Part shown: in pieces, positions 1 through 64,000 of the stretch
Layout: each line of letters begins with the position of its first letter
Numbering within the stretch: the stretch's first letter is position 1
Source of the DNA: Candidatus Bathyarchaeota archaeon A05DMB-5
GTDB taxonomy: Archaea > Thermoproteota > Bathyarchaeia > Bathyarchaeales > Bathycorpusculaceae
Assembly (NCBI GenBank): GCA_019685655.1
Contig: JABFQP010000001.1
Coordinates: forward strand, 248,001-312,000
Length of the DNA stretch: 64,000 nucleotides
Reading direction: 5' to 3'
Notes under the pieces: generated by a model
Seen by the model: the letters and a program-made list of their open reading frames with translations, nothing else
The model's database searches: none
Told to the model about the DNA's origin: nothing
Program-made: the position numbers and the translations under genes

Positions 1-11
1 ACACATGCTTA

Positions 12-22
12 GATTTATAAAT
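12..22 (+). promoter_or_regulatory. TATA box for the AbrB-PhoU gene
   Basis: An AT-rich element containing TTTATAAA lies about 60 bases before the first downstream ATG of the regulator gene. It fits the archaeal TATA box and predicts transcription starting near position 42. The upstream BRE would fall at the window edge, so this is only a reasonable guess. Confidence 0.4.
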
Positions 23-77
23 TGGCGTTTTGTTTAGATATGTTAATATTCGAAGTCTGAACATTAACTTTGAGAGT

Positions 78-1070
78 ATGGCGATACGTATGAGCGAATT
101 ACGCAAAGTCCAACGTACTCCAACCGGAACCTTTTTCGTGTGTTTACCCCGCACTTGGGCGGAACAGTATGGTTTGAAAAAAGGGTCTATCGTAGCCATT
201 AGCGAAACTGCCGATGGCAAGCTCTTGATAGACACCAAGTACAATGTGGAGCCTTCTCCCCTTACTGCCAACTTGAAGCCTGGACCATACTTGGGGCGTG
301 AGATTATTGGCAAATATTTACTTGGATTTGACATTATTCGTGTTGAGTCAAAGGAACGTATTAGCTTTGAGGTGCGGGATGCTGTCAAAAAAACTGTTAG
401 TCGTTTGGTTGGGTTAGAAATTATTGAAGAGGACTACGCAAAAATTGTTTTGCAATGTTTGCTTGAGCCGTCGGGGTTTCCGCCTGAGAAAATTCTCCGT
501 CGCGGCTATGCGATTGTTTCGAGCATGCACCGAGATGTTGTTAACTCTTTTACTGACGGAGATGTACAGCTAGCTAAAAGCGTCATTGCGCGCGACGACG
601 AAAGTAACAGGCTTTATTTTCTCTTAGTACGTATCTTGCGCACAATAATTCAGAATCCAAGTTTAAGCGACAAACTAGGTGTTAGCCCAATTGAGTGCTT
701 GGATTACCGGTTAGCGGCAAGCCTTGTAGAAGCAATCGGAGATGAATGTGTGCGCGTGGCAATGAAAACTGTTGAGTTGAAAGAGACGAAGCTTGCTGAA
801 GATTTAAAGAAACTGTTTGTAGACTTTCACATGCTCTGTTTTGAGGCTCACGAAAACGCATTAACTTCGTTTTTTGTGGGTGACATCGCCTTGGCGGAGA
901 ATGTGCGGAATATGCGAGAAAAAATTGACAAAGCATTTACTAACATTGAAAGGGTTGCACGGGCTCAGTCGCTCGATGTTGTGCCACAGATTCTAGCAGC
1001 GGCTTCGTTCTTAAGACAAATCTATGAACATAGTGTTGACATAGCGGATTTGGTCATGCCTAAAAGGTAA
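78..1070 (+). CDS. AbrB/SpoVT-domain PhoU-like regulator
   Basis: This is a two-domain protein of about 330 residues. Residues 5-50 form a SpoVT/AbrB swapped-hairpin DNA-binding domain (RKVQ, GTFFVCLPRTW, GLKKGSIVAI). Residues from about 110 to the end are helical and PhoU-like, with a repeated pattern of spaced Arg, Glu and Asp in long helices. Archaeal proteins of this architecture are annotated as phosphate uptake regulators; the direct target is not known from this sequence. The frame is open back to position 30, but ATG 78 or ATG 90 fits the AbrB start better. No phosphate transporter gene is adjacent, so the role in phosphate control is family inference. It ends 12 bases before the end of the convergent bactofilin-like gene. 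Confidence 0.85.
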   Translation: MAIRMSELRKVQRTPTGTFFVCLPRTWAEQYGLKKGSIVAISETADGKLLIDTKYNVEPSPLTANLKPGPYLGREIIGKYLLGFDIIRVESKERISFEVRDAVKKTVSRLVGLEIIEEDYAKIVLQCLLEPSGFPPEKILRRGYAIVSSMHRDVVNSFTDGDVQLAKSVIARDDESNRLYFLLVRILRTIIQNPSLSDKLGVSPIECLDYRLAASLVEAIGDECVRVAMKTVELKETKLAEDLKKLFVDFHMLCFEAHENALTSFFVGDIALAENVRNMREKIDKAFTNIERVARAQSLDVVPQILAAASFLRQIYEHSVDIADLVMPKR

Positions 1071-1082
1071 AGTCTAACTACT

Positions 1083-2303
1083 TTAGAAAGAAAGTTTTTC
1101 TACTTTTTGTGGAGCTTTGCTCAACGAAACATTTTCCTCTATTCTTAATTCACGGGAGTAGTGAACTTCGCCGTCTATGCGGCAATGAGATTCGATAACA
1201 ACATTTTCGCCGTAAACATTCCTTGCGTAGGCTCCTTCTCTCATTAAAATTTGTTTTCCAAAGAGATCTCCCACACTAGCATTTTTGTTGATAACAACTC
1301 GCTCTGCTCTTATTGGCCCGTGAACCTTGCCTCTATGGCCGATCTCCACAAAACGCGCTGTCACGCCTTCCGTTGTTCTTATCGAGCCACCAACTTCCAC
1401 ATGGTCTTCTACCGTAACTTTTTTTGCACTTAATGCTCCGCCCACTTCGATATCTTTTGCGGTAATTTCCCCGCCTATTTCGACTATGCCTCCTACTTCC
1501 AATTCACTAGAAAGCTTCAAAGATTTGCCAACTTCCAATCTGCCACCTACATCGATTTCCACGCCTTCTGCTGCTCCAGTTATCTTTACTTTTCCGCCAA
1601 CATCAATATCTTCAAAATTTAGGTCGCCTTTAACTTCTAATGAGCCTCCTACATCTATTTTGCGTCCCTTGTTTTTGTTGGAGAGACAGGCGATTCCGCC
1701 AACATCGATTTCTTCAAATTCTAATTGGTCATCTGACTCAAAGCTTCCGCCGACATTTATTTCGTCTATTTTTCCTCCTTTTACTTTGGCGGTTCCTCCT
1801 ACCTCAAGTGTTTTGATGTTACTTTTTGATTCAATGAGGAGTCTTCCTCCCACGTCAACGTCGGCTGCTTCGACTTCGCCTTTGGCTCTGAAACTTCCGC
1901 CGACATCTATGCCTTCTGCCTTTAGTGCGCCTTCTACGTTTAGGCTTCCACCCACATCTATTTTTTCTGCGACCAAGTCTTTGCTGACATGTAATGCCTT
2001 GTCAATGTCCACATGCTTTGCGGCCATTTTTCCGTAGACCTTCAGTTGTCCATCTTCAATTTCAACTGAATTTTTTATTTCCAAGTTTCCATGAATAGTC
2101 ACGTCGTCTTCTGCTTCTAGATTCTCCGCTGATAGGTCGCATTCGAAAGTGTTGTTTCCTTCGCAGTAAATGTTGCCGAGAACGTTTACTTTAGGAGGTG
2201 TTCCTTTTCCTTTTATGATTGAGTTTCTGCCAACTCTTAGGTCAGCATTTACTACATCTAAAGTTACAGTGCTTTTTGACGGGATAGTTATTTTTTCACT
2301 CAT
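1083..2303 (-). CDS. Bactofilin-like repeat protein with twelve VGG rungs
   Basis: The 406-residue protein is built almost wholly of short beta-strand repeats. A core motif, typically IDVGG, EVGG or INVGG, occurs twelve times between residues 115 and 306 with a spacing of 16-18 residues, as expected for one rung of a right-handed beta-helix. The C-terminal 100 residues resemble bactofilin / polymer-forming cytoskeletal domains (HGPIRAERVVI, ENVVIESHCRIDGEV). There is no signal peptide or membrane segment, so it is probably cytoplasmic. The start ATG follows GGTGAGG. It lies downstream of a winged-helix gene and a 74-residue gene on the same strand. A scaffold or filament role is inferred from the fold; the ligand or partner is unknown. 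Confidence 0.75.
   Translation of the reverse strand: MSEKITIPSKSTVTLDVVNADLRVGRNSIIKGKGTPPKVNVLGNIYCEGNNTFECDLSAENLEAEDDVTIHGNLEIKNSVEIEDGQLKVYGKMAAKHVDIDKALHVSKDLVAEKIDVGGSLNVEGALKAEGIDVGGSFRAKGEVEAADVDVGGRLLIESKSNIKTLEVGGTAKVKGGKIDEINVGGSFESDDQLEFEEIDVGGIACLSNKNKGRKIDVGGSLEVKGDLNFEDIDVGGKVKITGAAEGVEIDVGGRLEVGKSLKLSSELEVGGIVEIGGEITAKDIEVGGALSAKKVTVEDHVEVGGSIRTTEGVTARFVEIGHRGKVHGPIRAERVVINKNASVGDLFGKQILMREGAYARNVYGENVVIESHCRIDGEVHYSRELRIEENVSLSKAPQKVEKLSF
1386..1961 (-). repeat. Twelve in-gene tandem repeats of about 51 bases
   Basis: Within the bactofilin-like gene, codons for x-[DEN]-V-G-G recur twelve times, with the VGG starting at residues 117, 134, 151, 168, 184, 201, 218, 235, 252, 270, 287 and 304. 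The period is close to 17 codons. The DNA copies have diverged at synonymous and variable sites, so this is a protein-level repeat rather than a recent DNA duplication. Confidence 0.9.
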
Positions 2304-2374
2304 TTTAAATCCTCACCTTAATCTTTTTTACAATGTTTAAAAAGGGGACTCACATGTAGTGACTAGTTTTTGTC

Positions 2375-2599
2375 TCAATTGGTTGTTGTTCTTAGTTTGC
2401 AGTATGTTGCTTTTGCTCTTTCCATTTCTACCTTTGCCTTGCAGGTTTCATCTGTCTCAGTTCTAATTAATAATGCAGAATTTGACTTGGTTAACTTGAT
2501 ATTGATGTTTTTAATGAACCCAAACAGTTTTGCTCCTATAGTAACTTTCTTCTGCGATTCTCCCTTCAAACTTACCTCATTCTTTATATGACGTACCAT
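2375..2599 (-). CDS. Small basic protein, unknown function
   Basis: This 74-residue protein is not recognised. Its start ATG follows GAGGTG with good spacing, which supports translation. It is rich in Lys and Thr, has no membrane segment, and looks like a short beta-rich domain followed by a helical tail containing two cysteines. It sits between a winged-helix gene and the bactofilin-like gene on the same strand, with 71 bases to the latter, so the three may be co-transcribed. A link to the bactofilin-like protein is inferred from position only. Confidence 0.6.
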   Translation of the reverse strand: MVRHIKNEVSLKGESQKKVTIGAKLFGFIKNINIKLTKSNSALLIRTETDETCKAKVEMERAKATYCKLRTTTN

Positions 2600-2698
2600 T
2601 TTTCATTCACCTCGCTTTTTTAACTAAAACCAGATAACCTTCTTCACCTCTTAAAAGGCGACGCACATAAAGAGAACACATTCGGTAGTTACAATTTG

Positions 2699-2992
2699 TT
2701 ACTGTTCCTCTAAAGCAGCGAAGAACTTTCGCATTCTCTTGAATGTTTCCAAATATTCCAAACCCCATTTTGTTGCTCTATACTTCTTTGCGTCGTTTAC
2801 TGTTACTTCGCGAACAAATCCGTGAGAGACCAGAAAATTCAAGATCTTCTTTGTTCTGTCCACGGGCATGTTGGCGCCGTAAGAGATTCTTGTTAAGGAA
2901 CATAGTCCCTTCATCGCTATTATTTCTATGATATTTGCGTAAATATCGTACTTTGTTCTTCTCTGTTCATTTGACAATGGTTGCTTCCTCAA
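2699..2992 (-). CDS. Winged-helix DNA-binding protein
   Basis: The 97-residue protein has the pattern of small archaeal winged-helix regulators (HTH_45-like): residues 14-30 form the first helix, residues 33-60 carry the helix-turn-helix (SLTRISYGANMP then a recognition helix with KKILNFLVSHGFV), and KKYRATKWGLEYLETF forms the wing and last helix. Such proteins are usually local transcription regulators. It heads the unit that runs through the 74-residue gene to the bactofilin-like gene, so it may control them; this is positional inference. Confidence 0.8.
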   Translation of the reverse strand: MRKQPLSNEQRRTKYDIYANIIEIIAMKGLCSLTRISYGANMPVDRTKKILNFLVSHGFVREVTVNDAKKYRATKWGLEYLETFKRMRKFFAALEEQ

Positions 2993-3044
2993 ATTACGTT
3001 ACTATTAAATGCTGCATGCTTAATCTTAATTTTGGTGATGCCTA

Positions 3045-3851
3045 TTGCATTCTACACCTTTCGGCGTCAAACAATACCACATTGCATGCAAAAAAGGCGA
3101 CTTAACCAAATGTTTACTTGCACCCGGCGACCCTGACCGCGTTCCGAGAATTGCCCGCTTCTGGGATTCTGCTCATGAAGTTTCTTGCCACCGTGAGTTT
3201 CGAAGTTTCACAGGAAAATACAAGGGAGTTCCAATTTCTGCCATGTCCAGCGGTATTGGTCCTGCTTGCATGAGCATACTTGCTAATGAGGCTTCTCGCG
3301 TAGGCGTGGAGACATTTATTCGTGTGGGCAGCACGGGCGCGATACAAAAACACATTGAATGTGGCGATGTGATTATTTCCTCTGCTGCTGTACGCCTTGA
3401 CTGCACAAGCAACTGTTACATTATGCCCGAATATCCCGCTGTTGCAAACTACGAAGTCTTATTGGCTTTGATTGAAGCGGCTGAATGCTTGGGCATAAGC
3501 AACTATCACGTGGGCGTGACAGCAACAACCGCAGATTTCTACGCTGGACAAGACCGCCCAACAAAAACAGCAAAAAATGGCAGTCTACTACTGGCATTAC
3601 AAAAGGCTGGAGTGCTAAATTTCGAGATGGAAACCGCCACGTTATACACTCTTGCAAGTCTTCTCGGGTTACGCGCAGGTTCAATATGCGCTGTTTACGC
3701 CAACAGATGCACAAACGAATTTAAACCACAAGCAGGCGAAGAAACCGCAATAAAAATCGCAAACGAAGCAGTAAAAATACTTAATGAATGGGACAAAACA
3801 AAACATAAACGCAAAAAACAATGGTTTTTCCCATCGCTTCTCTCCGAATAA
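3045..3851 (+). CDS. udp: Uridine phosphorylase (nucleoside phosphorylase family)
   Basis: The protein would cleave uridine or a related nucleoside with phosphate to the free base and ribose 1-phosphate. The PNP/UDP family signature is clear: phosphate-binding APGDPDRV near the N-terminus, SSGIGPACMSI, GSTGAIQ, and the ribose-binding NFEMETATLYTLASLL near residue 190. The start is TTG 3045: an in-frame TGA lies at 3036-3038 and GGTGA (3034-3038) gives the ribosome site. At 268 residues it is close to the usual length. Substrate preference (uridine, or a purine nucleoside) cannot be settled from sequence alone. It fits nucleoside salvage together with DeoC and OPRT in this window. Confidence 0.9.
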   Translation: MHSTPFGVKQYHIACKKGDLTKCLLAPGDPDRVPRIARFWDSAHEVSCHREFRSFTGKYKGVPISAMSSGIGPACMSILANEASRVGVETFIRVGSTGAIQKHIECGDVIISSAAVRLDCTSNCYIMPEYPAVANYEVLLALIEAAECLGISNYHVGVTATTADFYAGQDRPTKTAKNGSLLLALQKAGVLNFEMETATLYTLASLLGLRAGSICAVYANRCTNEFKPQAGEETAIKIANEAVKILNEWDKTKHKRKKQWFFPSLLSE

Positions 3852-3892
3852 TGAAAACTCTTTTAGAAGACAAACACGCTTCACCTAATTAA

Positions 3893-4027
3893 GCCGGGGT
3901 GGCGGAGCGGTTAACGCGCTGGCCTCGAGATCCACCAGCCTATATATAAGGGGGCTAGGAGAAAAAAGCACAAGCAAGCCAGTGGGCCTTCGGGCTCGCA
4001 AGGGTTCGAATCCCTTCCCCGGCGCCA
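3893..4027 (+). tRNA. tRNA-Ser(CGA) with a 47-base intron
   Basis: Acceptor arms GCCGGGG and CCCCGGC pair fully, with discriminator G and an encoded CCA at 4025-4027. The anticodon stem is CTGGC/GCCAG, and loop CTCGAGA gives anticodon CGA at 3926-3928. The long variable arm (about 3983-3999) and the T-arm AAGGG-TTCGAAT-CCCTT confirm a class II tRNA, hence serine. The loop is interrupted after G37 by an intron at about 3930-3976, the standard archaeal 37/38 site, to be removed by the bulge-helix-bulge endonuclease. Confidence 0.95.
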
Positions 4028-4063
4028 TAATGTTAAACTATTGATTGCGCAGAGTTTAAGTGT

Positions 4064-5029
4064 ATGAAAGCGACTGCTGTTGCGCATCCTATTCAAGGCT
4101 TAATCAAGTATCATGGATTAAGAGATGAAAAGCTGAGAATTCCCTTTCACGATAGCATATCTGTTTGCATCGAAGCCTTGCACACTACGAGTACGGTTGA
4201 GACGGTCAATTCGTCAAAGAAAGACTCTGTGATAATAAATGGAAAAGAGGCTGTGGGCAAAGATTTTGAAAGAGTCGAAGCTGTTCTAAACAAGTTAAGA
4301 AACCTTACCAGCTATTCGGGAAGTTTCAAAGTTGTGTCCCAAAACAGTATAACTGGCGGAAAAGGGTTGGGTTTTTCTGCTTCCGCTTTCACCGCTCTTG
4401 GCACTGCTACTTGCGCCGCCTTAAGCTTTGAGATTGATTATATTTCACTTTCTGAATTGGTCAGACTCGGCGCGGGTTCCGCCACAAAAAGTCTTGCCGG
4501 AAGCTTCGCAATATGGTACGCAAACAAGAATGGCAAATCATATGCTGAGCCAATTGTAGAGCCAGAAACTGTGAATTTGGGCATGGTTATTGTTCCAATA
4601 TTTTCTGCGATTAAAACAGACGAAGCACACAGCGAAGTCCTCAGCTCCCCATTATTCAAGGCTAGATTAAAATACGTGACAAAAATCGCCAAAACAATGA
4701 AACACGCTATAGAAGTGGGCGATATTGCTACAATAGGACAGCTTGCTGAAGAAGACAGCTTAAATCTTCACGCTAGCACCATGACTGGCGAAGCGCACAT
4801 GATTCTTTGGGAGCCTGAAACTGTGCGAATAATAAAAGAAGTGCAGAAAATGCGATGTGAAGGCATACCTGCGTGGTTTTCAATGGATACAGGGCCATCA
4901 GTATTCATTAACACTTACGCCAACCATATGGAAAACATAGCTGATAGGCTTCGTGAAATAGGCTTTTCTAAGGTTATAGTCAGTAAAGTCGGTGGCAAAC
5001 CATTTCTTAGCAAAGAACACCTTTTCTGA
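4064..5029 (+). CDS. Mevalonate diphosphate decarboxylase-family GHMP enzyme
   Basis: The 321-residue protein belongs to the GHMP superfamily and aligns best with mevalonate (di)phosphate decarboxylases: LIKYHG near residue 15, the ATP loop GLGFSASAF at 101-109, GAGSATKSLAGS at 136, TDEAHS at 185, NLHASTM at 234 and MDTGPSV with the likely catalytic Asp at 275. Differences are visible: the usual Arg of GSACRS is Lys142, and the usual YWGKRD reads YHGLRD. In archaea such homologues include true MVAPP decarboxylase, mevalonate 5-phosphate decarboxylase and mevalonate 3-kinase, so the substrate is open. The window also encodes phosphomevalonate dehydratase, which belongs to a different branch of the pathway. 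Confidence 0.8.
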   Translation: MKATAVAHPIQGLIKYHGLRDEKLRIPFHDSISVCIEALHTTSTVETVNSSKKDSVIINGKEAVGKDFERVEAVLNKLRNLTSYSGSFKVVSQNSITGGKGLGFSASAFTALGTATCAALSFEIDYISLSELVRLGAGSATKSLAGSFAIWYANKNGKSYAEPIVEPETVNLGMVIVPIFSAIKTDEAHSEVLSSPLFKARLKYVTKIAKTMKHAIEVGDIATIGQLAEEDSLNLHASTMTGEAHMILWEPETVRIIKEVQKMRCEGIPAWFSMDTGPSVFINTYANHMENIADRLREIGFSKVIVSKVGGKPFLSKEHLF

Positions 5030-5085
5030 TGCAGTTGCTTTACCCCAAAAATATGTTACTGTCTGCTCAACAAGCTCTTTTATTA

Positions 5086-5283
5086 CTACGCTATCTTCGT
5101 TGTTACTACTGCCTTGATATTCCGTTTGTTCTCTGGTATCTTAACAAATTTTACGCCAACATTGTTTAGAATTTCTTCTACCGCCTTTCTTGCCGCTTTC
5201 TTTGTTGGGTATTCTCCTTTTAATTCAATCCACGGTAAAGTATCATCAACTTTTATCCATACTGCGTACAAATGCTTCACCAT
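5086..5283 (-). CDS. Small conserved-looking protein, unknown function
   Basis: A 65-residue protein with a compact alpha/beta pattern: a first strand (HLYAVWIKV), a strand around WIELKGEY, a basic helix (KKAARKAVEEILNNV), then a final strand pair. It has no membrane segment. The amino-acid pattern looks genuinely coding, but the ribosome site upstream of the ATG is poor. It lies tail-to-tail with the GHMP gene and divergent from the transporter leader. Function unknown. Confidence 0.55.
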   Translation of the reverse strand: MVKHLYAVWIKVDDTLPWIELKGEYPTKKAARKAVEEILNNVGVKFVKIPENKRNIKAVVTTKIA

Positions 5284-5366
5284 TATTAGACTTGGAAAAG
5301 GTTAGAATTCTGGTAATTAAAACAGTTATGAATTTTTAGTAATGATTTTTGTTAAGTTTTTGGAAA

Positions 5367-5376
5367 CTTATTTAAG
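5367..5376 (+). promoter_or_regulatory. TATA box upstream of the transporter leader
   Basis: CTTATTTAAG is a good archaeal TATA element. It predicts transcription starting about 25 bases downstream, near 5395-5400, leaving an unusually long 5' leader of about 260 bases before the transporter gene. Confidence 0.55.
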
Positions 5377-5392
5377 GGATGCTGTACCAATC

Positions 5393-5658
5393 GTTAGGGT
5401 TTAGGAGCGACTATTTGGGTGGAAATTGAAGGTACACTTGGAAAAGCCATGTTGAAGGGGTGCCTATGGATGAACGGAGACACAGAAAGTTCAGAAGAAG
5501 GTGAACAAAGTGAAGCTAGCCAACAGTCCAAACTGCACTTACGAGGAGTTTCCATTAACAACGCGTACAGCAAGAAAACACACCCAACAAGTTTTCACTT
5601 TTAGACTAATTCAAAATCTCTTCTTGTGTAATATCTTCCAGAAGGAGGCATCACGCCG
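5393..5658 (+). promoter_or_regulatory. Long structured leader of the SLC41/MgtE-like transporter
   Basis: This stretch, part of a 375-base gap without a firm gene, lies between the TATA box and the transporter ATG. GTTAG at 5393-5397 can pair with CTAGC at 5516-5520, enclosing about 120 bases in the manner of a riboswitch P1 helix. The beginning (CGTTAGG...) and the end (AAGGTGAACAAAGTGAAGCTAGC) loosely recall bacterial M-box Mg2+ sensors, but the conserved internal loops are not convincingly present. An ORF from GTG 5419 to TAG 5604 (61 codons) with GGAG at 5404 could be a leader peptide; its sequence matches nothing recognised. AAGGAGG at 5642-5648 is the ribosome site for the transporter. 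Confidence 0.4.
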
Positions 5659-6876
5659 ATGAATCACACTGTAAACGCAAAGCCTTTCCTTAAGACGTTT
5701 AGAGAAACTCTAATTGCCTTCTCCTTTGATGTCGGCGGGTTACTTGCTGGCTTCTTTGTCGCTCTTCAACTTGGCGTTTTCCAGCAGTCTCCTTGGGCTA
5801 TTGCGCTGTATTCTATTATTGTAAGTGCAAAAGGTGTTATTGGAGGTTTGCTTAGTGGACGTTTAAGCACAGCATTACACATCGGTACAATTTACCCACG
5901 CTTTCTCAAAAACACTGAGAGTTTTTACAAGTTGTATGCGGCTCTTGTAGTCATCACTTTTGTCACTAGTATAGTGATGAGTATGTTCTCCTTAGTTTTT
6001 GGTCTTCTTTTCTGGGGTATCTCTTTTGCAGATTTTCCGGCAATCTTAGTGGTGGTTGTAGCTACTATGACTTTGGGATTAACAATCACTTTGATTACTA
6101 TGATGGTTGCGTTTATCACTTTTAAGAAAGGCATAGACCCTGATGTTGTTGTATACCCTGTAATGTCGACTGTTGCTGACATACTCATAACAATATTCTA
6201 TATTCTCGTGCTAACCTTGTTCTTTCTTTCTGGCGCGTTTGGCGTCTACGCTCTACTTTTTATCACTTTAATTCCTGTGATTCTAATTGTTTACATTATA
6301 CCTCGGAATGTCCATAGTAAGGAGTTCATGAAAACTGTTAAAGAGTCTATGTTTACAATGTTATTTGTTGCAATCATCGTTAATGTTACCGGGACTGTTC
6401 TAAAGAGAATAAGTAGTATTGTAGGGGATAGAAGGGAAATTTACACAGTTTATCCCGCGCTGATAGATTTAGTAGGTGATGTAGGATCTGTTGTCGGCTC
6501 AACTGCAATGACAAAGCTTGCTTTGGGTATGCTTAAATCGTCTATGTCTTCCATAAAACAGCATAGTGCCCAGATTTTCAGTGCTTGGTTAGCGTCAATC
6601 TTATATTTCGTCCTTCTTGGTGTTTTATCTTTGTCAATAAACGGCCTATTTCTATTGTTTAACTTCTTCAATTTGATTTTGATTTTATTAGTAGCGAATA
6701 TGATTGCAGTTGCAGCGATAATTTTAGTGTCATATGCCCTTTCAATCTTAACATTTCAAAAAGGTCTGGACCCTGATAATTTCGTTATTCCCATTGAAAG
6801 TTCATTTGCTGATAGCATGACCTCTATTGCATTGCTTGTTGCCTTATTTTTGGTTGGCTTTCTTTTTGGAGGATAG
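5659..6876 (+). CDS. SLC41/MgtE-type divalent cation transporter
   Basis: The 405-residue protein is all membrane: two copies of the MgtE integral-membrane domain in tandem, as in SLC41 transporters, with no cytoplasmic N and CBS domains. The two halves carry matching motifs, FKKGIDPDVVVYPVMSTVADI split near residue 155 and FQKGLDPDNFVIPIESSFADS near residue 368, whose acidic residues line the ion path in this family. It would move Mg2+ or a related divalent ion across the cytoplasmic membrane. The start ATG follows AAGGAGG. The next gene encodes a PhoU-TrkA_C protein, and the two are likely one transcript preceded by a long leader. Confidence 0.88.
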   Translation: MNHTVNAKPFLKTFRETLIAFSFDVGGLLAGFFVALQLGVFQQSPWAIALYSIIVSAKGVIGGLLSGRLSTALHIGTIYPRFLKNTESFYKLYAALVVITFVTSIVMSMFSLVFGLLFWGISFADFPAILVVVVATMTLGLTITLITMMVAFITFKKGIDPDVVVYPVMSTVADILITIFYILVLTLFFLSGAFGVYALLFITLIPVILIVYIIPRNVHSKEFMKTVKESMFTMLFVAIIVNVTGTVLKRISSIVGDRREIYTVYPALIDLVGDVGSVVGSTAMTKLALGMLKSSMSSIKQHSAQIFSAWLASILYFVLLGVLSLSINGLFLLFNFFNLILILLVANMIAVAAIILVSYALSILTFQKGLDPDNFVIPIESSFADSMTSIALLVALFLVGFLFGG

Positions 6877-6926
6877 GGTTAAAATATTCTTTACCTTATA
6901 CTTTGCCTTGGAGCGACCTTAAAAGT

Positions 6927-8117
6927 ATGCCTCACTTCGAAAAAATCGAATACAAACCCATACCGGTTAGAGACTTACTTTTGGAGATGAAGAACATTTC
7001 TGAATTGATGATTGATTTGGCTTATTCTGCCGCCTTATTCAATGATAAAGAGCTTGCAAAGGACATACTAGAACTTGAAGGGCACGTTGACACGCTTGCT
7101 TACCTTTTAGACATGACTGTTATGATAGCTGCGAGAGACTCTAAAGACGCAGAAGCTTTGGTTGGCGTTTCTACTGTAGCTGCGGCTGCAGACAAGATTT
7201 CAGATGCTGCTGCTGATATCGCTGCGATAGTTACACAAAATATTGGCGTACATCCCGTTGTGAGTGAAATCTTTGAAAGGGTTGAAGAACGCTTAACACG
7301 AGCTAAGGTAGCTAAGGAGTCTGTGCTTATTGGAAAGAGTATAGGCGAGTTGGACTTGGCGGCGAGAATGGGTGTCGACATAATTGCAATTTGCCGAAAT
7401 AAAGATTGGATAATAGACCCTAAAGAAACTGAGCGCATTCAAAACGATGATATCCTTATAGTCCGTGGCGCCCCCACAGGCGTCAAAGAATTTAAAGAGC
7501 TCATCGAAGGAAGAACGATGGATGCTAGAGATACGATGATGGAAAAGCGGCGCCAAAAACAATTCGAGGAAATCGTTAATCGCTTTGTTGAATTAAAAGA
7601 CACTTCCGAATTAATGATGGATTTAGCCTACTCTTCATTATTGCTGAATAGTAAAGAATTAGCAGATGAAGTTCAAAGGCTCGAGGAGTGCGTCGATAAA
7701 CTACACACAGAATTTGAACTGCTTGTTTTATCTAGCTCCTTCAAAAAAGAAGAAGCTAAAGGCTTCCTTGGGCTGATAAGGTTAGGCGTTGTAACTGAAA
7801 AAATAGCGGATGCCGCAGCGGAGATTGCTGAGGTTGTTTTAAGAGGCATTGAACCACATCCCATTCTTAAAATAACCATAGAAGAAGCTGAAGAAACTGT
7901 TACTTTTGTTAGAGTCACCGAAAGCTCTTCTTTAGCAAATAAGACTTTAAGGGATGCTAAAATTCCGAAAGAAACAGGCATGTGGGTTTTGGCGATAAGA
8001 AGAGGAGACAAGTGTATAAGACCAAGGCCAGAATCGAAAATTGAAGTAGGTGACGTTTTGATTGCTTCTGGTTATGCTGGTGGGGAGGAAGACATAAAAA
8101 AATTGGCTTCTTCATGA
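6927..8117 (+). CDS. PhoU-TrkA_C tandem regulator of ion transport
   Basis: The protein is an internal duplication: PhoU-like helices, a TrkA_C (RCK-C) domain, then a second PhoU-like region and second TrkA_C domain. The repeats are visible as SELMIDLAYSAALFNDKELA versus SELMMDLAYSSLLLNSKELA and as two copies of a strand-rich ligand domain ending in DDILIVRGAP and GDVLIASGYA. TrkA_C domains bind nucleotides or ions and gate transporters. It follows the SLC41-type gene by 50 bases, so a role in sensing and gating that transporter is a strong inference. TTG 6903 could be the start, but ATG 6927 behind GGAG is preferred. Confidence 0.85.
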   Translation: MPHFEKIEYKPIPVRDLLLEMKNISELMIDLAYSAALFNDKELAKDILELEGHVDTLAYLLDMTVMIAARDSKDAEALVGVSTVAAAADKISDAAADIAAIVTQNIGVHPVVSEIFERVEERLTRAKVAKESVLIGKSIGELDLAARMGVDIIAICRNKDWIIDPKETERIQNDDILIVRGAPTGVKEFKELIEGRTMDARDTMMEKRRQKQFEEIVNRFVELKDTSELMMDLAYSSLLLNSKELADEVQRLEECVDKLHTEFELLVLSSSFKKEEAKGFLGLIRLGVVTEKIADAAAEIAEVVLRGIEPHPILKITIEEAEETVTFVRVTESSSLANKTLRDAKIPKETGMWVLAIRRGDKCIRPRPESKIEVGDVLIASGYAGGEEDIKKLASS

Positions 8118-8219
8118 CTTGTACTGTTCAATTGTTAGGTAGTTAGTTAGGATACTTATTTTGGATTCGCTAATACTATAAACTCGGAATCCGATTTAAT
8201 GTAAAGGAGGCTGTTAACT

Positions 8220-8603
8220 ACGAAAAAGAAACAATCAATTACAGAAACTCAGAGCATTACATGCCCAAATCCTTCTTGCAGAAGAACTTTCTCTAATCCA
8301 ATAAAAGCTGAAAATTTGGGTTCAAAAAAGGTTGAAGTTTACGATGCATGCCCCTATTGCTTGACGGAAATAATAGTAGAAGAAACTCCGTTAATCCCTG
8401 AAGAGAAACAAGAACAGAAAGTAAAGAAACTAGAAATTGAAAAACCCACGGTGCCCTTTCCTCCCGAAAAACCAATAAAAAAACCGGGCTGCGAACACCA
8501 TTTTGGATATCTTAGTCAGCGTTCCTCAAAAGAAAAAATTCCGGAAGAATGCATGACGTGTGAAAAGATAGTGCAGTGTATGCTCAAAAACGTGACAGGT
8601 TAA
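8220..8603 (+). CDS. Zinc-ribbon protein with non-canonical start
   Basis: The frame encodes ITCPNPSC and DACPYC cysteine pairs spaced as in a zinc ribbon, a charged linker, and a second metal-binding region with CEHHFGYL and CMTCEKIVQCM near the end. The first cysteine pair lies upstream of the earliest ordinary start codon (TTG 8316), and an in-frame TAA at 8202-8204 closes the frame. GGAGG at 8206-8210 is a strong ribosome site, with ACG at 8220 nine bases later. So either ACG is used, or the start codon has been lost or mis-sequenced. Function is unknown; nucleic-acid or protein binding is likely from the zinc motifs. Confidence 0.65.
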   Translation, partial: TKKKQSITETQSITCPNPSCRRTFSNPIKAENLGSKKVEVYDACPYCLTEIIVEETPLIPEEKQEQKVKKLEIEKPTVPFPPEKPIKKPGCEHHFGYLSQRSSKEKIPEECMTCEKIVQCMLKNVTG

Positions 8604-8681
8604 GTTGGTTATCAATGATACGCACATGCTCTTTTAAGCTGTCATATTTCTTTTTACAAAATGTGTAGGGGACAGTATTAA

Positions 8682-9053
8682 TTGGCAGCAACTTTGCAGA
8701 GACGCACCGGCACAGTCACATCGGCTCTTCCTCAATCGAAGACGCTGAACGCTGAAACAGTGACGAGCATCGCTACGAGTTTTCTTAAACGAATTGGGCA
8801 CAAGGGCGGTTTGAAACCTAAAAGGGTTTCATTAGAAGAAGGAATCTACACTGTTGAGGTAGAGATGAAAAAACTTACTGCCCTCGTGAGAATTGACGCT
8901 GAGACGCATGAAATTAAAGAATACGAAATACAACCAAAGGGTGAAGAAACTCCTTTTATTTCGATTTCTCCCAAAGTCATAGTTGTTGTATTTGGCGTTG
9001 CGGCAACCGTTTATGTCGCATTTCATTTTGTGTTTAAAATGTTCGGGCTATAA
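8682..9053 (+). CDS. PepSY-like single-pass membrane protein
   Basis: A 123-residue protein starting at TTG behind GGGGA. Residues 25-85 look like a PepSY-type alpha/beta domain (helix ATSFLKRIG, then strands YTVEVEM, LTALVRIDAET and IKEYEI), and residues 95-118 form one transmembrane helix at the C-terminus. The fold is often linked with protease inhibition or envelope roles, but no function can be assigned here. It is not clearly tied to its neighbours. Confidence 0.65.
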   Translation: MAATLQRRTGTVTSALPQSKTLNAETVTSIATSFLKRIGHKGGLKPKRVSLEEGIYTVEVEMKKLTALVRIDAETHEIKEYEIQPKGEETPFISISPKVIVVVFGVAATVYVAFHFVFKMFGL

Positions 9054-9140
9054 AATACGACTTTTAGTAAGTTAATATTCTTTAATATAAAATAAGTATA
9101 GAAGCCGTGTTCCTAGCTAACAAGTTTTTGAGGGTTGCTG

Positions 9141-9512
9141 TTACTTTTCGCTTTTCTTCTTCCTTTCTGGCTTTTTCTCTTCTTCAGGTGGTGGGGGAGG
9201 TGGTGGCTCTAATGGCTTTTCTTCTTCCTTTTTCTCTTCCATTTCACTAGTTATCTCTTCTATGGGTTTTGGTGGTGGTGTCGTCGCCATGGTCCATCCT
9301 ATCCATGCACCTATGGCCATTATGGCAATGAAGGCTATGAAAACGGGCACTGCGACAACCCAGAAGCGTATTGCAGTTAAATCTGCCTCTGCTGTTGATA
9401 CTCCAAAGACTGAAAGCCATTGTGGGAAGAATAATGTCAGAATATAGAAAATTGCAATCACAAAGCAGACTATGAATATTATTCCGCCTATTGATTGGTC
9501 TTTACTAACCAT
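9141..9512 (-). CDS. Small membrane protein with Pro/Glu/Lys-rich tail
   Basis: This 123-residue protein has two transmembrane helices (residues about 9-28 and 48-73) followed by a low-complexity cytoplasmic-type tail with proline runs and Glu/Lys blocks. The charged tail resembles the disordered anchors of membrane-linked scaffolds. No family is recognised. It lies downstream of the SAH hydrolase gene on the same strand, 75 bases after its stop, and may be a separate unit. Confidence 0.65.
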   Translation of the reverse strand: MVSKDQSIGGIIFIVCFVIAIFYILTLFFPQWLSVFGVSTAEADLTAIRFWVVAVPVFIAFIAIMAIGAWIGWTMATTPPPKPIEEITSEMEEKKEEEKPLEPPPPPPPEEEKKPERKKKSEK

Positions 9513-9586
9513 ATTTACATCACCATATGTAAGCCATGTTTACCTTCTTACACCTTTTAAAGTTTACCATTGTTTTCAGTGTGTTG

Positions 9587-10843
9587 TCATATCGTTCCCA
9601 TTTCCCATGTTGCCAGATATTCTTTCTGCTCGTTTGTTAGTTCGTCTATTCTTATTTTCATTGCGTCAAGTTTCAGTTTTGCCACGGTTTCGTCTATTTC
9701 TTTTGGAACCAAGTAAACTTTTGGCGGCATCTTTTCACTTTTGACTAAATGTTCCACGCACAAAGCTTGGTTTGCAAATGACATGTCCATGACTTCTGAG
9801 GGATGTCCTTCCGCCGCTGCTAAATTCACGAGTCTTCCTTCAGCTAGAAGATATAGTCTTCTTCCGTCTCTGAGTGTGTACTCTTCAAGGTTTGGTCTGA
9901 TATTCCTTTTTGATGTTGATAGCTCTTCTAGGTCTTTTATGTTTATTTCTACGTTGAAGTGTCCGCTGTTGGCTAGTATTGCGCCGTCTTTCATCTTTTG
10001 CATGTGTTCTTTTCTTATGACGTTGATGTCGCCTGTGGCTGTTACGAATATGTCGCCGATGGCGGCGGCTTCGGTTATTGGTATTACGCGTAGTCCATCC
10101 ATTGCGGCTTCAAGTGCTCTGAGCGGGTTTATTTCTGTTATTATGACGTTAGCTCCCATTCCTTGTGCTCTCATGGCAATTCCTCTTGAGCACCATCCAT
10201 AACCGCAAATCACGAAGTTTTTGCCTGCTAGGAGAATGTTTGTTGCTCGGAGGATGCCATCTATTGTGCTTTGTCCTGTTCCATAGCGGTTGTCGAATAA
10301 GTATTTAGTGTAGGCGTCATTCACGGCTATAATTGGATATTTTAGTGCACCAGTTTTCTCCATAGCCCGCAGTCTTAGAACACCGGTCGTTGTCTCTTCC
10401 GTTCCGCCTTTAATGTTTGGTAATGCTTCTGTTCTTTTGCTGTGAACTGTCCCAACAAGGTCTGCTCCATCATCAAGCGTTATCATAGGCTGCTGGTCTA
10501 TTACCTTTTCAACACACCAGTAATATTCCTCAGTTGTCTGTCCTCTCCATGCAAAAACATTAACGCCCTTTTCTGCCAGGGCTGCAGCTACGTCGTCTTG
10601 TGTAGAAAGAGGGTTGGAACCGCACAACGCAACTTTTGCTCCGCCAGCGAGAAAAGCATCAACGAGAACAGCGGTTTCTTTCGTCACGTGCAAGCATGCG
10701 CCTAGGGTTAGGCCTTTGAAGAGTTTCTCTTTGTTGAACTTCTTTTTTATTTGGTTTAGGACTGGCATATGTTTTGAAGCCCATTCTATTTGTAGATGTC
10801 CTTTCGAAGCTAGAGTTGAGTCTTTTACTTTGAAATTTCCCAT
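9587..10843 (-). CDS. ahcY: Adenosylhomocysteinase or S-inosylhomocysteine hydrolase
   Basis: The enzyme hydrolyses SAH (or its deaminated form SIH) to homocysteine and a nucleoside, removing the product inhibitor of methyltransferases. Family marks are the substrate-side ITLDDGADL, the NAD Rossmann motif [18 protein letters not shown], and the C-terminal [15 protein letters not shown]. The ATG at 10843 behind GGAGAAGGG is chosen over the one nine codons upstream. It follows a deaminase of the MTA/SAH type with a gap of 38 bases. In methanogens this pairing goes with hydrolysis of S-inosylhomocysteine, so the substrate may be SIH rather than SAH. Confidence 0.93.
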
Positions 10844-10881
10844 TCGATTTTTCCCTTCTCCAATGTTCATTCAAAAATTGC

Positions 10882-12237
10882 CTATTTAACGTTGGCGTTT
10901 AATCTTTCAAGAAGTTTGTTTTTGGCTTTTTTCACTTTTTCGATTACTTTTTCAACGTTTAATGTTAGTAATTTTCTGTTTTCCATTACTATCTTTCCGT
11001 TTATTATTACTGTTTCTACATCTGAGGCTTTTGCAGCATAGACCAGATGGCTTGCTTCGTTGTAGATTGGATAAAGACGCGGGCTGTCCATGTTAACAAT
11101 TGCCAAATCTGCCTTTTTTCCGGTTTCTATTGAGCCTATTTCCGTTTCCCATGAGAGGGCTTTGGCTCCTTCTATTGTTGCCATCTCCAGAACTTTTCCG
11201 GCGGGCATTACTGTTGGATTTTTGTTGACTCCTTTGTGTAGTAGAGCGGTTGTTTTCATAACTTCAAACATGTCTGCAGTGTTATTTGAGCAAGGACTGT
11301 CGGTGCCGAGTGAAACTGTTATGTTTTTCTCAAGCATTTTTGGGACTGGGCTTATGCCCGAGGCAAGTTTAAGATTTGAGATTGGGTTATGGGAAACTTT
11401 TACATTTTTGCTACTTATTACTCTCATGTCACTATCTGTTAGCGCCACGCAATGCGCGGCAATGACATGCTCATCTAAAACTCCTAATGAGTCCAAATAC
11501 TTCATGATTCCATTTTTTACGTTGACATTAAAGGTTCTGCGGATTTTTTCTTTTTCATCTTCTGTTTCGGCAACGTGAATATGCCAAATTACCGGTGCGC
11601 CCCGCGAGCCATACCTTTCATTTAGGGTTTCTCTTATCTTTTTTAGTTCTTTCATGTATTCTGGGTCTACAGTATACGGCGCGTGGGGGTCAACGCTGAC
11701 ACGTATTGTGCCATTTGCTTTGTTGTGCCAGTTCTTTGCCAAATCTTCTAATGCTTTTTTGTCTTCGTTTTTTCTCCACGAAAAACACACATGCCCTACT
11801 ATGCCACGTAAACCAGCATCAGCGAATGCTTTTGCTTCATTTTCTTCTGGCGTATAATGATACATTGTGTTGACGGTGGTTGTTCCACCCATTATTGATT
11901 CAATCGCCGTTAACAAGGCGCCTACGTAAATGTCGTGGGGTGTCATGTGTTTTTCTATGGGCCATATCCATTTTTCAAGCCATTCCTGAAGTGGCAAATC
12001 GTCTGCGTATCCTCGTAGTAAACTCATGGCGGCATGCTGATGTGTGTTCACAAGTCCTGGTATGACCACTTTGCCTTTTACATCTATTTTTTCGTAGCCT
12101 CTTCCATATTTTCTTTTTAGTTCATGTGTTTTCCCCATGTCTGCTATGGTTTGTTCTTCTATTGCGATTGCGCCTTCGCGGATTATTTTTCGGTTTTTCA
12201 TTGTGAGTATTGTTCCGTTTTGTATGAGAATGTTCAT
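10882..12237 (-). CDS. mtaD: MTA/SAH deaminase family amidohydrolase
   Basis: A metal-dependent amidohydrolase of 451 residues. Metal ligands are seen in VNTHQHAAMSLLRG, in the HIHVAE and AAHCVALTD regions, and in GTDSPCSNN. The pattern matches 5-methylthioadenosine / S-adenosylhomocysteine deaminases (including archaeal DadD), which release ammonia to give the inosine analogue. It is upstream of and likely co-transcribed with the SAH-hydrolase gene, supporting a route in which SAH is first deaminated and then cleaved. Guanine or chlorohydrolase activity is less likely because of the context. Confidence 0.9.
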   Translation of the reverse strand: MNILIQNGTILTMKNRKIIREGAIAIEEQTIADMGKTHELKRKYGRGYEKIDVKGKVVIPGLVNTHQHAAMSLLRGYADDLPLQEWLEKWIWPIEKHMTPHDIYVGALLTAIESIMGGTTTVNTMYHYTPEENEAKAFADAGLRGIVGHVCFSWRKNEDKKALEDLAKNWHNKANGTIRVSVDPHAPYTVDPEYMKELKKIRETLNERYGSRGAPVIWHIHVAETEDEKEKIRRTFNVNVKNGIMKYLDSLGVLDEHVIAAHCVALTDSDMRVISSKNVKVSHNPISNLKLASGISPVPKMLEKNITVSLGTDSPCSNNTADMFEVMKTTALLHKGVNKNPTVMPAGKVLEMATIEGAKALSWETEIGSIETGKKADLAIVNMDSPRLYPIYNEASHLVYAAKASDVETVIINGKIVMENRKLLTLNVEKVIEKVKKAKNKLLERLNANVK

Positions 12238-12319
12238 GCGTGAGCACTTCTTTTGTTTATTTTTGTTTGCATCGCTATATTTTTAACTTATAATCGACAC
12301 CTTTCGTTTTGGTGGTTTC

Positions 12320-13408
12320 GTGCCAGAGTTAAAGGTTGAGCGACTGGAAGAGTATATATCAAGTGTTTATAAAAAGCCTGTAAAGGTTACCCGTGTTGCT
12401 CCTCTCGGTGGTGTGGGAATTACTGACTTGAAAGGTTTTGGATACGGTGTGCCATGGCTTATAGAGTTTAACATTGATAAAGAGCTCAAACGCGTTGTTT
12501 TGGAGACAATGCGCCCAGAAGGCTTCGGACATGACCACTTTTCTGACAGAGCTGCTGTTCTGCTTTGGCAACATTCTACCTTTAACAAACTGCCTAGGCA
12601 TGTGCGTTCAGTTGATGTGGGCGCATTCACAGTTGATGGAGAGACGTTAAAATCGGTTGGCGATTGCAGCGAATTTTTCTTGTTAACTGAATTTGTAGGC
12701 GACGGTGTGCTTTATCATAATGATTTGGACCGCATTAAGGAATCGGGCTTCATGAGAGATTCGGATGAAGAACGGTGCGTGGCGCTGTCTGAGTATCTCG
12801 CTGAAATTCATTCAGTGAAGAAGGATGCTTCTGGGCTTTATGTAAGGCGTATTCGTGACTTGCTTGGGCACGGCGAAGGCATTTTCGGGTTAACTGACAG
12901 CTACCCAAGCGGTTTAGGCTACGTGGACGAGAAATTTTTTGTCGAGTTCGAAAAGGCTTGTTTGGAATGGCGTTGGCGGCTTAAACGCAAGACGCATAGG
13001 CTTTCTCAAGTGCATGGTGATTTTCACCCGTGGAATGTCTTGTTCAAACAAGGATTAGATTTTGTAGTGTTGGATCGCAGTAGAGGCGAATGGGGCGAAC
13101 CTGCAGATGATGTGAGCGCTATGACAATTAATTATCTCTTTTATGCCTTGCAAGGTTCTGGAAAGATTGAGGGGCCCTTTGAAAGGTTATTCCTGCTTTT
13201 CTGGCGAAACTACTTAGATAGGACAGGTGATGAGGAGATTTTAAGTGTTGTTCAGCCATTTTACGCTTGGCGAAGTCTCGTGTTGGCTTCGCCTGTGTGG
13301 TATCCGAATTTGTCTGTGGATGTGCGCAAGAAGATTTTCCGTTTTGCCACTCGTGTGTTGAAGGCTAAGGAGTTTGAATTTGAAACTGTCGATTTCTACT
13401 TCAAATAG
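12320..13408 (+). CDS. APH-family small-molecule phosphotransferase
   Basis: The 362-residue protein has the aminoglycoside-phosphotransferase / choline-kinase fold. The catalytic loop reads VHGDFHPWNVLF near residue 236, and the metal-binding Asp lies in VVLDRSRGEWGEPADDV. The N-lobe contains a likely ATP Lys region around VVLETM. Substrate is unknown: such archaeal kinases may act on sugars, amino alcohols or nucleosides. GTG 12320 is the start behind GGTGG. It is divergent from the deaminase gene. Confidence 0.8.
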   Translation: MPELKVERLEEYISSVYKKPVKVTRVAPLGGVGITDLKGFGYGVPWLIEFNIDKELKRVVLETMRPEGFGHDHFSDRAAVLLWQHSTFNKLPRHVRSVDVGAFTVDGETLKSVGDCSEFFLLTEFVGDGVLYHNDLDRIKESGFMRDSDEERCVALSEYLAEIHSVKKDASGLYVRRIRDLLGHGEGIFGLTDSYPSGLGYVDEKFFVEFEKACLEWRWRLKRKTHRLSQVHGDFHPWNVLFKQGLDFVVLDRSRGEWGEPADDVSAMTINYLFYALQGSGKIEGPFERLFLLFWRNYLDRTGDEEILSVVQPFYAWRSLVLASPVWYPNLSVDVRKKIFRFATRVLKAKEFEFETVDFYFK

Positions 13409-13498
13409 CTTATACCGCTGCTAGGCCTGCGTGGCTAACATGAGAGTTAAAGAATAAATAGTTTCTCAACTACATCTGTTCGTCTGTGGTGGCTGTGG

Positions 13499-13609
13499 TT
13501 GGACGCGGTTAACTCTATTAACGATTTGAAGCGGACACTTAAAGAAATTGGTTATTCTGATAAGGCGGTAGAAGAAATTTTGAAATGGTACCAAAAGCGC
13601 AGCTCCTAA
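13499..13609 (+). CDS. Very small helical protein (36 residues)
   Basis: A short frame from TTG 13499 to TAA 13607 encodes an almost wholly helical peptide: helix NSINDLKRTLKEIGY, a short turn, then helix DKAVEEILKWYQK. The coding pattern is clean (hydrophobic every 3-4 residues) and GGTGG precedes the start. It ends five bases before the ATG of the DUF123 gene, so translation could be coupled. No known family is recognised; it may be a small accessory protein. Confidence 0.5.
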   Translation: MDAVNSINDLKRTLKEIGYSDKAVEEILKWYQKRSS

Positions 13610-13614
13610 CAAGG

Positions 13615-14016
13615 ATGAGTCGCGTGAAAGGCGTTTACCTTTTAATCGTTTCAATCGCTAAACCAATGCAAGTTCGCGTTGGTGCGTTGGGTAACATCTC
13701 TTTTGCAAAGGGCGTCTATGCATATGTAGGTTCTGCCCAAAACAACCTGGAAAAACGTGTAGAACGGCATCTAAAAAAGGTTAAGCGAAAATTTTGGCAC
13801 ATTGATTACTTGCTTGAGAATGAAAATGTGAAGATTTTACAAGTATTTTACAAAGCGACTGGAAAATCCGATGAATGCAAGTTGGCTGAAGAAATGAGTA
13901 GAAAAGGAACTGCGATAAACGGTTTTGGTTCTTCCGACTGCAACTGCAAAAGCCACTTGTTCCAATTAGACGATTATCAGTCTTTAAAAGAATGTATGCG
14001 CTCAATGAAAGTATGA
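13615..14016 (+). CDS. DUF123 GIY-YIG-like nuclease
   Basis: The 133-residue protein fits the DUF123 family, a compact GIY-YIG-like fold: GVYLLIVSI at the start, FAKGVYAYVGSAQNNLEKRVERHL, WHIDYLLENE, and the later Cys-rich GSSDCNCKSHLF. In other archaea this domain occurs alone or fused to endonuclease III, suggesting a DNA repair role. The start ATG 13615 is taken because the protein then begins with the conserved strand. The frame is open upstream to 13585 but overlaps the 36-residue gene. The APS-kinase-like gene starts 17 bases after its stop. Confidence 0.85.
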   Translation: MSRVKGVYLLIVSIAKPMQVRVGALGNISFAKGVYAYVGSAQNNLEKRVERHLKKVKRKFWHIDYLLENENVKILQVFYKATGKSDECKLAEEMSRKGTAINGFGSSDCNCKSHLFQLDDYQSLKECMRSMKV

Positions 14017-14033
14017 CCCATGGAGCGAGCATT

Positions 14034-14585
14034 ATGCCTCAAAATGGTTGGTGCGTCTGGATTACAGGGCTTCCAGGAAGCGGCAAATCTGTTGTCTCAG
14101 AGGCTTTGCTAAGGCTTCTGAACCGAAATGGTATCCATGCAGAATTGTTGTCTTCTGACGCTTTGCGCAAGATTCTAACCCCTAAACCCACTTATTCGCT
14201 TGAAGAGCGTGACATAGTCTACGCTACACTTGTTTACATCGCTAAACTGTTAACACAAAATGGCGTAAACGTTGTGATTGATGCAACAGGCAATTTGCGA
14301 TGTTATCGCGAAAATGCAAGAGCCCAGATTCCAAAGTTTATAGAAGCCTATCTCGAGTGCCCATTGGAAGCGTGCATGGAACGTGAGGCAAAAAGAGGAA
14401 AAACCTACCATGCGCCAAAGCAGATTTACGTTAAAGCTTTGGAAGGCAAAGCACCAACAGTGCCTGGAATAGGGCAACCATACGAGCCACCATTAAACCC
14501 AGAAATAACCTTAGACACTACAACGCATAACCCTGAAGAATGCGCCAAAAAAATATTGAACACCATCTTTGAACGTTTCTCATAA
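14034..14585 (+). CDS. cysC: Adenylylsulfate-kinase-like P-loop protein
   Basis: The protein of 183 residues has the P-loop WITGLPGSGKS, a kinase motif SSDALRKIL in place of the usual DGDNVR, VIDATGNLRCYRENAR, and the APS-kinase ending PYEPPLNPEITLDT. It would transfer a phosphate from ATP, canonically to adenylylsulfate. The substitution in the DGD motif and the lack of sulfate-assimilation genes nearby leave the substrate uncertain. ATG 14034 is chosen because GGAG lies 8 bases upstream. Confidence 0.78.
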   Translation: MPQNGWCVWITGLPGSGKSVVSEALLRLLNRNGIHAELLSSDALRKILTPKPTYSLEERDIVYATLVYIAKLLTQNGVNVVIDATGNLRCYRENARAQIPKFIEAYLECPLEACMEREAKRGKTYHAPKQIYVKALEGKAPTVPGIGQPYEPPLNPEITLDTTTHNPEECAKKILNTIFERFS

Positions 14586-14683
14586 TCATACCGCTTAATG
14601 CTACAAAATACGGTTTTCCTTTTTAGGCGCGCCTTTAATAGTCTCAATTTCTTCGTTTAAGGCAATTGTGGTTCGTGAAAATT

Positions 14684-15505
14684 ATGCCGGAACTTCCCGA
14701 AATAACCGTCATTGCTGGACAAATGAATAAGGAAATCGCAGGAAAAGACATAGTAAGCGTCGAAATAAGACAGCCTAAAAACTTAAACATTCCAGTCGCC
14801 GAATTTGAGAAAATAATCAAGGGAAAAACTGTAACCGAGGTTTTTAGTAGAGGAAAATGGATTTTCATAAAACTAACCTCAGCCTACTACTTGCTCGTAA
14901 ACCTTGGAATGGGAGCTGAACTTCTTTGCTTTGCTCCAAATCAGGCTCTTCCAGAGAAATATCATTTTAAAATGATGTTTTCTGACGAAAGCGGATTTAC
15001 GATTCATTTCTGGTGGTTTGGTTACATTCACTTGATACACGAGAAAGAATTGTGTAAGCATGAACTTACCGCCAAGCTTGGAACATCGCCAACAGACAAA
15101 TCGTTCACGGTAGAAAAGTTTAAGGAGTTACTTGCAAACAAGAAAGGAAGAATAAAGGAGTTCTTGCTTGACCAGAAAAACATTGCGGGCATAGGAAATG
15201 TTTACGCTCAAGAAATCCTTTTCAAAGCCAGACTACATCCAAACAGAAAAATTCCAACGCTGTCAGAAAAAGAAATTGAAAACCTTTACAAAGCTATCAT
15301 CAGCACACTAAACCACAGCATTAAATTAGGCGGATTAGCCTACGAAAAAGACTTTTATGGAAAAAACGGCAAATTCACCATCGACGAATTTCTCGTAGGC
15401 TACAAAACTGAAAAGTCATGCCCCTTATGTAAAACGACAATAGAGAAAATCAAAACAGGAAGCACATCCTCTTACATTTGTCCAAAATGTCAACAAATAA
15501 AATGA
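14684..15505 (+). CDS. mutM: Fpg/Nei-family DNA glycosylase
   Basis: A base-excision repair glycosylase/AP lyase for oxidised bases. The start is fixed by the catalytic N-terminal proline: Met-Pro-Glu-Leu-Pro-Glu begins at 14684. SRGKW supplies the conserved Lys of the beta-hairpin, DQKNIAGIGNVYAQEIL is the helix-two-turns-helix, and the C-terminal zinc finger has Cys pairs CPLC and CPKC. At 273 residues it is of full length. Fpg/Nei proteins are common in bacteria and uncommon in archaea, so transfer is likely. Whether it prefers 8-oxoguanine or pyrimidine lesions is not clear. Confidence 0.92.
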   Translation: MPELPEITVIAGQMNKEIAGKDIVSVEIRQPKNLNIPVAEFEKIIKGKTVTEVFSRGKWIFIKLTSAYYLLVNLGMGAELLCFAPNQALPEKYHFKMMFSDESGFTIHFWWFGYIHLIHEKELCKHELTAKLGTSPTDKSFTVEKFKELLANKKGRIKEFLLDQKNIAGIGNVYAQEILFKARLHPNRKIPTLSEKEIENLYKAIISTLNHSIKLGGLAYEKDFYGKNGKFTIDEFLVGYKTEKSCPLCKTTIEKIKTGSTSSYICPKCQQIK

Positions 15506-15509
15506 GAAA

Positions 15510-15602
15510 GTGTCAATTCCCGGAGGAGGTTATTCGGCATACTGCAAAGATACTGAAGGAAATATTTTCGGATTCTTTCAACGAGACCCCGAGGCAAGAT
15601 AA
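15510..15602 (+). pseudogene. 3' remnant of a VOC/glyoxalase-family gene
   Basis: An open stretch from GTG 15510 to TAA 15600 encodes IPGGGYSAYCKDTEGN followed by IFGFFQRDPEAR. This is the typical last beta-alpha-beta unit of VOC-superfamily proteins (glyoxalase / bleomycin-resistance type), in which the Glu of DTEGN is a metal ligand. The in-frame TAA at 15498 removes anything upstream, and the first 100 or so residues of the family are absent. It sits directly behind the Fpg gene, so the gene was probably cut away by the event that placed or rearranged that gene. Confidence 0.7.
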
Positions 15603-15622
15603 ACAATGTCGTTCTTCTTTTT

Positions 15623-16246
15623 CTATAACTGCTGTTTTCCTCTAATATAATTCCATACAGCCTCTGCTTGCTCTTTCGAAATCATTTTCAATTCGAAAAG
15701 TCTGCGGGTTAAATCCGAAACTTTGGAAAGGGCATGTACCTTGTACCCTAGTTTTTCAAGGTTTTCTTTTCCGCCTTGTTCTCGGTCAACAACAACCATG
15801 ATATGTTTTATTTTTGCTCCCATTTCTTCAAGAGGTTTTATTCCTTCAATCTTTGATGATCCTTCAGAAACGACATCGTCAAAAAATAGTATTCTGTCGT
15901 CTTTAGCAACTTCTGCACCGGCAATTCTACCAGTCACTCCGTAGGCTTTCTCTTCTTTTCGCACGATAACGCATGGCAAGTTCACTTTACATGCTATGCT
16001 CGGCAGAATCAACGCACCCTTCAGTTCAATGGATGCTACCTTGTCTATTCGTTCAACCGCCATAAGATTCTTTATCTCACAAGCCGCAGCATCCGCAATA
16101 TTACACAAAGCTTCTGGAGAAGACAGTAAACATGCAAGGTCTATATAATAGGGGCTTAACGCACCTGACTTAATCTTGAAACTACCAAACTTCAAACATC
16201 CAGCGCTGAAAAGGCTCTCTGCAACCTTTAACGTATTATCGTTCAT
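15623..16246 (-). CDS. pyrE: Orotate phosphoribosyltransferase
   Basis: The enzyme joins orotate and PRPP to give OMP in pyrimidine synthesis. Typical features are SGALSPYYIDL near residue 27, IELKGALILPSIA, VIVRKEEKAYG and the PRPP loop ILFFDDVVSEGSSK near residue 118. At 207 residues it has the normal length. No other pyr genes are adjacent. It is divergent from the uL3 ribosomal operon, with 197 bases between them. Confidence 0.93.
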   Translation of the reverse strand: MNDNTLKVAESLFSAGCLKFGSFKIKSGALSPYYIDLACLLSSPEALCNIADAAACEIKNLMAVERIDKVASIELKGALILPSIACKVNLPCVIVRKEEKAYGVTGRIAGAEVAKDDRILFFDDVVSEGSSKIEGIKPLEEMGAKIKHIMVVVDREQGGKENLEKLGYKVHALSKVSDLTRRLFELKMISKEQAEAVWNYIRGKQQL

Positions 16247-16392
16247 GTTCAGAGTCTCCTTCGCAAAGATTACGCTTTTCCAGATTTAACACTTACCAAT
16301 ATTATTGAGGCAACTTGCACTAGACTAGTTTTTCAACAAAACATGTGTTAGTAAACGCACAAATTATTGGTTACACCTAAACATTAACGGTA

Positions 16393-16403
16393 ACGTTTAT
16401 AAC
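16393..16403 (+). promoter_or_regulatory. TATA box of the uL3 ribosomal operon
   Basis: ACGTTTATAAC precedes the rpl3 ATG by about 40 bases. It matches the archaeal TATA consensus and predicts a leader of roughly 20 bases. The remaining part of the pyrE-rpl3 gap shows no further gene. Confidence 0.55.
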
Positions 16404-16443
16404 TCATTGTTTTCATTCCTAAAAGACGCGAAGCGGAAAAACA

Positions 16444-17457
16444 ATGGGACATAGAAAAACACATGCGCCAAGACATGGTTCACTTGCTTACTTACCTAGA
16501 AAACGCGCTAAACGCTTACTGGCTAGAATTCGCTTCTGGCCAAAAATCGAAGCGGAAACTCCAAGGCTTCTAGGTTTTATTGGTTATAAAGCTGGAATGA
16601 CCCATGTATTCACGATAGAAGACCGGAAGCGTTCGCCAAATTTTGGAAAAGAAGTAATGCGCTCGGCAACAGTTATAGATGCAACTCCCATGCTCGTATG
16701 CGCTATACGCGCTTATACAAAAAACCACTATGGCCTACAACCTTTTTCTGAAGCATGGATGAAGGACCCACCAGACGAACTAGAAAGAGTGTTTACTCTC
16801 CCAGAAAACTTCAACACCGAAGAACAACTCAAGAAAATTGAAGAAAACATAGATAAAATAGCAAGGGTTCGCATTATTGCCTCAACTCAACCCAAACAAT
16901 CAAGCGTTCCAAAGAAAAAACCAGACGTAGCAGAAATCGAAATAGGCGGAGGCACAATCAAACAGCAATTTGAATACGCAAAAAGCTTGCTTGGAAAAAC
17001 AACATCGCCCACAGAAACATTCAAAGAAGGTCAATACATAGACATCATAGCTGTATCAACTGGAAAAGGCTTCCAAGGACCAGTAAAACGTTGGGGAGTA
17101 ACGATGCTCCAACATAAAGGAAGAAAAACAAAAAGAGGAATAGCAACCTTAGGCCCGTGGAATCCCCACCACGTAATGTACAGCATCCCCAGAGCAGGAC
17201 AGATGGGTTTCCACCAAAGAACAGAATACAACAAGCGCATACTAAAAATAGGCACAGATGGAAAAGAAATAACGCCAAAAGGAGGTTTTCTAAGATACGG
17301 CGTAGTACGTGGTCCATACATTCTGCTGGAAGGAAGCTTGCCTGGCACTGAAAAACGCCCGATACGCTTGCGATATCCGGCGCGTCCACCAAAACAAGTT
17401 GCTGAAGAACCGCCTCAAATCGTATCAGTATCTCTTGAATCTCCGCAAGGCAAGTAA
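16444..17457 (+). CDS. rpl3: Ribosomal protein uL3
   Basis: Large-subunit protein with the archaeal/eukaryotic N-terminus GHRKTHAPRHGSLAYLPRKRA and the long central finger (QGPVKRWGVTMLQHKGRKTKRG, split here). At 337 residues it has the archaeal length. It heads a five-gene ribosomal operon: uL3, uL4, uL23, uL2, uS19. The ATG follows GCGGAAAAACA. Confidence 0.97.
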   Translation: MGHRKTHAPRHGSLAYLPRKRAKRLLARIRFWPKIEAETPRLLGFIGYKAGMTHVFTIEDRKRSPNFGKEVMRSATVIDATPMLVCAIRAYTKNHYGLQPFSEAWMKDPPDELERVFTLPENFNTEEQLKKIEENIDKIARVRIIASTQPKQSSVPKKKPDVAEIEIGGGTIKQQFEYAKSLLGKTTSPTETFKEGQYIDIIAVSTGKGFQGPVKRWGVTMLQHKGRKTKRGIATLGPWNPHHVMYSIPRAGQMGFHQRTEYNKRILKIGTDGKEITPKGGFLRYGVVRGPYILLEGSLPGTEKRPIRLRYPARPPKQVAEEPPQIVSVSLESPQGK

Positions 17458-17470
17458 CTGGTGAACGCAA

Positions 17471-18262
17471 ATGGCCAAGAAAACTGTCAAAATTTTCAAT
17501 CTCGAGGGCAAACCCGTTGGAAAAATCAAACTTCCTTCAGTTTTTGAAACGCCACTGCGACCAGATATTATAAAACGGGCAGTTCTAGCCATCCAATCCA
17601 GCCGATTCCAACCAAAAGGCAGAGATCCCATGGCTGGAAAACGAACCTCAGCAGAATCTAGAGGCGTTGGTTTAGGCATAGCTAGAATACCCAGAACAAA
17701 GGGTCCGGCAGGAAGAGCCGCTTTTGCACCGGGAACCGTAAGCGGCAGAGTGGCACATCCGCCCACTTCTGAGAAGAAAATCATTAAACAGATTCCTAGG
17801 AAGGAAAAACGCCTTGCTTTGATGTCTGCGATAGCTGCAACGGCATCTAAGACTATGGTGGCATCTCGTGGGCATTCTATTGAGGATGTCCCAGGGGTTC
17901 CGTTAATAGTTACTGATGATTTGGCAGAATTAAAGAAAACAAAAGAAGTTGAGGAGGCACTTACGCGGTTGGGCGTGCTCTCAGACATCTACCGAGTGAG
18001 GGAGAGTAGAAAGGTTCGTGCAGGAAGAGGTAAGAGTAGAGGAAGAAGAATCAAACAGGCAGTTGGTCCATTGATAGTTATTACAGAGAACAAGGGAATA
18101 GTTGACGCCGCGAGCAACATACCGGGTTTAGATGTAGTTAGCGTTAGAGATTTAAACGCAGAAATTCTTGCTCCCGGAACGCATCCTGGAAGATTAACAA
18201 TATGGACGAACAGCGCGATTGAAGAGCTTAACAAGTTCTATGGAGGAGGAATTGAAGCATAA
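17471..18262 (+). CDS. rpl4: Ribosomal protein uL4
   Basis: Large-subunit protein whose extended loop reaches the exit tunnel (residues about 50-100, with KRTSAESRGVGLGIAR and APGTVSGRVAHPP). It is the archaeal/eukaryotic form, 263 residues. It begins 13 bases after the uL3 stop and its TAA overlaps the uL23 start by one base, showing a tight operon. Confidence 0.96.
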   Translation: MAKKTVKIFNLEGKPVGKIKLPSVFETPLRPDIIKRAVLAIQSSRFQPKGRDPMAGKRTSAESRGVGLGIARIPRTKGPAGRAAFAPGTVSGRVAHPPTSEKKIIKQIPRKEKRLALMSAIAATASKTMVASRGHSIEDVPGVPLIVTDDLAELKKTKEVEEALTRLGVLSDIYRVRESRKVRAGRGKSRGRRIKQAVGPLIVITENKGIVDAASNIPGLDVVSVRDLNAEILAPGTHPGRLTIWTNSAIEELNKFYGGGIEA

Positions 18263-18522
18263 TGGACCCTTATGATGTTATACTTTACCCGTTAATGACC
18301 GAAGCCGCAAGCCTAATGGTTGAAAAAGAAAACAAACTGGTTTTTGCCGTTAGTCTAAAGGCAAATAAAAGCGACGTAAAAAAAGCAGTAGAGGAGCTTT
18401 ACGAGGTTAAAGTTGAAAAAGTTAACCTTTTAATAACACCACAAGGAGAAAAAAAGGCTTTTGTAAAGCTCCATCCCGACTACAAAGCGGCAGACGTTGC
18501 AATCAAGCTTGGAATACTGTAA
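18262..18522 (+). CDS. rpl23: Ribosomal protein uL23
   Basis: An 86-residue large-subunit protein at the tunnel exit, a docking site for SRP and the translocon. Typical sequence: DVILYPLMTEAAS at the N-terminus, then KSDVKKAVEELYEVKVEKVN. It overlaps the uL4 stop by one base. Confidence 0.96.
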   Translation: MDPYDVILYPLMTEAASLMVEKENKLVFAVSLKANKSDVKKAVEELYEVKVEKVNLLITPQGEKKAFVKLHPDYKAADVAIKLGIL

Positions 18523-18542
18523 ACCATGTTGAGGAATGATTA

Positions 18543-19283
18543 ATGGGAAAGAGAATTCGTGTTCAAAGACGAGGACGCGGTGGCCCAACCTTTAGGGCAT
18601 CCACTCACAAAAGACTAGCCCCTGCACAGTATCCTTTGACAATGCTGAAAGAATATTTCGAAAAATCATTGAAAGGCATTATTGAAATGTTGGCCCATGA
18701 CCCTGGAAGAGGGGCTCCACTTGCCTTAACTAGATTTGAAAATGGAGAAAAATGTTACACTATTGTTCCAGAAGGAGTTTTTCAAGGACAACAAATTCAA
18801 CTAGGCGGAACGGCTCCAGTTGAGGTTGGAAACATTCTTCCTCTAGGAAGAATTCCAGAAGGCACGATGGTGTGTAATGTGGAACTACGTCCGGGAGATG
18901 GTGGCAAACTTGCTAGATCTTCTGGAGCATATGCAATAGTTGCAACACACACTCCTCAAGGGACAATAATTAGGCTTCCCTCAGGAAAAACAAAGTATGT
19001 AAGTGACTATTGTAGGGCAACAATTGGAGTAGTCTCTGGCGCTGGCAGAACAGAAAAACCATTTTTGAAGTCTGGTTCAAAATTCCACTTAATGAGAGCT
19101 AAAGGACGTAAGTATCCAAGAACTAGAGGAAGGGCTATGGTTGCTGCTGTGCATCCGTATGGAAGCAGCAAGCGAAGTGCACGAAAAGTCACTACTACCT
19201 CGCATGGTGCACCGCCTGGACAGAAGGTTGGGTTAATTGCTGCTAGAGGTGCTGGGCAGAAAAAGAAGAAGTTAGCTGAATAG
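18543..19283 (+). CDS. rpl2: Ribosomal protein uL2
   Basis: Core large-subunit protein near the peptidyl transferase centre. Seen are the archaeal N-terminus MGKRIRVQRRGRGGPTF, LRPGDGGKLARSSGAYA, and the C-terminal HPYGSSKRSARKV followed by SHGAPPGQKVG. Length 246 is normal for archaea. Confidence 0.97.
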   Translation: MGKRIRVQRRGRGGPTFRASTHKRLAPAQYPLTMLKEYFEKSLKGIIEMLAHDPGRGAPLALTRFENGEKCYTIVPEGVFQGQQIQLGGTAPVEVGNILPLGRIPEGTMVCNVELRPGDGGKLARSSGAYAIVATHTPQGTIIRLPSGKTKYVSDYCRATIGVVSGAGRTEKPFLKSGSKFHLMRAKGRKYPRTRGRAMVAAVHPYGSSKRSARKVTTTSHGAPPGQKVGLIAARGAGQKKKKLAE

Positions 19284-19332
19284 TGCAGCAGAAAGTTTAT
19301 AGCGTTTAGAGTTACCAATGAGTTGAGGAGAA

Positions 19333-19737
19333 ATGCCCAAAGAGTTTACATATCGCGGATATACGCTTAACCAACTGCAAAGTATGTCAATGGACGAATT
19401 CATCAACTTGCTTCCATCGAGACAAAGAAGAAGTCTCCATCGCGGTCTCAGGGTAGAACAAAGGATACTGCTTGAGAACATAAGAAAAGCTAAGGAAGCG
19501 TTAAGGAAAGGAGGCAATGCCACGGTAAAAACGCACGTTCGGGACATGGTTGTTCTTCCGGAAATGGTTGGTGTTACAATTCTTGTGCACAATGGCAAAG
19601 AATTCGTTTCTGTTGAAATTAAGCCTGAAATGATTGGGCATTACCTAGGCGAATTTGCTATCACAAATAAACCTGTAAAACATGGGACTCCGGGTATAGG
19701 TGCCTCACGTTCTTCAATGTATGTTCCGCTAAAGTAA
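19333..19737 (+). CDS. rps19: Ribosomal protein uS19
   Basis: Small-subunit head protein of 134 residues; ends with the signature [21 protein letters not shown]. The ATG follows TTGAGGAG. In most archaea uL22 and uS3 follow directly; here the next gene is on the opposite strand, so the operon ends at uS19. Confidence 0.96.
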
Positions 19738-19753
19738 CAGTTTAGGAAATTTT

Positions 19754-20179
19754 TCAAGCACTATAGTCCATGTCTGAAGGTTTTTTACTCGGCGGCTTAG
19801 TTTGGGGTATTTGCGGTAGTGGAATTGGGGGTGGGATATTCAAAGTTCTTGATATTAATATAGATTCTACAAAGGCGACGTTTGATATTGACTGCACTAT
19901 AACGGGCGGTGGTGGCTTCTTCTCTTCGTATTCCTTGTAAATCTTTTCAACTTCATTCTTCTCTCCAGCTACGTAAGCCTTCCCTTTAAGGTTTATCTGC
20001 GCTATTGAAGGGTTGTAATTTATTGTCAAAACAAAAGGAACTTCTATAGAATCATCTGATTTCTTCTCCATTCCTACAAGATTGAGATTTGTGTTTATCT
20101 GAATTGGTGGAATAGGCTTTCTAATGTCCCAGAAGCGGTCGGCAGAGACATTAGAGACGGAAACATTCACTCTTATCAT
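19754..20179 (-). CDS. Unassigned protein with beta-rich domain and Pro-rich tail
   Basis: The 141-residue protein starts with a beta-rich region (MIRVNVSVSNVSADRFWD, then INTNLNLVGME and VPFVLTINYNPSIAQINLKGKAYV) and ends with a Pro/Lys-rich tail. The order (strand with NYNPSIA, a Gly turn, then a helix before PPPPVIVQSISNVA) recalls archaeal SecB-like small chaperones, but this is only a resemblance. It follows the eS31 gene on the same strand after a 7-bp hairpin, so it may be the last gene of that unit. Confidence 0.6.
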   Translation of the reverse strand: MIRVNVSVSNVSADRFWDIRKPIPPIQINTNLNLVGMEKKSDDSIEVPFVLTINYNPSIAQINLKGKAYVAGEKNEVEKIYKEYEEKKPPPPVIVQSISNVAFVESILISRTLNIPPPIPLPQIPQTKPPSKKPSDMDYSA

Positions 20180-20196
20180 TTAGCTCATCAAGGAGT

Positions 20197-20214
20197 ATCA
20201 CGCCAAAGCGTGAT
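20197..20214 (-). other. Perfect 7-bp hairpin between eS31 and the next gene
   Basis: ATCACGC, a 4-base loop, then GCGTGAT form a perfect stem. It lies 11 bases past the eS31 stop and 17 bases before the next start codon. It has no following T-run on the minus strand and may act in RNA processing or translational spacing rather than termination. Confidence 0.5.
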
Positions 20215-20224
20215 TTAAAGTTGT

Positions 20225-20461
20225 TTATTTTTCAGTAACTTTGTACCGTGTAAAACCGCAGTGCCCACAAGTATATCTATCGCCGTGGTCAGCCATAAAA
20301 TATCCAGGTCCGCAACGTTCGCAAACAGGACGCAATCTCGAGATTTTTTTATCTTCCACCTTATAGAAGGCGAATGCGCCTTTTTCTTCTTTTTTCTTTT
20401 TTGCTGGTTTTTCCTTCTTTTCTTCTTTCTCTTTCGGAGCTTCTTTTGGAGTTTTAGACAT
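20225..20461 (-). CDS. rps27ae: Ribosomal protein eS31 (S27ae)
   Basis: Small-subunit protein with a four-cysteine zinc site, [20 protein letters not shown], in the C-terminal 40 residues and a Lys/Glu-rich N-terminal extension of about 35 residues, longer than in many archaea. It follows eS24 with a 2-base gap, the usual archaeal pair. Confidence 0.95.
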
Positions 20462-20463
20462 GT

Positions 20464-20775
20464 TTATCCCTTTTCCTCTCCTTTAGGTTTTTCTGGTGGT
20501 ATATTTCGCTTGATAATATATTTGGGTTCGATAAGGTTTGCTTGTTCAATTGAGTCATAAACATTCGCAACGCCAACGGCGAAATGCGTTCCTGTTTTTG
20601 TTTCTAATTTTTTAATGAAAACTAACTCTGCGTTCTTTTTTAAGGCAGAGGCAACGGCTTTTCTGACCTCTAGCCGTGGTGGTGTACTGCCTGTTTGGTC
20701 GTGCTCTACGTGGAAGCAAACTTCAATTCGCTTCAGCACTGGATTCTGTTTCTCTGAAACTATTTTGATTTCCAT
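20464..20775 (-). CDS. rps24e: Ribosomal protein eS24
   Basis: A 103-residue small-subunit protein with the family pattern [15 protein letters not shown] near the N-terminus, then [15 protein letters not shown] and [13 protein letters not shown]. It sits between the DPCK and eS31 genes in the common archaeal order. Confidence 0.95.
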
Positions 20776-20815
20776 GACATTTCCTCATGTGCGGAGTGAT
20801 TGATGCCATACCTTC

Positions 20816-21352
20816 TTATTTAGTTTTTCGAACATTTTCCATTGTTTTCAGAATGTTAGCGATTTCTTCTTTTTTGTCTGATGTTGCTTTGACCACCACG
20901 ATTCCTTCATAAGGTTGACCATACACGACAAAGGCGTTTTCTGGCGCGTATAAAACGGCAATTAGTGTCAGTAGGTCTTCTTCTCCATCCACAACTATTT
21001 TGGTTTTCCAAGCGCTCTTTAAAGCGTCTTGAATTGCTATAACTGCTTCTTCAGTTATTGTTCCCGGCGGATTTTTGACATTAACAGTTTTGTGTTCTGT
21101 TGGTGGAAGAGGTTGTGCTATTCTTCTCATGACCCTGTTATCTACAATAGAAAGCTGAGGAAGTATGCGGTTTTCTAAAAGATTTCTTGAAACTGTATCT
21201 CCCACAGATATTACACTTGCTGGTTTTTCTTTGTCCACTATCTCTTTGAATCTCGTCATTGCTTCAGCAAATGAGCCTCGGATTAGAGTGCCAAGAGGTT
21301 TTTTGAGTCTTATGCGTAGTTCTGGCGTCAAACTGTACTTGATAGGCATCAT
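20816..21352 (-). CDS. GTP-dependent dephospho-CoA kinase
   Basis: The last step of CoA synthesis in archaea: phosphorylation of dephospho-CoA with GTP (formerly DUF359). Marks are VISVGDTVSRNLLE, the short P..SIVDNRVMRR region, and VDGEEDLLTLIAVLYAP with the acidic catalytic cluster. At 178 residues it has normal length. It lies between the Spt4 and eS24 genes, as in many archaea; its stop-start overlap with Spt4 is one base. Confidence 0.92.
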   Translation of the reverse strand: MMPIKYSLTPELRIRLKKPLGTLIRGSFAEAMTRFKEIVDKEKPASVISVGDTVSRNLLENRILPQLSIVDNRVMRRIAQPLPPTEHKTVNVKNPPGTITEEAVIAIQDALKSAWKTKIVVDGEEDLLTLIAVLYAPENAFVVYGQPYEGIVVVKATSDKKEEIANILKTMENVRKTK

Positions 21353-21537
21353 TATCTAACCTTTAGCGCATAGTGCCCTTTCTCTTTGATGCCCATAGCC
21401 TTTGCAATTGCTGAGCCTTCTGGGTCAAAAACTATCACTAATCCGCCGAAATCATCGCTTAGAGAGGATGATTTGCATTTTGGACACATGTTTTCTTTGG
21501 TTATGATTCTACATGTTGGGCAAGCTTTTTCGCTCAT
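21352..21537 (-). CDS. spt4: Spt4 (RNA polymerase subunit E'')
   Basis: A 61-residue zinc protein (CPTC and CPKC) that pairs with Spt5 to keep RNA polymerase processive. The C-terminal part VIVFDPEGSAIAKAMGI is the Spt5-binding signature. It follows the Rpb7-like gene by 11 bases. Confidence 0.95.
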   Translation of the reverse strand: MSEKACPTCRIITKENMCPKCKSSSLSDDFGGLVIVFDPEGSAIAKAMGIKEKGHYALKVR

Positions 21538-21548
21538 CTAACCCCTCT

Positions 21549-22148
21549 CTATTTTTTAGCAGTTTCCTCTTTCTCGGTAGGCGCTTTCTCAAGTGTTTCC
21601 TTTATTTTCCGTGTTTCTTGTTCAATCCATTCTAATTTGCCAAGAAATGGTTGTCTAGACGTTACCCCTATTTTTCCAGAACTTCCTGCCCTGCCCAATG
21701 AAACTGCGGTAATTCGAACACGAACTTGGTCTCCACTCATAAGTTTTCTTTTTGATTCTTTGCCTAATAAGACGCCTTGCTTTTCGTCGTATGAAATGAA
21801 GTCATCCATGAGTTGTGAAACGTGAAGCAACGCGTCTACTGGTCCTATACGTACGAAGGCTCCGAAATCAGCTACTTCCACTACTTCTCCTTCCACTACT
21901 TCCTGAATTTTCGGGTAGAATGTTAACAGTGAAAAGGTTACTTTGTGATAGGTTGCGCCGTCTCCGGGGATTATTTTTCCGGTGGGGCTTACTTTTACGT
22001 CGGTTACAGCTACTACGTAGCCTAATTCTTCGCTAACGACGCCTTCATATTTTGCCTTGACCTGCTGGTGTCCCACGCTTTCTAATGGGTTGCCGAAGGT
22101 TTCTGGCGGTATGCGAATTGTATCTTCAAGGGTTACAAGTTTAAACAA
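21549..22148 (-). CDS. rpoE1: RNA polymerase subunit Rpo7 (Rpb7-like)
   Basis: A stalk subunit of archaeal RNA polymerase. The N-terminal RNP-like domain begins FKLVTLEDTIRIPPE; residues from about 80 form an S1 RNA-binding domain (GEVVEVADFGAFVRIGPVDA), and the end is Glu/Lys rich. The start is TTG 22148 because it follows GGGAGG and gives the conserved N-terminus. The start overlaps the end of the PIN gene by chance of reading frame only slightly (about 5 bases from its stop). Confidence 0.95.
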   Translation of the reverse strand: MFKLVTLEDTIRIPPETFGNPLESVGHQQVKAKYEGVVSEELGYVVAVTDVKVSPTGKIIPGDGATYHKVTFSLLTFYPKIQEVVEGEVVEVADFGAFVRIGPVDALLHVSQLMDDFISYDEKQGVLLGKESKRKLMSGDQVRVRITAVSLGRAGSSGKIGVTSRQPFLGKLEWIEQETRKIKETLEKAPTEKEETAKK

Positions 22149-22152
22149 CTGG

Positions 22153-22575
22153 TTATATCCTCCCGTCAATCTCTAGACGCGACTTTTGCCTCACATAAAT
22201 AACTGGCACATTTATATTTCTTAGCCTCTTTCTAAGCTGTCTATCATTTGTAAAAACTGGGCTTTTCCATTCTTGGGCGATTTCAAATAAAACGTCATCA
22301 AGGGAGCCGTGTTCTCGCTCTACGTTAACTAACACGCATTTTTCAGCCAACTTTAAAGCGAAAGAAGCTTGCTTTTTCATTTTCGGCGACCCTTCTCTTG
22401 CGATTTTTTCAAGTTCGCGAAGAACTGAAGAAAGCAAAACAGGTTGAAATCTAACTTTCAACAATATTTTTAGTTCTTCAAAGATGTCGATTTTAAATTG
22501 AAGTGGAACAAAAAAGGCGTTTGAATCCAAAATTATTTTTAACGCTTTCTTTTTATGCGCGGATTCTGTCGTCAT
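22153..22575 (-). CDS. PIN-domain nuclease (Fcf1/Utp24-like)
   Basis: The 140-residue PIN domain has acidic residues in LDSNAFFVPLQ, in LRELEKI, in SLDDVLFEIA and in FTNDRQLRKRL. The family near aIF2-gamma and rpoE in archaea resembles Fcf1/Utp24, a nuclease in 18S/16S rRNA maturation. Its place in this translation cluster supports a role in rRNA processing rather than a toxin, and there is no antitoxin gene beside it. Confidence 0.88.
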   Translation of the reverse strand: MTTESAHKKKALKIILDSNAFFVPLQFKIDIFEELKILLKVRFQPVLLSSVLRELEKIAREGSPKMKKQASFALKLAEKCVLVNVEREHGSLDDVLFEIAQEWKSPVFTNDRQLRKRLRNINVPVIYVRQKSRLEIDGRI

Positions 22576-22598
22576 ATTGTTATTTCATTCCGCAGCTT

Positions 22599-23864
22599 TT
22601 AGGAGCGTAGAACTCCGTATCCTATCAGTCTCCATCTGCCCGTCATTTTTCTGCTTAATGCAACACGTGAGCCTACTTGTGCACAGACTGGTCTTGTAAG
22701 CTTAATCGTGGTTGCGTTTTTCTTTATTGAGGTGACTTTCCCAACGGTTATTGCAGCACCCACGTGTAAAAGTAATGTTTCGCCGATGTTTATGTTTTCG
22801 ATTTTTGCGAGTTCTTTTGTTCCAACTGCTCGTTCAAGAATATGCGTTTCTAAGGTTAAATCTGACTGTGTTGGTGGAAGGGCGTCTTTTCTTCCAACCA
22901 TGTTGCCCGTTAATCCATCAGCCTTTGAAAATGATGGGTCTAATAGAGTGCCCACGCCAACTAATCCTCCGCAATAGGCTTCTTTCACGTTTTTCCCGCC
23001 TGCATGTAAGCTTACAATTTCGCTTACTAACGGGTGATAAGCACTTTTTCCTTCTTCCATGCTTATCCCTGGGCGGATTTCTACTTCTTCTCCAACCACA
23101 AATTTGCCTTGAATTATTGTGCCTCCAATTACTCCTCCTTCAAGTTTCTCTAGTGGAGTGCCTGGCTTGTTTACATCAAATGAGCGGACAATGTACATTA
23201 ACGGCGGTTTTGTTTCGTCTCTTGACGGTGTTGGTATGAACTCTTCAATCGCTTGAATAAGGACATCTATGTTTACCATGCGTTGTGCTGAAACAGGAAT
23301 TATTGGCGCGTTTTCGGCAACCGTTCCCTTAACAAAGTTCTTAATTTCCACATAATTGTCTCTCGCCCTTTTTTCGTCAACAATGTCAACCTTGTTTTGA
23401 ACAATAACAACGTTCTTAATGCCAATAATTTCAGCAGCAGCTAAATGTTCCCTTGTTTGTGGTTGGGGACAAGGTTCATCAGCTGCGATAACCAGTATAG
23501 CCCCATCCATTATTGCTGCACCAGAAAGCATAGTTGCCATTAAAGCTTCATGACCCGGAGCGTCTACAAAGCTTATTGCTCTGGCAAATGTTGTCTTTGA
23601 GCCACAGTTTGGGCAGACTGGTTGTGTAGAATAGTTTTTTGGTTCTTCACATTTTGGACATTTGTAGACTGGCATGTCTGCGTAGCCTAATTTTATTGTT
23701 ATGCCTCTTTTCAATTCTTCACTGTGTCTTGAAGCCCAAACGCCAGTTAACGCTTGTACTAAGGTTGTTTTTCCGTGGTCAACATGCCCTATAGTGCCAA
23801 TGTTTACTTCTGGTTGTTTTGGTAATGGTGCACGTTTTTCGCTGCTCATTTCTTCATTTCCCAT
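22599..23864 (-). CDS. eif2g: Translation initiation factor aIF2 subunit gamma
   Basis: GTP-binding subunit that carries initiator tRNA. G motifs: GHVDHGKT, DAPGHEALMATM, QNKVDI; a four-cysteine zinc ribbon (CPKC and CPNC) sits in the G domain. The two later domains form the tRNA-binding part. Length 421 is typical. It lies between eS6 and the PIN gene, a standard archaeal order. Confidence 0.97.
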   Translation of the reverse strand: MGNEEMSSEKRAPLPKQPEVNIGTIGHVDHGKTTLVQALTGVWASRHSEELKRGITIKLGYADMPVYKCPKCEEPKNYSTQPVCPNCGSKTTFARAISFVDAPGHEALMATMLSGAAIMDGAILVIAADEPCPQPQTREHLAAAEIIGIKNVVIVQNKVDIVDEKRARDNYVEIKNFVKGTVAENAPIIPVSAQRMVNIDVLIQAIEEFIPTPSRDETKPPLMYIVRSFDVNKPGTPLEKLEGGVIGGTIIQGKFVVGEEVEIRPGISMEEGKSAYHPLVSEIVSLHAGGKNVKEAYCGGLVGVGTLLDPSFSKADGLTGNMVGRKDALPPTQSDLTLETHILERAVGTKELAKIENINIGETLLLHVGAAITVGKVTSIKKNATTIKLTRPVCAQVGSRVALSRKMTGRWRLIGYGVLRS

Positions 23865-23924
23865 AACATTTACGAATTATTGAAGGATTAAAACTAAGCG
23901 AGTTAATAAACGTTAAGTCTTTAT

Positions 23925-24371
23925 TTAAGCATCTGTGGCTGTTTGGGTCTCGGTTTTGTCTTCCTTTTCTATGTCTTCTTTTTCCTTCTTTTCTTTTGGT
24001 TTCTTTCCCTCTTTTGCTTGTTTCGGTTTCTCCACGATTTTCGCGTTAATCTGCACAATTTCATCCGTGATTATGTTCCCGCGAACAGTTTTACGTCTTC
24101 GTTGTCCTTTATTTTGAGGGTTAAAACCTACTCCACCGCTTAGTATTACTTGTCTGCGTACACCGCCGTGAACGTTTGCTCTCATTGGGAATCCGTCTTT
24201 GTCTGAACCTCCCGTTATCTGTAGTTTATGTCCCGCTAAGCCTACTATTGACCCGTCTATTACGTCGCTTATTTTTCTTCCAATGAGCGGGGCAGCTCGC
24301 GTTTCTTCAAGTTCGACCACTTTTGAGGTTCCAGTTTCTGGGTCTGATATGATTACTTTGAATTTAGCCAT
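23925..24371 (-). CDS. rps6e: Ribosomal protein eS6
   Basis: The core reads MAKFKVIISDPETG, ITGGSDKDGFPMRANVHG, and RRRKTVRGNIITDEIVQIN, all typical of eS6. The ATG at 24371 gives the conserved N-terminus; the frame is open 14 codons further but without reason. The Lys/Glu-rich tail of about 35 residues is longer than usual. First gene of the run down to eS31. Confidence 0.95.
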   Translation of the reverse strand: MAKFKVIISDPETGTSKVVELEETRAAPLIGRKISDVIDGSIVGLAGHKLQITGGSDKDGFPMRANVHGGVRRQVILSGGVGFNPQNKGQRRRKTVRGNIITDEIVQINAKIVEKPKQAKEGKKPKEKKEKEDIEKEDKTETQTATDA

Positions 24372-24476
24372 TACCAATGGACTCTCCGAGTTAGTGTTAT
24401 GAAATTTGAGCATCTCTCTATTAAGGATTTATGAAATTATGTCTTGATTTTTCAGAGATAGCAAGTAAAAGTTTTA

Positions 24477-25691
24477 ATGCGTGTGTTAAATCGTTTTGTG
24501 GCTATGTGGCGTCTAGGGTTCTTCTTTCATGAGATGGCATTTGGGTTGCTTTCGATTTTTCTTCCATTGTACATTGTTTCCATTGAGGGGTCGCTTGTAC
24601 AAGTTGGAATAATGAGCGCCACAGCTTTGGTTTTGGCAATTCCTGCTTCCTTCTTTTGGGGATACTTATGCGATAAAACAAGGCGCTACAAACGTTATAT
24701 TCTAATCTCGTTTTTGTCATCAACTGTTATTCTTTTCTTTTTCACCTTGACAACCACCATAGGATTTTTGATAATGCTTTACGCGGTCATGTCCATTTTT
24801 CACGTAGCACATGAAGCTCCTAAAAACGTGTTGATAGCAGAATTCTACACGCGGAAAGAATGGGAAAAGTCATTTGCCTTTTATGAGGGTTTTACGGAAA
24901 CTGGATGGCTCATCGGATTACTTTTAGGGTTTTTAACGTCAACTTACAGCGTTGCTCCAGCATGTATATTGTTGCTTTGTAGTGGCTTAAACTTGGCCGC
25001 GTTTATTATTTCGTTATTTCTTGTAACGGACCCTCTTTTAATCTTTGAAAGAAGCTTAGTTAATATAGAAAAGGCTGTAGGCTTCGCTCATGAAGGTGTG
25101 ATGGTTGCAACAAAAATCTTAGACGGTTTGTTTCTAGATGAGAGATTGAAAAAAGAAAATCAGTACGCGTTTTTTGCTGGGCTTGTCCTATTTTCGCTAG
25201 CTACAAGCATGCTTTTTACGCCGTTACCCGTGTTCTTTTCTCGTGATTTAGCTTTTTCCACTAGTGTGGTCTTTGTGGTCTATGCGTTGAATTCTGCTGC
25301 GGGTGTTACAGGTTATTTTCTTGCAGGTGGCAGATTGAATATAGGCGCAGGAAAGTCTGCGTTAAGCAAAATTGTAATGTTCAGAAGTATGCTTGCTTTT
25401 TCACTGTTTTTGCTTATTTGGATGCCCCCATATACTTTGCCTTTGGCGACACTTATACTTGTTTTAATGGGCTTTGCTTACGCGCTATTCTTGGTGTTCA
25501 CTCTTTCATTGTCCATGGAGCTTATGCCTCAAGGAAAAACTGGTTTGTTCAATGTTCTCATAGGTTTAGGTGGAGCAGGGGGCTCGTTTATTGGACCTTT
25601 TCTTGCCGAAACGTTTGGGTTCACTTGGGTGTTTCTGGTTGCTGGTCTAATTTTCTTGTTTGCTTCTATTGCTTTCAAGGTCTTCGCTTAA
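24477..25691 (+). CDS. MFS transporter
   Basis: The 404-residue protein has about twelve hydrophobic helices in two halves. The loop after helix 2 reads FWGYLCDKTRRYKRY, a variant of the MFS motif A (GxLaDrxGrk). The substrate cannot be told. It is divergent from eS6 and convergent with the Fae-Hps gene, and does not appear to be in an operon. Confidence 0.88.
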   Translation: MRVLNRFVAMWRLGFFFHEMAFGLLSIFLPLYIVSIEGSLVQVGIMSATALVLAIPASFFWGYLCDKTRRYKRYILISFLSSTVILFFFTLTTTIGFLIMLYAVMSIFHVAHEAPKNVLIAEFYTRKEWEKSFAFYEGFTETGWLIGLLLGFLTSTYSVAPACILLLCSGLNLAAFIISLFLVTDPLLIFERSLVNIEKAVGFAHEGVMVATKILDGLFLDERLKKENQYAFFAGLVLFSLATSMLFTPLPVFFSRDLAFSTSVVFVVYALNSAAGVTGYFLAGGRLNIGAGKSALSKIVMFRSMLAFSLFLLIWMPPYTLPLATLILVLMGFAYALFLVFTLSLSMELMPQGKTGLFNVLIGLGGAGGSFIGPFLAETFGFTWVFLVAGLIFLFASIAFKVFA

Positions 25692-25722
25692 TTTTAGCAA
25701 ACAGAAAAAGGGAGAATTATGG

Positions 25723-27180
25723 TTATTCTACATGAACTCTGAATAGGTCTACGTCTTCACGCATTGCTGGTGTCAACTCGAGAAAGTCTCTTACAGCACG
25801 TTCAATGTCTTTTGACTGCGTTACGTATCTTCCAACAACAATTATGTCTGCGCCTTTCTCTAATGCTTCTTTGGCTGTTTCTGGCACTATTCCGCCAGCG
25901 ACAGCGACTAAGAATTTTTTGTCACTGAAGGTGTGTCGCATTTCTTGGATAAGCTCCAAGCCAAGTGTTCTTCCAGTTTCTTCGTCTATTCCTCTATGCA
26001 AGATGACTACGTCTGGGAACTGCTTGAGCGTCTTGAGTTTTTTGATGGGGTCTTCCACATTCAACATGTCTACCATTGCGTATATTCCGAGTCTTTTTGC
26101 TTCGTGAATGAAAGCGTCAAGGGTTTCGGCTGGTGCCAATCCTGCTGCGATAACTGCATCTGCTGTTTCTTCGTAAGCCAAGTCAACCTCGACTTTCCCA
26201 ACGTCTAAAGTTTTCAAGTCCGCAATGAAAAATATGTCTTTGGCAATTTCTCTTAGGTCGCTTATCACTTTTGTTCCATATCTTTTTATTAACGGTGTTC
26301 CAGCTTCAAGTATTATTCTGTCGCTTCTAGGAATCTCCGTTATAATTTTCTTTGTCTTTTCAAACTCTGGTATGTCCAACGAGATTTGCACGTAGGGTGG
26401 TCTCCAAAGGCGGGGTACTCTGAATCCCATGATTGGGTGCTTTGCTCTGTCTTTGTCGTAGAAGACTTTCTCTAGTGTTGGATACTTTGATAGAGCCCTT
26501 TTCAAAGCCAGTTTTGTTGCGCCGTAGTTGTAGTGGTATATTCTGCGGTAGTCACTTGCTTGTGGATGTATGAAGACACTGCATACTATGACCCAGTCGT
26601 CCACCTTATCTTTAGGGATAATGCCCTCCTCAACTGCATCTGCCACAGCCTTCGCAACTGCGGCTTGCGCGGGACCAAAAATTTTGCCTGCGTCTTCGAG
26701 ATTTTTCACTGTGACTTTTGGCACAAGTAACGTGTGTGGTTTTGGTGGAAGATTAGGTCTTATAACCGCCAAAAGTGGTGTGTGTCCCGCTGAAAGGTTG
26801 GAAAGTCCTGCGGCAAATGCTTCTCCGACAGGTCCGTCTTTGTCGCCTATTAGAAGGTCGATGTGTGAAACTTCGTTGCCTTCTCCAATGAGTGCTTCGC
26901 CGATTAGGTAGGTGTGTTTTTGAGGCACTTCGGCAGCTTCCGACAATAAATCTGCGGATATGCTTTCAGTAACTTTATCAAAATCGACATTAAACTCCTT
27001 AAGCCACGCGTATAACGTGTCCCTATGAATGTTCAGAATTTGTGCTGTCCCAGAAATTGTAGGCTTTGTCGGTTTTCCTCTCAGAAGACTCCGGGTTTTC
27101 GCCTCTTTCTTGGCAGCGTCTGTCAACATTTTTACAAATTCTTCTCGTGTTTCGGGCTTTTTTAGGCTTGTTTCCGACAT
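25723..27180 (-). CDS. fae-hps: HTH-Fae-Hps fusion (formaldehyde-activating / hexulose-6-phosphate synthase)
   Basis: The protein has three parts. Residues 5-75 form a helix-turn-helix-like region (SGTAQILNIHRDTLYAWLKEF). Residues about 87-250 are formaldehyde-activating enzyme, with catalytic His in EGNEVSHIDLLIG. Residues about 255-485 are 3-hexulose-6-phosphate synthase (FIADLKTLDVG, MVDMLNVEDP, VAGGIVPETA, VVGRYVT). Archaeal Fae-Hps runs the RuMP reaction in reverse to make ribulose 5-phosphate, with release of formaldehyde captured by the Fae part on tetrahydromethanopterin. The ATG 27180 follows GGTGA. The N-terminal HTH is an addition to the normal fusion. Confidence 0.9.
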   Translation of the reverse strand: MSETSLKKPETREEFVKMLTDAAKKEAKTRSLLRGKPTKPTISGTAQILNIHRDTLYAWLKEFNVDFDKVTESISADLLSEAAEVPQKHTYLIGEALIGEGNEVSHIDLLIGDKDGPVGEAFAAGLSNLSAGHTPLLAVIRPNLPPKPHTLLVPKVTVKNLEDAGKIFGPAQAAVAKAVADAVEEGIIPKDKVDDWVIVCSVFIHPQASDYRRIYHYNYGATKLALKRALSKYPTLEKVFYDKDRAKHPIMGFRVPRLWRPPYVQISLDIPEFEKTKKIITEIPRSDRIILEAGTPLIKRYGTKVISDLREIAKDIFFIADLKTLDVGKVEVDLAYEETADAVIAAGLAPAETLDAFIHEAKRLGIYAMVDMLNVEDPIKKLKTLKQFPDVVILHRGIDEETGRTLGLELIQEMRHTFSDKKFLVAVAGGIVPETAKEALEKGADIIVVGRYVTQSKDIERAVRDFLELTPAMREDVDLFRVHVE

Positions 27181-27383
27181 TATATTTGTCACCAGATAAT
27201 TTAATCCGAGCCTCTTCTATATAAGACTGTCGGAAAAGCGAACCTCTAGAGCGCAATAATCTACATTGTTTTTAAATGTTTGCCGATTTAGGCTTTGGAT
27301 ATTTAGTTAGTTCCTACACTTTCATAAAGTAGTTGAGAATTGTAAATAGTAAATTAAATATTTTGAAAGGTGAGAAGTTAAAA

Positions 27384-27587
27384 TTGGTTTATGGAGTGAT
27401 TTGGGTGTTGCGGGAAAGTGGCGTCTGTTTGTGTTTAATGGTTGTAGGTGCTATTTTGTTTTTGTATGGTAGCAATTATTATCAAGCAATAGTTGGTTGG
27501 ACTGGAGTAGTTCTTGTGGTTGTCGGCTTTTTCGCGTTTGTAACATTAAAATTGCATCGGAAACAGAAAAATGTAGAAACTAAATAG
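27384..27587 (+). CDS. Small two-helix membrane protein
   Basis: From TTG 27384, behind GGTGA, the frame encodes 67 residues with two transmembrane helices (VCLCLMVVGAILFLYG and VGWTGVVLVVVGFFAFVTL, separated by a short loop) and a basic tail. The frame is open upstream to 27333 without a ribosome site. No family is recognised. It abuts the M32 peptidase gene tail-to-tail. Confidence 0.55.
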   Translation: MVYGVIWVLRESGVCLCLMVVGAILFLYGSNYYQAIVGWTGVVLVVVGFFAFVTLKLHRKQKNVETK

Positions 27588-29123
27588 TTAGAACTCGTAT
27601 ATTGTTGCGTATTTTTGTCGCAGATAATCCAAGAAAGGTTTGACACTCAAATCTCTCTTTGTAATTTTTTTCATGAGTTCTGTTGGGTCGTAAAGATTCC
27701 CGTAGATGTGAACATTTTTCACCAGCCAACCTTTTATGTTTGTGAAGTTTCCTTTTTCTATTTGCTTTCTCCAATCTGGCAGGTCTTTTTCCATCGCGGT
27801 AAGTATCTGTCCACTATAGATGTTGCCTAGTGCGTAGCTTGGGAAGTAGCCGAATGAGCCTCCTGCCCAGTGGGTGTCTTGCATTACGCCTTCGGAATCG
27901 TTTTCAATTTTCACTCCCAAATACTCTTTATAATTCTGGTTCCATATTTCCGGTAGTTCTTTAACAGTTATTTTATCTGCAAACAAGTCACGTTCTATGT
28001 TAAATCTTATGATAATATGAAGCCCATAGGTAACTTCGTCTGCTTCGACACGAATTTTTGAAGGCTTAACTTGATTGATGGCACGGACGAATGCGTCTAA
28101 GTTTACATCCGAGAGGGTTATGCCTATAGCTTCTTTTAGTTTGGGTAAGAAGTAGCTCCAAAATTCTGGTGAGCGTCCAACGATGTTTTCTACAAAACGA
28201 GACTGCGACTCGTGAAAACCCGAAGAGCATGACGTTCCGACTGGTTGATAAATCCATTCTGGGTTTATGTTTTGTTCGTAAATTGCGTGTCCTGCTTCAT
28301 GTAGCACTGAAAATATTGAGGATGTGAAGTAGTCTTCGTAGTAATGGGTTGTTATTCGAACGTCATCATAATATCCTGCCGTGAACGGATGTTCTGTCTC
28401 ATCAATTCTTCCGCCGGCTTCTTTTGATGTCACATCGTACCCGACAAATTCGGCGAGGGTTTTGGCGATTTTTTTCTGTACATCTATGGCTACTTTGCGT
28501 TTGAGTATGCTCGTGTCGGGTTGTTTTTGAGAATTTTCGCATTTTTTCAGTATTGAAACTAATCCTTCTCGCAGTTCATCAAAAATTTTTGTTATGGTTC
28601 TTGTGGTCATTTTTGGTTCGTAAATGTCTATTAGTGCATCGTAGGGCGTGTCGGTTTCTTTCACGCTCATTAAAATTTCTGCAGCCTTCTTTTGCAACTC
28701 GACTAGTTTTTCCAGTTCTGGGCTGAACATGGAAAAGTCTTTGGCTGCTTTTGCCTTCTTCCACTTGTCTATGGTTATGGCTTGTTGTTTTGCTATTTGA
28801 GCAACTAATTCTTCTGGAAGCTTTGTTTGTTCCTCATACCGTTTCTTTGTTAAATACACGTTTCTTCTCTGAACAGCATCTAACTCTTCATATTTTGGAT
28901 GCTGCATGATTTCTTCCAGTAGTCTTCCTATTTCAGGGTCTGTGCTCATTTTATATTCAATACGACTAAGTAAAGCAAGCTGCTGGCTTCGTAAATTAAT
29001 CGCCTTAGGCGGCATCATAGTCTCCATGTCCCAATAAACAACAAATTCCGCAGATTGAAAAATGAGAAATTCCTTCATTTTCTCCATTAACTTCTTATAA
29101 CTTGACTGTAAAGTTTCAGCCAT
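27588..29123 (-). CDS. Carboxypeptidase Taq (M32 metallopeptidase)
   Basis: Zinc carboxypeptidase with the HEXXH motif (SVLHEAGHAIYEQ) and the family sequence HESQSRFVENIVGR, which supplies the third ligand region. Length 511 is normal. It removes C-terminal residues from peptides in the cytoplasm. The ATG at 29123 behind GGGGA is preferred to the one four codons upstream. Confidence 0.95.
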   Translation of the reverse strand: MAETLQSSYKKLMEKMKEFLIFQSAEFVVYWDMETMMPPKAINLRSQQLALLSRIEYKMSTDPEIGRLLEEIMQHPKYEELDAVQRRNVYLTKKRYEEQTKLPEELVAQIAKQQAITIDKWKKAKAAKDFSMFSPELEKLVELQKKAAEILMSVKETDTPYDALIDIYEPKMTTRTITKIFDELREGLVSILKKCENSQKQPDTSILKRKVAIDVQKKIAKTLAEFVGYDVTSKEAGGRIDETEHPFTAGYYDDVRITTHYYEDYFTSSIFSVLHEAGHAIYEQNINPEWIYQPVGTSCSSGFHESQSRFVENIVGRSPEFWSYFLPKLKEAIGITLSDVNLDAFVRAINQVKPSKIRVEADEVTYGLHIIIRFNIERDLFADKITVKELPEIWNQNYKEYLGVKIENDSEGVMQDTHWAGGSFGYFPSYALGNIYSGQILTAMEKDLPDWRKQIEKGNFTNIKGWLVKNVHIYGNLYDPTELMKKITKRDLSVKPFLDYLRQKYATIYEF

Positions 29124-29314
29124 TTCTATCCCCATTAAGTTCTAAAGATGGTTTCAATAAGCGCAAAAGCATATATGAGCTTTAACTTGAGAAAGTGCTA
29201 CGAGTGGGAATAGCGCACAAATTTACCAGTAAATACGTTTGCTAATCCAATTTTGAGAGTAAGAGTTAAAACGTCTGTAGAGATTTTATATTCTGGAAAG
29301 GTTGCGAAAGGTAA

Positions 29315-29515
29315 ATGACTCTCTTAACAGCGGAAGAGAAAGAATTGCTAACAAAGGCTGCCAGTTTAATGAATGAGCTATTGGAAACTCTTGAGATTAT
29401 GCAAGACAAGAAACTTGTTAAGGATTTGAAGATTGCCTTGCGAGAGGTTGAAGAGGGCAAGGCTAGACCGCTTGATGAGCTTATAAGAGAGTTAAATCTT
29501 GAAAACGAAATTTGA
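29315..29515 (+). CDS. RelB/ParD-like antitoxin
   Basis: The 66-residue protein is helical, with a C-terminal amphipathic segment (REVEEGKARPLDELIREL) typical of the toxin-wrapping tails of RelB-like antitoxins. It overlaps the toxin gene by 17 bases, the usual translational coupling. A clear DNA-binding ribbon is not obvious, so family assignment rests on the pair. Confidence 0.75.
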   Translation: MTLLTAEEKELLTKAASLMNELLETLEIMQDKKLVKDLKIALREVEEGKARPLDELIRELNLENEI

Positions 29516-29750
29516 AATTCGGTTTACCCCGCGTTTCTTGAAGAAAATTAAAGCTTTTGATAGAGGAGTTCAAGTGCGGATGCTTCGAGGGATCAGCATA
29601 TTAAAGACTGACCCTTTTGCAGGAAAGCCTTTACGCGGTGAATGGAAAGGCGTTTACTCTTTAAGAATAGGGGATTACAGAGTTCTTTATCAAATTAAGA
29701 AAAACGAAGTATTCTTATTAGTTGTGGGTCATCGCAAACGTGTCTATTAA
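29499..29750 (+). CDS. RelE/ParE-family toxin
   Basis: The 83-residue protein has the RelE fold pattern: a strand with FEIRFTPRFLKKI, helices, then GEWKGVYSLRIGDYRVLYQI and the final LLVVGHRKRVY. The basic and aromatic residues at the end suit an mRNA-cleaving toxin, or a gyrase poison if ParE-like. It starts at TTG inside the antitoxin gene. Confidence 0.85.
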   Translation: MKTKFEIRFTPRFLKKIKAFDRGVQVRMLRGISILKTDPFAGKPLRGEWKGVYSLRIGDYRVLYQIKKNEVFLLVVGHRKRVY

Positions 29751-29889
29751 CAAACTTGACTAATATTCAAACTCAAATCAGATGGTGTTTTTGCCAGCAA
29801 ATTCGTGTTCCAATTTTAGCCTCTTTTCCAAACTGCTCGAATTGAGCCTTTTTAACCAAAATATGCTCAAAACAAGCCTGAAATTGGAA

Positions 29890-29964
29890 TGCTCCGGGCG
29901 GGATTCGGACCCGCGTCTCCGGCTCGAAAGGCCGGAATACTTGACCGGGCTATACTACCGGAGC
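29890..29964 (-). tRNA. tRNA-Glu(TTC)
   Basis: On the minus strand the gene begins GCTCCGG and the acceptor pairs with CCGGAGC, discriminator A. The anticodon stem is CCGGC/GCCGG with loop CTTTCGA (anticodon TTC), and the T-loop is GTCCGAAT. CCA is not encoded. It lies 134 bases from a truncated GH1 gene. Confidence 0.95.
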
Positions 29965-30097
29965 TTTCTTTTGCTGAAGCAACATGCAAGATGTTTTTTC
30001 GTTCGAATAAATCTTACCTTTTGCTGTATTATTGTATTCGATAGTTATTATGATTGTTTAACCTAACGTGTATAAAATTTCGATTATAACGCGCGTT

Positions 30098-30664
30098 TTA
30101 TGCTTGTTCGCCTTTTATTACCGTTTTGTAGATTTCCGCGCTTTTTCTGCGCATGCGTGTTTTGTGAACAGTTATTGGGTCGTGAATCCATAAGGGCAGG
30201 GTGAAATGGTTTAGGCAAACGAATACTTTAAAGTCCTTAGCTCGTAAGTCCTCTATTACGGCTCTGTAGTGGTTTACCGCCTCTTTGTTAGCTATTTTCT
30301 CAAGCTTTTCAATGGCCGCCTCATCAATGTCTATTTTGGCAATTCTTCCATCAGATGCCCTTTCCACTCCAACCTCGACGGCAAATGTGTTATTGGGAAA
30401 GATTCTGCTCCATTCAATTCCTATCCTGTAAGCGTTTAAACCGAGTTTTTTGGCAAGAGCGTGATCTTGCTTGTAAAGGTTCCAGTAGTTTATGCCATTC
30501 TCTGGTAGGTCTCCACTGACGATGCCTTTGTTAATGTTGGAAGGGTCATGCACCCAAGCGTACCAGTCTGTGTTGGAATCGACGTTTTTTCTGTTTGGGT
30601 TGCCCATCTCAAATTGGAATCCACTCTTGGCTGCGCCCCAGAGAAAATTATCTGGAAATCTCAT
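30098..30664 (-). pseudogene. GH1 beta-glycosidase, N-terminal fragment
   Basis: Residues 1-170 match the start of archaeal family 1 glycosidases: FPDNFLWGAAKSGFQFEMG, AYRIGIEWSRIFP, and FVCLNHFTLPLWIHDPI. The normal enzyme has about 480 residues; this one stops at 188 after a run of unrelated residues. Both catalytic glutamates lie in the missing part, so it cannot hydrolyse glycosides. The break is near the tRNA-Glu gene, suggesting loss by recombination there. The Met start has no special ribosome site. Confidence 0.8.
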
Positions 30665-30746
30665 GTCTTCACCAGTTGAAGTTATTTACTTGCCGCGTTT
30701 TTATTGATTATTATAGCCGAGAGGGTATTAATCGCGTAAGTCTCAA

Positions 30747-31919
30747 TTATACGAGAGCTACTTTTAAGCAGTCTTTTAATGGCGCAAGTAAAGTGTCTGC
30801 CTTGTTTAATGTTGGTGCGTAATGAGCTGTTTTGGCAGAATTTGTCATTATAGTTGTGATTCCTAGTTTGTCAGTCCATGTGACAACAGCGCATGTGTCA
30901 GTCATTACGTGGGTGCCGCTTTGCTCTATTTTTTCTATGTATTTTCGTGCTTTTTCTTTTATGAAGTGTGATGTGCAAATCCACAGTTCTGTCCCAGCCT
31001 TGACTTTCCTTGTGCCTATGAAATCTGCGATTTGTCTGATTTCTGAGAGTGAACAGTGAGGGCATCCGATGAAAATTAAGTCGGGCTTTTGTATAGCAGT
31101 GGTCGTTAGCTCTCCAATTGTTCGCCTTATGTCATCAGTCTTCACGCTTACTTTTTCAAGTTCGCTAGCTTTTACTCTTTTTTTGTTACGATAGAACATG
31201 TTGGCCATTCCTGTTGATGCAAGAGAAGCGCTTAACTGCTTCAAACTGTCCTGTGAAGCACTCTGTAACCCTTGTATCACTGGAATTTTGTCTTCCAAAA
31301 TTTTGCCAAGAAATATTCCTAAAGCGCCAAATTCCACTTCGTTCTGCAGCGGCTTTTCTATTTTCACCAAAACTTGAGGCTGACGATTTTCAGCCTTGTG
31401 AACACCATGGTCTGGCGTTTTTCCAATAATGGCAGCGGCAAGAGCGCTTGGTCCTCCTTCTCGGTTTGTCCATGCACCAATAACCGAATTGGCGTAGACC
31501 ACAGCGGACGATTCAGCCCATGCAAGGTGCGAGCCGCGTCTCGGTTTTTCCAAGTAATATGGCGTGCATGTGAGAGAATTTTTGAAACCCATCTTATTGA
31601 AATATTCTAGAATTTGCCACTGTTTTTTGCATATGTCAGATGGCAGTTTGTTGCATAAATATTCCTTGTCGATGCTGTGCGGGTTTAATGTTGCCTTTGC
31701 GCTTGTTTTTACGTTCGCGTTTGCCATTGCTTCTAAAAAATCTACGGGGGCGTCACCGAGCGTTTTGTATGAAACTCCAGAAACATGCGCGGAACTTATC
31801 GGGATAAGTTTTGTTGCATCAAAGAGTTCACCCAAACGCACGAGTATCTTCATGCAAATTTGGTTTGCCCAGCCAAATTCACCGTTGTAGATGCGCTCCT
31901 CTTCCTTTGTCAAATACAA
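30747..31919 (-). CDS. Phosphomevalonate dehydratase large subunit (aconitase X)
   Basis: Catalytic subunit of the aconitase-X family. In archaea this complex dehydrates mevalonate 5-phosphate to trans-anhydromevalonate phosphate in the archaeal mevalonate pathway. Signatures include SSAHVSGVSYKTLGDAP, PYYLEKPRRGSHLAWAESSA, IGCPHCSLSEI and TDTCAVV, with cysteines for the iron-sulfur cluster. Start TTG 31919 overlaps the small-subunit gene by 10 bases, behind AGGAG. A hydroxyproline epimerase role for AcnX exists in bacteria but the split archaeal form favours PMDh. Confidence 0.92.
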   Translation of the reverse strand: MYLTKEEERIYNGEFGWANQICMKILVRLGELFDATKLIPISSAHVSGVSYKTLGDAPVDFLEAMANANVKTSAKATLNPHSIDKEYLCNKLPSDICKKQWQILEYFNKMGFKNSLTCTPYYLEKPRRGSHLAWAESSAVVYANSVIGAWTNREGGPSALAAAIIGKTPDHGVHKAENRQPQVLVKIEKPLQNEVEFGALGIFLGKILEDKIPVIQGLQSASQDSLKQLSASLASTGMANMFYRNKKRVKASELEKVSVKTDDIRRTIGELTTTAIQKPDLIFIGCPHCSLSEIRQIADFIGTRKVKAGTELWICTSHFIKEKARKYIEKIEQSGTHVMTDTCAVVTWTDKLGITTIMTNSAKTAHYAPTLNKADTLLAPLKDCLKVALV

Positions 31920-32338
31920 GCCTTTTGAGTCTCCTTTCTTTTCGAAATTTTAACTATGCCTTCGCAAGCGTCAACTTCTACTAAGTCGCCTGTTTCAATT
32001 TGTTTGATGTCTATTTGGTCAATCATTGGAATGTTTGCTATTATGGCGCCGACAACTACGACTGGGTCTGCCGTTTTGTTAATTATTGCTTTTGGCGCCA
32101 ACTTTTTCTTTGCCAAAGAATACATCACGTAGCTGCCTACGGTTGAGCCATGCCCGTGAGGAAAACACAAAACCTTATCTTTTACGCATTCTCCGCATAA
32201 ATCGTGGTTTTTCTCGATTATTTTTCCGTCTGCTGGGTCAACTCCGCCTAAGAAGCTTATTGGTTTTTTTGACACTAAAGCTTCTGCTTTGCATTGTCCT
32301 TCGACGATTCCACGTCCTTTTAATGTTATTGGTTGCAT
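31910..32338 (-). CDS. Phosphomevalonate dehydratase small subunit (AcnX swivel)
   Basis: The 142-residue swivelling domain that partners the large subunit. Typical are GRGIVEGQCKAEALVS, KPISFLGGVDP, FPHGHGSTVGSYVMYSL and VVVGAIIANIPMI. It lies directly upstream and overlaps the large-subunit start, so the two are co-translated. No other mevalonate gene is adjacent. Confidence 0.92.
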   Translation of the reverse strand: MQPITLKGRGIVEGQCKAEALVSKKPISFLGGVDPADGKIIEKNHDLCGECVKDKVLCFPHGHGSTVGSYVMYSLAKKKLAPKAIINKTADPVVVVGAIIANIPMIDQIDIKQIETGDLVEVDACEGIVKISKRKETQKACI

Positions 32339-32348
32339 GTTGTCCCCT

Positions 32349-33629
32349 TTAGTAAGATATTTTCGCAGTTGTTGGAATTTTACCTAAAATTTCTGACGCT
32401 GCGTCGCCGACTTTTTCGCGGTTTTCTTCAAGCGTATAAACGCGCAGTATGTTCATGAATCCTTTTAGAACTTCGAAGATTTTTGAGATTTCGCTTAAAC
32501 GTTGAGGAACCATTTTTCCTTCTTTTGTTCGATAAAATACTGGGATTTCCATTGGTTCCGTGAGAACTGAATGGTGATATGGGACTGATGGCACTGTGGG
32601 CACGTCTATTATGACAGTTTCAACTTCGACTTTTGCTTTTTGTGCAATTTCGGCGCGTATTTGTTTTCTGTATGCTTCTTGGCTGAAAATGTTTGAAATC
32701 ATGGCGTCTTTTTCGTAGAATGTTCTTTCGTAAGCGCATTTAAGTATCTTTCTTCTTTCCAGATTTATTATTATCTCGTTTGATTTTTTGCAGTTTTTCA
32801 GCATTGTCCACACGGTGTAGTCGTCCATGGCAAGATACTCTTCAGCAGTTTTGAAACTTGTTAACCCGAGTTCTTCGTTTGCTTTTTCCATTGCCATGGC
32901 AAGCATGATTTGTGCGGCTCTTCCGACGCGGTGGAAGTATATGCTTTTGAAGGATTCTATGCGAGCGATTATTAGTGATTCAAGGGCTGAAAGTGCGCCG
33001 GCGTCTACTGCTAGGTTTTCGCCTAAAACATCTAATGCATGGATTAATCGGAAAACGTCTACGTAGCCGTATTCTGCGCCCGTGTGGTGCGTGTCTCTTA
33101 CGACAAAATCTAGTTTGTCCACGTCGACTGCGCTGCTGATTATCTGGTTTAAGAACGTCTTTTTGGGCTTGTGCAAAGTGCCTATTGCCAGTTTTCCTAT
33201 TTCTTCGGGTTTATATCCGATTTTTGTTATTTTGTCTTTTAATTCACTGTTTGTTATTATCCATTTTGTCATGTCTTCATGTGTCTTTCCAAGTTCTTTA
33301 TCCAGCAGATGCTCAAAAACATGAGAGAAAGGTCCGTGTCCAACATCATGAAGCAACGCTGCAACTTTAACCATTTCCGCTTCGTCTTCGCTTATTTTCT
33401 GTGATAGGCTGGGGCTTTTCACGGTTTTTCCAGCTAGGAACATGACGCCGATGGAATGTTCAAAGCGTGTGTGGTTTGCTCCGGGATAAACATATTCTGC
33501 GCCGGCTAATTGGCGTAGTCTGTGTAGCCTTTGAACAGGGTATGAGTCTACGATTTCTTTTTCTGCGTCGGTTATGTATACGTATCCATGAACTGGGTCT
33601 TTTATTTCGCCCCAATAGTTTTTGGGCAT
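32349..33629 (-). CDS. HD-domain phosphohydrolase (dNTPase-like)
   Basis: The protein has an HD metal site: HTRFEHSIGVMFL, LLHDVGHGPFSH and, later, DKLDFVVRDTHHTGAEYG. This is the pattern of SAMHD1/dGTPase-like hydrolases, which remove triphosphate from dNTPs, though members may act on other nucleotides. ATG 33629 behind GGAG is taken as start. It is upstream of the PMDh genes by 10 bases and may be co-transcribed, with no obvious functional link. Confidence 0.88.
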   Translation of the reverse strand: MPKNYWGEIKDPVHGYVYITDAEKEIVDSYPVQRLHRLRQLAGAEYVYPGANHTRFEHSIGVMFLAGKTVKSPSLSQKISEDEAEMVKVAALLHDVGHGPFSHVFEHLLDKELGKTHEDMTKWIITNSELKDKITKIGYKPEEIGKLAIGTLHKPKKTFLNQIISSAVDVDKLDFVVRDTHHTGAEYGYVDVFRLIHALDVLGENLAVDAGALSALESLIIARIESFKSIYFHRVGRAAQIMLAMAMEKANEELGLTSFKTAEEYLAMDDYTVWTMLKNCKKSNEIIINLERRKILKCAYERTFYEKDAMISNIFSQEAYRKQIRAEIAQKAKVEVETVIIDVPTVPSVPYHHSVLTEPMEIPVFYRTKEGKMVPQRLSEISKIFEVLKGFMNILRVYTLEENREKVGDAASEILGKIPTTAKISY

Positions 33630-33715
33630 CGGCGTTTTCTCCAATGTTTTAAATAATTATTAATGCATCTTCACTCTTATAATGCCTAACGTCTAAAAAC
33701 GCTTGGGATTGAAAC

Positions 33716-34318
33716 ATGAAAGGAAAAGGCGTTTTTGTTTGTGTTGAAGGATTAGACGGTTGCGGAAAAACAACGCAAACTAAGTTTCTTGTGAGAAGGC
33801 TTAGAAAACTGGGATATGATGCGGTTTACACGGCTGAACCGACTCGTGGCAAGATTGGGAATTTTATAAGGAAGTACTGTCTGCATGGTAGCAAGCGAAT
33901 GTCTGTTGTTGTTGAGGCTCTGCTTTTTGCCGCTGATCGTTTTGAACATGTAAAAGACGTGATACTTCCCACCTTGGATAAGGGAAGTGTTATGGTTTCT
34001 GACCGTTACGTTTATTCTTCCATGGCTTATCAAGGCGCTGCGGGGCTTGACTTAAAATGGATTGGGATGATAAACAAACATGCACTACGCCCGAATCTGG
34101 CAATATTCATTGACGTTGAGCCGCATACTGTAATTCAACGGTTGAAATCTAAAAAGTCAGTGATGGAGAATCTGGAGACGCAGTTGAAGGTGCGTGAGGT
34201 TTACATGCAGTTTGTTGAAAAAGGCGAGCTTATCAGAATAGACGGTAACAAGTCTAAAAAGGAAGTTGCAGACGCCATTTTAGAAGTTGTTATGAAGTTC
34301 TTGGGTGAGAAAGCCTAA
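33716..34318 (+). CDS. tmk: Thymidylate kinase
   Basis: P-loop kinase converting dTMP to dTDP. Motifs: VEGLDGCGKTTQ near residue 9, a DRY motif in SDRYVYSSMAYQGAAG, and the LID region around residue 145. Length 200 is normal. It is divergent from the HD-hydrolase gene, which also touches dNTP pools. Confidence 0.94.
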   Translation: MKGKGVFVCVEGLDGCGKTTQTKFLVRRLRKLGYDAVYTAEPTRGKIGNFIRKYCLHGSKRMSVVVEALLFAADRFEHVKDVILPTLDKGSVMVSDRYVYSSMAYQGAAGLDLKWIGMINKHALRPNLAIFIDVEPHTVIQRLKSKKSVMENLETQLKVREVYMQFVEKGELIRIDGNKSKKEVADAILEVVMKFLGEKA

Positions 34319-34324
34319 GAAAAC

Positions 34325-34825
34325 TTAAGATGGTTTAAGCATTTTTCTCGTAGAACCTTGGTTAATTTTGTTTATGATAAGGTTTATTATGTCTTCTGGC
34401 GTTGTGTATCGTAGTCCTCTTTCATGGAAAACCTGTATTTCCAGCAAATTTTTGTTTGGTGTAAAGCGTAGCATGTAGTAGTCAAACTTTAATGGAATTT
34501 CCTTTTCATTCTGTGTTTTGTAATATCGTATGGCACAGAAGAAGTCCATTATTCGACATGGCTTTTTCCACACGGTTTTTAACACTTTGCTTGTTTCTTC
34601 CTCATCTAAATAATTGAAGTCGCTTGTGTCCGCTATTCCCCATTCAAAAACTACTTTACATTGAGGCACTGAAGGGTAAGCGATTTCCTCTAAGTTGAAG
34701 GTTTTGCCGTTTATCTCGTAAAGTGTGCGAATTAATGTTTGCTGGAATCGCTTATTTGACACTAAAACAGTGAAGTGGGCTTTTTTGTGGATGTTTTTTG
34801 GGAAGTTTTCGTAGAGTCCAAGCAT
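34325..34825 (-). CDS. Conserved-looking protein of unknown function
   Basis: A 166-residue soluble protein with no recognised family. It has alternating strands (HFTVLVSNKRF, KVVFEWGIAD, YYMLRFTPN, LLEIQVFHERGLRY) and a final helix. It has no signal peptide. It is 12 bases from the SSSCA1-family gene upstream on the same strand, so the two are probably one unit. Role unknown. Confidence 0.65.
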   Translation of the reverse strand: MLGLYENFPKNIHKKAHFTVLVSNKRFQQTLIRTLYEINGKTFNLEEIAYPSVPQCKVVFEWGIADTSDFNYLDEEETSKVLKTVWKKPCRIMDFFCAIRYYKTQNEKEIPLKFDYYMLRFTPNKNLLEIQVFHERGLRYTTPEDIINLIINKINQGSTRKMLKPS

Positions 34826-34837
34826 TCGAGTGGTCGC

Positions 34838-35203
34838 CTAGGTTCTTTTGATTTTTCTTATTTTTTCAAGGTTTTCCAGTAATTCAGATAATACTTTGCC
34901 TAGTTTTTCAAGCTCTCCCACGTCTGTTTCCTGTTGGATTCTGTTTTGTAATTCTTGCACTTTAGCCATGACTGTTGCTTCAAGCGTGTCAAGAACCATG
35001 GGGCTTGTTGCTTTTGTTGTTTCTTCTCCTTCTTTTACAATTATGACTTTCTTTTCGCATTTTGCACACCAAAGGTCGTCGCTTTTCAGTCTGAACAGTG
35101 GAGAAGCACAAGCAGGACAAGCTAATTCTGTGAGGGTTGCGCCTTGTCGGAGCAAGTCTGCCATTCGTTTAACATCTTGCTCTTCCCGTTTTTCTGTCGG
35201 CAA
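34838..35203 (-). CDS. SSSCA1 / autoantigen p27-family zinc protein
   Basis: The 121-residue protein has a helix with MADLLRQGATLTELACPAC, then a zinc ribbon (CPAC and CAKC), typical of the Sjogren/scleroderma autoantigen family in archaea, followed by a linker and a coiled-coil helix to the end. The function in archaea is unknown; a nucleic-acid or chromosome-linked role has been proposed for the family. First gene of a two-gene unit. Confidence 0.88.
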   Translation of the reverse strand: MPTEKREEQDVKRMADLLRQGATLTELACPACASPLFRLKSDDLWCAKCEKKVIIVKEGEETTKATSPMVLDTLEATVMAKVQELQNRIQQETDVGELEKLGKVLSELLENLEKIRKIKRT

Positions 35204-35269
35204 GTTTTAAAACCTCAAAGTAGATTAGTATAAAGCCTATATAATTTGGTTATCGCGTAGTATTATGGG

Positions 35270-35557
35270 GTGGCAAGTGTGGTTAGGAAAAAGAAGCTTG
35301 AGGAATATGAAGAACGAATAAAACAAGCGATGGTTGTGTTAGGTGAGGTTTCCGAAGATAATACGACACCGAGGAATATTAGAAGAGCAGCTAAAGATTC
35401 AATAAACGCTTTGCAAACAACGGAGTACACACCCGCCGTCAAAGCCTCAAATGCCATATCAATTTTAGATGAGATTCTGCAAGACCCGAACATGCCACCT
35501 TACACGCGGGTTAAATTGTGGAACGTAATGAGCATACTAGAAGCCATAAAAGATTAA
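35270..35557 (+). CDS. UPF0147-family helical protein
   Basis: A 95-residue all-helical protein with VLGEVSEDNTTPRNIRRAA and a long helical remainder (IDEIL-like segment, then PPYTRVKLWNVMSILEAI), the UPF0147 pattern found across archaea. Function unknown. GTG 35270 or 35279 is the start. The cupin gene follows after 16 bases. Confidence 0.9.
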   Translation: MASVVRKKKLEEYEERIKQAMVVLGEVSEDNTTPRNIRRAAKDSINALQTTEYTPAVKASNAISILDEILQDPNMPPYTRVKLWNVMSILEAIKD

Positions 35558-35573
35558 TACAAAGGTGAAGTGA

Positions 35574-35909
35574 ATGAAAATTTCTAATTATCAGAACGTT
35601 GAAGCCAAAGAAGCAGATGAAGGAGCTTCAAAGCTTAAGGTAAGATGGCTTATCACAAAAGAAATAGGTGCTCCAAATTTTGCCATGAGACTTTTCGAGA
35701 TGGAGCCCAACGGTTACAGTCCGCTTCACAGTCATCCATGGGAACATGAAGTGTTTATCCTCGAAGGAGAAGGGCATGTTATAGGCGGAACTGAAGAGAA
35801 GAAGTTTAAGCCCGGCGACTTCATTTTTGTTCCTCCAAACGAAAAGCATCAATTCAAAAATACTGGCAAAAAACCACTTAAGTTTCTCTGTCTTGTTCCA
35901 CATAAATGA
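35574..35909 (+). CDS. Cupin-fold protein
   Basis: The 111-residue single cupin domain has the metal motif HSHPWEHEVFILEGEGHV and the second motif PPNEKHQFKNTG, with three His and one Glu ligands. It is a small metal-binding barrel of unknown substrate. It follows the UPF0147 gene closely and may be expressed with it. Confidence 0.88.
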   Translation: MKISNYQNVEAKEADEGASKLKVRWLITKEIGAPNFAMRLFEMEPNGYSPLHSHPWEHEVFILEGEGHVIGGTEEKKFKPGDFIFVPPNEKHQFKNTGKKPLKFLCLVPHK

Positions 35910-36020
35910 TGCTAGTGACTTAGGCTTCATAACCCCGCATTGGTTTTAACGGTTTGTCTTCTCGGTAAAAATATATGCTAGTTGTTACATCTTGATTTGG
36001 GCTTTAGGAGACCAGTCCAT

Positions 36021-37403
36021 TTGAAGTATGACGTAATAATTGTCGGCGCAGGACCCGCTGGGATATTCGCTGCGCTTGAGCTTACAGAAAAAACCAAACT
36101 CAACATTCTAATGCTGGACAGAGGACCCAACATAAACCAACGTAAATGCCCCGCAAGCCGCGGATTCGAATGTGTCCACTGTGAACCATGCCTAGTTTTA
36201 TCCGGATGGGGAGGAGCTGGAGCATTCAGTGATGGCAAACTAACCTTGTCCACAGAAGTAGGCGGATGGCTCAACGAATACGTGTCTTCAAAAGAGCTCG
36301 AAGAACTCGTCAACCACGTAGACAGTTTATACTTAAAATTTGGCGCAACCGAGCACGTTTACGGAGCAGACGTCGAAAAGATGGAAGAAATCGAACGAAA
36401 AGCATCATTAGCCGGCTTGAAGCTTATTCGCCAAAAAATCCGACACATGGGCACAGAAAGATGCGCTCAAACCCTTCGAAAAATGCGCCAAGAATTAAAC
36501 AACAAAGTGGATTTCAAACCAAGAAAAGACGTCAAAGGACTCATAGTGAAGAACGGCACAGTGGAAGGCGTTGAAACAGTAAACGGCGAAAGATTCTTTG
36601 GAAAATACGTTATTGTTGCGCCAGGCAGAAGCGGGGCAGAGTGGCTTCAAGCAGAAGCACAAGCATTAGGCTTGAAAACACTGAACAATCCAGTTGACGT
36701 TGGAATAAGAGTGGAAGTCTTAGCCTCTGTAATGGAAGAATTAACAAACGCTCTTTATGAGCCAAAACTTGTTTATTACTCCAAATCCTTCGATGACCAA
36801 GTTCGCACTTTCTGTGTCGCGCCTTATGGAGAGGTCATAACAGAATCTTACAACGGCGTCTTAACAGTCAACGGACAAAGCTACGCTGAACGAAAGACAG
36901 AAAACACAAACTTCGCCATCCTCGTAAGCACGTCATTCACTGAACCCTTCAAAGAGCCAATAGCCTACGGAAAATACCTCGCCAGACTCTCGAATCTTCT
37001 CAGCGGCAGCGTAATAATCCAACGACTAGGCGATTTAGAAGCTGGAAGAAGGTCAACAGCCGAAAGAATCTCGCGAAGCGTCATCATTCCAACATTAAAA
37101 AATGCCACACCAGGCGACCTCAGCTTCGTTTTGCCATACCGTTACCTCGCAGACATCAGAGAAATGCTCCAAGCCTTGGACAATTTGATTCCAGGCATCT
37201 ATTCCAGAGACACTCTGCTCTATGGAGTGGAAGTAAAATTTTACTCCTCAAAACTGCAGTTGAGCAACTGTTTAGAAACAAAAATAAACAATTTGTTCAC
37301 AATTGGAGACGGTGCAGGCGTCACACGCGGACTAGTTCAAGCATCAGCATCCGGCATAATTGTTGCCAGAGAAATCATAAAGAGAGAAAAGCAGAAAGCG
37401 TGA
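36021..37403 (+). CDS. FAD-dependent dehydrogenase (COG2509-like)
   Basis: The Rossmann motif VIIVGAGPAGIFAALEL begins just after the start, followed by the family-specific Cys-rich CPASRGFECVHCEPC and GWGGAGAFSDGKL. A C-terminal FAD motif reads FTIGDGAGVTRGLVQASASG. TTG 36021 behind GGAG is the start; the frame is open further upstream. Such flavoproteins are archaeal and bacterial 'FAD-dependent dehydrogenases' of unknown substrate. The zinc-ribbon gene follows after 7 bases. Confidence 0.88.
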   Translation: MKYDVIIVGAGPAGIFAALELTEKTKLNILMLDRGPNINQRKCPASRGFECVHCEPCLVLSGWGGAGAFSDGKLTLSTEVGGWLNEYVSSKELEELVNHVDSLYLKFGATEHVYGADVEKMEEIERKASLAGLKLIRQKIRHMGTERCAQTLRKMRQELNNKVDFKPRKDVKGLIVKNGTVEGVETVNGERFFGKYVIVAPGRSGAEWLQAEAQALGLKTLNNPVDVGIRVEVLASVMEELTNALYEPKLVYYSKSFDDQVRTFCVAPYGEVITESYNGVLTVNGQSYAERKTENTNFAILVSTSFTEPFKEPIAYGKYLARLSNLLSGSVIIQRLGDLEAGRRSTAERISRSVIIPTLKNATPGDLSFVLPYRYLADIREMLQALDNLIPGIYSRDTLLYGVEVKFYSSKLQLSNCLETKINNLFTIGDGAGVTRGLVQASASGIIVAREIIKREKQKA

Positions 37404-37410
37404 AGATTGA

Positions 37411-38163
37411 ATGTCAATAGTCGAAACGATTAGCTGTTCACATTGCGGCGCACCAATCTTTTTTAAACCCGGCGAAATCATAGCAACATGCAGATACTGC
37501 GGTTACACCGTCGTCATACAAACGGGAAAAGCCTTCACCTTCGAACACTCAATGTTACTGAACGAGTACGACCAAACACAAATCGAAGAAGCAATAAGAC
37601 ATTGGATGCGCAGCGGCTTTTTGAAACCGCCAGACCTTGCCAGAAAATCAAAACTAACAGAAAAATTCCTCATGTATGTGCCGTTTTGGGTCGTGACTGC
37701 GAAAGTGGAGACTACTTATAAGGGGGTATTTGAGCGAATCGCTCCTCCAATTGTTAAGGAAGGTCGAATAGCGAAAGAATATGACTGGCTTGTCCTTGCA
37801 AGAAAAGCGACTGAATTTCCCACAAGGGAATATGATGTGCCTTTAGATGGCAAGGTTCCATACGATTTTAGACGCATTGAGGATTTTGCTAAAACTCTTA
37901 ACAGCGAAATTGACAAGAATGAAGCAGTTGAGCGGGCTAAACAAGAAATTGAAGAGCATCACCGGCATCTGGCGATGCAAGACGTGGATAAAGTGATTGA
38001 AATGAAAAGCGAAATTAACGTAAATCAAACAGTTTACCTGCACGCTCCTATATGGTTCATAAAATACGATTATGAGGGCAAAACTTACCAGTTATACGTT
38101 GACGGCGCAACTGGGACAGTCATAAAAGGCGACATTCCTCCAGCTAAATTCGGGATACTTTAA
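37411..38163 (+). CDS. Zinc-ribbon protein with PepSY-like C-terminus
   Basis: The first 35 residues form a zinc ribbon (CSHCGAPIFF and CRYCGY). The rest is soluble and includes strands around LMYVPFWVVTAKVETTY and YLHAPIWFIKYDYEGKTY, repeated in style, and ends with a PepSY-like YVDGATGTVIKGD. No family with known function is recognised. It lies 7 bases after the FAD dehydrogenase, likely co-transcribed. Confidence 0.75.
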   Translation: MSIVETISCSHCGAPIFFKPGEIIATCRYCGYTVVIQTGKAFTFEHSMLLNEYDQTQIEEAIRHWMRSGFLKPPDLARKSKLTEKFLMYVPFWVVTAKVETTYKGVFERIAPPIVKEGRIAKEYDWLVLARKATEFPTREYDVPLDGKVPYDFRRIEDFAKTLNSEIDKNEAVERAKQEIEEHHRHLAMQDVDKVIEMKSEINVNQTVYLHAPIWFIKYDYEGKTYQLYVDGATGTVIKGDIPPAKFGIL

Positions 38164-38249
38164 AAATGTTGCTAAAGCAATAAGAAGGCACAGTTGATAA
38201 ACATTTTTTTATTTACGTCTAACTAATGCTAATAGAGGCTAGACTGCGA

Positions 38250-39863
38250 ATGAGCCAGAAAATCATCGGTCGAGGAACATGGTACGACAAAATGGCAGCA
38301 AAAATAATCGAAAGAGAACAGAAACTAGGCAGAAGCTTAAATTTAATTCGAACCGAAATGGGCATAGCAGCCTCTGGTTTTCCGCATATCGGCAATCTAA
38401 GCGATGCAGCGCGGTCTTTCGCCGTGACTTTGGCACTCAGAGAGCAAGGCTTCAAATCCGAACTTATCGCCTTTGCAGATGACAAGGACGGACTAAGAAA
38501 AGTTCCAGCGGGAATGCCAGAGTCTCTTGAAGAGCACTTGGGGCGTCCAGTGACAGACATTCCTGACATTTTTGGTTGTCACGCAAGTTACGGCGAACAC
38601 ATGACCTTGCTGCTTCTTGATGCGCTTGACAAATGCGGAATAGAATACATGTTCATGTCTGGCACGGAAGTCTACCGAAAAGGATTGTTCAACGAAGAAA
38701 TCAAAACTGTGCTCATGAATGCAAAGAAAATCGGAGAAATAGTTAAAGAAGAAGTCGGACAAGAAAAGTTTCTAGAGGTTCTACCCTATTTCGCAGTCTG
38801 CGAAAACTGTGGACGCATATACACAACCAAAACCTACGATTTCCTGCCGAAAGAAGGCAAAATTCTCTACTCATGCGAAGGAATGGAAGTTAAAGGGCGA
38901 TGGCTTGAAGGTTGTGGACATAAAGGCGAAGTGGACTACCGGAAAGGCGACGGCAAATTAAGCTGGAAGGGCGAATTCGCAGTAAGATGGAAAGCACTAG
39001 ACATACGGTTTGAAGCCTTCGGCAAGGAAGTTGCGGATTCCGTGCGGGTGAACGACCGCATATGCCGAGACATATTCTGCTGGGAACCGCCGTCTCATGC
39101 GAAATACGAGTTGTTTCTGGACAAAAGTGGCAAAAGGCTCTCAAAATCAGCTGGTGTGGTGTTTACTCCACAGACATGGTTTAAGTATGGTTCGCCTCAA
39201 TCGCTTATGCTGCTTATGCTGAAAAGGTTTGTTGGCTCACGCACTTTAGATGTGACCGACATTCCTTCTTACATGAACGAACTGGATTACTTAGAAGATT
39301 TGTATTTCGGAAAGAAAACAGTGAAAGATGAAAGAGAACTTGCAAAGCGTCGAGGGCTTTACAAGTATTGCTGGGCGATGAAGCCGCCACTTAAGCCAAG
39401 CACGCATGTTCCCTATAACATTTTGACTTTTCTGGCTAAAATGGCGCCGAAAGGTCGCGAAGAAGAGTTTATCACAGAAACCCTTCGAAGCTACGGCTAC
39501 TTAGAGAAAAATCAAACACTTGACGACGAATTAAAAAGGCGAATTGACTATGCGTTTAATTGGACAAAGGATTTTGAAGAGATAAAAGAAACAGAAATAA
39601 GCCTAACCAGCAAAGAAAAAACCGCCATAGCAGAACTGCTTAAAGTTTTAAAAACTGAAAGCGAAGCAGAAAAAATACAAAACGCCATATTCAACACAGC
39701 TAAAAAACATGGATTACAACCAGCTTCATTCTTCCAAACCCTATACACAATTCTAATAGGCGTGCCGCAGGGGCCAAGACTCGGACCCTACATAATGACA
39801 ATGGGAAAACAAAACGTAATAAACGCGCTAGAACGGGCACTAACAAACACAAATGCGAGTTAA
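38250..39863 (+). CDS. lysS: Lysyl-tRNA synthetase, class I
   Basis: Class I LysRS, found mainly in archaea. HIGH-like motif: GFPHIGNLSD; KMSKS-like motif: KRLSKSAGVVF; between them the ADDKDGLRKVPAGMP block and a zinc site (CENCGRIY, CEGM). The C-terminal helical domain binds the anticodon. The ATG at 38250 gives a normal 537-residue protein; the frame is open 8 codons further. Confidence 0.96.
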   Translation: MSQKIIGRGTWYDKMAAKIIEREQKLGRSLNLIRTEMGIAASGFPHIGNLSDAARSFAVTLALREQGFKSELIAFADDKDGLRKVPAGMPESLEEHLGRPVTDIPDIFGCHASYGEHMTLLLLDALDKCGIEYMFMSGTEVYRKGLFNEEIKTVLMNAKKIGEIVKEEVGQEKFLEVLPYFAVCENCGRIYTTKTYDFLPKEGKILYSCEGMEVKGRWLEGCGHKGEVDYRKGDGKLSWKGEFAVRWKALDIRFEAFGKEVADSVRVNDRICRDIFCWEPPSHAKYELFLDKSGKRLSKSAGVVFTPQTWFKYGSPQSLMLLMLKRFVGSRTLDVTDIPSYMNELDYLEDLYFGKKTVKDERELAKRRGLYKYCWAMKPPLKPSTHVPYNILTFLAKMAPKGREEEFITETLRSYGYLEKNQTLDDELKRRIDYAFNWTKDFEEIKETEISLTSKEKTAIAELLKVLKTESEAEKIQNAIFNTAKKHGLQPASFFQTLYTILIGVPQGPRLGPYIMTMGKQNVINALERALTNTNAS

Positions 39864-39902
39864 CCAAAAACCCTTTTCTACTACAAACACAAAGTCTGTT
39901 TT

Positions 39903-39978
39903 GGGCCCGTAGTCTAGGCAGGATTAGGACGCTGGCCTGCGGAGCCGGAGATCCTGGGTTCAAATCCCAGCGGGCCTG
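39903..39978 (+). tRNA. tRNA-Arg(GCG)
   Basis: Acceptor arms GGGCCCG and CGGGCCT (one G-T pair at the end) with discriminator G. The anticodon stem is CTGGC/GCCGG, and loop CTGCGGA gives anticodon GCG; the T-arm is CTGGG-TTCAAAT-CCCAG. CCA is not encoded and no intron is present. Confidence 0.95.
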
Positions 39979-40078
39979 CTCAATTTTTATCCATGCCTTT
40001 TTTGTTACTGCTTTACTTCGGATATTGGCAATATTCGGCATGGAGAATCTTAATGGAAATTTAATTCATTAGGGTTCG

Positions 40079-40624
40079 TCATTTTTTGGATAATTTATTT
40101 AAGATGTCCTTTTCTATGTTGTCTTCGTCTATTTTGAACGTATCGGGTTCGTCTCTTTTCAGTATAGTTTGTAGCGCTTCAGCATCAAGCTGGTTTATGA
40201 GTCTTAAAATTTCTTTTTTTGCTGATTCAACGTGTTTTTTGAGAATCGGCCGATTTTTGTGCATTTTTCCTGCTAATGGGCATATTTTTTCCATTTTAAG
40301 GTACCATTCGATTTTTTGGGTTTTTTTGTTTATGTCAAAGGTTATTGGGCCGGCGACGCATGTTTCTGGTTTTACAGGATGCACTTGGCATTTTCTTGTT
40401 TTTTTGTCATAGAATATACAGTAGCCTTCTGTGTCTCCTCTTGGAAAAGTGTAGCCCACGTGAACAAAAGAATTCTCAATCATAATTTTTTGCTCTTTCA
40501 AGTACGCTTCGATTATTCGCCTACGCTGGTCTGTTATTGGGGGATATGCCTCTTGGCAACAGCTGATTTTGCAAGAGCCGCAGACATCAAAGAAGTTGCT
40601 TTGCCGTTCTTCTCTAGTAGTCAT
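40079..40624 (-). CDS. YkgJ-family cysteine-cluster protein
   Basis: The 181-residue protein has the family's CGSCKISCCQ motif near the N-terminus and later cysteines in GYCIFYDKKTRKCQVHPVKPETC and ICPLAGK. The cluster probably binds zinc or an iron-sulfur centre. Members are poorly understood. It lies 21 bases after the GCS2-type ligase on the same strand, so it is very likely in that operon and may modify or support the ligase product. Confidence 0.85.
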   Translation of the reverse strand: MTTREERQSNFFDVCGSCKISCCQEAYPPITDQRRRIIEAYLKEQKIMIENSFVHVGYTFPRGDTEGYCIFYDKKTRKCQVHPVKPETCVAGPITFDINKKTQKIEWYLKMEKICPLAGKMHKNRPILKKHVESAKKEILRLINQLDAEALQTILKRDEPDTFKIDEDNIEKDILNKLSKK

Positions 40625-40645
40625 GGGAGCCTTCCCTTATTGTTT

Positions 40646-41863
40646 TCAGAAGCAAGGTTGATTATTCAAGAGACACTTTATAAGTGTTAAGTAAACGCTG
40701 ACTATCGCTTCATGCAAATCTGTCTTTAGTGCTTTTCTCAAAACTTTTTCTCTGATAATTTCCGACAAATTGCCACTCTCCAGTCTTTTCTTTATTATCG
40801 GAAGATACTTCTTCTCTTCATCTGTTGCATTTTCCCAAGCAACATTCAAAAAATGTTCACAAACATGACGGGCAGTATTTCCATGAGGATGTAAAACGCG
40901 TGCTTCTAATCCCTTATGGATTATTGAGTTGAAATCTTTCACTAACATTTCGTGAGGCAAAAGCGCAGTTTCTCCGTCGTTTAATAATCCTCTTAGTAAA
41001 GCTCTTACAAAACAGCTCAAAGCTACGTCTGATTTAACACATTCTTGCTCGTCCATCACGCGTATTTCAAAGGCTCTTCTGTCAAATCGGAAAATTACTC
41101 CGCGAGAGTTAACCCAGTCTTGATAAGGAAGACACTCGTTCACGCCAGCCTTAACAAGGTCCAAAGAATATTTACCAATAATCTCTTCTTTGTAGTGCTT
41201 AAACGAAGAAACATATTCTGGCACTACATCGCCAGTTATGGAGGGCACTTCTTTTTGGTTCAACATGTAGAAAAGCAATCGGTTGTCAATGTATTCCCCT
41301 AAATGTCCCTCAAATAGAGGCGAAGATGCGCAAATGGCAGGCAAGTAAGCGCAGGTTTCCGCAAGCAAATTATGCATCAGGACTGCTTCTTTTTCGCGAG
41401 AATATGGCAAGTTCAGCTGAAAACTTTGAATGTTAAGCCACCCGTGTTGTTTGAGATTGAAAACTTTGCTGTAAACTTGATAAATCTGCCTGTGACGATG
41501 GGGCCAAATTCCCGTGTCTTCGAGTTTTAGTAGTGGGTGCATGCCGGTTCCGAGAAGGCTTGCTTTGTATTTTCTTTCTAAAAAATCAGCTATTGTGAGA
41601 ACTGCTTTATGCATGTTTTCTTCAAATTCTATGGGTGACTTGAAAGGTTTGTTAGGTTTTATTTCCATTACGTGTAATTGAAGTTCTTTGCCAAAAGTGA
41701 AGTTTGGTTGTTCTACGAAGTTTACGATACGTCCGCGGAAATCTTTTATGATTTTGTCAACGATTGGCAGTGCTTTGAGTTCTTCGTTTACTATGGAAAA
41801 TTCATGTTCTGGTCCGAGAACCTCTAAAGCTTTGTACGTGGTTGTTCCCTTTTTTAATTCTAC
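40646..41863 (-). CDS. GCS2-type glutamate-amine/cysteine ligase with non-canonical start
   Basis: A glutamate-cysteine-ligase-like (GCS2) carboxylate-amine ligase. The first ATG (41668) would remove the conserved N-terminus, but the same frame continues upstream to about 41863 and encodes VLGPEHEFSIV (the family E-x-E active site), VDKIIKDFRGRIVNFVE and FTFGKELQLHVMEIK. No ATG, GTG or TTG exists between the upstream TGA and 41668. A TATA element at 41898-41908 predicts a start of transcription near 41877, so a leaderless RNA with a rare start (ATA, ATC or near GTA 41863) is possible. It would ligate a glutamate-like acid to an amine using ATP. It is divergent from RLAN/ATP-grasp genes. Confidence 0.8.
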   Translation of the reverse strand, partial: VELKKGTTTYKALEVLGPEHEFSIVNEELKALPIVDKIIKDFRGRIVNFVEQPNFTFGKELQLHVMEIKPNKPFKSPIEFEENMHKAVLTIADFLERKYKASLLGTGMHPLLKLEDTGIWPHRHRQIYQVYSKVFNLKQHGWLNIQSFQLNLPYSREKEAVLMHNLLAETCAYLPAICASSPLFEGHLGEYIDNRLLFYMLNQKEVPSITGDVVPEYVSSFKHYKEEIIGKYSLDLVKAGVNECLPYQDWVNSRGVIFRFDRRAFEIRVMDEQECVKSDVALSCFVRALLRGLLNDGETALLPHEMLVKDFNSIIHKGLEARVLHPHGNTARHVCEHFLNVAWENATDEEKKYLPIIKKRLESGNLSEIIREKVLRKALKTDLHEAIVSVYLTLIKCLLNNQPCF

Positions 41864-41896
41864 TTGTTTCTGGAATATGATATAAAAATTACAGTT

Positions 41897-41908
41897 AATT
41901 TTAAATAG
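41897..41908. promoter_or_regulatory. AT-rich element between divergent ligase genes
   Basis: AATTTTAAATAG reads as a TATA box in both directions: CTATTTAAAATT toward the GCS2 gene (start near 41877) and TTTTAAATAG toward the RLAN gene (start near 41931, GTG at 41952). One core could drive both transcripts, which would tie their expression. Confidence 0.45.
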
Positions 41909-41951
41909 TCTGAAGCAAATACCGCTTTTTCACTCATCTGGTGCTTAATGC

Positions 41952-42644
41952 GTGTTGGTCGTCTCAAACATCGACCTAACCACAGATTTGCCTACAATGA
42001 AGCCGTCAACGTTCCTTGAATCGTCAATTAAAGATTTTACTCTCAACATTAACAATGATTACCGCTATTTGAAAACTGGATATTACGTGTCTTTGCACGC
42101 GGAAATTCTAGGCAACTCGGTGATTCCAACAAGCGAAAACTTGGTTGACGCTTACAGAACGCCAATTCTGCTGCTTCGCGCTTCAAAAGCGGGCATTCCA
42201 ACCGTACCTTACATAGTAACTGGTTCAGTGAAGCAGATAATGGCTGAAATCGGTTTTCCAACTGTTCTTTTCGCAGTAAACCCATTTTCATACGATGGTT
42301 TCAGAATCGCAAAAAACAGAAGCGCCCTTTACAGAGCAGTAAAAAGTTTAGAAATGAATTACAAGTTTCCTGTTTGCGCGCAACCTCTCCAAGGCGAGGT
42401 GATATCGTTTAAGTCCATTTTCGGAAAATGTGAAATGGATGGAAAAATAAGAGAAATTTCGGAGATGGTATACGAGGTCTTCGGAATTCCGCTTTGTAAA
42501 CTGCATGCTCAACGTGCGGAAGAAGAAGCTTACTTGTGCGGGCTTCAACCATTAAGAAAAGAGGAACTCTTACCAAAGGACTTGAAAGTAATTAGCGAAG
42601 AAATTTGGCAAATTTCTAAGAATGGTGAACATCGGATTGGCTAA
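41952..42644 (+). CDS. RLAN-domain protein (RimK-like ATP-grasp N-terminal)
   Basis: The 230-residue protein matches the RLAN domain that usually forms the N-terminal half of RimK-like ATP-grasp ligases: NNDYRYLKTGYYVSLHAEIL and GNSVIPTSENLVDAYR. Here it is a separate gene that overlaps the ATP-grasp gene by 23 bases, so the normal single protein is split. GTG 41952 follows GGTG. It probably forms a complex with the next product and helps bind the acceptor substrate. The GCS2-type ligase gene lies head-to-head. Confidence 0.8.
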   Translation: MLVVSNIDLTTDLPTMKPSTFLESSIKDFTLNINNDYRYLKTGYYVSLHAEILGNSVIPTSENLVDAYRTPILLLRASKAGIPTVPYIVTGSVKQIMAEIGFPTVLFAVNPFSYDGFRIAKNRSALYRAVKSLEMNYKFPVCAQPLQGEVISFKSIFGKCEMDGKIREISEMVYEVFGIPLCKLHAQRAEEEAYLCGLQPLRKEELLPKDLKVISEEIWQISKNGEHRIG

Positions 42645-43515
42645 CATCGCCTGTTTTGTCGAGAAATATAATTTTACAGACCCAAAAGAAGCCAAAGCGC
42701 TCGAGAATTTCAAGTTTACAGCGGAAAAACTGGGTCACAATTTCAATTTCATGTTTCGAGAGAATCTTCTGGAAATTCCAAAGTACGACGCTGTTTTTAT
42801 TAGAGCAACGACAGACCCGCTTTTTACTGCATACATAGTTTCCAAGACCGCTTGGGAGACTGGCTTAAAAGTTGTCGACGACCCAAAATCGATACAAATC
42901 TGCGGAAACAAAATTCACCTTTATTCACTCTTTGAGAAGTACGATGTCCCACGCATCCCAACAATCATCATCAACAAAGACGACTTCCACCACAAACGCA
43001 TATTAGAAATCTTCAGAACATTCGGAAGACCAGTCGTAGTCAAAGCGCCATACACGAGCTTCTCAAGATACGTGGAAAAAGTCGCCTGCGAAACAAGTTT
43101 CCGTGAAGTTGCAAAAAGATTTTTCAGAAAATCCGATGTTTTGGCTGTGCAAAAGTTTACGCCAACCGCTTTTGACTGGAGAGTCGGCGTGTTAAACGGC
43201 GAGGTTTTATATGTTTGCAAATACATGGTGCCGAAAGGAAGATGGAAACACGGCGCCAAACGCCGCGGTAAGCCCAGTTTTGTTTGGGGTAGAACCGTAT
43301 CGCTTAAAAAAGAAAACGCGCCGGCTAAATTGAAAGAGACAGCGCTTAAAGCATGTGCGGTTGTTGGAAATGGACTTTATGGAGTGGACATCAAAGAGGT
43401 TGATGGCAACTATCTTGTGGTAGAGGTTAACGACAACCCAAGCATATATGCGGGACAAGAAGACTTGCGAAACAAGGATGTGTACGAGAAAATAATAAAA
43501 TACTTAATAGACTAG
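42622..43515 (+). CDS. RimK-like ATP-grasp ligase
   Basis: ATP-grasp fold of 297 residues. Nucleotide-binding parts: GNKIHLYSLFEKYDVP, RPVVVKAPYTSFSRYV (Lys and the glycine-type loop), LAVQKFTPTAFDWRVGVL, and the Mg site GVDIKEVDGNYLVVEVNDNP. It activates a carboxylate as acylphosphate and joins an amino group; RimK, LysX and MptN are relatives. Its acceptor and donor are unknown. It overlaps the RLAN gene and is followed after 16 bases by a methyltransferase. Confidence 0.88.
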   Translation: MVNIGLANIACFVEKYNFTDPKEAKALENFKFTAEKLGHNFNFMFRENLLEIPKYDAVFIRATTDPLFTAYIVSKTAWETGLKVVDDPKSIQICGNKIHLYSLFEKYDVPRIPTIIINKDDFHHKRILEIFRTFGRPVVVKAPYTSFSRYVEKVACETSFREVAKRFFRKSDVLAVQKFTPTAFDWRVGVLNGEVLYVCKYMVPKGRWKHGAKRRGKPSFVWGRTVSLKKENAPAKLKETALKACAVVGNGLYGVDIKEVDGNYLVVEVNDNPSIYAGQEDLRNKDVYEKIIKYLID

Positions 43516-43531
43516 AGTATGGGCGAATAAT

Positions 43532-44404
43532 TTGCATCCAGATTTTCAGAAAATTTTCGCTGCGCCTGGTTCCCTCAAGCCTTTAAAATATGATGGAACA
43601 AGGTACGGTGTCCAGTGGAAAGACGGTGTTCTCAAAACAGCTGATGGGCTGGTACTCTTCCCTGTGCGAGAGGGCATTCCAGATTTTGTTCCCACCTCTG
43701 TTCCAGCGTGGAGCGAAAAGGACATTGACGAGATTAGAAAAGGTGACTGGATTAGACGCAATTGGGAGAGCCAAATAGAGCGAATGCAAACTAATCTTAA
43801 GCACAAAGAATTTTGCAAAAACATTGCAGAATATAACGGTTTAATTCTTGATGTCGCCTCGGGACCAGGCGGCGGAAACATGCCTGGAATCGTTTACATC
43901 AACTCGGAAGCCAAAGTATTAATGAGCGATTTAAGCGCTAAAGTGCTTCACGAGTGGCAGTTATACTTGAAAACGCATGATTTAGGCGTTAACGTGAGCT
44001 TTGCCGCTTTCGATGCCACCAACATGCCAATACACTCCAATTCATTTGATATAGTCACTAGCTATGGAGGGTTCAGCAACATTCCAAACACGGACAAAGC
44101 CTTGGTCGAAACTTATCGGATATTAAAGAAGAGAGGTTTATTATATGTCTGTGAAGGGAAGATAACACAAGAAAGTTTTTCAAAACTTCCGAAAAATGTG
44201 CAGATTAAATGGAGAGAGAAAATTTCGCACCTAAAGACCAACTATGAAGAGTTAATAAAAAAAGCCGGATTTTCCATTACAAGCTACTTTGAAAATGCCG
44301 AAAAAGCATTGAGTCCCGATGAAGCTGATCTTCCTGCAATGGCAGCGAAATACGGAGTAATATTGTATTATGTGAATTGCTATATCTGTGCAGAGAAAAA
44401 ATAA
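43532..44404 (+). CDS. SAM-dependent methyltransferase with Trm112-like start
   Basis: The first 55 residues form a small strand-rich region of the Trm112-like kind (PLKYDGTRYGVQWKDGVLKT, VREGIPDFVPT) without cysteines. The class I methyltransferase part follows, with the SAM motif LILDVASGPGGG near residue 106, a later acidic motif (MSDLS) and FDIVTSYGGFSNIP. TTG 43532 is the start. The substrate may be the product of the ligase cluster, an inference from position. Confidence 0.78.
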   Translation: MHPDFQKIFAAPGSLKPLKYDGTRYGVQWKDGVLKTADGLVLFPVREGIPDFVPTSVPAWSEKDIDEIRKGDWIRRNWESQIERMQTNLKHKEFCKNIAEYNGLILDVASGPGGGNMPGIVYINSEAKVLMSDLSAKVLHEWQLYLKTHDLGVNVSFAAFDATNMPIHSNSFDIVTSYGGFSNIPNTDKALVETYRILKKRGLLYVCEGKITQESFSKLPKNVQIKWREKISHLKTNYEELIKKAGFSITSYFENAEKALSPDEADLPAMAAKYGVILYYVNCYICAEKK

Positions 44405-44482
44405 CTTATTTATTAGGTCATGCGTTGTCGACAGCTATTTATCTTATCATTCACAATTTGTTGTGGCAACAAGGGATAATAT

Positions 44483-45439
44483 ATGTCGCTGAAAAATAGT
44501 GTTGAAGATTACGAATTTTCGGAGAGAATGACTGTTGATGCTCTTGTCAAGCAGATGGAGAGGGCGTGGGGTTTTACCGCTGGGAAACTGGCTGTTGGCG
44601 TGGAAATTCTGGAACGCATGGTTAGGATGCGTGAGTGTGTGAAGTTTCTTTCTTTCACTGGAAATCTTGTAGCCACAGGAACTAGGGGAGTTTTCAAAGA
44701 GTTTGCGAAAAATAAGCTCGTCGACGTTATAGTTACTACTTGCGGAGCCCTTGACCATGACATTGCTAGGTGCTGGAAAAACTACTACAAGGGTTCGTTC
44801 GTTATGAACGACGCTGAACTCCGTAGGAAGGGCATGAACCGTTTAGGAAACGTGCTTGTCCCAAACGAAAGCTACGGCGTAGTAATCGAAGAGAAAATGC
44901 AGAAGATGCTTCAGAGTTTATGGAAGGAAGGCGTAAAAGAACTCTCATCCAGTCAGTTGTGCCATGAAATTGGAGAAAGAATCTGCAACGAAAGCTCCAT
45001 TCTCTATTGGGCAGCAAAAAACAAAATACCAGTCTACGTGCCAGGCATAACAGACGGCGCCGTAGGCTATCAACTGTGGCTTTTCTCTCAAGACCACAAC
45101 TTCAAAATCAACCTATTAAAAGATTCAAGCGAACTCAGCGACATCGTTTACGAAGCGAAAAAAACCGGCGCACTAATAGTAGGCGGAGGCATCTCGAAAC
45201 ATCATACGCTTTGGTGGAACCAGTTCAGAGAAGGCTTAGACTACGCGGTTTACATAAGCACAGCCGACGAGTGGGACGGAAGCCTCTCCGGAGCCAGACC
45301 GAGAGAAGCTGTTTCATGGGGAAAAATAAGCGCAAAAGCAAAACGCATAATGATTGAGGGCGACGCTTCGCTTATACTGCCAATAATGATTAGCTCGCTG
45401 ATAAATAGATTAAAGAAAAGTCCTATACGACTTGGCTGA
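44483..45439 (+). CDS. dys: Deoxyhypusine synthase
   Basis: Transfers the aminobutyl group of spermidine to a lysine of aIF5A. DHS marks: TTCGALDHDIARCW, PVYVPGITDGAVGYQL, GGGISKHHTLWW, TADEWDGSLSGARPREAVSW followed by GKI with the catalytic Lys. Length 318 is typical of archaea. This copy keeps the canonical order and is the better candidate for true DHS. Its end overlaps the second paralogue tail-to-tail by 17 bases. Confidence 0.9.
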   Translation: MSLKNSVEDYEFSERMTVDALVKQMERAWGFTAGKLAVGVEILERMVRMRECVKFLSFTGNLVATGTRGVFKEFAKNKLVDVIVTTCGALDHDIARCWKNYYKGSFVMNDAELRRKGMNRLGNVLVPNESYGVVIEEKMQKMLQSLWKEGVKELSSSQLCHEIGERICNESSILYWAAKNKIPVYVPGITDGAVGYQLWLFSQDHNFKINLLKDSSELSDIVYEAKKTGALIVGGGISKHHTLWWNQFREGLDYAVYISTADEWDGSLSGARPREAVSWGKISAKAKRIMIEGDASLILPIMISSLINRLKKSPIRLG

Positions 45440-46484
45440 AAAGCCACGAAAGGTCCGGCGCTTTCCTTTTAGCTTTCACTCTTTCATTTAACGCATGCGT
45501 TATGAGTGGCAAAGCGATTGTTGCGTCGCAGTAGCAGACGGCTTTTTTTCCTTCACTGTGGATTTTGCCCCAACTAACTGCTTCTTCTAAGGTGCAGCCG
45601 GACAAGCCACCCCATTGAGGTGAGTCGGTTGTGATTTGTATTGCGTATTTGTGCGGGTAATAGTATTCTTGGACGCTTTTGCGTTTGAAACCTTCCCTTC
45701 CAGGCACACCCTTGTCCATGGTTTTCGGCGAGACAGATATTGCAATTAGTTGCGTGAAGTCTTTGGGTACGCCTCCGCCTATGTAGACGACTCCTATATC
45801 TTTTGTTTTTTCACCTATGCCCACAAACTGGTCGAACTCTTTAACTGAATCTACTACGATTGGGTGTCCCATGTTTTTAGCCATTAAGAAGGCTTCGCCG
45901 TAAGCGCTGTCGGAAATTGCAGGACAGAAAATTGGCACGTTATTTTCCGCCGCCACTGCAGCTATGCTTTTTATTCCTTTTTTGCTGAGCCACTTGCCGA
46001 ACAAGTAAAGAAGCTCCATAGAAGAGTATGTGAAGTCCATTCGCAACGTTAACAGAAAATCAGTCATCAACTCTTCCATTTTCCTGTAATCAGATTCCTT
46101 GCCAAACACGTCATAATACCTGTTTATGTCAGCCTTTAGAAGCGCCTCATCGTTCACCATGTGGCTTCCCTGCCAATATCCAAAACCCATAGCATCCACA
46201 ATGTCCTCAGAAACATTTGCGCCTGTAGAAACGAGAACGTCGATGAAGCGGTTTTCCATAAGCCAGTTGACTATTTTCCACTGTCCAGCCGTGCTCATCG
46301 AACCTGAAAAGCCCATGATAATTGTTAAGTTCTTTTCTTTCAGCATGGCTTCCCAAACTTCCACAGCTTCTCCAAGTTTTCTTCCTTGATAGGCTGTTCT
46401 GCTCATCTCCGCCAAAAGCTGAGAAATGCTTTTTTCTTTTACTTCTATGGCTTCAACTTTTCTCTTAAAATACTCATCAATCAT
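45423..46484 (-). CDS. Deoxyhypusine-synthase-like paralogue
   Basis: The second DHS-family protein, 353 residues. It keeps EEAVSWGKIHSEG with the catalytic Lys but differs elsewhere: FSGSMSTAGQW, STGANVSEDIVDAMG, CPAISDSAYGEAF, TTDSPQWGGLSGCTL. This is the DHS-like group, some of whose members make homospermidine or related polyamines rather than deoxyhypusine. Start ATG behind GGTG. Convergent and overlapping with the canonical copy. The exact reaction is uncertain. Confidence 0.85.
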   Translation of the reverse strand: MIDEYFKRKVEAIEVKEKSISQLLAEMSRTAYQGRKLGEAVEVWEAMLKEKNLTIIMGFSGSMSTAGQWKIVNWLMENRFIDVLVSTGANVSEDIVDAMGFGYWQGSHMVNDEALLKADINRYYDVFGKESDYRKMEELMTDFLLTLRMDFTYSSMELLYLFGKWLSKKGIKSIAAVAAENNVPIFCPAISDSAYGEAFLMAKNMGHPIVVDSVKEFDQFVGIGEKTKDIGVVYIGGGVPKDFTQLIAISVSPKTMDKGVPGREGFKRKSVQEYYYPHKYAIQITTDSPQWGGLSGCTLEEAVSWGKIHSEGKKAVCYCDATIALPLITHALNERVKAKRKAPDLSWLFSQVV

Positions 46485-46607
46485 GACTATGCACCGCCCG
46501 TTTATGATATAGCGACTAGTATATGAGTTTTTATTATGCTAAACGTGGAAAAGCATAGAAGTTAAATGTGATTCTATTGTAGTCTAACGCTGGATGTGTG
46601 AACTTAA

Positions 46608-47279
46608 TTGAGGATTTCAAAGGAAGAATTAGCCAAAATGATAGATTCCACAAACGTGAAGGCAACAGCTACAAAAAGCGAAATTGAAAAGCTATGCAGA
46701 GAAGCCGCAGAATATGGTTTTCGCTGCGCAGTTGTCAACCCATTTTACGTGAAACTTGCCGCTTCAATCCTTAAAGGCTCAAGCGTCAAGGTCTGCTCAA
46801 CTGTCGGGTTCCCAGTCGGCGTTTCACTGCCAGAAATAAAAGCTTTGGAGGCAGTTAAAGCAGTTGAAGATGGTGCAGAAGAGTTAGACATGGTCATCAA
46901 TTTGAACGCAATGAAATCTGGCGATTACGAGGCTGTGAAGCGAGATATTGCAGCGGTTGTAGACGTTAAACGGCTGTCTGAAGACATCATTGTCAAAGTC
47001 ATAATAGAAACCACTTTTCTAACCAGAGACGAGAAAATAATTGCGTGTAAACTCGCTAAAGAAGCGGGAGCGGATTTCGTGAAGACGTCAACGGGCTTGT
47101 TTGGTAAAGGTGCAACAACAGAAGATGTAAGGTTGATGCGACAGACTGTTGGCAAACACATGGGCGTTAAAGCAGCGGGCGGAATAAGAACATATGCCGA
47201 CGCAATCGCCATGATAGAAGCTGGCGCAAACAGAATAGGAACAAGCACGGCATTGCAAATAATTCAAGGAGTGCCGTAA
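46608..47279 (+). CDS. deoC: Deoxyribose-phosphate aldolase
   Basis: Class I aldolase that splits 2-deoxyribose 5-phosphate to acetaldehyde and glyceraldehyde 3-phosphate. The Schiff-base Lys is in DFVKTSTGLFG near residue 150, with IDSTNVKATATK at the start and AAGGIRTYADAIAMIEAG at the phosphate site. 223 residues is normal; the start is TTG. It fits nucleoside salvage with the uridine phosphorylase. Confidence 0.94.
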   Translation: MRISKEELAKMIDSTNVKATATKSEIEKLCREAAEYGFRCAVVNPFYVKLAASILKGSSVKVCSTVGFPVGVSLPEIKALEAVKAVEDGAEELDMVINLNAMKSGDYEAVKRDIAAVVDVKRLSEDIIVKVIIETTFLTRDEKIIACKLAKEAGADFVKTSTGLFGKGATTEDVRLMRQTVGKHMGVKAAGGIRTYADAIAMIEAGANRIGTSTALQIIQGVP

Positions 47280-47285
47280 ACGAAG

Positions 47286-49235
47286 CTACATTTTCTCCGG
47301 CGCCTTAATCCCAATTAAGTTGAGAGCATTTCTCAACACAATTCTGACAGCATCCGTTAAGGCTAGTCTTGCGTCGCTGAGCCCTTTCGGTTGAGCTTTT
47401 ATCACGGGAAACGCGTTGTAGAAAGTGTTGAATTTATCCGCTAAAGCGTTAGCGAAGTCAGCAATCATGTTTGGCTTGAGATATTCTGATGCTTCGATGA
47501 AAGTGTCTGGAAAACTTGCAAGTGACAAGACTATTTCGTGTTCAAGTGGCTCTTTCAGTAGCTTGTAGTCTGGTTTTTCAGGTTTTCTTTCGGCTTTGCG
47601 TAGGATGCTGCATGCTCTTGCGTGTGTGTACTGAATGTAGGGTGCGCTGTTTTTTTCGAAGTTCAGTACGCGGTCCCACGTGAACACGACGGGTTTGGAA
47701 GGGTCAACTTCAACCAGCGCGTAGCGGACAGCGCCTATGCCAACAAACTCTGCAATGTCTCTTTTTTCTTTTTCAGACAATCGTGGAGAGCGCTTCGAAA
47801 CTTCTTCGTAAGCGCGTTCCACTGCTTCGTTCATTACTTCGTCAAACATTATGTAGTGTCCTCTTCGACTGCTCATCTTGTAACCGGGCAAAGAAACGAG
47901 ATTATAGGCGAAGTGTACTAGATTTTCAGCATGCTTGCCATAGCCTATGGCGTGCAACGCGATTTTCAGTTGTAATTGAGCGAGAGTTTGCTCCATTCCT
48001 ATAACGTTAATGTATTTGTCTGCTCGTTCAAACTTCCACAAAGTGTAGGCGATGTCCCGCGTCGTGTACAATGTTGTGCCATCCGCACGCACAAGCGTCA
48101 GAGGCGGAATTTCGTAATCTTCTCTCAAGCAAAGCTTAGCCTTCAAACCATAGTTTCTCGCAACTTTATCTGCATCAAATTCCAGAACCCCGCCCAAAGT
48201 GAAAACGTATGATGTAGTTTTTAGTCTTTGAATAACCTCGGAAACTTTGCCGTTCCATACGTAATCGCTTTCCCAATCCCACGAATCAAAGATAACGCCA
48301 GCACGGCTGAGGGTTTCAGTAAACCCTCGTATGCAGAGCTCAACAACTTCTCTCACGAGCTTTTTTGCTTTTTCTTCTCCCGTCTCGTAGGCTCTGTTTA
48401 GCCTTCCAATCTCGCTTTCTGGGTCTGCGTCTTTGCTTATTTTCTCTAGGAGTTTCTCGAAAAGGTCTGGATGTTTCTCTTTTAGCTCAACAGCCACAGC
48501 CATCCATTCGTCCAATTCACGGTTGATTTTGGCAATTTCTTTCGTGGCTGAAACCGTTTTTGCGCGGTCTAACTCTCTTTTTAGGCGGTTGATTTCAACT
48601 ATGCAGCTTGTTATCGTGTAGATTTTGCCGATAAAGTGGTCTGGCTTCTCAGAGGGTTTTGGTTTGCCAAGTTTCTCGTAACCATAAGCCATAACCGCTG
48701 TTTGCCGACCAACATCATCAACATAAAAATGACGAAAAACCGTGTGTCCTCTAGCGTTTAGTATGCGAGCGAGCGAATCGCCTAGCATGGGATTTCTGGC
48801 GGTTCCAATGTGTATGGGATGGGCTGGGTTTGCGCTTGTGTGTTCCACGATGATTTTTTGTGGTTTTTCGGTTTTGACAAAACCGTAGTCTGCATCAAAC
48901 TGCATAACTGAGTTAACGGTTAACGCTGAAAACTTTGCAAAATCTACGTGAAAGTTTACGTATCCAGCCCCAGCGGGCTCCACACGTTCAGTTAAGTCTA
49001 ATTTGGATTTTTTAATAGTTTTAGTTAGCAATTTAGCTACGTCGAGTGGATTTTTGCCGATTTTCTTGGCAAGCTCAAAACATACAGAAGACGCAAGCTG
49101 TCCATACTCTGGAACTGGCGGTCTTTCAAAAGTTAACTCGGGCATTTGGATTTCTGGAAAAGCTTTCTTAAAAGCCTCTGCTAGGATTTTCTCGCATTCG
49201 CTGCGAAATTCGGCAAAGGGATTCGCTGAAGTCAT
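47286..49235 (-). CDS. argS: Arginyl-tRNA synthetase
   Basis: Class I synthetase of 649 residues. N-terminal Add1 domain, HIGH-type motif in NPAHPIHIGTARNPM, KMSKS-like motif YKMSSRRGHY, and the C-terminal DALR anticodon-binding domain with IQYTHARACSI. Length is normal for archaea. Convergent with deoC, 6 bases apart. Confidence 0.96.
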   Translation of the reverse strand: MTSANPFAEFRSECEKILAEAFKKAFPEIQMPELTFERPPVPEYGQLASSVCFELAKKIGKNPLDVAKLLTKTIKKSKLDLTERVEPAGAGYVNFHVDFAKFSALTVNSVMQFDADYGFVKTEKPQKIIVEHTSANPAHPIHIGTARNPMLGDSLARILNARGHTVFRHFYVDDVGRQTAVMAYGYEKLGKPKPSEKPDHFIGKIYTITSCIVEINRLKRELDRAKTVSATKEIAKINRELDEWMAVAVELKEKHPDLFEKLLEKISKDADPESEIGRLNRAYETGEEKAKKLVREVVELCIRGFTETLSRAGVIFDSWDWESDYVWNGKVSEVIQRLKTTSYVFTLGGVLEFDADKVARNYGLKAKLCLREDYEIPPLTLVRADGTTLYTTRDIAYTLWKFERADKYINVIGMEQTLAQLQLKIALHAIGYGKHAENLVHFAYNLVSLPGYKMSSRRGHYIMFDEVMNEAVERAYEEVSKRSPRLSEKEKRDIAEFVGIGAVRYALVEVDPSKPVVFTWDRVLNFEKNSAPYIQYTHARACSILRKAERKPEKPDYKLLKEPLEHEIVLSLASFPDTFIEASEYLKPNMIADFANALADKFNTFYNAFPVIKAQPKGLSDARLALTDAVRIVLRNALNLIGIKAPEKM

Positions 49236-49332
49236 CGCATGTTAGCCTCAATCGCCAAAGAGTTTCTCATCATTTAAAGGGATGAGGTTATATTTTAATT
49301 TGAAAATCAATTAGCTTGTCAGCTGTGGAAAT

Positions 49333-50181
49333 ATGCGAACTAAAATCATCTTTTCCGAAAAATGCTTAGGGTACGGGCATTATCATATTGAAGGGCCGGA
49401 GAGAGTTAGGAAGGCCGCGGAGATTTTGAAAAATCTCGGATATGAGTTTTTGGAGCCTGAACCCGCCAGTGAGGATGATTTGCTGCGTGCGCATGATGCG
49501 GATTATGTTTGGGGTGTTAGGAAAGGTTTGGTTGCTGACGGAGACACTCCAGCTTATGACAATATTTTTGAGTTCGCTCGATTATCGGCTGGTGGAGCAA
49601 TACTGGCAGCTAAAGTTGGCGGTTTCTCGATTATGCGTCCGCCTGGACACCATGCCGGCGTGAACGGCGCAGCCTTAGGCGCTTACACTCGAGGATTCTG
49701 CTACTTCAACAACATCGCAATTGCAGTAAAACACCTAAACAAGCCAACGCTGATTCTGGACATAGACGGACACCACGGCAATGGCACGCAAGAGATTTTC
49801 TTAGGCAACGAAAAAGTCACCTACATTTCCCTACACAGACACCCAAATTATCCGGGCACAGGCATTTTCCATGAAGGAAACTGCTTGAATTTTCCGTTGC
49901 CGCCGGACTGTGGAGACGAAGCGCATATAGCAACGCTTGATAAGGCGTTGAGTTCGGTTGATTTGGAACGGTTTGAAGTGGTTGCGGTTTCCGCTGGGTT
50001 TGACACTCACACGGGAGATTTAGCGAGTCTTGGGCTTACAGAGAAAGCCTACAGAGAGATTGGAAAAAGAATTGCCAAGCTAGGAAGGCACACATTTTTT
50101 GTGTTGGAAGGCGGATACAATGGAGAAAACGTGGGAAACGATATAAACGCGCTGTTAAAGGCTTATGAAAGTTCAATTTAG
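49333..50181 (+). CDS. HDAC-family amidohydrolase (copy 1)
   Basis: Zinc amidohydrolase of the histone deacetylase / acetylpolyamine amidohydrolase family. Metal and catalytic residues are in PPGHHAGVN, LDIDGHHGNGTQE, SAGFDTHTGD and EGGYNGENVG (the family Tyr). The start of 282 residues is short for the class. Substrates may be acetylated polyamines or proteins; there is no direct evidence. The window holds a second paralogue at 59.2 kb. Confidence 0.9.
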   Translation: MRTKIIFSEKCLGYGHYHIEGPERVRKAAEILKNLGYEFLEPEPASEDDLLRAHDADYVWGVRKGLVADGDTPAYDNIFEFARLSAGGAILAAKVGGFSIMRPPGHHAGVNGAALGAYTRGFCYFNNIAIAVKHLNKPTLILDIDGHHGNGTQEIFLGNEKVTYISLHRHPNYPGTGIFHEGNCLNFPLPPDCGDEAHIATLDKALSSVDLERFEVVAVSAGFDTHTGDLASLGLTEKAYREIGKRIAKLGRHTFFVLEGGYNGENVGNDINALLKAYESSI

Positions 50182-50191
50182 CGTCAAGCAA

Positions 50192-51109
50192 TTATTTGGC
50201 GCTATTTTTACTTGTTTTTCGGTTCTTTTTGTGTGCTTCATACGCGGTTATTATGGCTACTGCTGTGAGGATTATAGTTGCGGCTGCCACATTTCTCGTA
50301 GTTATAGGCTCATTTGCCAGCGCCCAACCAAGAAACATCGCCACAATCGGGTTTACATAAGCGTATGTCGAAACCTTCGCCGGCGTAGTCACCTTCAACA
50401 GCCAAATGTAACAAGTAAATGCAACAAGCGCGCCAAACACGACGAGATAAATCCAGCTAACCAGCGAACGCATGGAAATCAAATCCAGTCTTACACGGCT
50501 CAGCTCGCCAGTTGCTAAACTTACCAAAAACAACAACAATCCACCCGCAACCATTTCCAACGCGGTGGCTAACAACTGTGACCTTGGTTGTTTGGCAGAA
50601 CGCGAATACAATGAACCATTGGCCCACAAGAAAGTACCAAACACGATAATTCCAGCTCCAGCAAGGTCAACGCTACTAGCGCCTAAACTTTCTACTCCAC
50701 CAACAAGCAAGATAACGCCGACAAAACCCAAAACTACTCCACCAACAACCTTAACGTTTGGCTTATGCTTGTTCCACATCCAGTCCAGAAAAACCATCCA
50801 TAAAGGCACAGTACCGACCAACAAACATGCCAAACCAGAAGGCACCCACTGTTCAGCCCACACAACAGCACCATGCCCACCCAACAACATTAACCCGCTC
50901 AAAACAAAAGCACGACTCCAATCACCCTTAGTTTCGCCTTCCACACCACGCAATCGAGCAAAAATATACAAAATCGCTCCCGCAACCAAAAACCGTGTCC
51001 CAGCCATGAAGAACGGCGGCAACGACTCAATAACAAACCTAATCGCTAGGTAAGTCGAACCCCAAATAAGATAAACTGCCAAAAAAGCCGTTACCACCTT
51101 AATCTTCAA
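50192..51109 (-). CDS. EamA/DMT-family transporter
   Basis: About ten transmembrane helices in two EamA repeats of 305 residues, beginning VVTAFLAVYLIWGSTYLAIRF. Members export amino acids or metabolites; the substrate is unknown. It is convergent with the HDAC-family gene, 10 bases apart. Confidence 0.88.
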   Translation of the reverse strand: MKIKVVTAFLAVYLIWGSTYLAIRFVIESLPPFFMAGTRFLVAGAILYIFARLRGVEGETKGDWSRAFVLSGLMLLGGHGAVVWAEQWVPSGLACLLVGTVPLWMVFLDWMWNKHKPNVKVVGGVVLGFVGVILLVGGVESLGASSVDLAGAGIIVFGTFLWANGSLYSRSAKQPRSQLLATALEMVAGGLLLFLVSLATGELSRVRLDLISMRSLVSWIYLVVFGALVAFTCYIWLLKVTTPAKVSTYAYVNPIVAMFLGWALANEPITTRNVAAATIILTAVAIITAYEAHKKNRKTSKNSAK

Positions 51110-51211
51110 ATCAGCTGCAACCCCACATTAAGAAACAAACAATTACTATTTGCAAAGATTTAGTGTTTTTGCCGTCACACAGACCAAAAATAAACATAAA
51201 TAAATGTTCAA

Positions 51212-51287
51212 CGGGCCCGCGGGGATTTGAACCCCGGTTCTCCGGCTCCGGAGGCCGGCGCCTTTATCCGTACTGGGCTACGGGCCC
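51212..51287 (-). tRNA. tRNA-Arg(CCG)
   Basis: Minus-strand acceptor arms GGGCCCG and CGGGCCC, discriminator G. The anticodon stem is CCGGC/GCCGG, and loop CTCCGGA gives anticodon CCG. The T-arm is CGGGG-TTCAAAT-CCCCG. CCA is not encoded and no intron is seen. Confidence 0.95.
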
Positions 51288-51433
51288 CTAGCTTATCTGC
51301 AGAACAATGTATGGGCAACACAAATTAATTGTTGCTGTACTGCCCCAAGCATATCAAGTCTAAACTCTAATTCAACCTATTTATAAGGGGGGCTATAACC
51401 TGTAAGCACAGCTATTACAACAACACTCAAACA

Positions 51434-51934
51434 TTAAGCTTCCATTAACTCTTCATTTATCCACCATGCTTTCTTCTTACCCGATTTCTCGCCCGGATAA
51501 AACACTATGATAGATTTTCCAAGCTGCTGTTTAGACGCTTTCTGCATTCTTTTCAGCCTATTCAAAACAAACCACCTGTTTGCCTTCAAATATTCCGCCA
51601 ATTCAGGAGTTGTCGCACCCTTATAATGAATAAGGTAATCCACTATTTTGTGGTCTGTTTCATCAATACAAAATGTGTGAGGATTTGCTGCGCCACGCTC
51701 ATGCGTAAGCAACTCTAAATCAGCAAGATACCTTCTTATCTCAGAAAATTCCTTCTCCACTTTATCCATTCGTTGCTCCAACTCCAAAAGCTTGTCAGGC
51801 TTAGGAGTTTTCTGCAACTTCTCCAAAATAGCATCACGAATAAAATCGCTTCTCTCACCTTCTGGAACCCGCAAAAGCATCTCCTTGTAAACTTCTTCAG
51901 GTATCTTGAAAGAAACAACCCTCAACTTTTCCAT
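51434..51934 (-). CDS. Two-part DNA-binding regulator (RHH-like plus winged helix)
   Basis: The N-terminal 40 residues look like a ribbon-helix-helix (VVSFKIPEEVYKEML, then SDFIRDAILEKL), followed by a coiled-coil helix to about residue 85 and a C-terminal winged-helix domain (DHKIVDYLIHYKGATTPELAEYL, RWFVLNRLKRMQKASK, IIVFYPGE). It is a regulator of unknown target. It has no partner nearby and lies alone between tRNA-Arg and the FBP aldolase/phosphatase gene. Confidence 0.75.
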   Translation of the reverse strand: MEKLRVVSFKIPEEVYKEMLLRVPEGERSDFIRDAILEKLQKTPKPDKLLELEQRMDKVEKEFSEIRRYLADLELLTHERGAANPHTFCIDETDHKIVDYLIHYKGATTPELAEYLKANRWFVLNRLKRMQKASKQQLGKSIIVFYPGEKSGKKKAWWINEELMEA

Positions 51935-52066
51935 CAAAGATTTCCCACCACATTAGTATAAACAATCCTTTAGTTTTATGTTTCTTTTGCTAACTTCCCT
52001 TTCGGAAGTCTTTTAAAACCTACAACCCCTAACTTCTAAACTGGAGCATAGATTGAGTGGTGCTTC

Positions 52067-53188
52067 ATGCCACAAAAAACCACAATCTCCCTAATCAAAT
52101 GTGACGTGGGCTCACTAGCTGGTCACCACATCGTTCCTAAACCCCTTCTCAACATCGCAGAAAAAAACCTCAAAAAAGCAAAAGAAGAAGGCTTGATAAA
52201 CAGTTACTACGTATTCAACGTTGGAGACGACCTACAACTACTCATGGTACACGAAAACGGAGAAGCAAACACAAACATCCACAAACTCGCTTGGGACACA
52301 TTCCAAGAAACCGCAAATAAAGCATTAGAACTGAAACTTTACGGTGCTGGGCAAGACCTCCTCAAAACAGCCTTCAGCGGAAACATCCGCGGGATGGGTC
52401 CAGGCTTTGCAGAAATGGAAATAGAAGAAAGAGGTTCAGACCCGATCGTGGTATTAGCAGCAGACAAAACTTCAGGTGGAGCATTCAACTATCCACTTTT
52501 CCGCATATTCGCCGACCCAATGAACACTGCTGGACTAGTAATCGACCCAAACATGAATGGCGGCTTCAAATTCGAAGTGTTAGACACCATAGAAAACACA
52601 AAAGTCGCACTAAAATGCCCAGAAGAAATGTACGAATTAATCGCCCTAATAGGAACAGTACAACGATACATGATTTCACGTGTTTGGCGAGCCAGAGACA
52701 ACCTAATATGCGCTGTAGGCAGCGTAACCAGACTTTCGCAAATAGCAGGCAAATACATCGGAAAAGACGACCCAGTCATGGTCATACGCGCACAACATGG
52801 ATTACCAGCAGTAGGCGAAATACTTGTGCCCTTCATGCACAGCTACCTCGTTGAAGGATGGATGCGCGGAAGCCATTGGGGACCCATAATGCCAGTGGGA
52901 CTGAAAGACGCCAAATGCACAGCTTTTGACGGACCGCCAAGAATCGTTGCATTGGGCTTTCAAATCGCGAACGGTAAAATTGCAAGCGACGACAACGGAA
53001 AACCCATGATTGCGGACCTATTCGACGACGTTGCATTTGCCCTAGCAAGACGTGAAGCATTAGAGTATGCAGCTATGCTTAGGCGCATGGGAGAATTTGA
53101 ACCAGCACGTTTAGGTCCCGAAGAAATGGAATACACAACTTTACAGCAAACTCTAGAAAAACTCAAGGAACGCTTCGAATCAGCTTAG
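52067..53188 (+). CDS. fbp: Fructose-1,6-bisphosphate aldolase/phosphatase
   Basis: The bifunctional gluconeogenic enzyme of archaea: it condenses the triose phosphates and removes the C1 phosphate. The N-terminal ISLIKCDVGSLAGHH, VVLAADKTSGGAFNYPLFRIF and HMHS-type metal residues, and RGSHWGPIMPVG are typical. Length 373 is normal. ATG 52067 follows GGTG. Confidence 0.96.
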   Translation: MPQKTTISLIKCDVGSLAGHHIVPKPLLNIAEKNLKKAKEEGLINSYYVFNVGDDLQLLMVHENGEANTNIHKLAWDTFQETANKALELKLYGAGQDLLKTAFSGNIRGMGPGFAEMEIEERGSDPIVVLAADKTSGGAFNYPLFRIFADPMNTAGLVIDPNMNGGFKFEVLDTIENTKVALKCPEEMYELIALIGTVQRYMISRVWRARDNLICAVGSVTRLSQIAGKYIGKDDPVMVIRAQHGLPAVGEILVPFMHSYLVEGWMRGSHWGPIMPVGLKDAKCTAFDGPPRIVALGFQIANGKIASDDNGKPMIADLFDDVAFALARREALEYAAMLRRMGEFEPARLGPEEMEYTTLQQTLEKLKERFESA

Positions 53189-53201
53189 AACTTACAAAGA
53201 A

Positions 53202-53765
53202 TTAGTTGATTGCAGCCGCTTTTTTCCTTATCCTAGCTAACTCTTCGCATCGATTTTTCACAATTTCGTAAAGCTTCTGGCGTAGTTCTTCTCCAAAAAA
53301 TTTGTGCTCTTTTATGAGCAAGGTCTTTCGTGCCAATTCAATGTCGCCTAGCCCCATAAACCACGCTTCGAAATCTCCACGGTTGACGTGAAATTCTATT
53401 GAAGCCGGGTCAACCTTCACGATTTTGTCGCAGAAGTCTTGAAGACTAGCCGCGTGAATGTTTAAGGGTTTTCCAATGTCAACGTAAAAGTGAAATGATC
53501 TTTCTATTGGTAGGTAAGTTAGAATTTCTGCAGCTTTTCCGTTATCTATTTCTGGGAAACCAAGCATTTTCTTGCCTTTTTCTGTTAGGACATAAACGCC
53601 TTTTTCTGGCGATTCCAAATATCCCATGCGTGTTAACCCTATCAAGTGCATCATGACTTGACGAAGAGCCAATCCCGTTTCTTTAGCTATTTCATTGGTC
53701 TTTGTGGGTTTGTCAAGCATCCACATGGTTTCAATAATTAACCGTTTAATGGGTGAAATGCTCAT
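53202..53765 (-). CDS. Winged-helix protein with DUF5752 domain
   Basis: The first 70 residues form a winged helix (KPTKTNEIAKETGLALRQVMMHL, LTRMGYLES, GVYVLTEKG). Residues 85-165 match the DUF5752 pattern (AASLQDFCDKIVKVDPASIE, then RGDFEAWFMGLGDIELARK). It is a likely transcription regulator with a sensing domain of unknown ligand. ATG 53765 behind GGAGTG is preferred to the upstream GTG. Convergent with the FBP gene. Confidence 0.85.
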   Translation of the reverse strand: MSISPIKRLIIETMWMLDKPTKTNEIAKETGLALRQVMMHLIGLTRMGYLESPEKGVYVLTEKGKKMLGFPEIDNGKAAEILTYLPIERSFHFYVDIGKPLNIHAASLQDFCDKIVKVDPASIEFHVNRGDFEAWFMGLGDIELARKTLLIKEHKFFGEELRQKLYEIVKNRCEELARIRKKAAAIN

Positions 53766-53929
53766 TTCGTTGCACTCCACTTAATATGTTTATATGTGCC
53801 TTATAGACTTTTCAAATTTTTCCCTACCCTTTATTGCTTGAACTCGTTGTTCTGCGTTGATTTGCAAGCAACTCTTTAAACAACAATTCAAAATTATTAG
53901 ACTGTGGACAAAGAAGTGCGAGGAAATAA

Positions 53930-54565
53930 ATGTTGACAGAATGGAATGAGATATTGCGTGAAGAATGGTATAGTCGAGAAGAACCTGACGAAATTGTTGT
54001 TAATTTTGCAAATTCGCTCAAAAAGAAAAGACAAGTAATACGAGTATTAGATTTAGGATGTGGCGCAGGAAGACATCTAGTTTTTCTGTCAAAACAAAGA
54101 TTTGAAGCTCACGGCGTAGACGTTTCGGAAACAGGCTTAACCTTAACTAAAGAAAAATTGAGAAGACAAAATTTAGAAGTTTACCTTGCAAAGTGTGATA
54201 TGAAAAATCTGCCTCATGTAAACTCATGCTTTGACGCGGTAGTTTGCCTTCATACTATTTATCACCAAAGACTAGAGGGCATTCAAAAAACAATATTTGA
54301 AATTCAAAGAATATTGCGGCAAGAAGGATTATTGTTGATAAATTTTCTTTCTAAAAGGACTTATAGTTATGGAAAAGGCATTGAAATTGAAGAAAATACG
54401 TTTACAGAGCAGAGTGGTGTCGAAGCGGGTGTTCTTCACCATTTCACTGACGAAAAAGAAATACGATATCTTTTCAAAAACTTCAAAATTCTTAACTTGC
54501 AATTAGTCGAGAAAACAGTTGAAGGCAAACTTCGCAGCCGCTGGATACTAACAGCAAAGACATAA
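53930..54565 (+). CDS. Class I SAM-dependent methyltransferase
   Basis: The SAM-binding motif VLDLGCGAGRHLVFL lies near residue 40, followed by GVDVSETGL and DAVVCLHTIYH. Length 211. No special substrate domain is present, so the target may be a small molecule. It precedes the GT4 glycosyltransferase gene by 130 bases. Confidence 0.85.
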   Translation: MLTEWNEILREEWYSREEPDEIVVNFANSLKKKRQVIRVLDLGCGAGRHLVFLSKQRFEAHGVDVSETGLTLTKEKLRRQNLEVYLAKCDMKNLPHVNSCFDAVVCLHTIYHQRLEGIQKTIFEIQRILRQEGLLLINFLSKRTYSYGKGIEIEENTFTEQSGVEAGVLHHFTDEKEIRYLFKNFKILNLQLVEKTVEGKLRSRWILTAKT

Positions 54566-54694
54566 GCATCCAGATTTGTAATCAAGGTATTATTGATGTG
54601 TCAAGCTTAAAGCAAACATCAGCATCTAGGAAAGTAAATAAGCAATGCCCTCATTAAGCAATACCTTACTATCAAGATAAAAGAGGACCATAAA

Positions 54695-55945
54695 ATGAAA
54701 ATGGCTGTGCTTGTATACGAGTACCCGCCAAAAATCGTTGGCGGTTTAGGAACATACGCCGCTGAAATTACGCGAAAGTTTGTCTTAATGGACCATGACG
54801 TGACAGTCTTCACAATGAATGACGATGTTGGCAGCTTACCGACCAGAGAGATTTGGAGAGGCATAGAAATCCACCGTCCATTACACATCGACATATCTGA
54901 TTCACTGCCAGACGTGCTTGCGGAAGACGTTAGAAAATGGGGTAGAGGAATTCAGCTTTTCTCAAAGATTCTTGTTTACAATTATCTAAGCGCGTCAAAA
55001 CTCGTGAATGAACTAATCAAAAAGGAGAACTTCAAATACGACATTGTAATAGCTCACGACTGGCTTTCAGCAATAAGCGGAATAACTGTAAAAAAAGAAG
55101 CAGGATTACCATTCGCATTCCACGTTCACTCCACAGAAAAAGGAAGAACACTTGGAAACGGCTCAGAAGTTGTAAGCAACATTGAGCTTCGCGGCGCTAA
55201 AGCTGCCGACCTTATTGTGACGGTTTCATACGCGATGAAAGAGGAGCTCATGAAACTAGGCTTTCCAAAAGACAAAATCCACGTATGCTACAATGGCGTT
55301 GACCCTCAAAAATACAATCCAGAAACTGTTAGCGCTGAAGAAGCAAAAAGAATACGGAATTTTTATAGTATAAAAGATGACGAATTAATGATTCTTTTTG
55401 TCGGAAGACTTGTAGGCGTCAAAGGCGTTGACAAACTGATAATGGCTATGCCACACGTTCTGCAGAAAAATCCCAAAGCAAAACTGGTCATTTTAGGAGT
55501 TGGCGATTTACAAGATTACCTGGTCAATTTGGTCAGAACCATGAGACTGCAAGATTCAGTCAAACTAAACTTTAACTTTGTTTCCGAAGAAGAACGCATT
55601 CTACACTATGCAGCATGCGACATGGCAGTTTTTCCAAGCCTTTACGAACCTTTCGGAATAGTTGCTCTTGAAGCAATGAGCATGGAACGCCCAGTAGTCG
55701 TAGGCGCCGCTGGAGTTAGCGGAATGCGCGAAATAGTTGTCTGCTGCGGCGAGGAACAATGCGGTTTCCACGTCGACCCTAACAATCCATCAGACATTGC
55801 GTGGGGCATAAACAGCACTTTAGAAAATCAAGATAAAAGAAAATGGCTAGGGAAAAACGGCAGAAAAAGAGTTTTAGAAGAGTTCACATGGGACAAAATC
55901 GCCGAGAAAACCGTGGAAGCTTACGAGAAAATAATTAAACGTTAA
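54695..55945 (+). CDS. GT4-family glycosyltransferase
   Basis: A retaining glycosyltransferase of the GT4/glycogen synthase kind. N-terminal: VYEYPPKIVGGLGTYAAEI; donor site: LFVGRLVGVKGVDKLI and the E-x7-E motif in SLYEPFGIVALEAMSME. 416 residues, no membrane anchor. It could build glycogen or another glycan in the cytoplasm. Co-transcription with the next gene (19 bases) is likely. Start ATG behind GAGG. Confidence 0.9.
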   Translation: MKMAVLVYEYPPKIVGGLGTYAAEITRKFVLMDHDVTVFTMNDDVGSLPTREIWRGIEIHRPLHIDISDSLPDVLAEDVRKWGRGIQLFSKILVYNYLSASKLVNELIKKENFKYDIVIAHDWLSAISGITVKKEAGLPFAFHVHSTEKGRTLGNGSEVVSNIELRGAKAADLIVTVSYAMKEELMKLGFPKDKIHVCYNGVDPQKYNPETVSAEEAKRIRNFYSIKDDELMILFVGRLVGVKGVDKLIMAMPHVLQKNPKAKLVILGVGDLQDYLVNLVRTMRLQDSVKLNFNFVSEEERILHYAACDMAVFPSLYEPFGIVALEAMSMERPVVVGAAGVSGMREIVVCCGEEQCGFHVDPNNPSDIAWGINSTLENQDKRKWLGKNGRKRVLEEFTWDKIAEKTVEAYEKIIKR

Positions 55946-55964
55946 AATTTTTATTGGTGCTACT

Positions 55965-56588
55965 TTGGACGCTGGCGGCCTTCACTTAAGGAAAAAAGTT
56001 GCAAGAGAAGCTGCAACTCTCCTTTACTCGGGAATCGAAAAAGAATACAAGCAAGCTAAGCTGAAAGCTGCAAAAACTTTTGGTGTCCACTTTGTTCCAA
56101 CCAACTTTGAAGTAGCATTGGAGCTTGACAAAATAGCGGAAGAAAAAGAAGGATTAGCAAGACAAGAACGGCTGATTAGAATGCGGACAGAAGCCTTGAA
56201 ACTTATGAAGATTCTAGAAGAACACGGTCCTAAACTTGTTGGAAGTGTGTGGCGCGGAACCATCCATCACGAAAGCGATATAGACATAACTGTTTACCAT
56301 AATGAGCCGAATGATATCATAGAGATTCTGAAAAGAAATGGCTTCCATATCTTACAAACTGAATGGATGGCTGTAACAAAAAAGGGACAAAAGAAAACCT
56401 CATTTCACATACATTTAGAATCTCCGACAAAAGAAAAAATCGAAATCATCGTTCGAAATCCAGAAGAAACTCAGCTTAAGGAAAAATGTGAGATATATGG
56501 TGACGAGGTTACTGGGCTCCATGTGCGTAAATTAGAGAAACTACTTAAAGAGAACCCTCTGCAAAGATTCATTCCTTTTCTAGACTGA
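55965..56588 (+). CDS. Nucleotidyltransferase-fold protein
   Basis: The helical N-terminal part (residues 1-80) precedes a Pol-beta-type nucleotidyltransferase core with GSVWRGTIHHESDIDITVY, containing the GS and DxD metal motif. A third acidic residue may lie around EIIVRN. The partner substrate is unknown. TTG 55965 is the start. It lies between the GT4 gene and the DUF2095 gene on the same strand. Confidence 0.8.
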   Translation: MDAGGLHLRKKVAREAATLLYSGIEKEYKQAKLKAAKTFGVHFVPTNFEVALELDKIAEEKEGLARQERLIRMRTEALKLMKILEEHGPKLVGSVWRGTIHHESDIDITVYHNEPNDIIEILKRNGFHILQTEWMAVTKKGQKKTSFHIHLESPTKEKIEIIVRNPEETQLKEKCEIYGDEVTGLHVRKLEKLLKENPLQRFIPFLD

Positions 56589-56635
56589 GGAGACTTAAAT
56601 ACAAGGCATATCATAAGATAAATTAAGGTGCAAAC

Positions 56636-56980
56636 TTGGAATTTGACAAAGAACGATTCAAAAGAATGTTTCCTAACTTAGCCAAGGAAATGGAAATCGA
56701 TGACCATAAAGTTTCAATAAATTCTGTGCGAACAGACACACAGACAGGCGAGAAAGCATCGTCTGGAAGGTTCGTTCATTACATGCCTGATGTAATAGAC
56801 TTTATTCGGCGGTGCGACACCGAGAAGCAAGCGGAAGAAATAATAGCATACCTGGAAAAGAGAGGCGAAATAAGTAAGCACTATGCTAGGAAGCTTAGGA
56901 AACAGCTTAGAGAGAACGGCGTAAGAAGTTTTGGTTCAAAAAAGGAAGAGAATTACTACTTTAAACATGGCGAACTCTAG
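56636..56980 (+). CDS. DUF2095-family protein
   Basis: The 114-residue protein, starting at TTG behind GGTG, has the family pattern FKRMFPNLAKEME, YMPDVIDFIRRCDT and EEIIAYLEKRGEIS, with a basic helical end. Function unknown; widespread in archaea. It follows the nucleotidyltransferase gene by 47 bases. Confidence 0.88.
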   Translation: MEFDKERFKRMFPNLAKEMEIDDHKVSINSVRTDTQTGEKASSGRFVHYMPDVIDFIRRCDTEKQAEEIIAYLEKRGEISKHYARKLRKQLRENGVRSFGSKKEENYYFKHGEL

Positions 56981-57100
56981 TAACATAAGTTTTGTAATTT
57001 TCTGGCGAAATTTGTTTAAACGTTCATTGCGTTTTTCAATTGTTTTCTTTATAAAAATGGGTAAGTATATACGCAACCAAAGCGGGTAATTCTAAAAGTA

Positions 57101-57133
57101 AATAAATAGGCTCATCAATAAATAGGAAGCCTA
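57101..57133 (+). promoter_or_regulatory. Repeat and hairpin in the leader of the coiled-coil membrane protein
   Basis: AATAAATAGG occurs twice (57101-57110 and 57117-57126). TAGGCT (57107-57112) and AGCCTA (57128-57133) can form a six-pair stem. A TATA box (about 57046-57056, TTTATAAAA) upstream would put both in the 5' leader. They could be regulator sites or an RNA structure; the evidence is limited to the pattern. Confidence 0.35.
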
Positions 57134-57163
57134 AAAATCTAGAAACCAAGCGGAGGAAACCAC

Positions 57164-58948
57164 TTGAGAAAAACAGCCTTAGTATGCATCGGTTTTTCAG
57201 TTGCTATGCTGATTCTTATCTCAGTATCGTTTAACATTAAAACGGTTGAAGCAGCAGATAATGCAAATTATCACATAGATCATGTTGATCATGCTATAGA
57301 AGTTATGCGTAACGGCTACATACTCATAAATGACACTATACGGATAGTTGGCAACGCATCTGCTGGAACACCCCTTGACAGTTTTCGCATTGGTTTTCCA
57401 TACAAATATGGAGCATATGTTCTTCGTTGCGTGGTTTACAACGGTTCTGATATTATAGGCGACGTGAAGCTTGATGTTTCATTAGACAGTCGCATGGGTT
57501 TCTACGCTGTTGAGATAGATTTTTTGCAGTCTTTAGATATAAGTAATGGAGTAGAAAATGTTTTTTCAGTTGGGTTTATACTTTCAAACGATCTTCTCAA
57601 CGCCTCGAGCTCAACAAGATATGTTTTGGACTTTCCAGCATATCCGAGTCTAACAAAAGCCGCTACTAGTTGTAATGTGTCAATGTTCTTTCCAGATAGC
57701 CTAGCGAATATAACAATCACAAAAGACGATGGAGCAGTTAATATGTCTACTTATGAAATTGCGCCTCTTCAAGAGTTTACTGCTATGTCTGCAACCGCAG
57801 ACTTTACATTAACTAGTGATAAACTGCGAGTTTTCAGCGTGAACGAATTAACTCGCGAAGTTACAGTAAACGAGGCTGGCGAAATGAATGGTGCAGACAG
57901 TTATTACATAACAAGCAAAGAACCCCAGACGATAGCAGCAATCGAAATAATTTTGCCTGCTAATGCTTCTGTTATAAGTGCACATGACCAGTTTGGAAGA
58001 ATATTCGCGCAGACACCTACGTTTGTAGGAAGAAAAGGAGTAAACCTTTACAGAATTGCGTTTCCGCTGCCTTTGGAAAGTTACAAGTCTACTAGGTTTA
58101 CTATAAAGTATTCCTTACCAAGTTTATACATCAACGCGTTAGGTGGCTCCAACGGATTCAATGTTACACTTCCATTGTTTATGCAAATGGACTATTACAT
58201 TAAAAGCGCATCAGTAAAAGTGAGTTTGCCTGAAGGTGCACGAATACTAAACCTTGAGGGTATCATAGCTACTAACGCTTATAGTTTGACAAGAAACATT
58301 TTTCAAGAATCATTAACAATCAATCGTCAAGGTGTTGGCTGTCTTGAAGATCTTTATCCTGCACAAAATATTCTGCAAATATCCTACGAGTATAACCCTT
58401 TGTGGTTATCTTTTCGTCCCACATTGTGGGTATTGGCTCTGTCTGTTATTGGATGTGCGATTGCTGTTGTTTGGAGAAGACCTAAAGCCCCAGTTATAGC
58501 TGCTGCTCCTGCAATAGCCGTAAAGCTGCGTTCAGAAGACATCAAAACTTTCATAGATACTTATGAAGATAAGCGAAAAACGATTTTAGAAATTGATAAT
58601 CTTGAGGTTTTGGTAAAGAAGGGAAAAATTCCGAGACGCAGATACAAAGTGCGGAGAAAAACTTTGGAGATGCACCTTGATACTTTGGCTAGAAGTTTGG
58701 CTGAAATTAAAGAGAAGATGCGTGCTTTTGGTGGCAAGTTTTCTGATTTGATGCGGCAACTTGAAATTGCAGAAACTGAAATTAACGAGGTTGAAGCTAA
58801 TATCAAAAGCATTGAAGCTCGTCACAGCCGTGGAGAACTTTCGTTGGAAGCGTATCGGAAACTTCTCGCAGATTATCAACGTAGAAAGGAAGCTGCGAAC
58901 ACAACTATTAGCGGAATTCTATTAAGGCTTCGTGAAGAACTTCGTTAA
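57164..58948 (+). CDS. Large membrane-anchored protein with cytoplasmic coiled coil
   Basis: The 594-residue protein starts at TTG behind CGGAGG. Residues 1-30 are a signal peptide or first anchor (ALVCIGFSVAMLILISVSF). About 380 residues of extracellular beta-rich domain follow with many possible N-glycosylation sites. One transmembrane helix (TLWVLALSVIGCAIAVVW) near residue 425 is followed by a charged, coiled-coil cytoplasmic tail of about 140 residues. No family is recognised; a surface protein coupled to an inner scaffold is a guess. Confidence 0.7.
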   Translation: MRKTALVCIGFSVAMLILISVSFNIKTVEAADNANYHIDHVDHAIEVMRNGYILINDTIRIVGNASAGTPLDSFRIGFPYKYGAYVLRCVVYNGSDIIGDVKLDVSLDSRMGFYAVEIDFLQSLDISNGVENVFSVGFILSNDLLNASSSTRYVLDFPAYPSLTKAATSCNVSMFFPDSLANITITKDDGAVNMSTYEIAPLQEFTAMSATADFTLTSDKLRVFSVNELTREVTVNEAGEMNGADSYYITSKEPQTIAAIEIILPANASVISAHDQFGRIFAQTPTFVGRKGVNLYRIAFPLPLESYKSTRFTIKYSLPSLYINALGGSNGFNVTLPLFMQMDYYIKSASVKVSLPEGARILNLEGIIATNAYSLTRNIFQESLTINRQGVGCLEDLYPAQNILQISYEYNPLWLSFRPTLWVLALSVIGCAIAVVWRRPKAPVIAAAPAIAVKLRSEDIKTFIDTYEDKRKTILEIDNLEVLVKKGKIPRRRYKVRRKTLEMHLDTLARSLAEIKEKMRAFGGKFSDLMRQLEIAETEINEVEANIKSIEARHSRGELSLEAYRKLLADYQRRKEAANTTISGILLRLREELR

Positions 58949-59014
58949 TGAACCTAAACACTTTTATTTTACTGCTTAGAATTCAATGAAAATCTAAAAA
59001 GAGAGGAATCAGAA

Positions 59015-59197
59015 ATGGTGAAAATAATGGTTGACAACCATAAATGTACTGGATGCGGCACATGCGTTGAAACTTGCCCTGTGGGCGTTTACGAAGTCAA
59101 AGATGGAAAATCAGTTCCAGTAAAACCCGAGGAATGCTTGGTCTGCAGAGCATGCGAGGTTCAATGTCCAGAAAGTGCAATTCAAGTTATTGAGTAA
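59015..59197 (+). CDS. Ferredoxin, 2[4Fe-4S]
   Basis: A 60-residue ferredoxin with two cluster motifs, CTGCGTCVETCP and CLVCRACEVQCP. It carries single electrons to reductases or dehydrogenases in the cytoplasm. It is a short separate gene; no partner enzyme lies beside it. Confidence 0.95.
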   Translation: MVKIMVDNHKCTGCGTCVETCPVGVYEVKDGKSVPVKPEECLVCRACEVQCPESAIQVIE

Positions 59198-59221
59198 CTA
59201 AAGCTGTTTGAATTCAAACCT

Positions 59222-60283
59222 TTAATCCAGCTTCCAGAAATTCCTTTGAACTTCTTTGGCTTCTCTTATTATTTTCTCTCCTTGTTTTCTCACACGGTTA
59301 CTGACCGTTAGCAGCTTATCATTCACAGCGTATTTGGTTCCGCTCATTTTCGCAATGGCTAAGGTGGCAATTTTACCCACAAACTTTCCATAACCACCCT
59401 CTAAAACACAAACAAGCTTTCCATCACACATTTCTGACGCCAAATCCACTATTAGCTTATAAGTTTCTTGATAGGACAAGAGCGAAAGCGAAAGATTTCC
59501 CACAGGGTCTGTGTAATGCCCATCTAATCCAGCAGATACTAACATGAATTGGGGCTTGTACTGGCGTATTATAGGCGCTACGATTTCTTTTAGAGCCCTT
59601 ATATATACTTGGTCGCTCGTTTGGAAGGGAAGCGGAATGTTTACGTTGCAGCCTAAGCCTGCGTCTTCTCCAACTTCGTTTATGAATCCTACTCCTGGAA
59701 AACTGCGCGGGTCTTGGTGTAGGCTTATGTATATGACTTGGTTGATTTCGTAGAAGGTTTCTTGTGTGCCGTTGCCATGATGCGCGTCTATGTCCAATAT
59801 GAGAATCCTGTCTAATTTGAATTTTTTAAGTAAGTGTTTAGCGGCTATGGCGACGTTGTTGAAAATACAGAAACCCATTGCGTGAAAGCGTCCAGCGTGG
59901 TGTCCCGGAGGACGTACCAAGGCAAACGCGTTTTCAAACCTCTTTTCCATCACAAGGTTGACAGCCGTTAATGCGCCACCAACTGCGTAAAGGGCAACAT
60001 CAAAACTCTTTGCAGATGCAACTGTATCGCCTGAATCTAGAGCTCCTCCTCCAGCCTTGCAAACCGCTTCAACAAGTTTAACGTAATCTGCATCGTGAAC
60101 AAGCTGCACATCTGCAACGCGAGCTTTTTCGGGTTCTACAAACTGCCAGTTTTTGCACTTTGAAAGTTTTCCTTTCTTTAGTTCGTTGATTATTGCTCCT
60201 AAACGTTTTGCGGATTCCGGGTGTCCAACGCCTGGGTTGTGCTGATAGTATATGGGTGAAAAAACGACTGCTGTTTTGCCCAT
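59222..60283 (-). CDS. HDAC-family amidohydrolase (copy 2)
   Basis: A 353-residue zinc amidohydrolase: RPPGHHAGRFHAMGFC, LDIDAHHGNGTQE, SAGLDGHYTDPVGN and LEGGYGKFVG. Copy 1 at 49.3 kb is shorter and lacks this copy's GFC-adjacent sequence. Acetylpolyamine, acetoin-related or acetyl-lysine substrates are all possible. It lies one base after the asparagine-synthetase-like gene on the same strand, likely co-transcribed. Confidence 0.92.
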   Translation of the reverse strand: MGKTAVVFSPIYYQHNPGVGHPESAKRLGAIINELKKGKLSKCKNWQFVEPEKARVADVQLVHDADYVKLVEAVCKAGGGALDSGDTVASAKSFDVALYAVGGALTAVNLVMEKRFENAFALVRPPGHHAGRFHAMGFCIFNNVAIAAKHLLKKFKLDRILILDIDAHHGNGTQETFYEINQVIYISLHQDPRSFPGVGFINEVGEDAGLGCNVNIPLPFQTSDQVYIRALKEIVAPIIRQYKPQFMLVSAGLDGHYTDPVGNLSLSLLSYQETYKLIVDLASEMCDGKLVCVLEGGYGKFVGKIATLAIAKMSGTKYAVNDKLLTVSNRVRKQGEKIIREAKEVQRNFWKLD

Positions 60284-60284
60284 T

Positions 60285-61727
60285 TCATTTCATCTTCTTG
60301 AAGAGTGTGAAGAATGTTTTCTTTACGTAATCTCTCTCGGATAACCCTTCCTTTTTGGCGAGTTTTTTCAGAGTTTTGCTAACGCCAGACGTGTATTGTA
60401 TCGCCTTCTTAGGTTTTTCCACTATTGTTCGTGGAAGACCGAGATTTCTGGCGACTTGCCTCAGAACCAGCTTTCGCATCCCATCGTCTGGTAATTTGAT
60501 TTTCATTTCTAAGGGTAATTCTATGGCAAATTGTGCTATTTGGTAGGTGGCAAAGGGCAAACGTAGTTCTACATTGTGGAAGTTACAGAGTTTAAAGTCT
60601 CTCTCAAAGTTGGTTTCATACATTTTAGTAATATCGTTGAACATTGCTCTATATACCATTTCACTTCCACATGTTGAGTAGTCATCGACGTATCGCTTGT
60701 ATCCACCAAAAAGCTCATCTGCACCTTGACCTGCTAACATTACTTTGAAATTCGCTTTAGCCGCTTTTTCTGCTGCCCAATAAATCGGAATACCTATGCT
60801 TGTTTTTACTGGGTCTGGCTCTTCAATTAGCCAAAGAACTTTTGGAAGCGTTTTCTCAACATCCTTCTCACTGAAAAAGTGAACATGAATTGGTAACACA
60901 AGCTCTTCTGCTGCTTTTTTTGCATGTTCAGTTTCCGGCTGCTCTTCAAGGCTAACATGTATCAAGTGAACATCTGTCGCAATTTTCTTTGCAAGAAACG
61001 CAATTATACTGCTGTCCAATCCTCCTGAAAAAGCCACAGCAACTTCCTTTAGCTCCAAGACTCTTTTCTTTATCGATTGTTGCAGAAACCTTTGCAGTTT
61101 TTTGGCGGCAGCTTGAATTGTTAAGTGCCTCGGTTCCGAATATGCAAGCATTTTAACAGACTTAAATTTGAAACCATGCGCATTGATAAACGCCATGTTT
61201 CCCGGAGGAAAGGAATTGACATTTTTTATTCCTATTCTCCATAATGCTTTGCGTTCAGAAGCTAAACATGTCAAGTTTGCATTTTGACCGTAATAGAGTG
61301 GACGCACGCCCAATATATCTTTGCCAGCAATCAGTTTTTCTTTTTCTGCTATAACAAAAGCGAAGTCGCCTTCCGCCTTCTTGATGCTCTCTTCAGCGGT
61401 TTTTTCGTGGTTTTGTCGCAGTTTTTTAGCAAAGTTTTCTGCTGTAACTGCGTAGAGCCTTCCTTCAAAAACCAACGTTGCATTCTCAAGCTTTATTGGT
61501 TGCGGCTTGTCTGTTGTGAGAATTCTTGAGAAGACATGTCCAATTATTATAGGCGAATCGAAGTCTCGATTTACTAGTGCTCCAACAGACTTTGCTATTT
61601 TCACTTCAGTCGGCGAAGCTATTCCAAAAGTGTCAACGCCTTTGTGTTCCAATACTTTGAGCATGGCAACTACAGTTTCTGCCGCGTTCTCGCCTCTCTT
61701 GTTTAGGACTGCTATTAGTGCACCCAT
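60285..61727 (-). CDS. asnB: Asparagine-synthetase-family protein lacking the N-terminal Cys
   Basis: N-terminal glutaminase-like domain and C-terminal ATP-pyrophosphatase domain (AVAFSGGLDSSIIAFL, GQGADELFGGYKRYVDDY). In normal AsnB the protein starts Met-Cys-Gly; here ATG 61727 gives Met-Gly-Ala-Leu, so the catalytic cysteine is absent from the aligned position. An upstream GTG gives Met-Cys but eight residues too early. It may use ammonia or have another role. Length 480. Confidence 0.82.
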   Translation of the reverse strand: MGALIAVLNKRGENAAETVVAMLKVLEHKGVDTFGIASPTEVKIAKSVGALVNRDFDSPIIIGHVFSRILTTDKPQPIKLENATLVFEGRLYAVTAENFAKKLRQNHEKTAEESIKKAEGDFAFVIAEKEKLIAGKDILGVRPLYYGQNANLTCLASERKALWRIGIKNVNSFPPGNMAFINAHGFKFKSVKMLAYSEPRHLTIQAAAKKLQRFLQQSIKKRVLELKEVAVAFSGGLDSSIIAFLAKKIATDVHLIHVSLEEQPETEHAKKAAEELVLPIHVHFFSEKDVEKTLPKVLWLIEEPDPVKTSIGIPIYWAAEKAAKANFKVMLAGQGADELFGGYKRYVDDYSTCGSEMVYRAMFNDITKMYETNFERDFKLCNFHNVELRLPFATYQIAQFAIELPLEMKIKLPDDGMRKLVLRQVARNLGLPRTIVEKPKKAIQYTSGVSKTLKKLAKKEGLSERDYVKKTFFTLFKKMK

Positions 61728-61820
61728 GTTGTAGAGCCCTTTGTAACACACAACATTATGCGTTGCTTTCGTAAAACATTAATCCTTAATTGCCCTATCT
61801 CTTCGCGGGGGACAGAAAAC

Positions 61821-63203
61821 TTGCCAATTCTCCCTTTGGATGTAAGCCCAATAGATACTGGGCGTCATGGGACTCCGGAAATGCGGAAAATCTTCGAAGA
61901 AGAAGCACGAATTCAAAGACTACTTGATGTTGAAGCGGCTTTGGCATGGGCGCACGCTGAAGTTGGCAACATACCAAAGAAAGACGCTGAAAAAATTGCG
62001 GCTATGGCTTCTACAAAACATGTTAAGATTAGTCGCATTAAAGAGATTGAACGGGAAATAAAACATGACATCGCCTCTATGGTCAGAGCCTTGGCAGAAG
62101 TTTGCGGTCCAAGCGGTGCCTACGTCCATCTTGGAGCGACAAGCTACGATATTGTAGACACGGCTAACGCGCTTCAACTAAAAGATGCGCTGGAGCTTAT
62201 TGAGAAGAAGCTGAATGATTTCGAAAGGGTTTTGATAGAAAAGTCGTCTCGATATAAGAATACGTTGATGATTGGTAGAACTCACGGTCAACATGCGTTG
62301 CCAATCACTTTGGGCTTCAAGTTTGCCGTTTGGATGCGAGAGATTTCCAGACACATCCAAAGACTACGGCAATGCAAAGAACGTGTTCTTGTTGGAAAAA
62401 TGAGTGGTGCGGTTGGCACGCAAGCAGGCTTAGGCGAGCATGCTATGAAAATTCAGGAGCTTGTTATGCAACGTTTAGGAATTAAAGCTGCTGACATATC
62501 TACACAGATAGTGCAGCGAGACCGCCACGCAGAACTCGTATGCCTATTAGCGCTTATCTCTTCTACACTTGATAACTTTGCCACTGAAATTCGAGAACTG
62601 CAGAGACCTGAAATTGGCGAACTCTTCGAGTTTTTTGAACCAGAAAAGCAGGTTGGAAGCTCCACGATGTCGCAGAAGCGGAATCCAGAGCTTTCTGAGA
62701 GAGTTTGCGGGTTAGCCCGAATTGTTAGAAGTCTTGTTGTTCCCGCTTTAGAGGATGTTGTGACTTGGCATGAACGAGACTTAACGCAATCCTCAACAGA
62801 ACGTTACATGCTTCCCGAAGTGTGCATTTTGGTTGATTATCAACTTTTCTTGATGACTAACATTGTGGCTAATTTGCGTGTTGACGAGGAGCGTATGCAA
62901 AAGAATATTGAGCTGACTCAAGGACGCACAATGTCAGAAGCGATTATGATTGCGTTGACAAAGAAAGGCATGAGCCGCCAAGAAGCCCACGAGTTGCTAA
63001 GGAAATTGACATTGAAAAGTGAGATGGAAAAACGGCATTTCAAAGAAGTTCTTCTTGAAGATAAAACTGTAAGTAAAAAATTGACTGAAAAAGAAATTGT
63101 TGATGCATTGAAACCTAAAAATTATTTGGGAACAGCTAAAGAGCAAGTAACAAAAATGATTAAGAGAACCATGAGAGAGCGCAAGGCTAGAGGAATAGCT
63201 TAG
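61821..63203 (+). CDS. purB: Adenylosuccinate lyase
   Basis: Lyase for two steps of purine synthesis. The fumarase-family signature is SSTMSQKRNPELSERV near residue 280; GRTHGQHALPITLGFK and VHLGATSYDIVDTANAL are typical. TTG 61821 is chosen behind GGGGGAC, giving the usual N-terminus; the frame is open another 21 codons. Convergent with hel308, overlapping by 4 bases. Confidence 0.95.
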   Translation: MPILPLDVSPIDTGRHGTPEMRKIFEEEARIQRLLDVEAALAWAHAEVGNIPKKDAEKIAAMASTKHVKISRIKEIEREIKHDIASMVRALAEVCGPSGAYVHLGATSYDIVDTANALQLKDALELIEKKLNDFERVLIEKSSRYKNTLMIGRTHGQHALPITLGFKFAVWMREISRHIQRLRQCKERVLVGKMSGAVGTQAGLGEHAMKIQELVMQRLGIKAADISTQIVQRDRHAELVCLLALISSTLDNFATEIRELQRPEIGELFEFFEPEKQVGSSTMSQKRNPELSERVCGLARIVRSLVVPALEDVVTWHERDLTQSSTERYMLPEVCILVDYQLFLMTNIVANLRVDEERMQKNIELTQGRTMSEAIMIALTKKGMSRQEAHELLRKLTLKSEMEKRHFKEVLLEDKTVSKKLTEKEIVDALKPKNYLGTAKEQVTKMIKRTMRERKARGIA

Positions 63204-64000
63204 TATTCTGTTAGCGCCTTCTGTTTCCACTCTTCTTCTTTTTCAAGTTTTTCCCATGATTCCTTCTTTACGTATCCGCCCACTTGTTCTTTTATTTTCT
63301 TCGCCAATTTAGGTCCTATAAGTGGCAGATTCATCAGATTTTCAATAGGCGCATATTTTATGTCTTCGATTGTTTTGTATCCAGAGTTGTAAAGTATGCG
63401 CCCGCGAACTCTGCCAACTCCTTCCAGCTTGACTATTGGCAAGAGTTCTTTCTTCACGCCTTTTTCTATTCTTTCTCTTAACTCGTTAGTTTGTGGTAAG
63501 ACTTGTTTGTTGCCGAAAAGCATCGCTAACTCATGCGTGGCATAAAATAGCCATTTAGCATTTTCAATTGTTCTATAAAGGTCACCTGGTTGCGTTCGGA
63601 ATTTCTCGATTATCTGGTCTTCGCTCAGTTCTTCAATCCAAGCCTTAAGAACCATGGCTGTTTTGACTTCTCCGAGAAATTGTTCGTAAGCTATGCGGTC
63701 TTCCCACTCGTCTGGCATGTCAACTAGAAACTCGTTCTTATGCTCATCAATGAAAACTGCTATCTCATCAATTTCTTGCGTGTACGGTCTCATTATTGGA
63801 CCCATGTCCGGCGTGTGTGCAATCATCTGCAGGAGACTTAAGTCCGTAAAGTATGCGGGTTTCCGCTTCAATGCTTCGCGGATAATCACAGCTGACACTG
63901 GGTCAATGTAAAGCTCACTTACGCGTTTCCCAAACTTTGTTGCGGAAATTTTTTCGCTGTCAACTTCAATCATTTCCTCATCATAAAGATACTTGAGAAT
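63200..64000 (-). CDS. hel308: Hel308 helicase, C-terminal part (cut by window edge)
   Basis: The visible 266 residues are the winged-helix, ratchet and helix-hairpin-helix region of Hel308 (ATKFGKRVSELYIDP, DLSLLQMIAHTPDM, EGVGRVRGRILYNSGY, and LPLIGPKLAKKI). Hel308 unwinds stalled replication forks. The open frame continues through position 64000, so the helicase core lies beyond the window. Confidence 0.93.
   Translation of the reverse strand: MLKYLYDEEMIEVDSEKISATKFGKRVSELYIDPVSAVIIREALKRKPAYFTDLSLLQMIAHTPDMGPIMRPYTQEIDEIAVFIDEHKNEFLVDMPDEWEDRIAYEQFLGEVKTAMVLKAWIEELSEDQIIEKFRTQPGDLYRTIENAKWLFYATHELAMLFGNKQVLPQTNELRERIEKGVKKELLPIVKLEGVGRVRGRILYNSGYKTIEDIKYAPIENLMNLPLIGPKLAKKIKEQVGGYVKKESWEKLEKEEEWKQKALTEY

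Follow-up and report, generated by a model that had tools for sequence, protein, structure and literature searches.

Four genes in the analysed DNA, coding for a YkgJ-family protein and a GCS2-type carboxylate-amine ligase opposed by an RLAN protein and a RimK-like ATP-grasp ligase, form a core unit that is supported as one functional unit by its co-occurrence across genomes, by being kept together in three archaeal groups and by the correlated divergence of its proteins (distance correlation 0.89-0.99). We consider it fairly probable that the four genes make up a non-ribosomal peptide (amide) ligase module, in which a GCS2 step is followed by an ATP-grasp/RLAN step and YkgJ serves the product.

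Gene content and inheritance of the module

The window, a stretch of 64,000 nucleotides from Candidatus Bathyarchaeota archaeon A05DMB-5, had been predicted to contain a divergent amidoligase cluster of five genes, and all five were found. The minus strand carries the YkgJ-family protein (40079..40624, 181 aa; PF03692, E 4.5e-10, 40.5 bits against a Pfam cut-off of 23) and the GCS2-type ligase (40646..41839, 397 aa; PF04107, E 5.5e-30, 105 bits against a cut-off of 21). Facing them on the plus strand are the RLAN protein (41952..42644, 230 aa, GTG start; PF14401, E 2.2e-16) and the ATP-grasp ligase (42622..43515, 297 aa; PF08443, E 4.9e-8), which has an intact EVNDNPS motif and whose gene overlaps that of RLAN by 23 nt in this bathyarchaeal window. 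A UbiE-like methyltransferase (43532..44404, plus strand) comes next. Its proposed place as the fifth member was ruled out, with no counterpart adjoining the ATP-grasp gene in any of 36 relative loci, the same genus included. Neighbours beyond the core four vary from clade to clade, and DHS genes were also rejected as core members: they are linked to the module in many loci, a flavodiiron gene is found instead elsewhere and none lies beside the module of the Methanothrix group.

Among 121 relatives, RLAN and GCS2 were both present in 35 and both missing from 83, with RLAN only in two and GCS2 only in one (raw counts, shared ancestry included), in agreement with the expected co-occurrence of GCS2-type and RLAN-ATP-grasp ligases. 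This co-occurrence holds also where the genes are non-adjacent, and the clustering of RLAN and GCS2 exceeds chance. The two genes are divergent in 27 of the 36 relative loci, and YkgJ adjoins GCS2 in 25 of these 27, the remaining two stopping at contig edges. Besides Bathyarchaeota, the four-gene set occurs in Archaeoglobales and Methanothrix/Methanosarcinales, and it lies on a single strand in Archaeoglobales and in Methanothrix; independent scatter of the genes in related genomes was not seen. In the window, as in every archaeal locus where both were found, RLAN and ATP-grasp have a gene each. The original prediction was right that the two are separate, overlapping genes, but the split is no oddity: it is the normal archaeal state, and fusion is bacterial. 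One bathyarchaeal-type group has GCS2 in genomes from which RLAN is missing; GCS2 is thus able to function where the second ligase is lacking.

Bacterial operons of RLAN-ATP-grasp and GCS2 amidoligases were reportedly predicted by comparative genomics by Iyer et al. in 2009. In bacteria the counterpart is ordered as C39 peptidase, fused RLAN/ATP-grasp, GCS2 and N-formylglutamate amidohydrolase, without YkgJ; Legionella, Azospirillum and Gemmatimonadota are among its carriers. The archaeal module resembles it in having the RLAN domain, in the adjacency of its genes, in an ATP-grasp ligase 37% identical to the ATP-grasp half of the bacterial fused protein and in a GCS2 with 32% identity over 99% to that of Legionella. 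It differs in its unfused RLAN and ATP-grasp and in YkgJ, which is archaeal only in this comparison, while divergent promoters and an ACG start set the main bathyarchaeal clade apart from the bacterial operons. The N-formylglutamate amidohydrolase accompanies the module in Legionella, Marivirga and Gemmatimonadota; none of the 121 genomes, among them the one from which the window comes, has a member of its family (PF05013). A plasmid search with GCS2 returned Legionella only. Since both ligases are shared with the bacterial counterpart, this kind of module was already known from comparative genomics, and the archaeal module is a divergent form of that known, uncharacterised amidoligase system.

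Start codon of GCS2 and divergent promoters

In all 38 loci of the main bathyarchaeal clade the conserved GCS2 N-terminus opens at ACG (complement of 41837-41839 in the window), and 25 of the loci have no ATG, GTG or TTG able to serve as start. The window itself has none in this frame before 41668. A 340-aa ORF from the ATG at 41668 was ruled out as the GCS2 protein, as the conserved N-terminus starts at ACG 41839 and the shorter frame would drop 57 residues, the GPEHEF motif among them. ACG was the most conserved codon among 146 conserved degenerate positions, and 19% of the other Thr codons are ACG. A Shine-Dalgarno-like AAGGGA (41846..41851, minus strand) stands 7-12 nt before the ACG, and such a motif, GAGG in most relatives, precedes it in most loci of the main clade. 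Taken together, the alignments indicate that the first enzyme of the module initiates at a very unusual codon in one archaeal clade. A literature search on archaeal ACG starts found nothing on point.

It is improbable that the ACG is not a start as such and that the protein arises instead by C-to-U editing of the mRNA to AUG, or by upstream initiation through a frameshift or spliced leader. ACG-to-AUG editing occurs in plastids, and in genus g3 the genome carries an ATG two codons before the ACG, which would fit such schemes; however, we know of no C-to-U mRNA editing in archaea, residues upstream of the ACG are unconserved, stop codons are frequent ahead of it, and the positions of GAGG and the TATA element suit direct initiation at ACG. 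Under the usual ATG/GTG/TTG rules, automatic annotation would therefore cut off part of the GCS2 active site and strip a catalytic motif from the protein. Kept across many genera, the putative ACG start offers a natural experiment on the handling of a near-cognate codon by archaeal ribosomes. The other starts of the module are also weak (GTG or TTG for RLAN, mostly TTG or GTG for ATP-grasp), and together with ACG they may hold translation low, which is the purpose we infer for the ACG.

The AT-rich element proposed to be shared between the two directions was confirmed and consists of back-to-back promoter elements. The core promoter of the RLAN-ATP-grasp operon, AGTTAATTTTAAATA (41893..41907, plus strand), is near-invariant in 26 aligned intergenic regions and is the sole match in the window at two or fewer mismatches (0.6 expected by chance). 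On the minus strand, a TATA-like box TTTATAT of the GCS2-YkgJ operon (41880..41886) lies at -47 from the ACG. The two divergent operons would be fired by these back-to-back promoters.

Ligases, RLAN and YkgJ

The GCS2 model fold matched YbdK (Z 34.6) and plant glutamate-cysteine ligase (Z 32.8) at 12-18% identity, and the genomic partners of these two enzymes are different. This fold is also common to PafA/Dop and glutamine synthetases, so a 'glutamate-cysteine' activity is not implied for GCS2, which fell below all NCBIfam glutamate-cysteine ligase cut-offs (best 24 bits against an equivalog cut-off of 409). Columns of active-site type are invariant as far as Legionella (E11, E13, E52, H56, E59, R187, R246, E258, R260). 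The invariant columns of the ATP-grasp ligase (32 sequences) keep K141, R187, R224, E268 and N270. It shares its RimK-like domain and a similar length with RimK, LysX, MptN and CofF, but differs in its constant RLAN and GCS2 partners and in missing the curated NCBIfam cut-offs widely (RimK 71 < 143.4, LysX 64.3 < 275.6, MptN 63.7 < 350, CofF 28 < 300); orthology to RimK, LysX or MptN, which would have given it a known product, was not seen. Glutathione synthetase models gave no match to it. In YkgJ eight cysteines are invariant among 26 sequences (C15, C18, C22, C23, C69, C79, C89, C115), spaced CxxC-x3-CC in the window.

RLAN is known as an N-terminal domain without an assigned fold, and a literature search on RLAN and PF14401 yielded nothing on point. 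Here, hhalign matched RLAN to the ATP-grasp profile at E 1e-4, compared to 0.15-0.38 for control profiles. The PDB matches of the RLAN model were ATP-grasp-fold enzymes (Z 7.5-9.2 over residues 69-224; Foldseek E 6e-5), in a model of low overall pLDDT (52) that is poor because of the shallow alignment and good over residues 150-224. F107 aligned to ATP-grasp Lys 141 in hhalign, and the C-terminal YLCGLQP was paired with YLVVEVND by eye, the global-mode hhalign map being untrustworthy there. RLAN has thus likely lost the catalytic Lys and the metal-binding Asp/Glu/Asn. It is predicted to be a degenerate ATP-grasp fold, and on this modelling RLAN and ATP-grasp are probably a pseudo-enzyme/enzyme pair, a reading that would supply the RLAN domain with a fold and a role.

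Predicted pathway and competing products

By analogy with GshA and GshB of glutathione synthesis, also a GCS2-type ligase paired with an ATP-grasp ligase, the most likely product of the module is a gamma-glutamyl peptide, assembled in two steps that each use ATP. GCS2 would phosphorylate the gamma-carboxylate of glutamate with ATP and couple glutamate to an amino partner. A carboxylate of this intermediate would then be activated by the ATP-grasp ligase, the active one of its pair, which would add a second unit, in the order of GshB after GshA. RLAN would act as a catalytically dead ATP-grasp partner aiding substrate binding or dimer orientation, and YkgJ would bind Zn or Fe and serve the product or its redox state. 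Glutathione synthesis differs in that it has no counterparts of RLAN and YkgJ, and GCS2 misses the orthology cut-offs. The product is probably a small glutamate-containing peptide, perhaps a thiol; the original prediction had put forward a novel thiol, osmolyte or modified peptide as candidates. A more specific proposal is somewhat unlikely to hold as a whole: a new archaeal pathway to a gamma-glutamyl peptide (probably a thiol), common to Bathyarchaeota, Archaeoglobales and Methanothrix, with an active/inactive ATP-grasp heterodimer as second enzyme and a bathyarchaeal first enzyme held in check by an ACG that archaeal initiation factors read inefficiently. Bathyarchaeota and Methanothrix, both environmentally weighty archaea, carry this strongly conserved putative peptide-ligase module, and as Methanothrix has cultured members its product can be sought.

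A thiol is a plausible prediction, and we hold only tentatively the narrower reading of a low-molecular-weight thiol made of gamma-Glu-Cys and a second unit, which would act together with disulfide reductases in defence against oxidants or metals. Few low-molecular-weight thiols are known from archaea to our knowledge, and a literature search on bathyarchaeal thiols found nothing on point. The pairing of ligases mirrors GshA and GshB, YkgJ is rich in Cys, and Haloferax volcanii has a PF04107 match; a haloarchaeal GshA makes gamma-glutamylcysteine, according to work cited in PMC11705971. Near the module, subsets of loci encode a flavodiiron protein together with a hemerythrin/DUF438 protein, a PDO-type disulfide oxidoreductase and an arsenate-reductase-like protein. 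Of 29 loci in the Methanothrix group, 20 have a DsbH-type thioredoxin protein encoded upstream, and four Archaeoglobales loci carry an ArsB/CitMHS-type permease ahead of GCS2. These redox- and arsenic-type neighbours are, however, clade-specific, and GCS2, below every glutamate-cysteine ligase cut-off, is as similar in fold to YbdK as to the plant enzyme. That the module instead modifies a protein or cofactor with a glutamyl or peptidyl group (a RimK-like tail, a methanofuran or F420 side chain, a polyamine conjugate) seems unlikely. Among named ATP-grasp families RimK, LysX and MptN come closest, yet the ATP-grasp ligase falls far short of their cut-offs and of that of CofF. For archaeal methanofuran, the enzymes that attach further glutamates are still unidentified (PMC8141765), but the bacterial counterpart in Legionella, Azospirillum and Gemmatimonadota makes a methanofuran role unlikely there. 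CofE adjoins YkgJ in six loci and many loci have DHS genes after the module, although neither adjacency is general, and the group with GCS2 only has it next to arginine decarboxylase and agmatinase.

The four-gene module and its local setting

All five genes named in the original prediction proved to be real in this 1.5-Mb archaeal genome, with YkgJ (40079-40624) and the GCS2-type ligase (40646-41839) on the minus strand, 21 nt apart, and RLAN (41952-42644), a RimK-like ATP-grasp (42622-43515) and a UbiE-like methyltransferase (43532-44404, start TTG) on the plus strand. The RLAN and ATP-grasp reading frames share 23 nt. RLAN was detected in 37 of 121 related genomes and GCS2 in 36, with both present in 35; the module-holding relatives are mostly deposited as Candidatus Bathyarchaeota. 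The exceptions were a genome whose contig ends where GCS2 would lie (G024), one with RLAN on a 5-kb contig (G113) and one with GCS2 only (G108). Across the 36 relative loci whose neighbourhoods were read, GCS2 and RLAN were divergent neighbours in 27, all with ATP-grasp behind RLAN. YkgJ lay 13-56 nt behind GCS2 in 25 of these, and the remaining two run to contig ends.

The methyltransferase, originally counted as a cluster member, was absent from all 36 relative loci, the same genus included, and is therefore a local insertion confined to the window genome, between ATP-grasp and a deoxyhypusine synthase gene. Some relatives carry an MFS transporter or an unrelated gene at this spot. Many genomes have deoxyhypusine synthase genes 3' of ATP-grasp and a subset a flavodiiron gene. 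In the window, deoxyhypusine synthase paralogues of the PRK01221 and PRK00805 types (44483-45439, plus strand; 45423-46484, minus strand) adjoin the module, converging with a 17-nt overlap, and this convergent pair is kept in many relatives.

An element shared between the two directions had also been proposed, and is backed by two back-to-back TATA-like elements and a conserved AGTTAATTTTAAATA in the 112-nt GCS2-RLAN intergenic region. AGTTAATTTTAAATA is near-invariant in 26 intergenic regions and was found once in the window (chance expectation 0.6 matches within 2 mismatches).

A conserved ACG at the GCS2 start

The GCS2 frame holds no ATG, GTG or TTG before 41668, yet its conserved part begins at 41839; starting at the ATG at 41668 would cost 57 residues, the GPEHEF motif among them. 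In 38 of 38 distinct loci of the main bathyarchaeal clade, the first conserved residue is encoded by ACG (in the window, complement of 41837-41839). In two loci of one genus (g3) this is replaced by an ATG placed two codons further upstream, and a more distant group also differs at this position, in three loci. In 25 loci the stretch from the last stop to the conserved block is free of ATG, GTG and TTG. This was the most codon-conserved of 146 conserved degenerate positions (97%, next 92%), and the ACG share among other threonine codons was 19%. Most loci have a Shine-Dalgarno-like AGAGG 10-13 nt ahead of the ACG, and many have a TATA-like box at -43 to -48, which leaves room for a leader of approximately 20 nt. 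The main alternative to initiation at ACG is editing of this codon to AUG in the GCS2 mRNA; the literature searched yielded no archaeal precedent for a conserved ACG start. Ten neighbouring gene families had a canonical start in all 216 gene copies. RLAN starts with GTG (36) or TTG (6) and never ATG, and ATP-grasp with ATG in 8 of 43, indicating weak starts across the whole module. In one MAG (L047:1777-3470/L077) a stop interrupts the GCS2 frame just before the conserved motif, through sequence error or decay.

Predicted roles of GCS2 and RLAN

The GCS2 model (pLDDT 83) matched YbdK (Z 34.6) and plant glutamate-cysteine ligase (Z 32.8). Charged residues on the expected active-site strands are invariant as far as Legionella, suggesting that GCS2 is likely to be active as a carboxylate-amine ligase. 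Another GCS2 group of bathyarchaeal type (L103, L104, L105, L120) occurs in genomes without RLAN, beside an uncharacterised protein of ~170 aa and, at some loci, pyruvoyl arginine decarboxylase and agmatinase, a polyamine context.

By profile-profile comparison, RLAN residues 40-146 aligned to ATP-grasp residues 67-180 (E 1e-4; control profiles 0.15-0.38). The AlphaFold model of RLAN was weak overall (pLDDT 52) and good at residues 150-224; its best 50 PDB matches were ATP-grasp-fold enzymes (Z 7.5-9.2), and Foldseek concurred (E 5.8e-5). A phenylalanine aligns opposite the ATP-binding lysine of ATP-grasp, and the metal-binding motif is seemingly lost, in a pairing made by eye. RLAN is thus a probable degenerate ATP-grasp partner, or pseudo-ATP-grasp subunit. 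GCS2 would carry out a gamma-glutamylation and ATP-grasp:RLAN a second ligation, with YkgJ as a putative metal-binding accessory.

Distribution beyond Bathyarchaeota and clade-specific neighbours

When 84,980 species genomes were scanned with a GCS2 profile, neighbour searches recovered the same four genes, mostly on a single strand, in Archaeoglobales (order RLAN-ATP-grasp-GCS2-YkgJ) and in Methanothrix and relatives (RLAN-ATP-grasp-YkgJ-GCS2); in example loci, Pfam bore out the family assignments. Over 54 loci, the pairwise distances of these proteins correlated at 0.89-0.99, as expected of co-inheritance, although relatedness alone contributes too. In the bacterial counterpart (Gemmatimonadota, Marivirga, Legionella, Azospirillum), RLAN is fused at the N-terminus of ATP-grasp, whereas the archaeal genes are separate, and a C39-type peptidase and/or N-formylglutamate amidohydrolase (PF05013) adjoins the fusion. 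YkgJ was not found beside these bacterial loci, and PF05013 was found in none of the 121 genomes searched around the window. The module belongs to a known but uncharacterised amidoligase system, as a divergent variant found in archaea; its new elements are the conserved ACG start and the probable pseudo-ATP-grasp subunit.

Nine loci (L045, L048, L051, L053, L056, L059, L061, L065, L066) have a flavodiiron protein and then a DUF438-hemerythrin-PAS protein 3' of ATP-grasp, some with a PDO-type disulfide oxidoreductase and an arsenate-reductase-like protein further on. A DsbH-type thioredoxin protein neighbours the module in a separate clade, in Archaeoglobales (L110, L112, L113 and L115) GCS2 comes directly after a CitMHS/ArsB-type permease, and in L035, L037 and L039 GCS2 and RLAN are separated by a KefC-like Na+/H+ exchanger; bacterial KefC is gated by glutathione. 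These neighbours, each clade-specific and none of them proof, lean towards redox/thiol biology. In one subclade (L032, L034, L035, L036, L037, L039) an F420-0:gamma-glutamyl ligase (CofE) and an SCP2 protein adjoin YkgJ.
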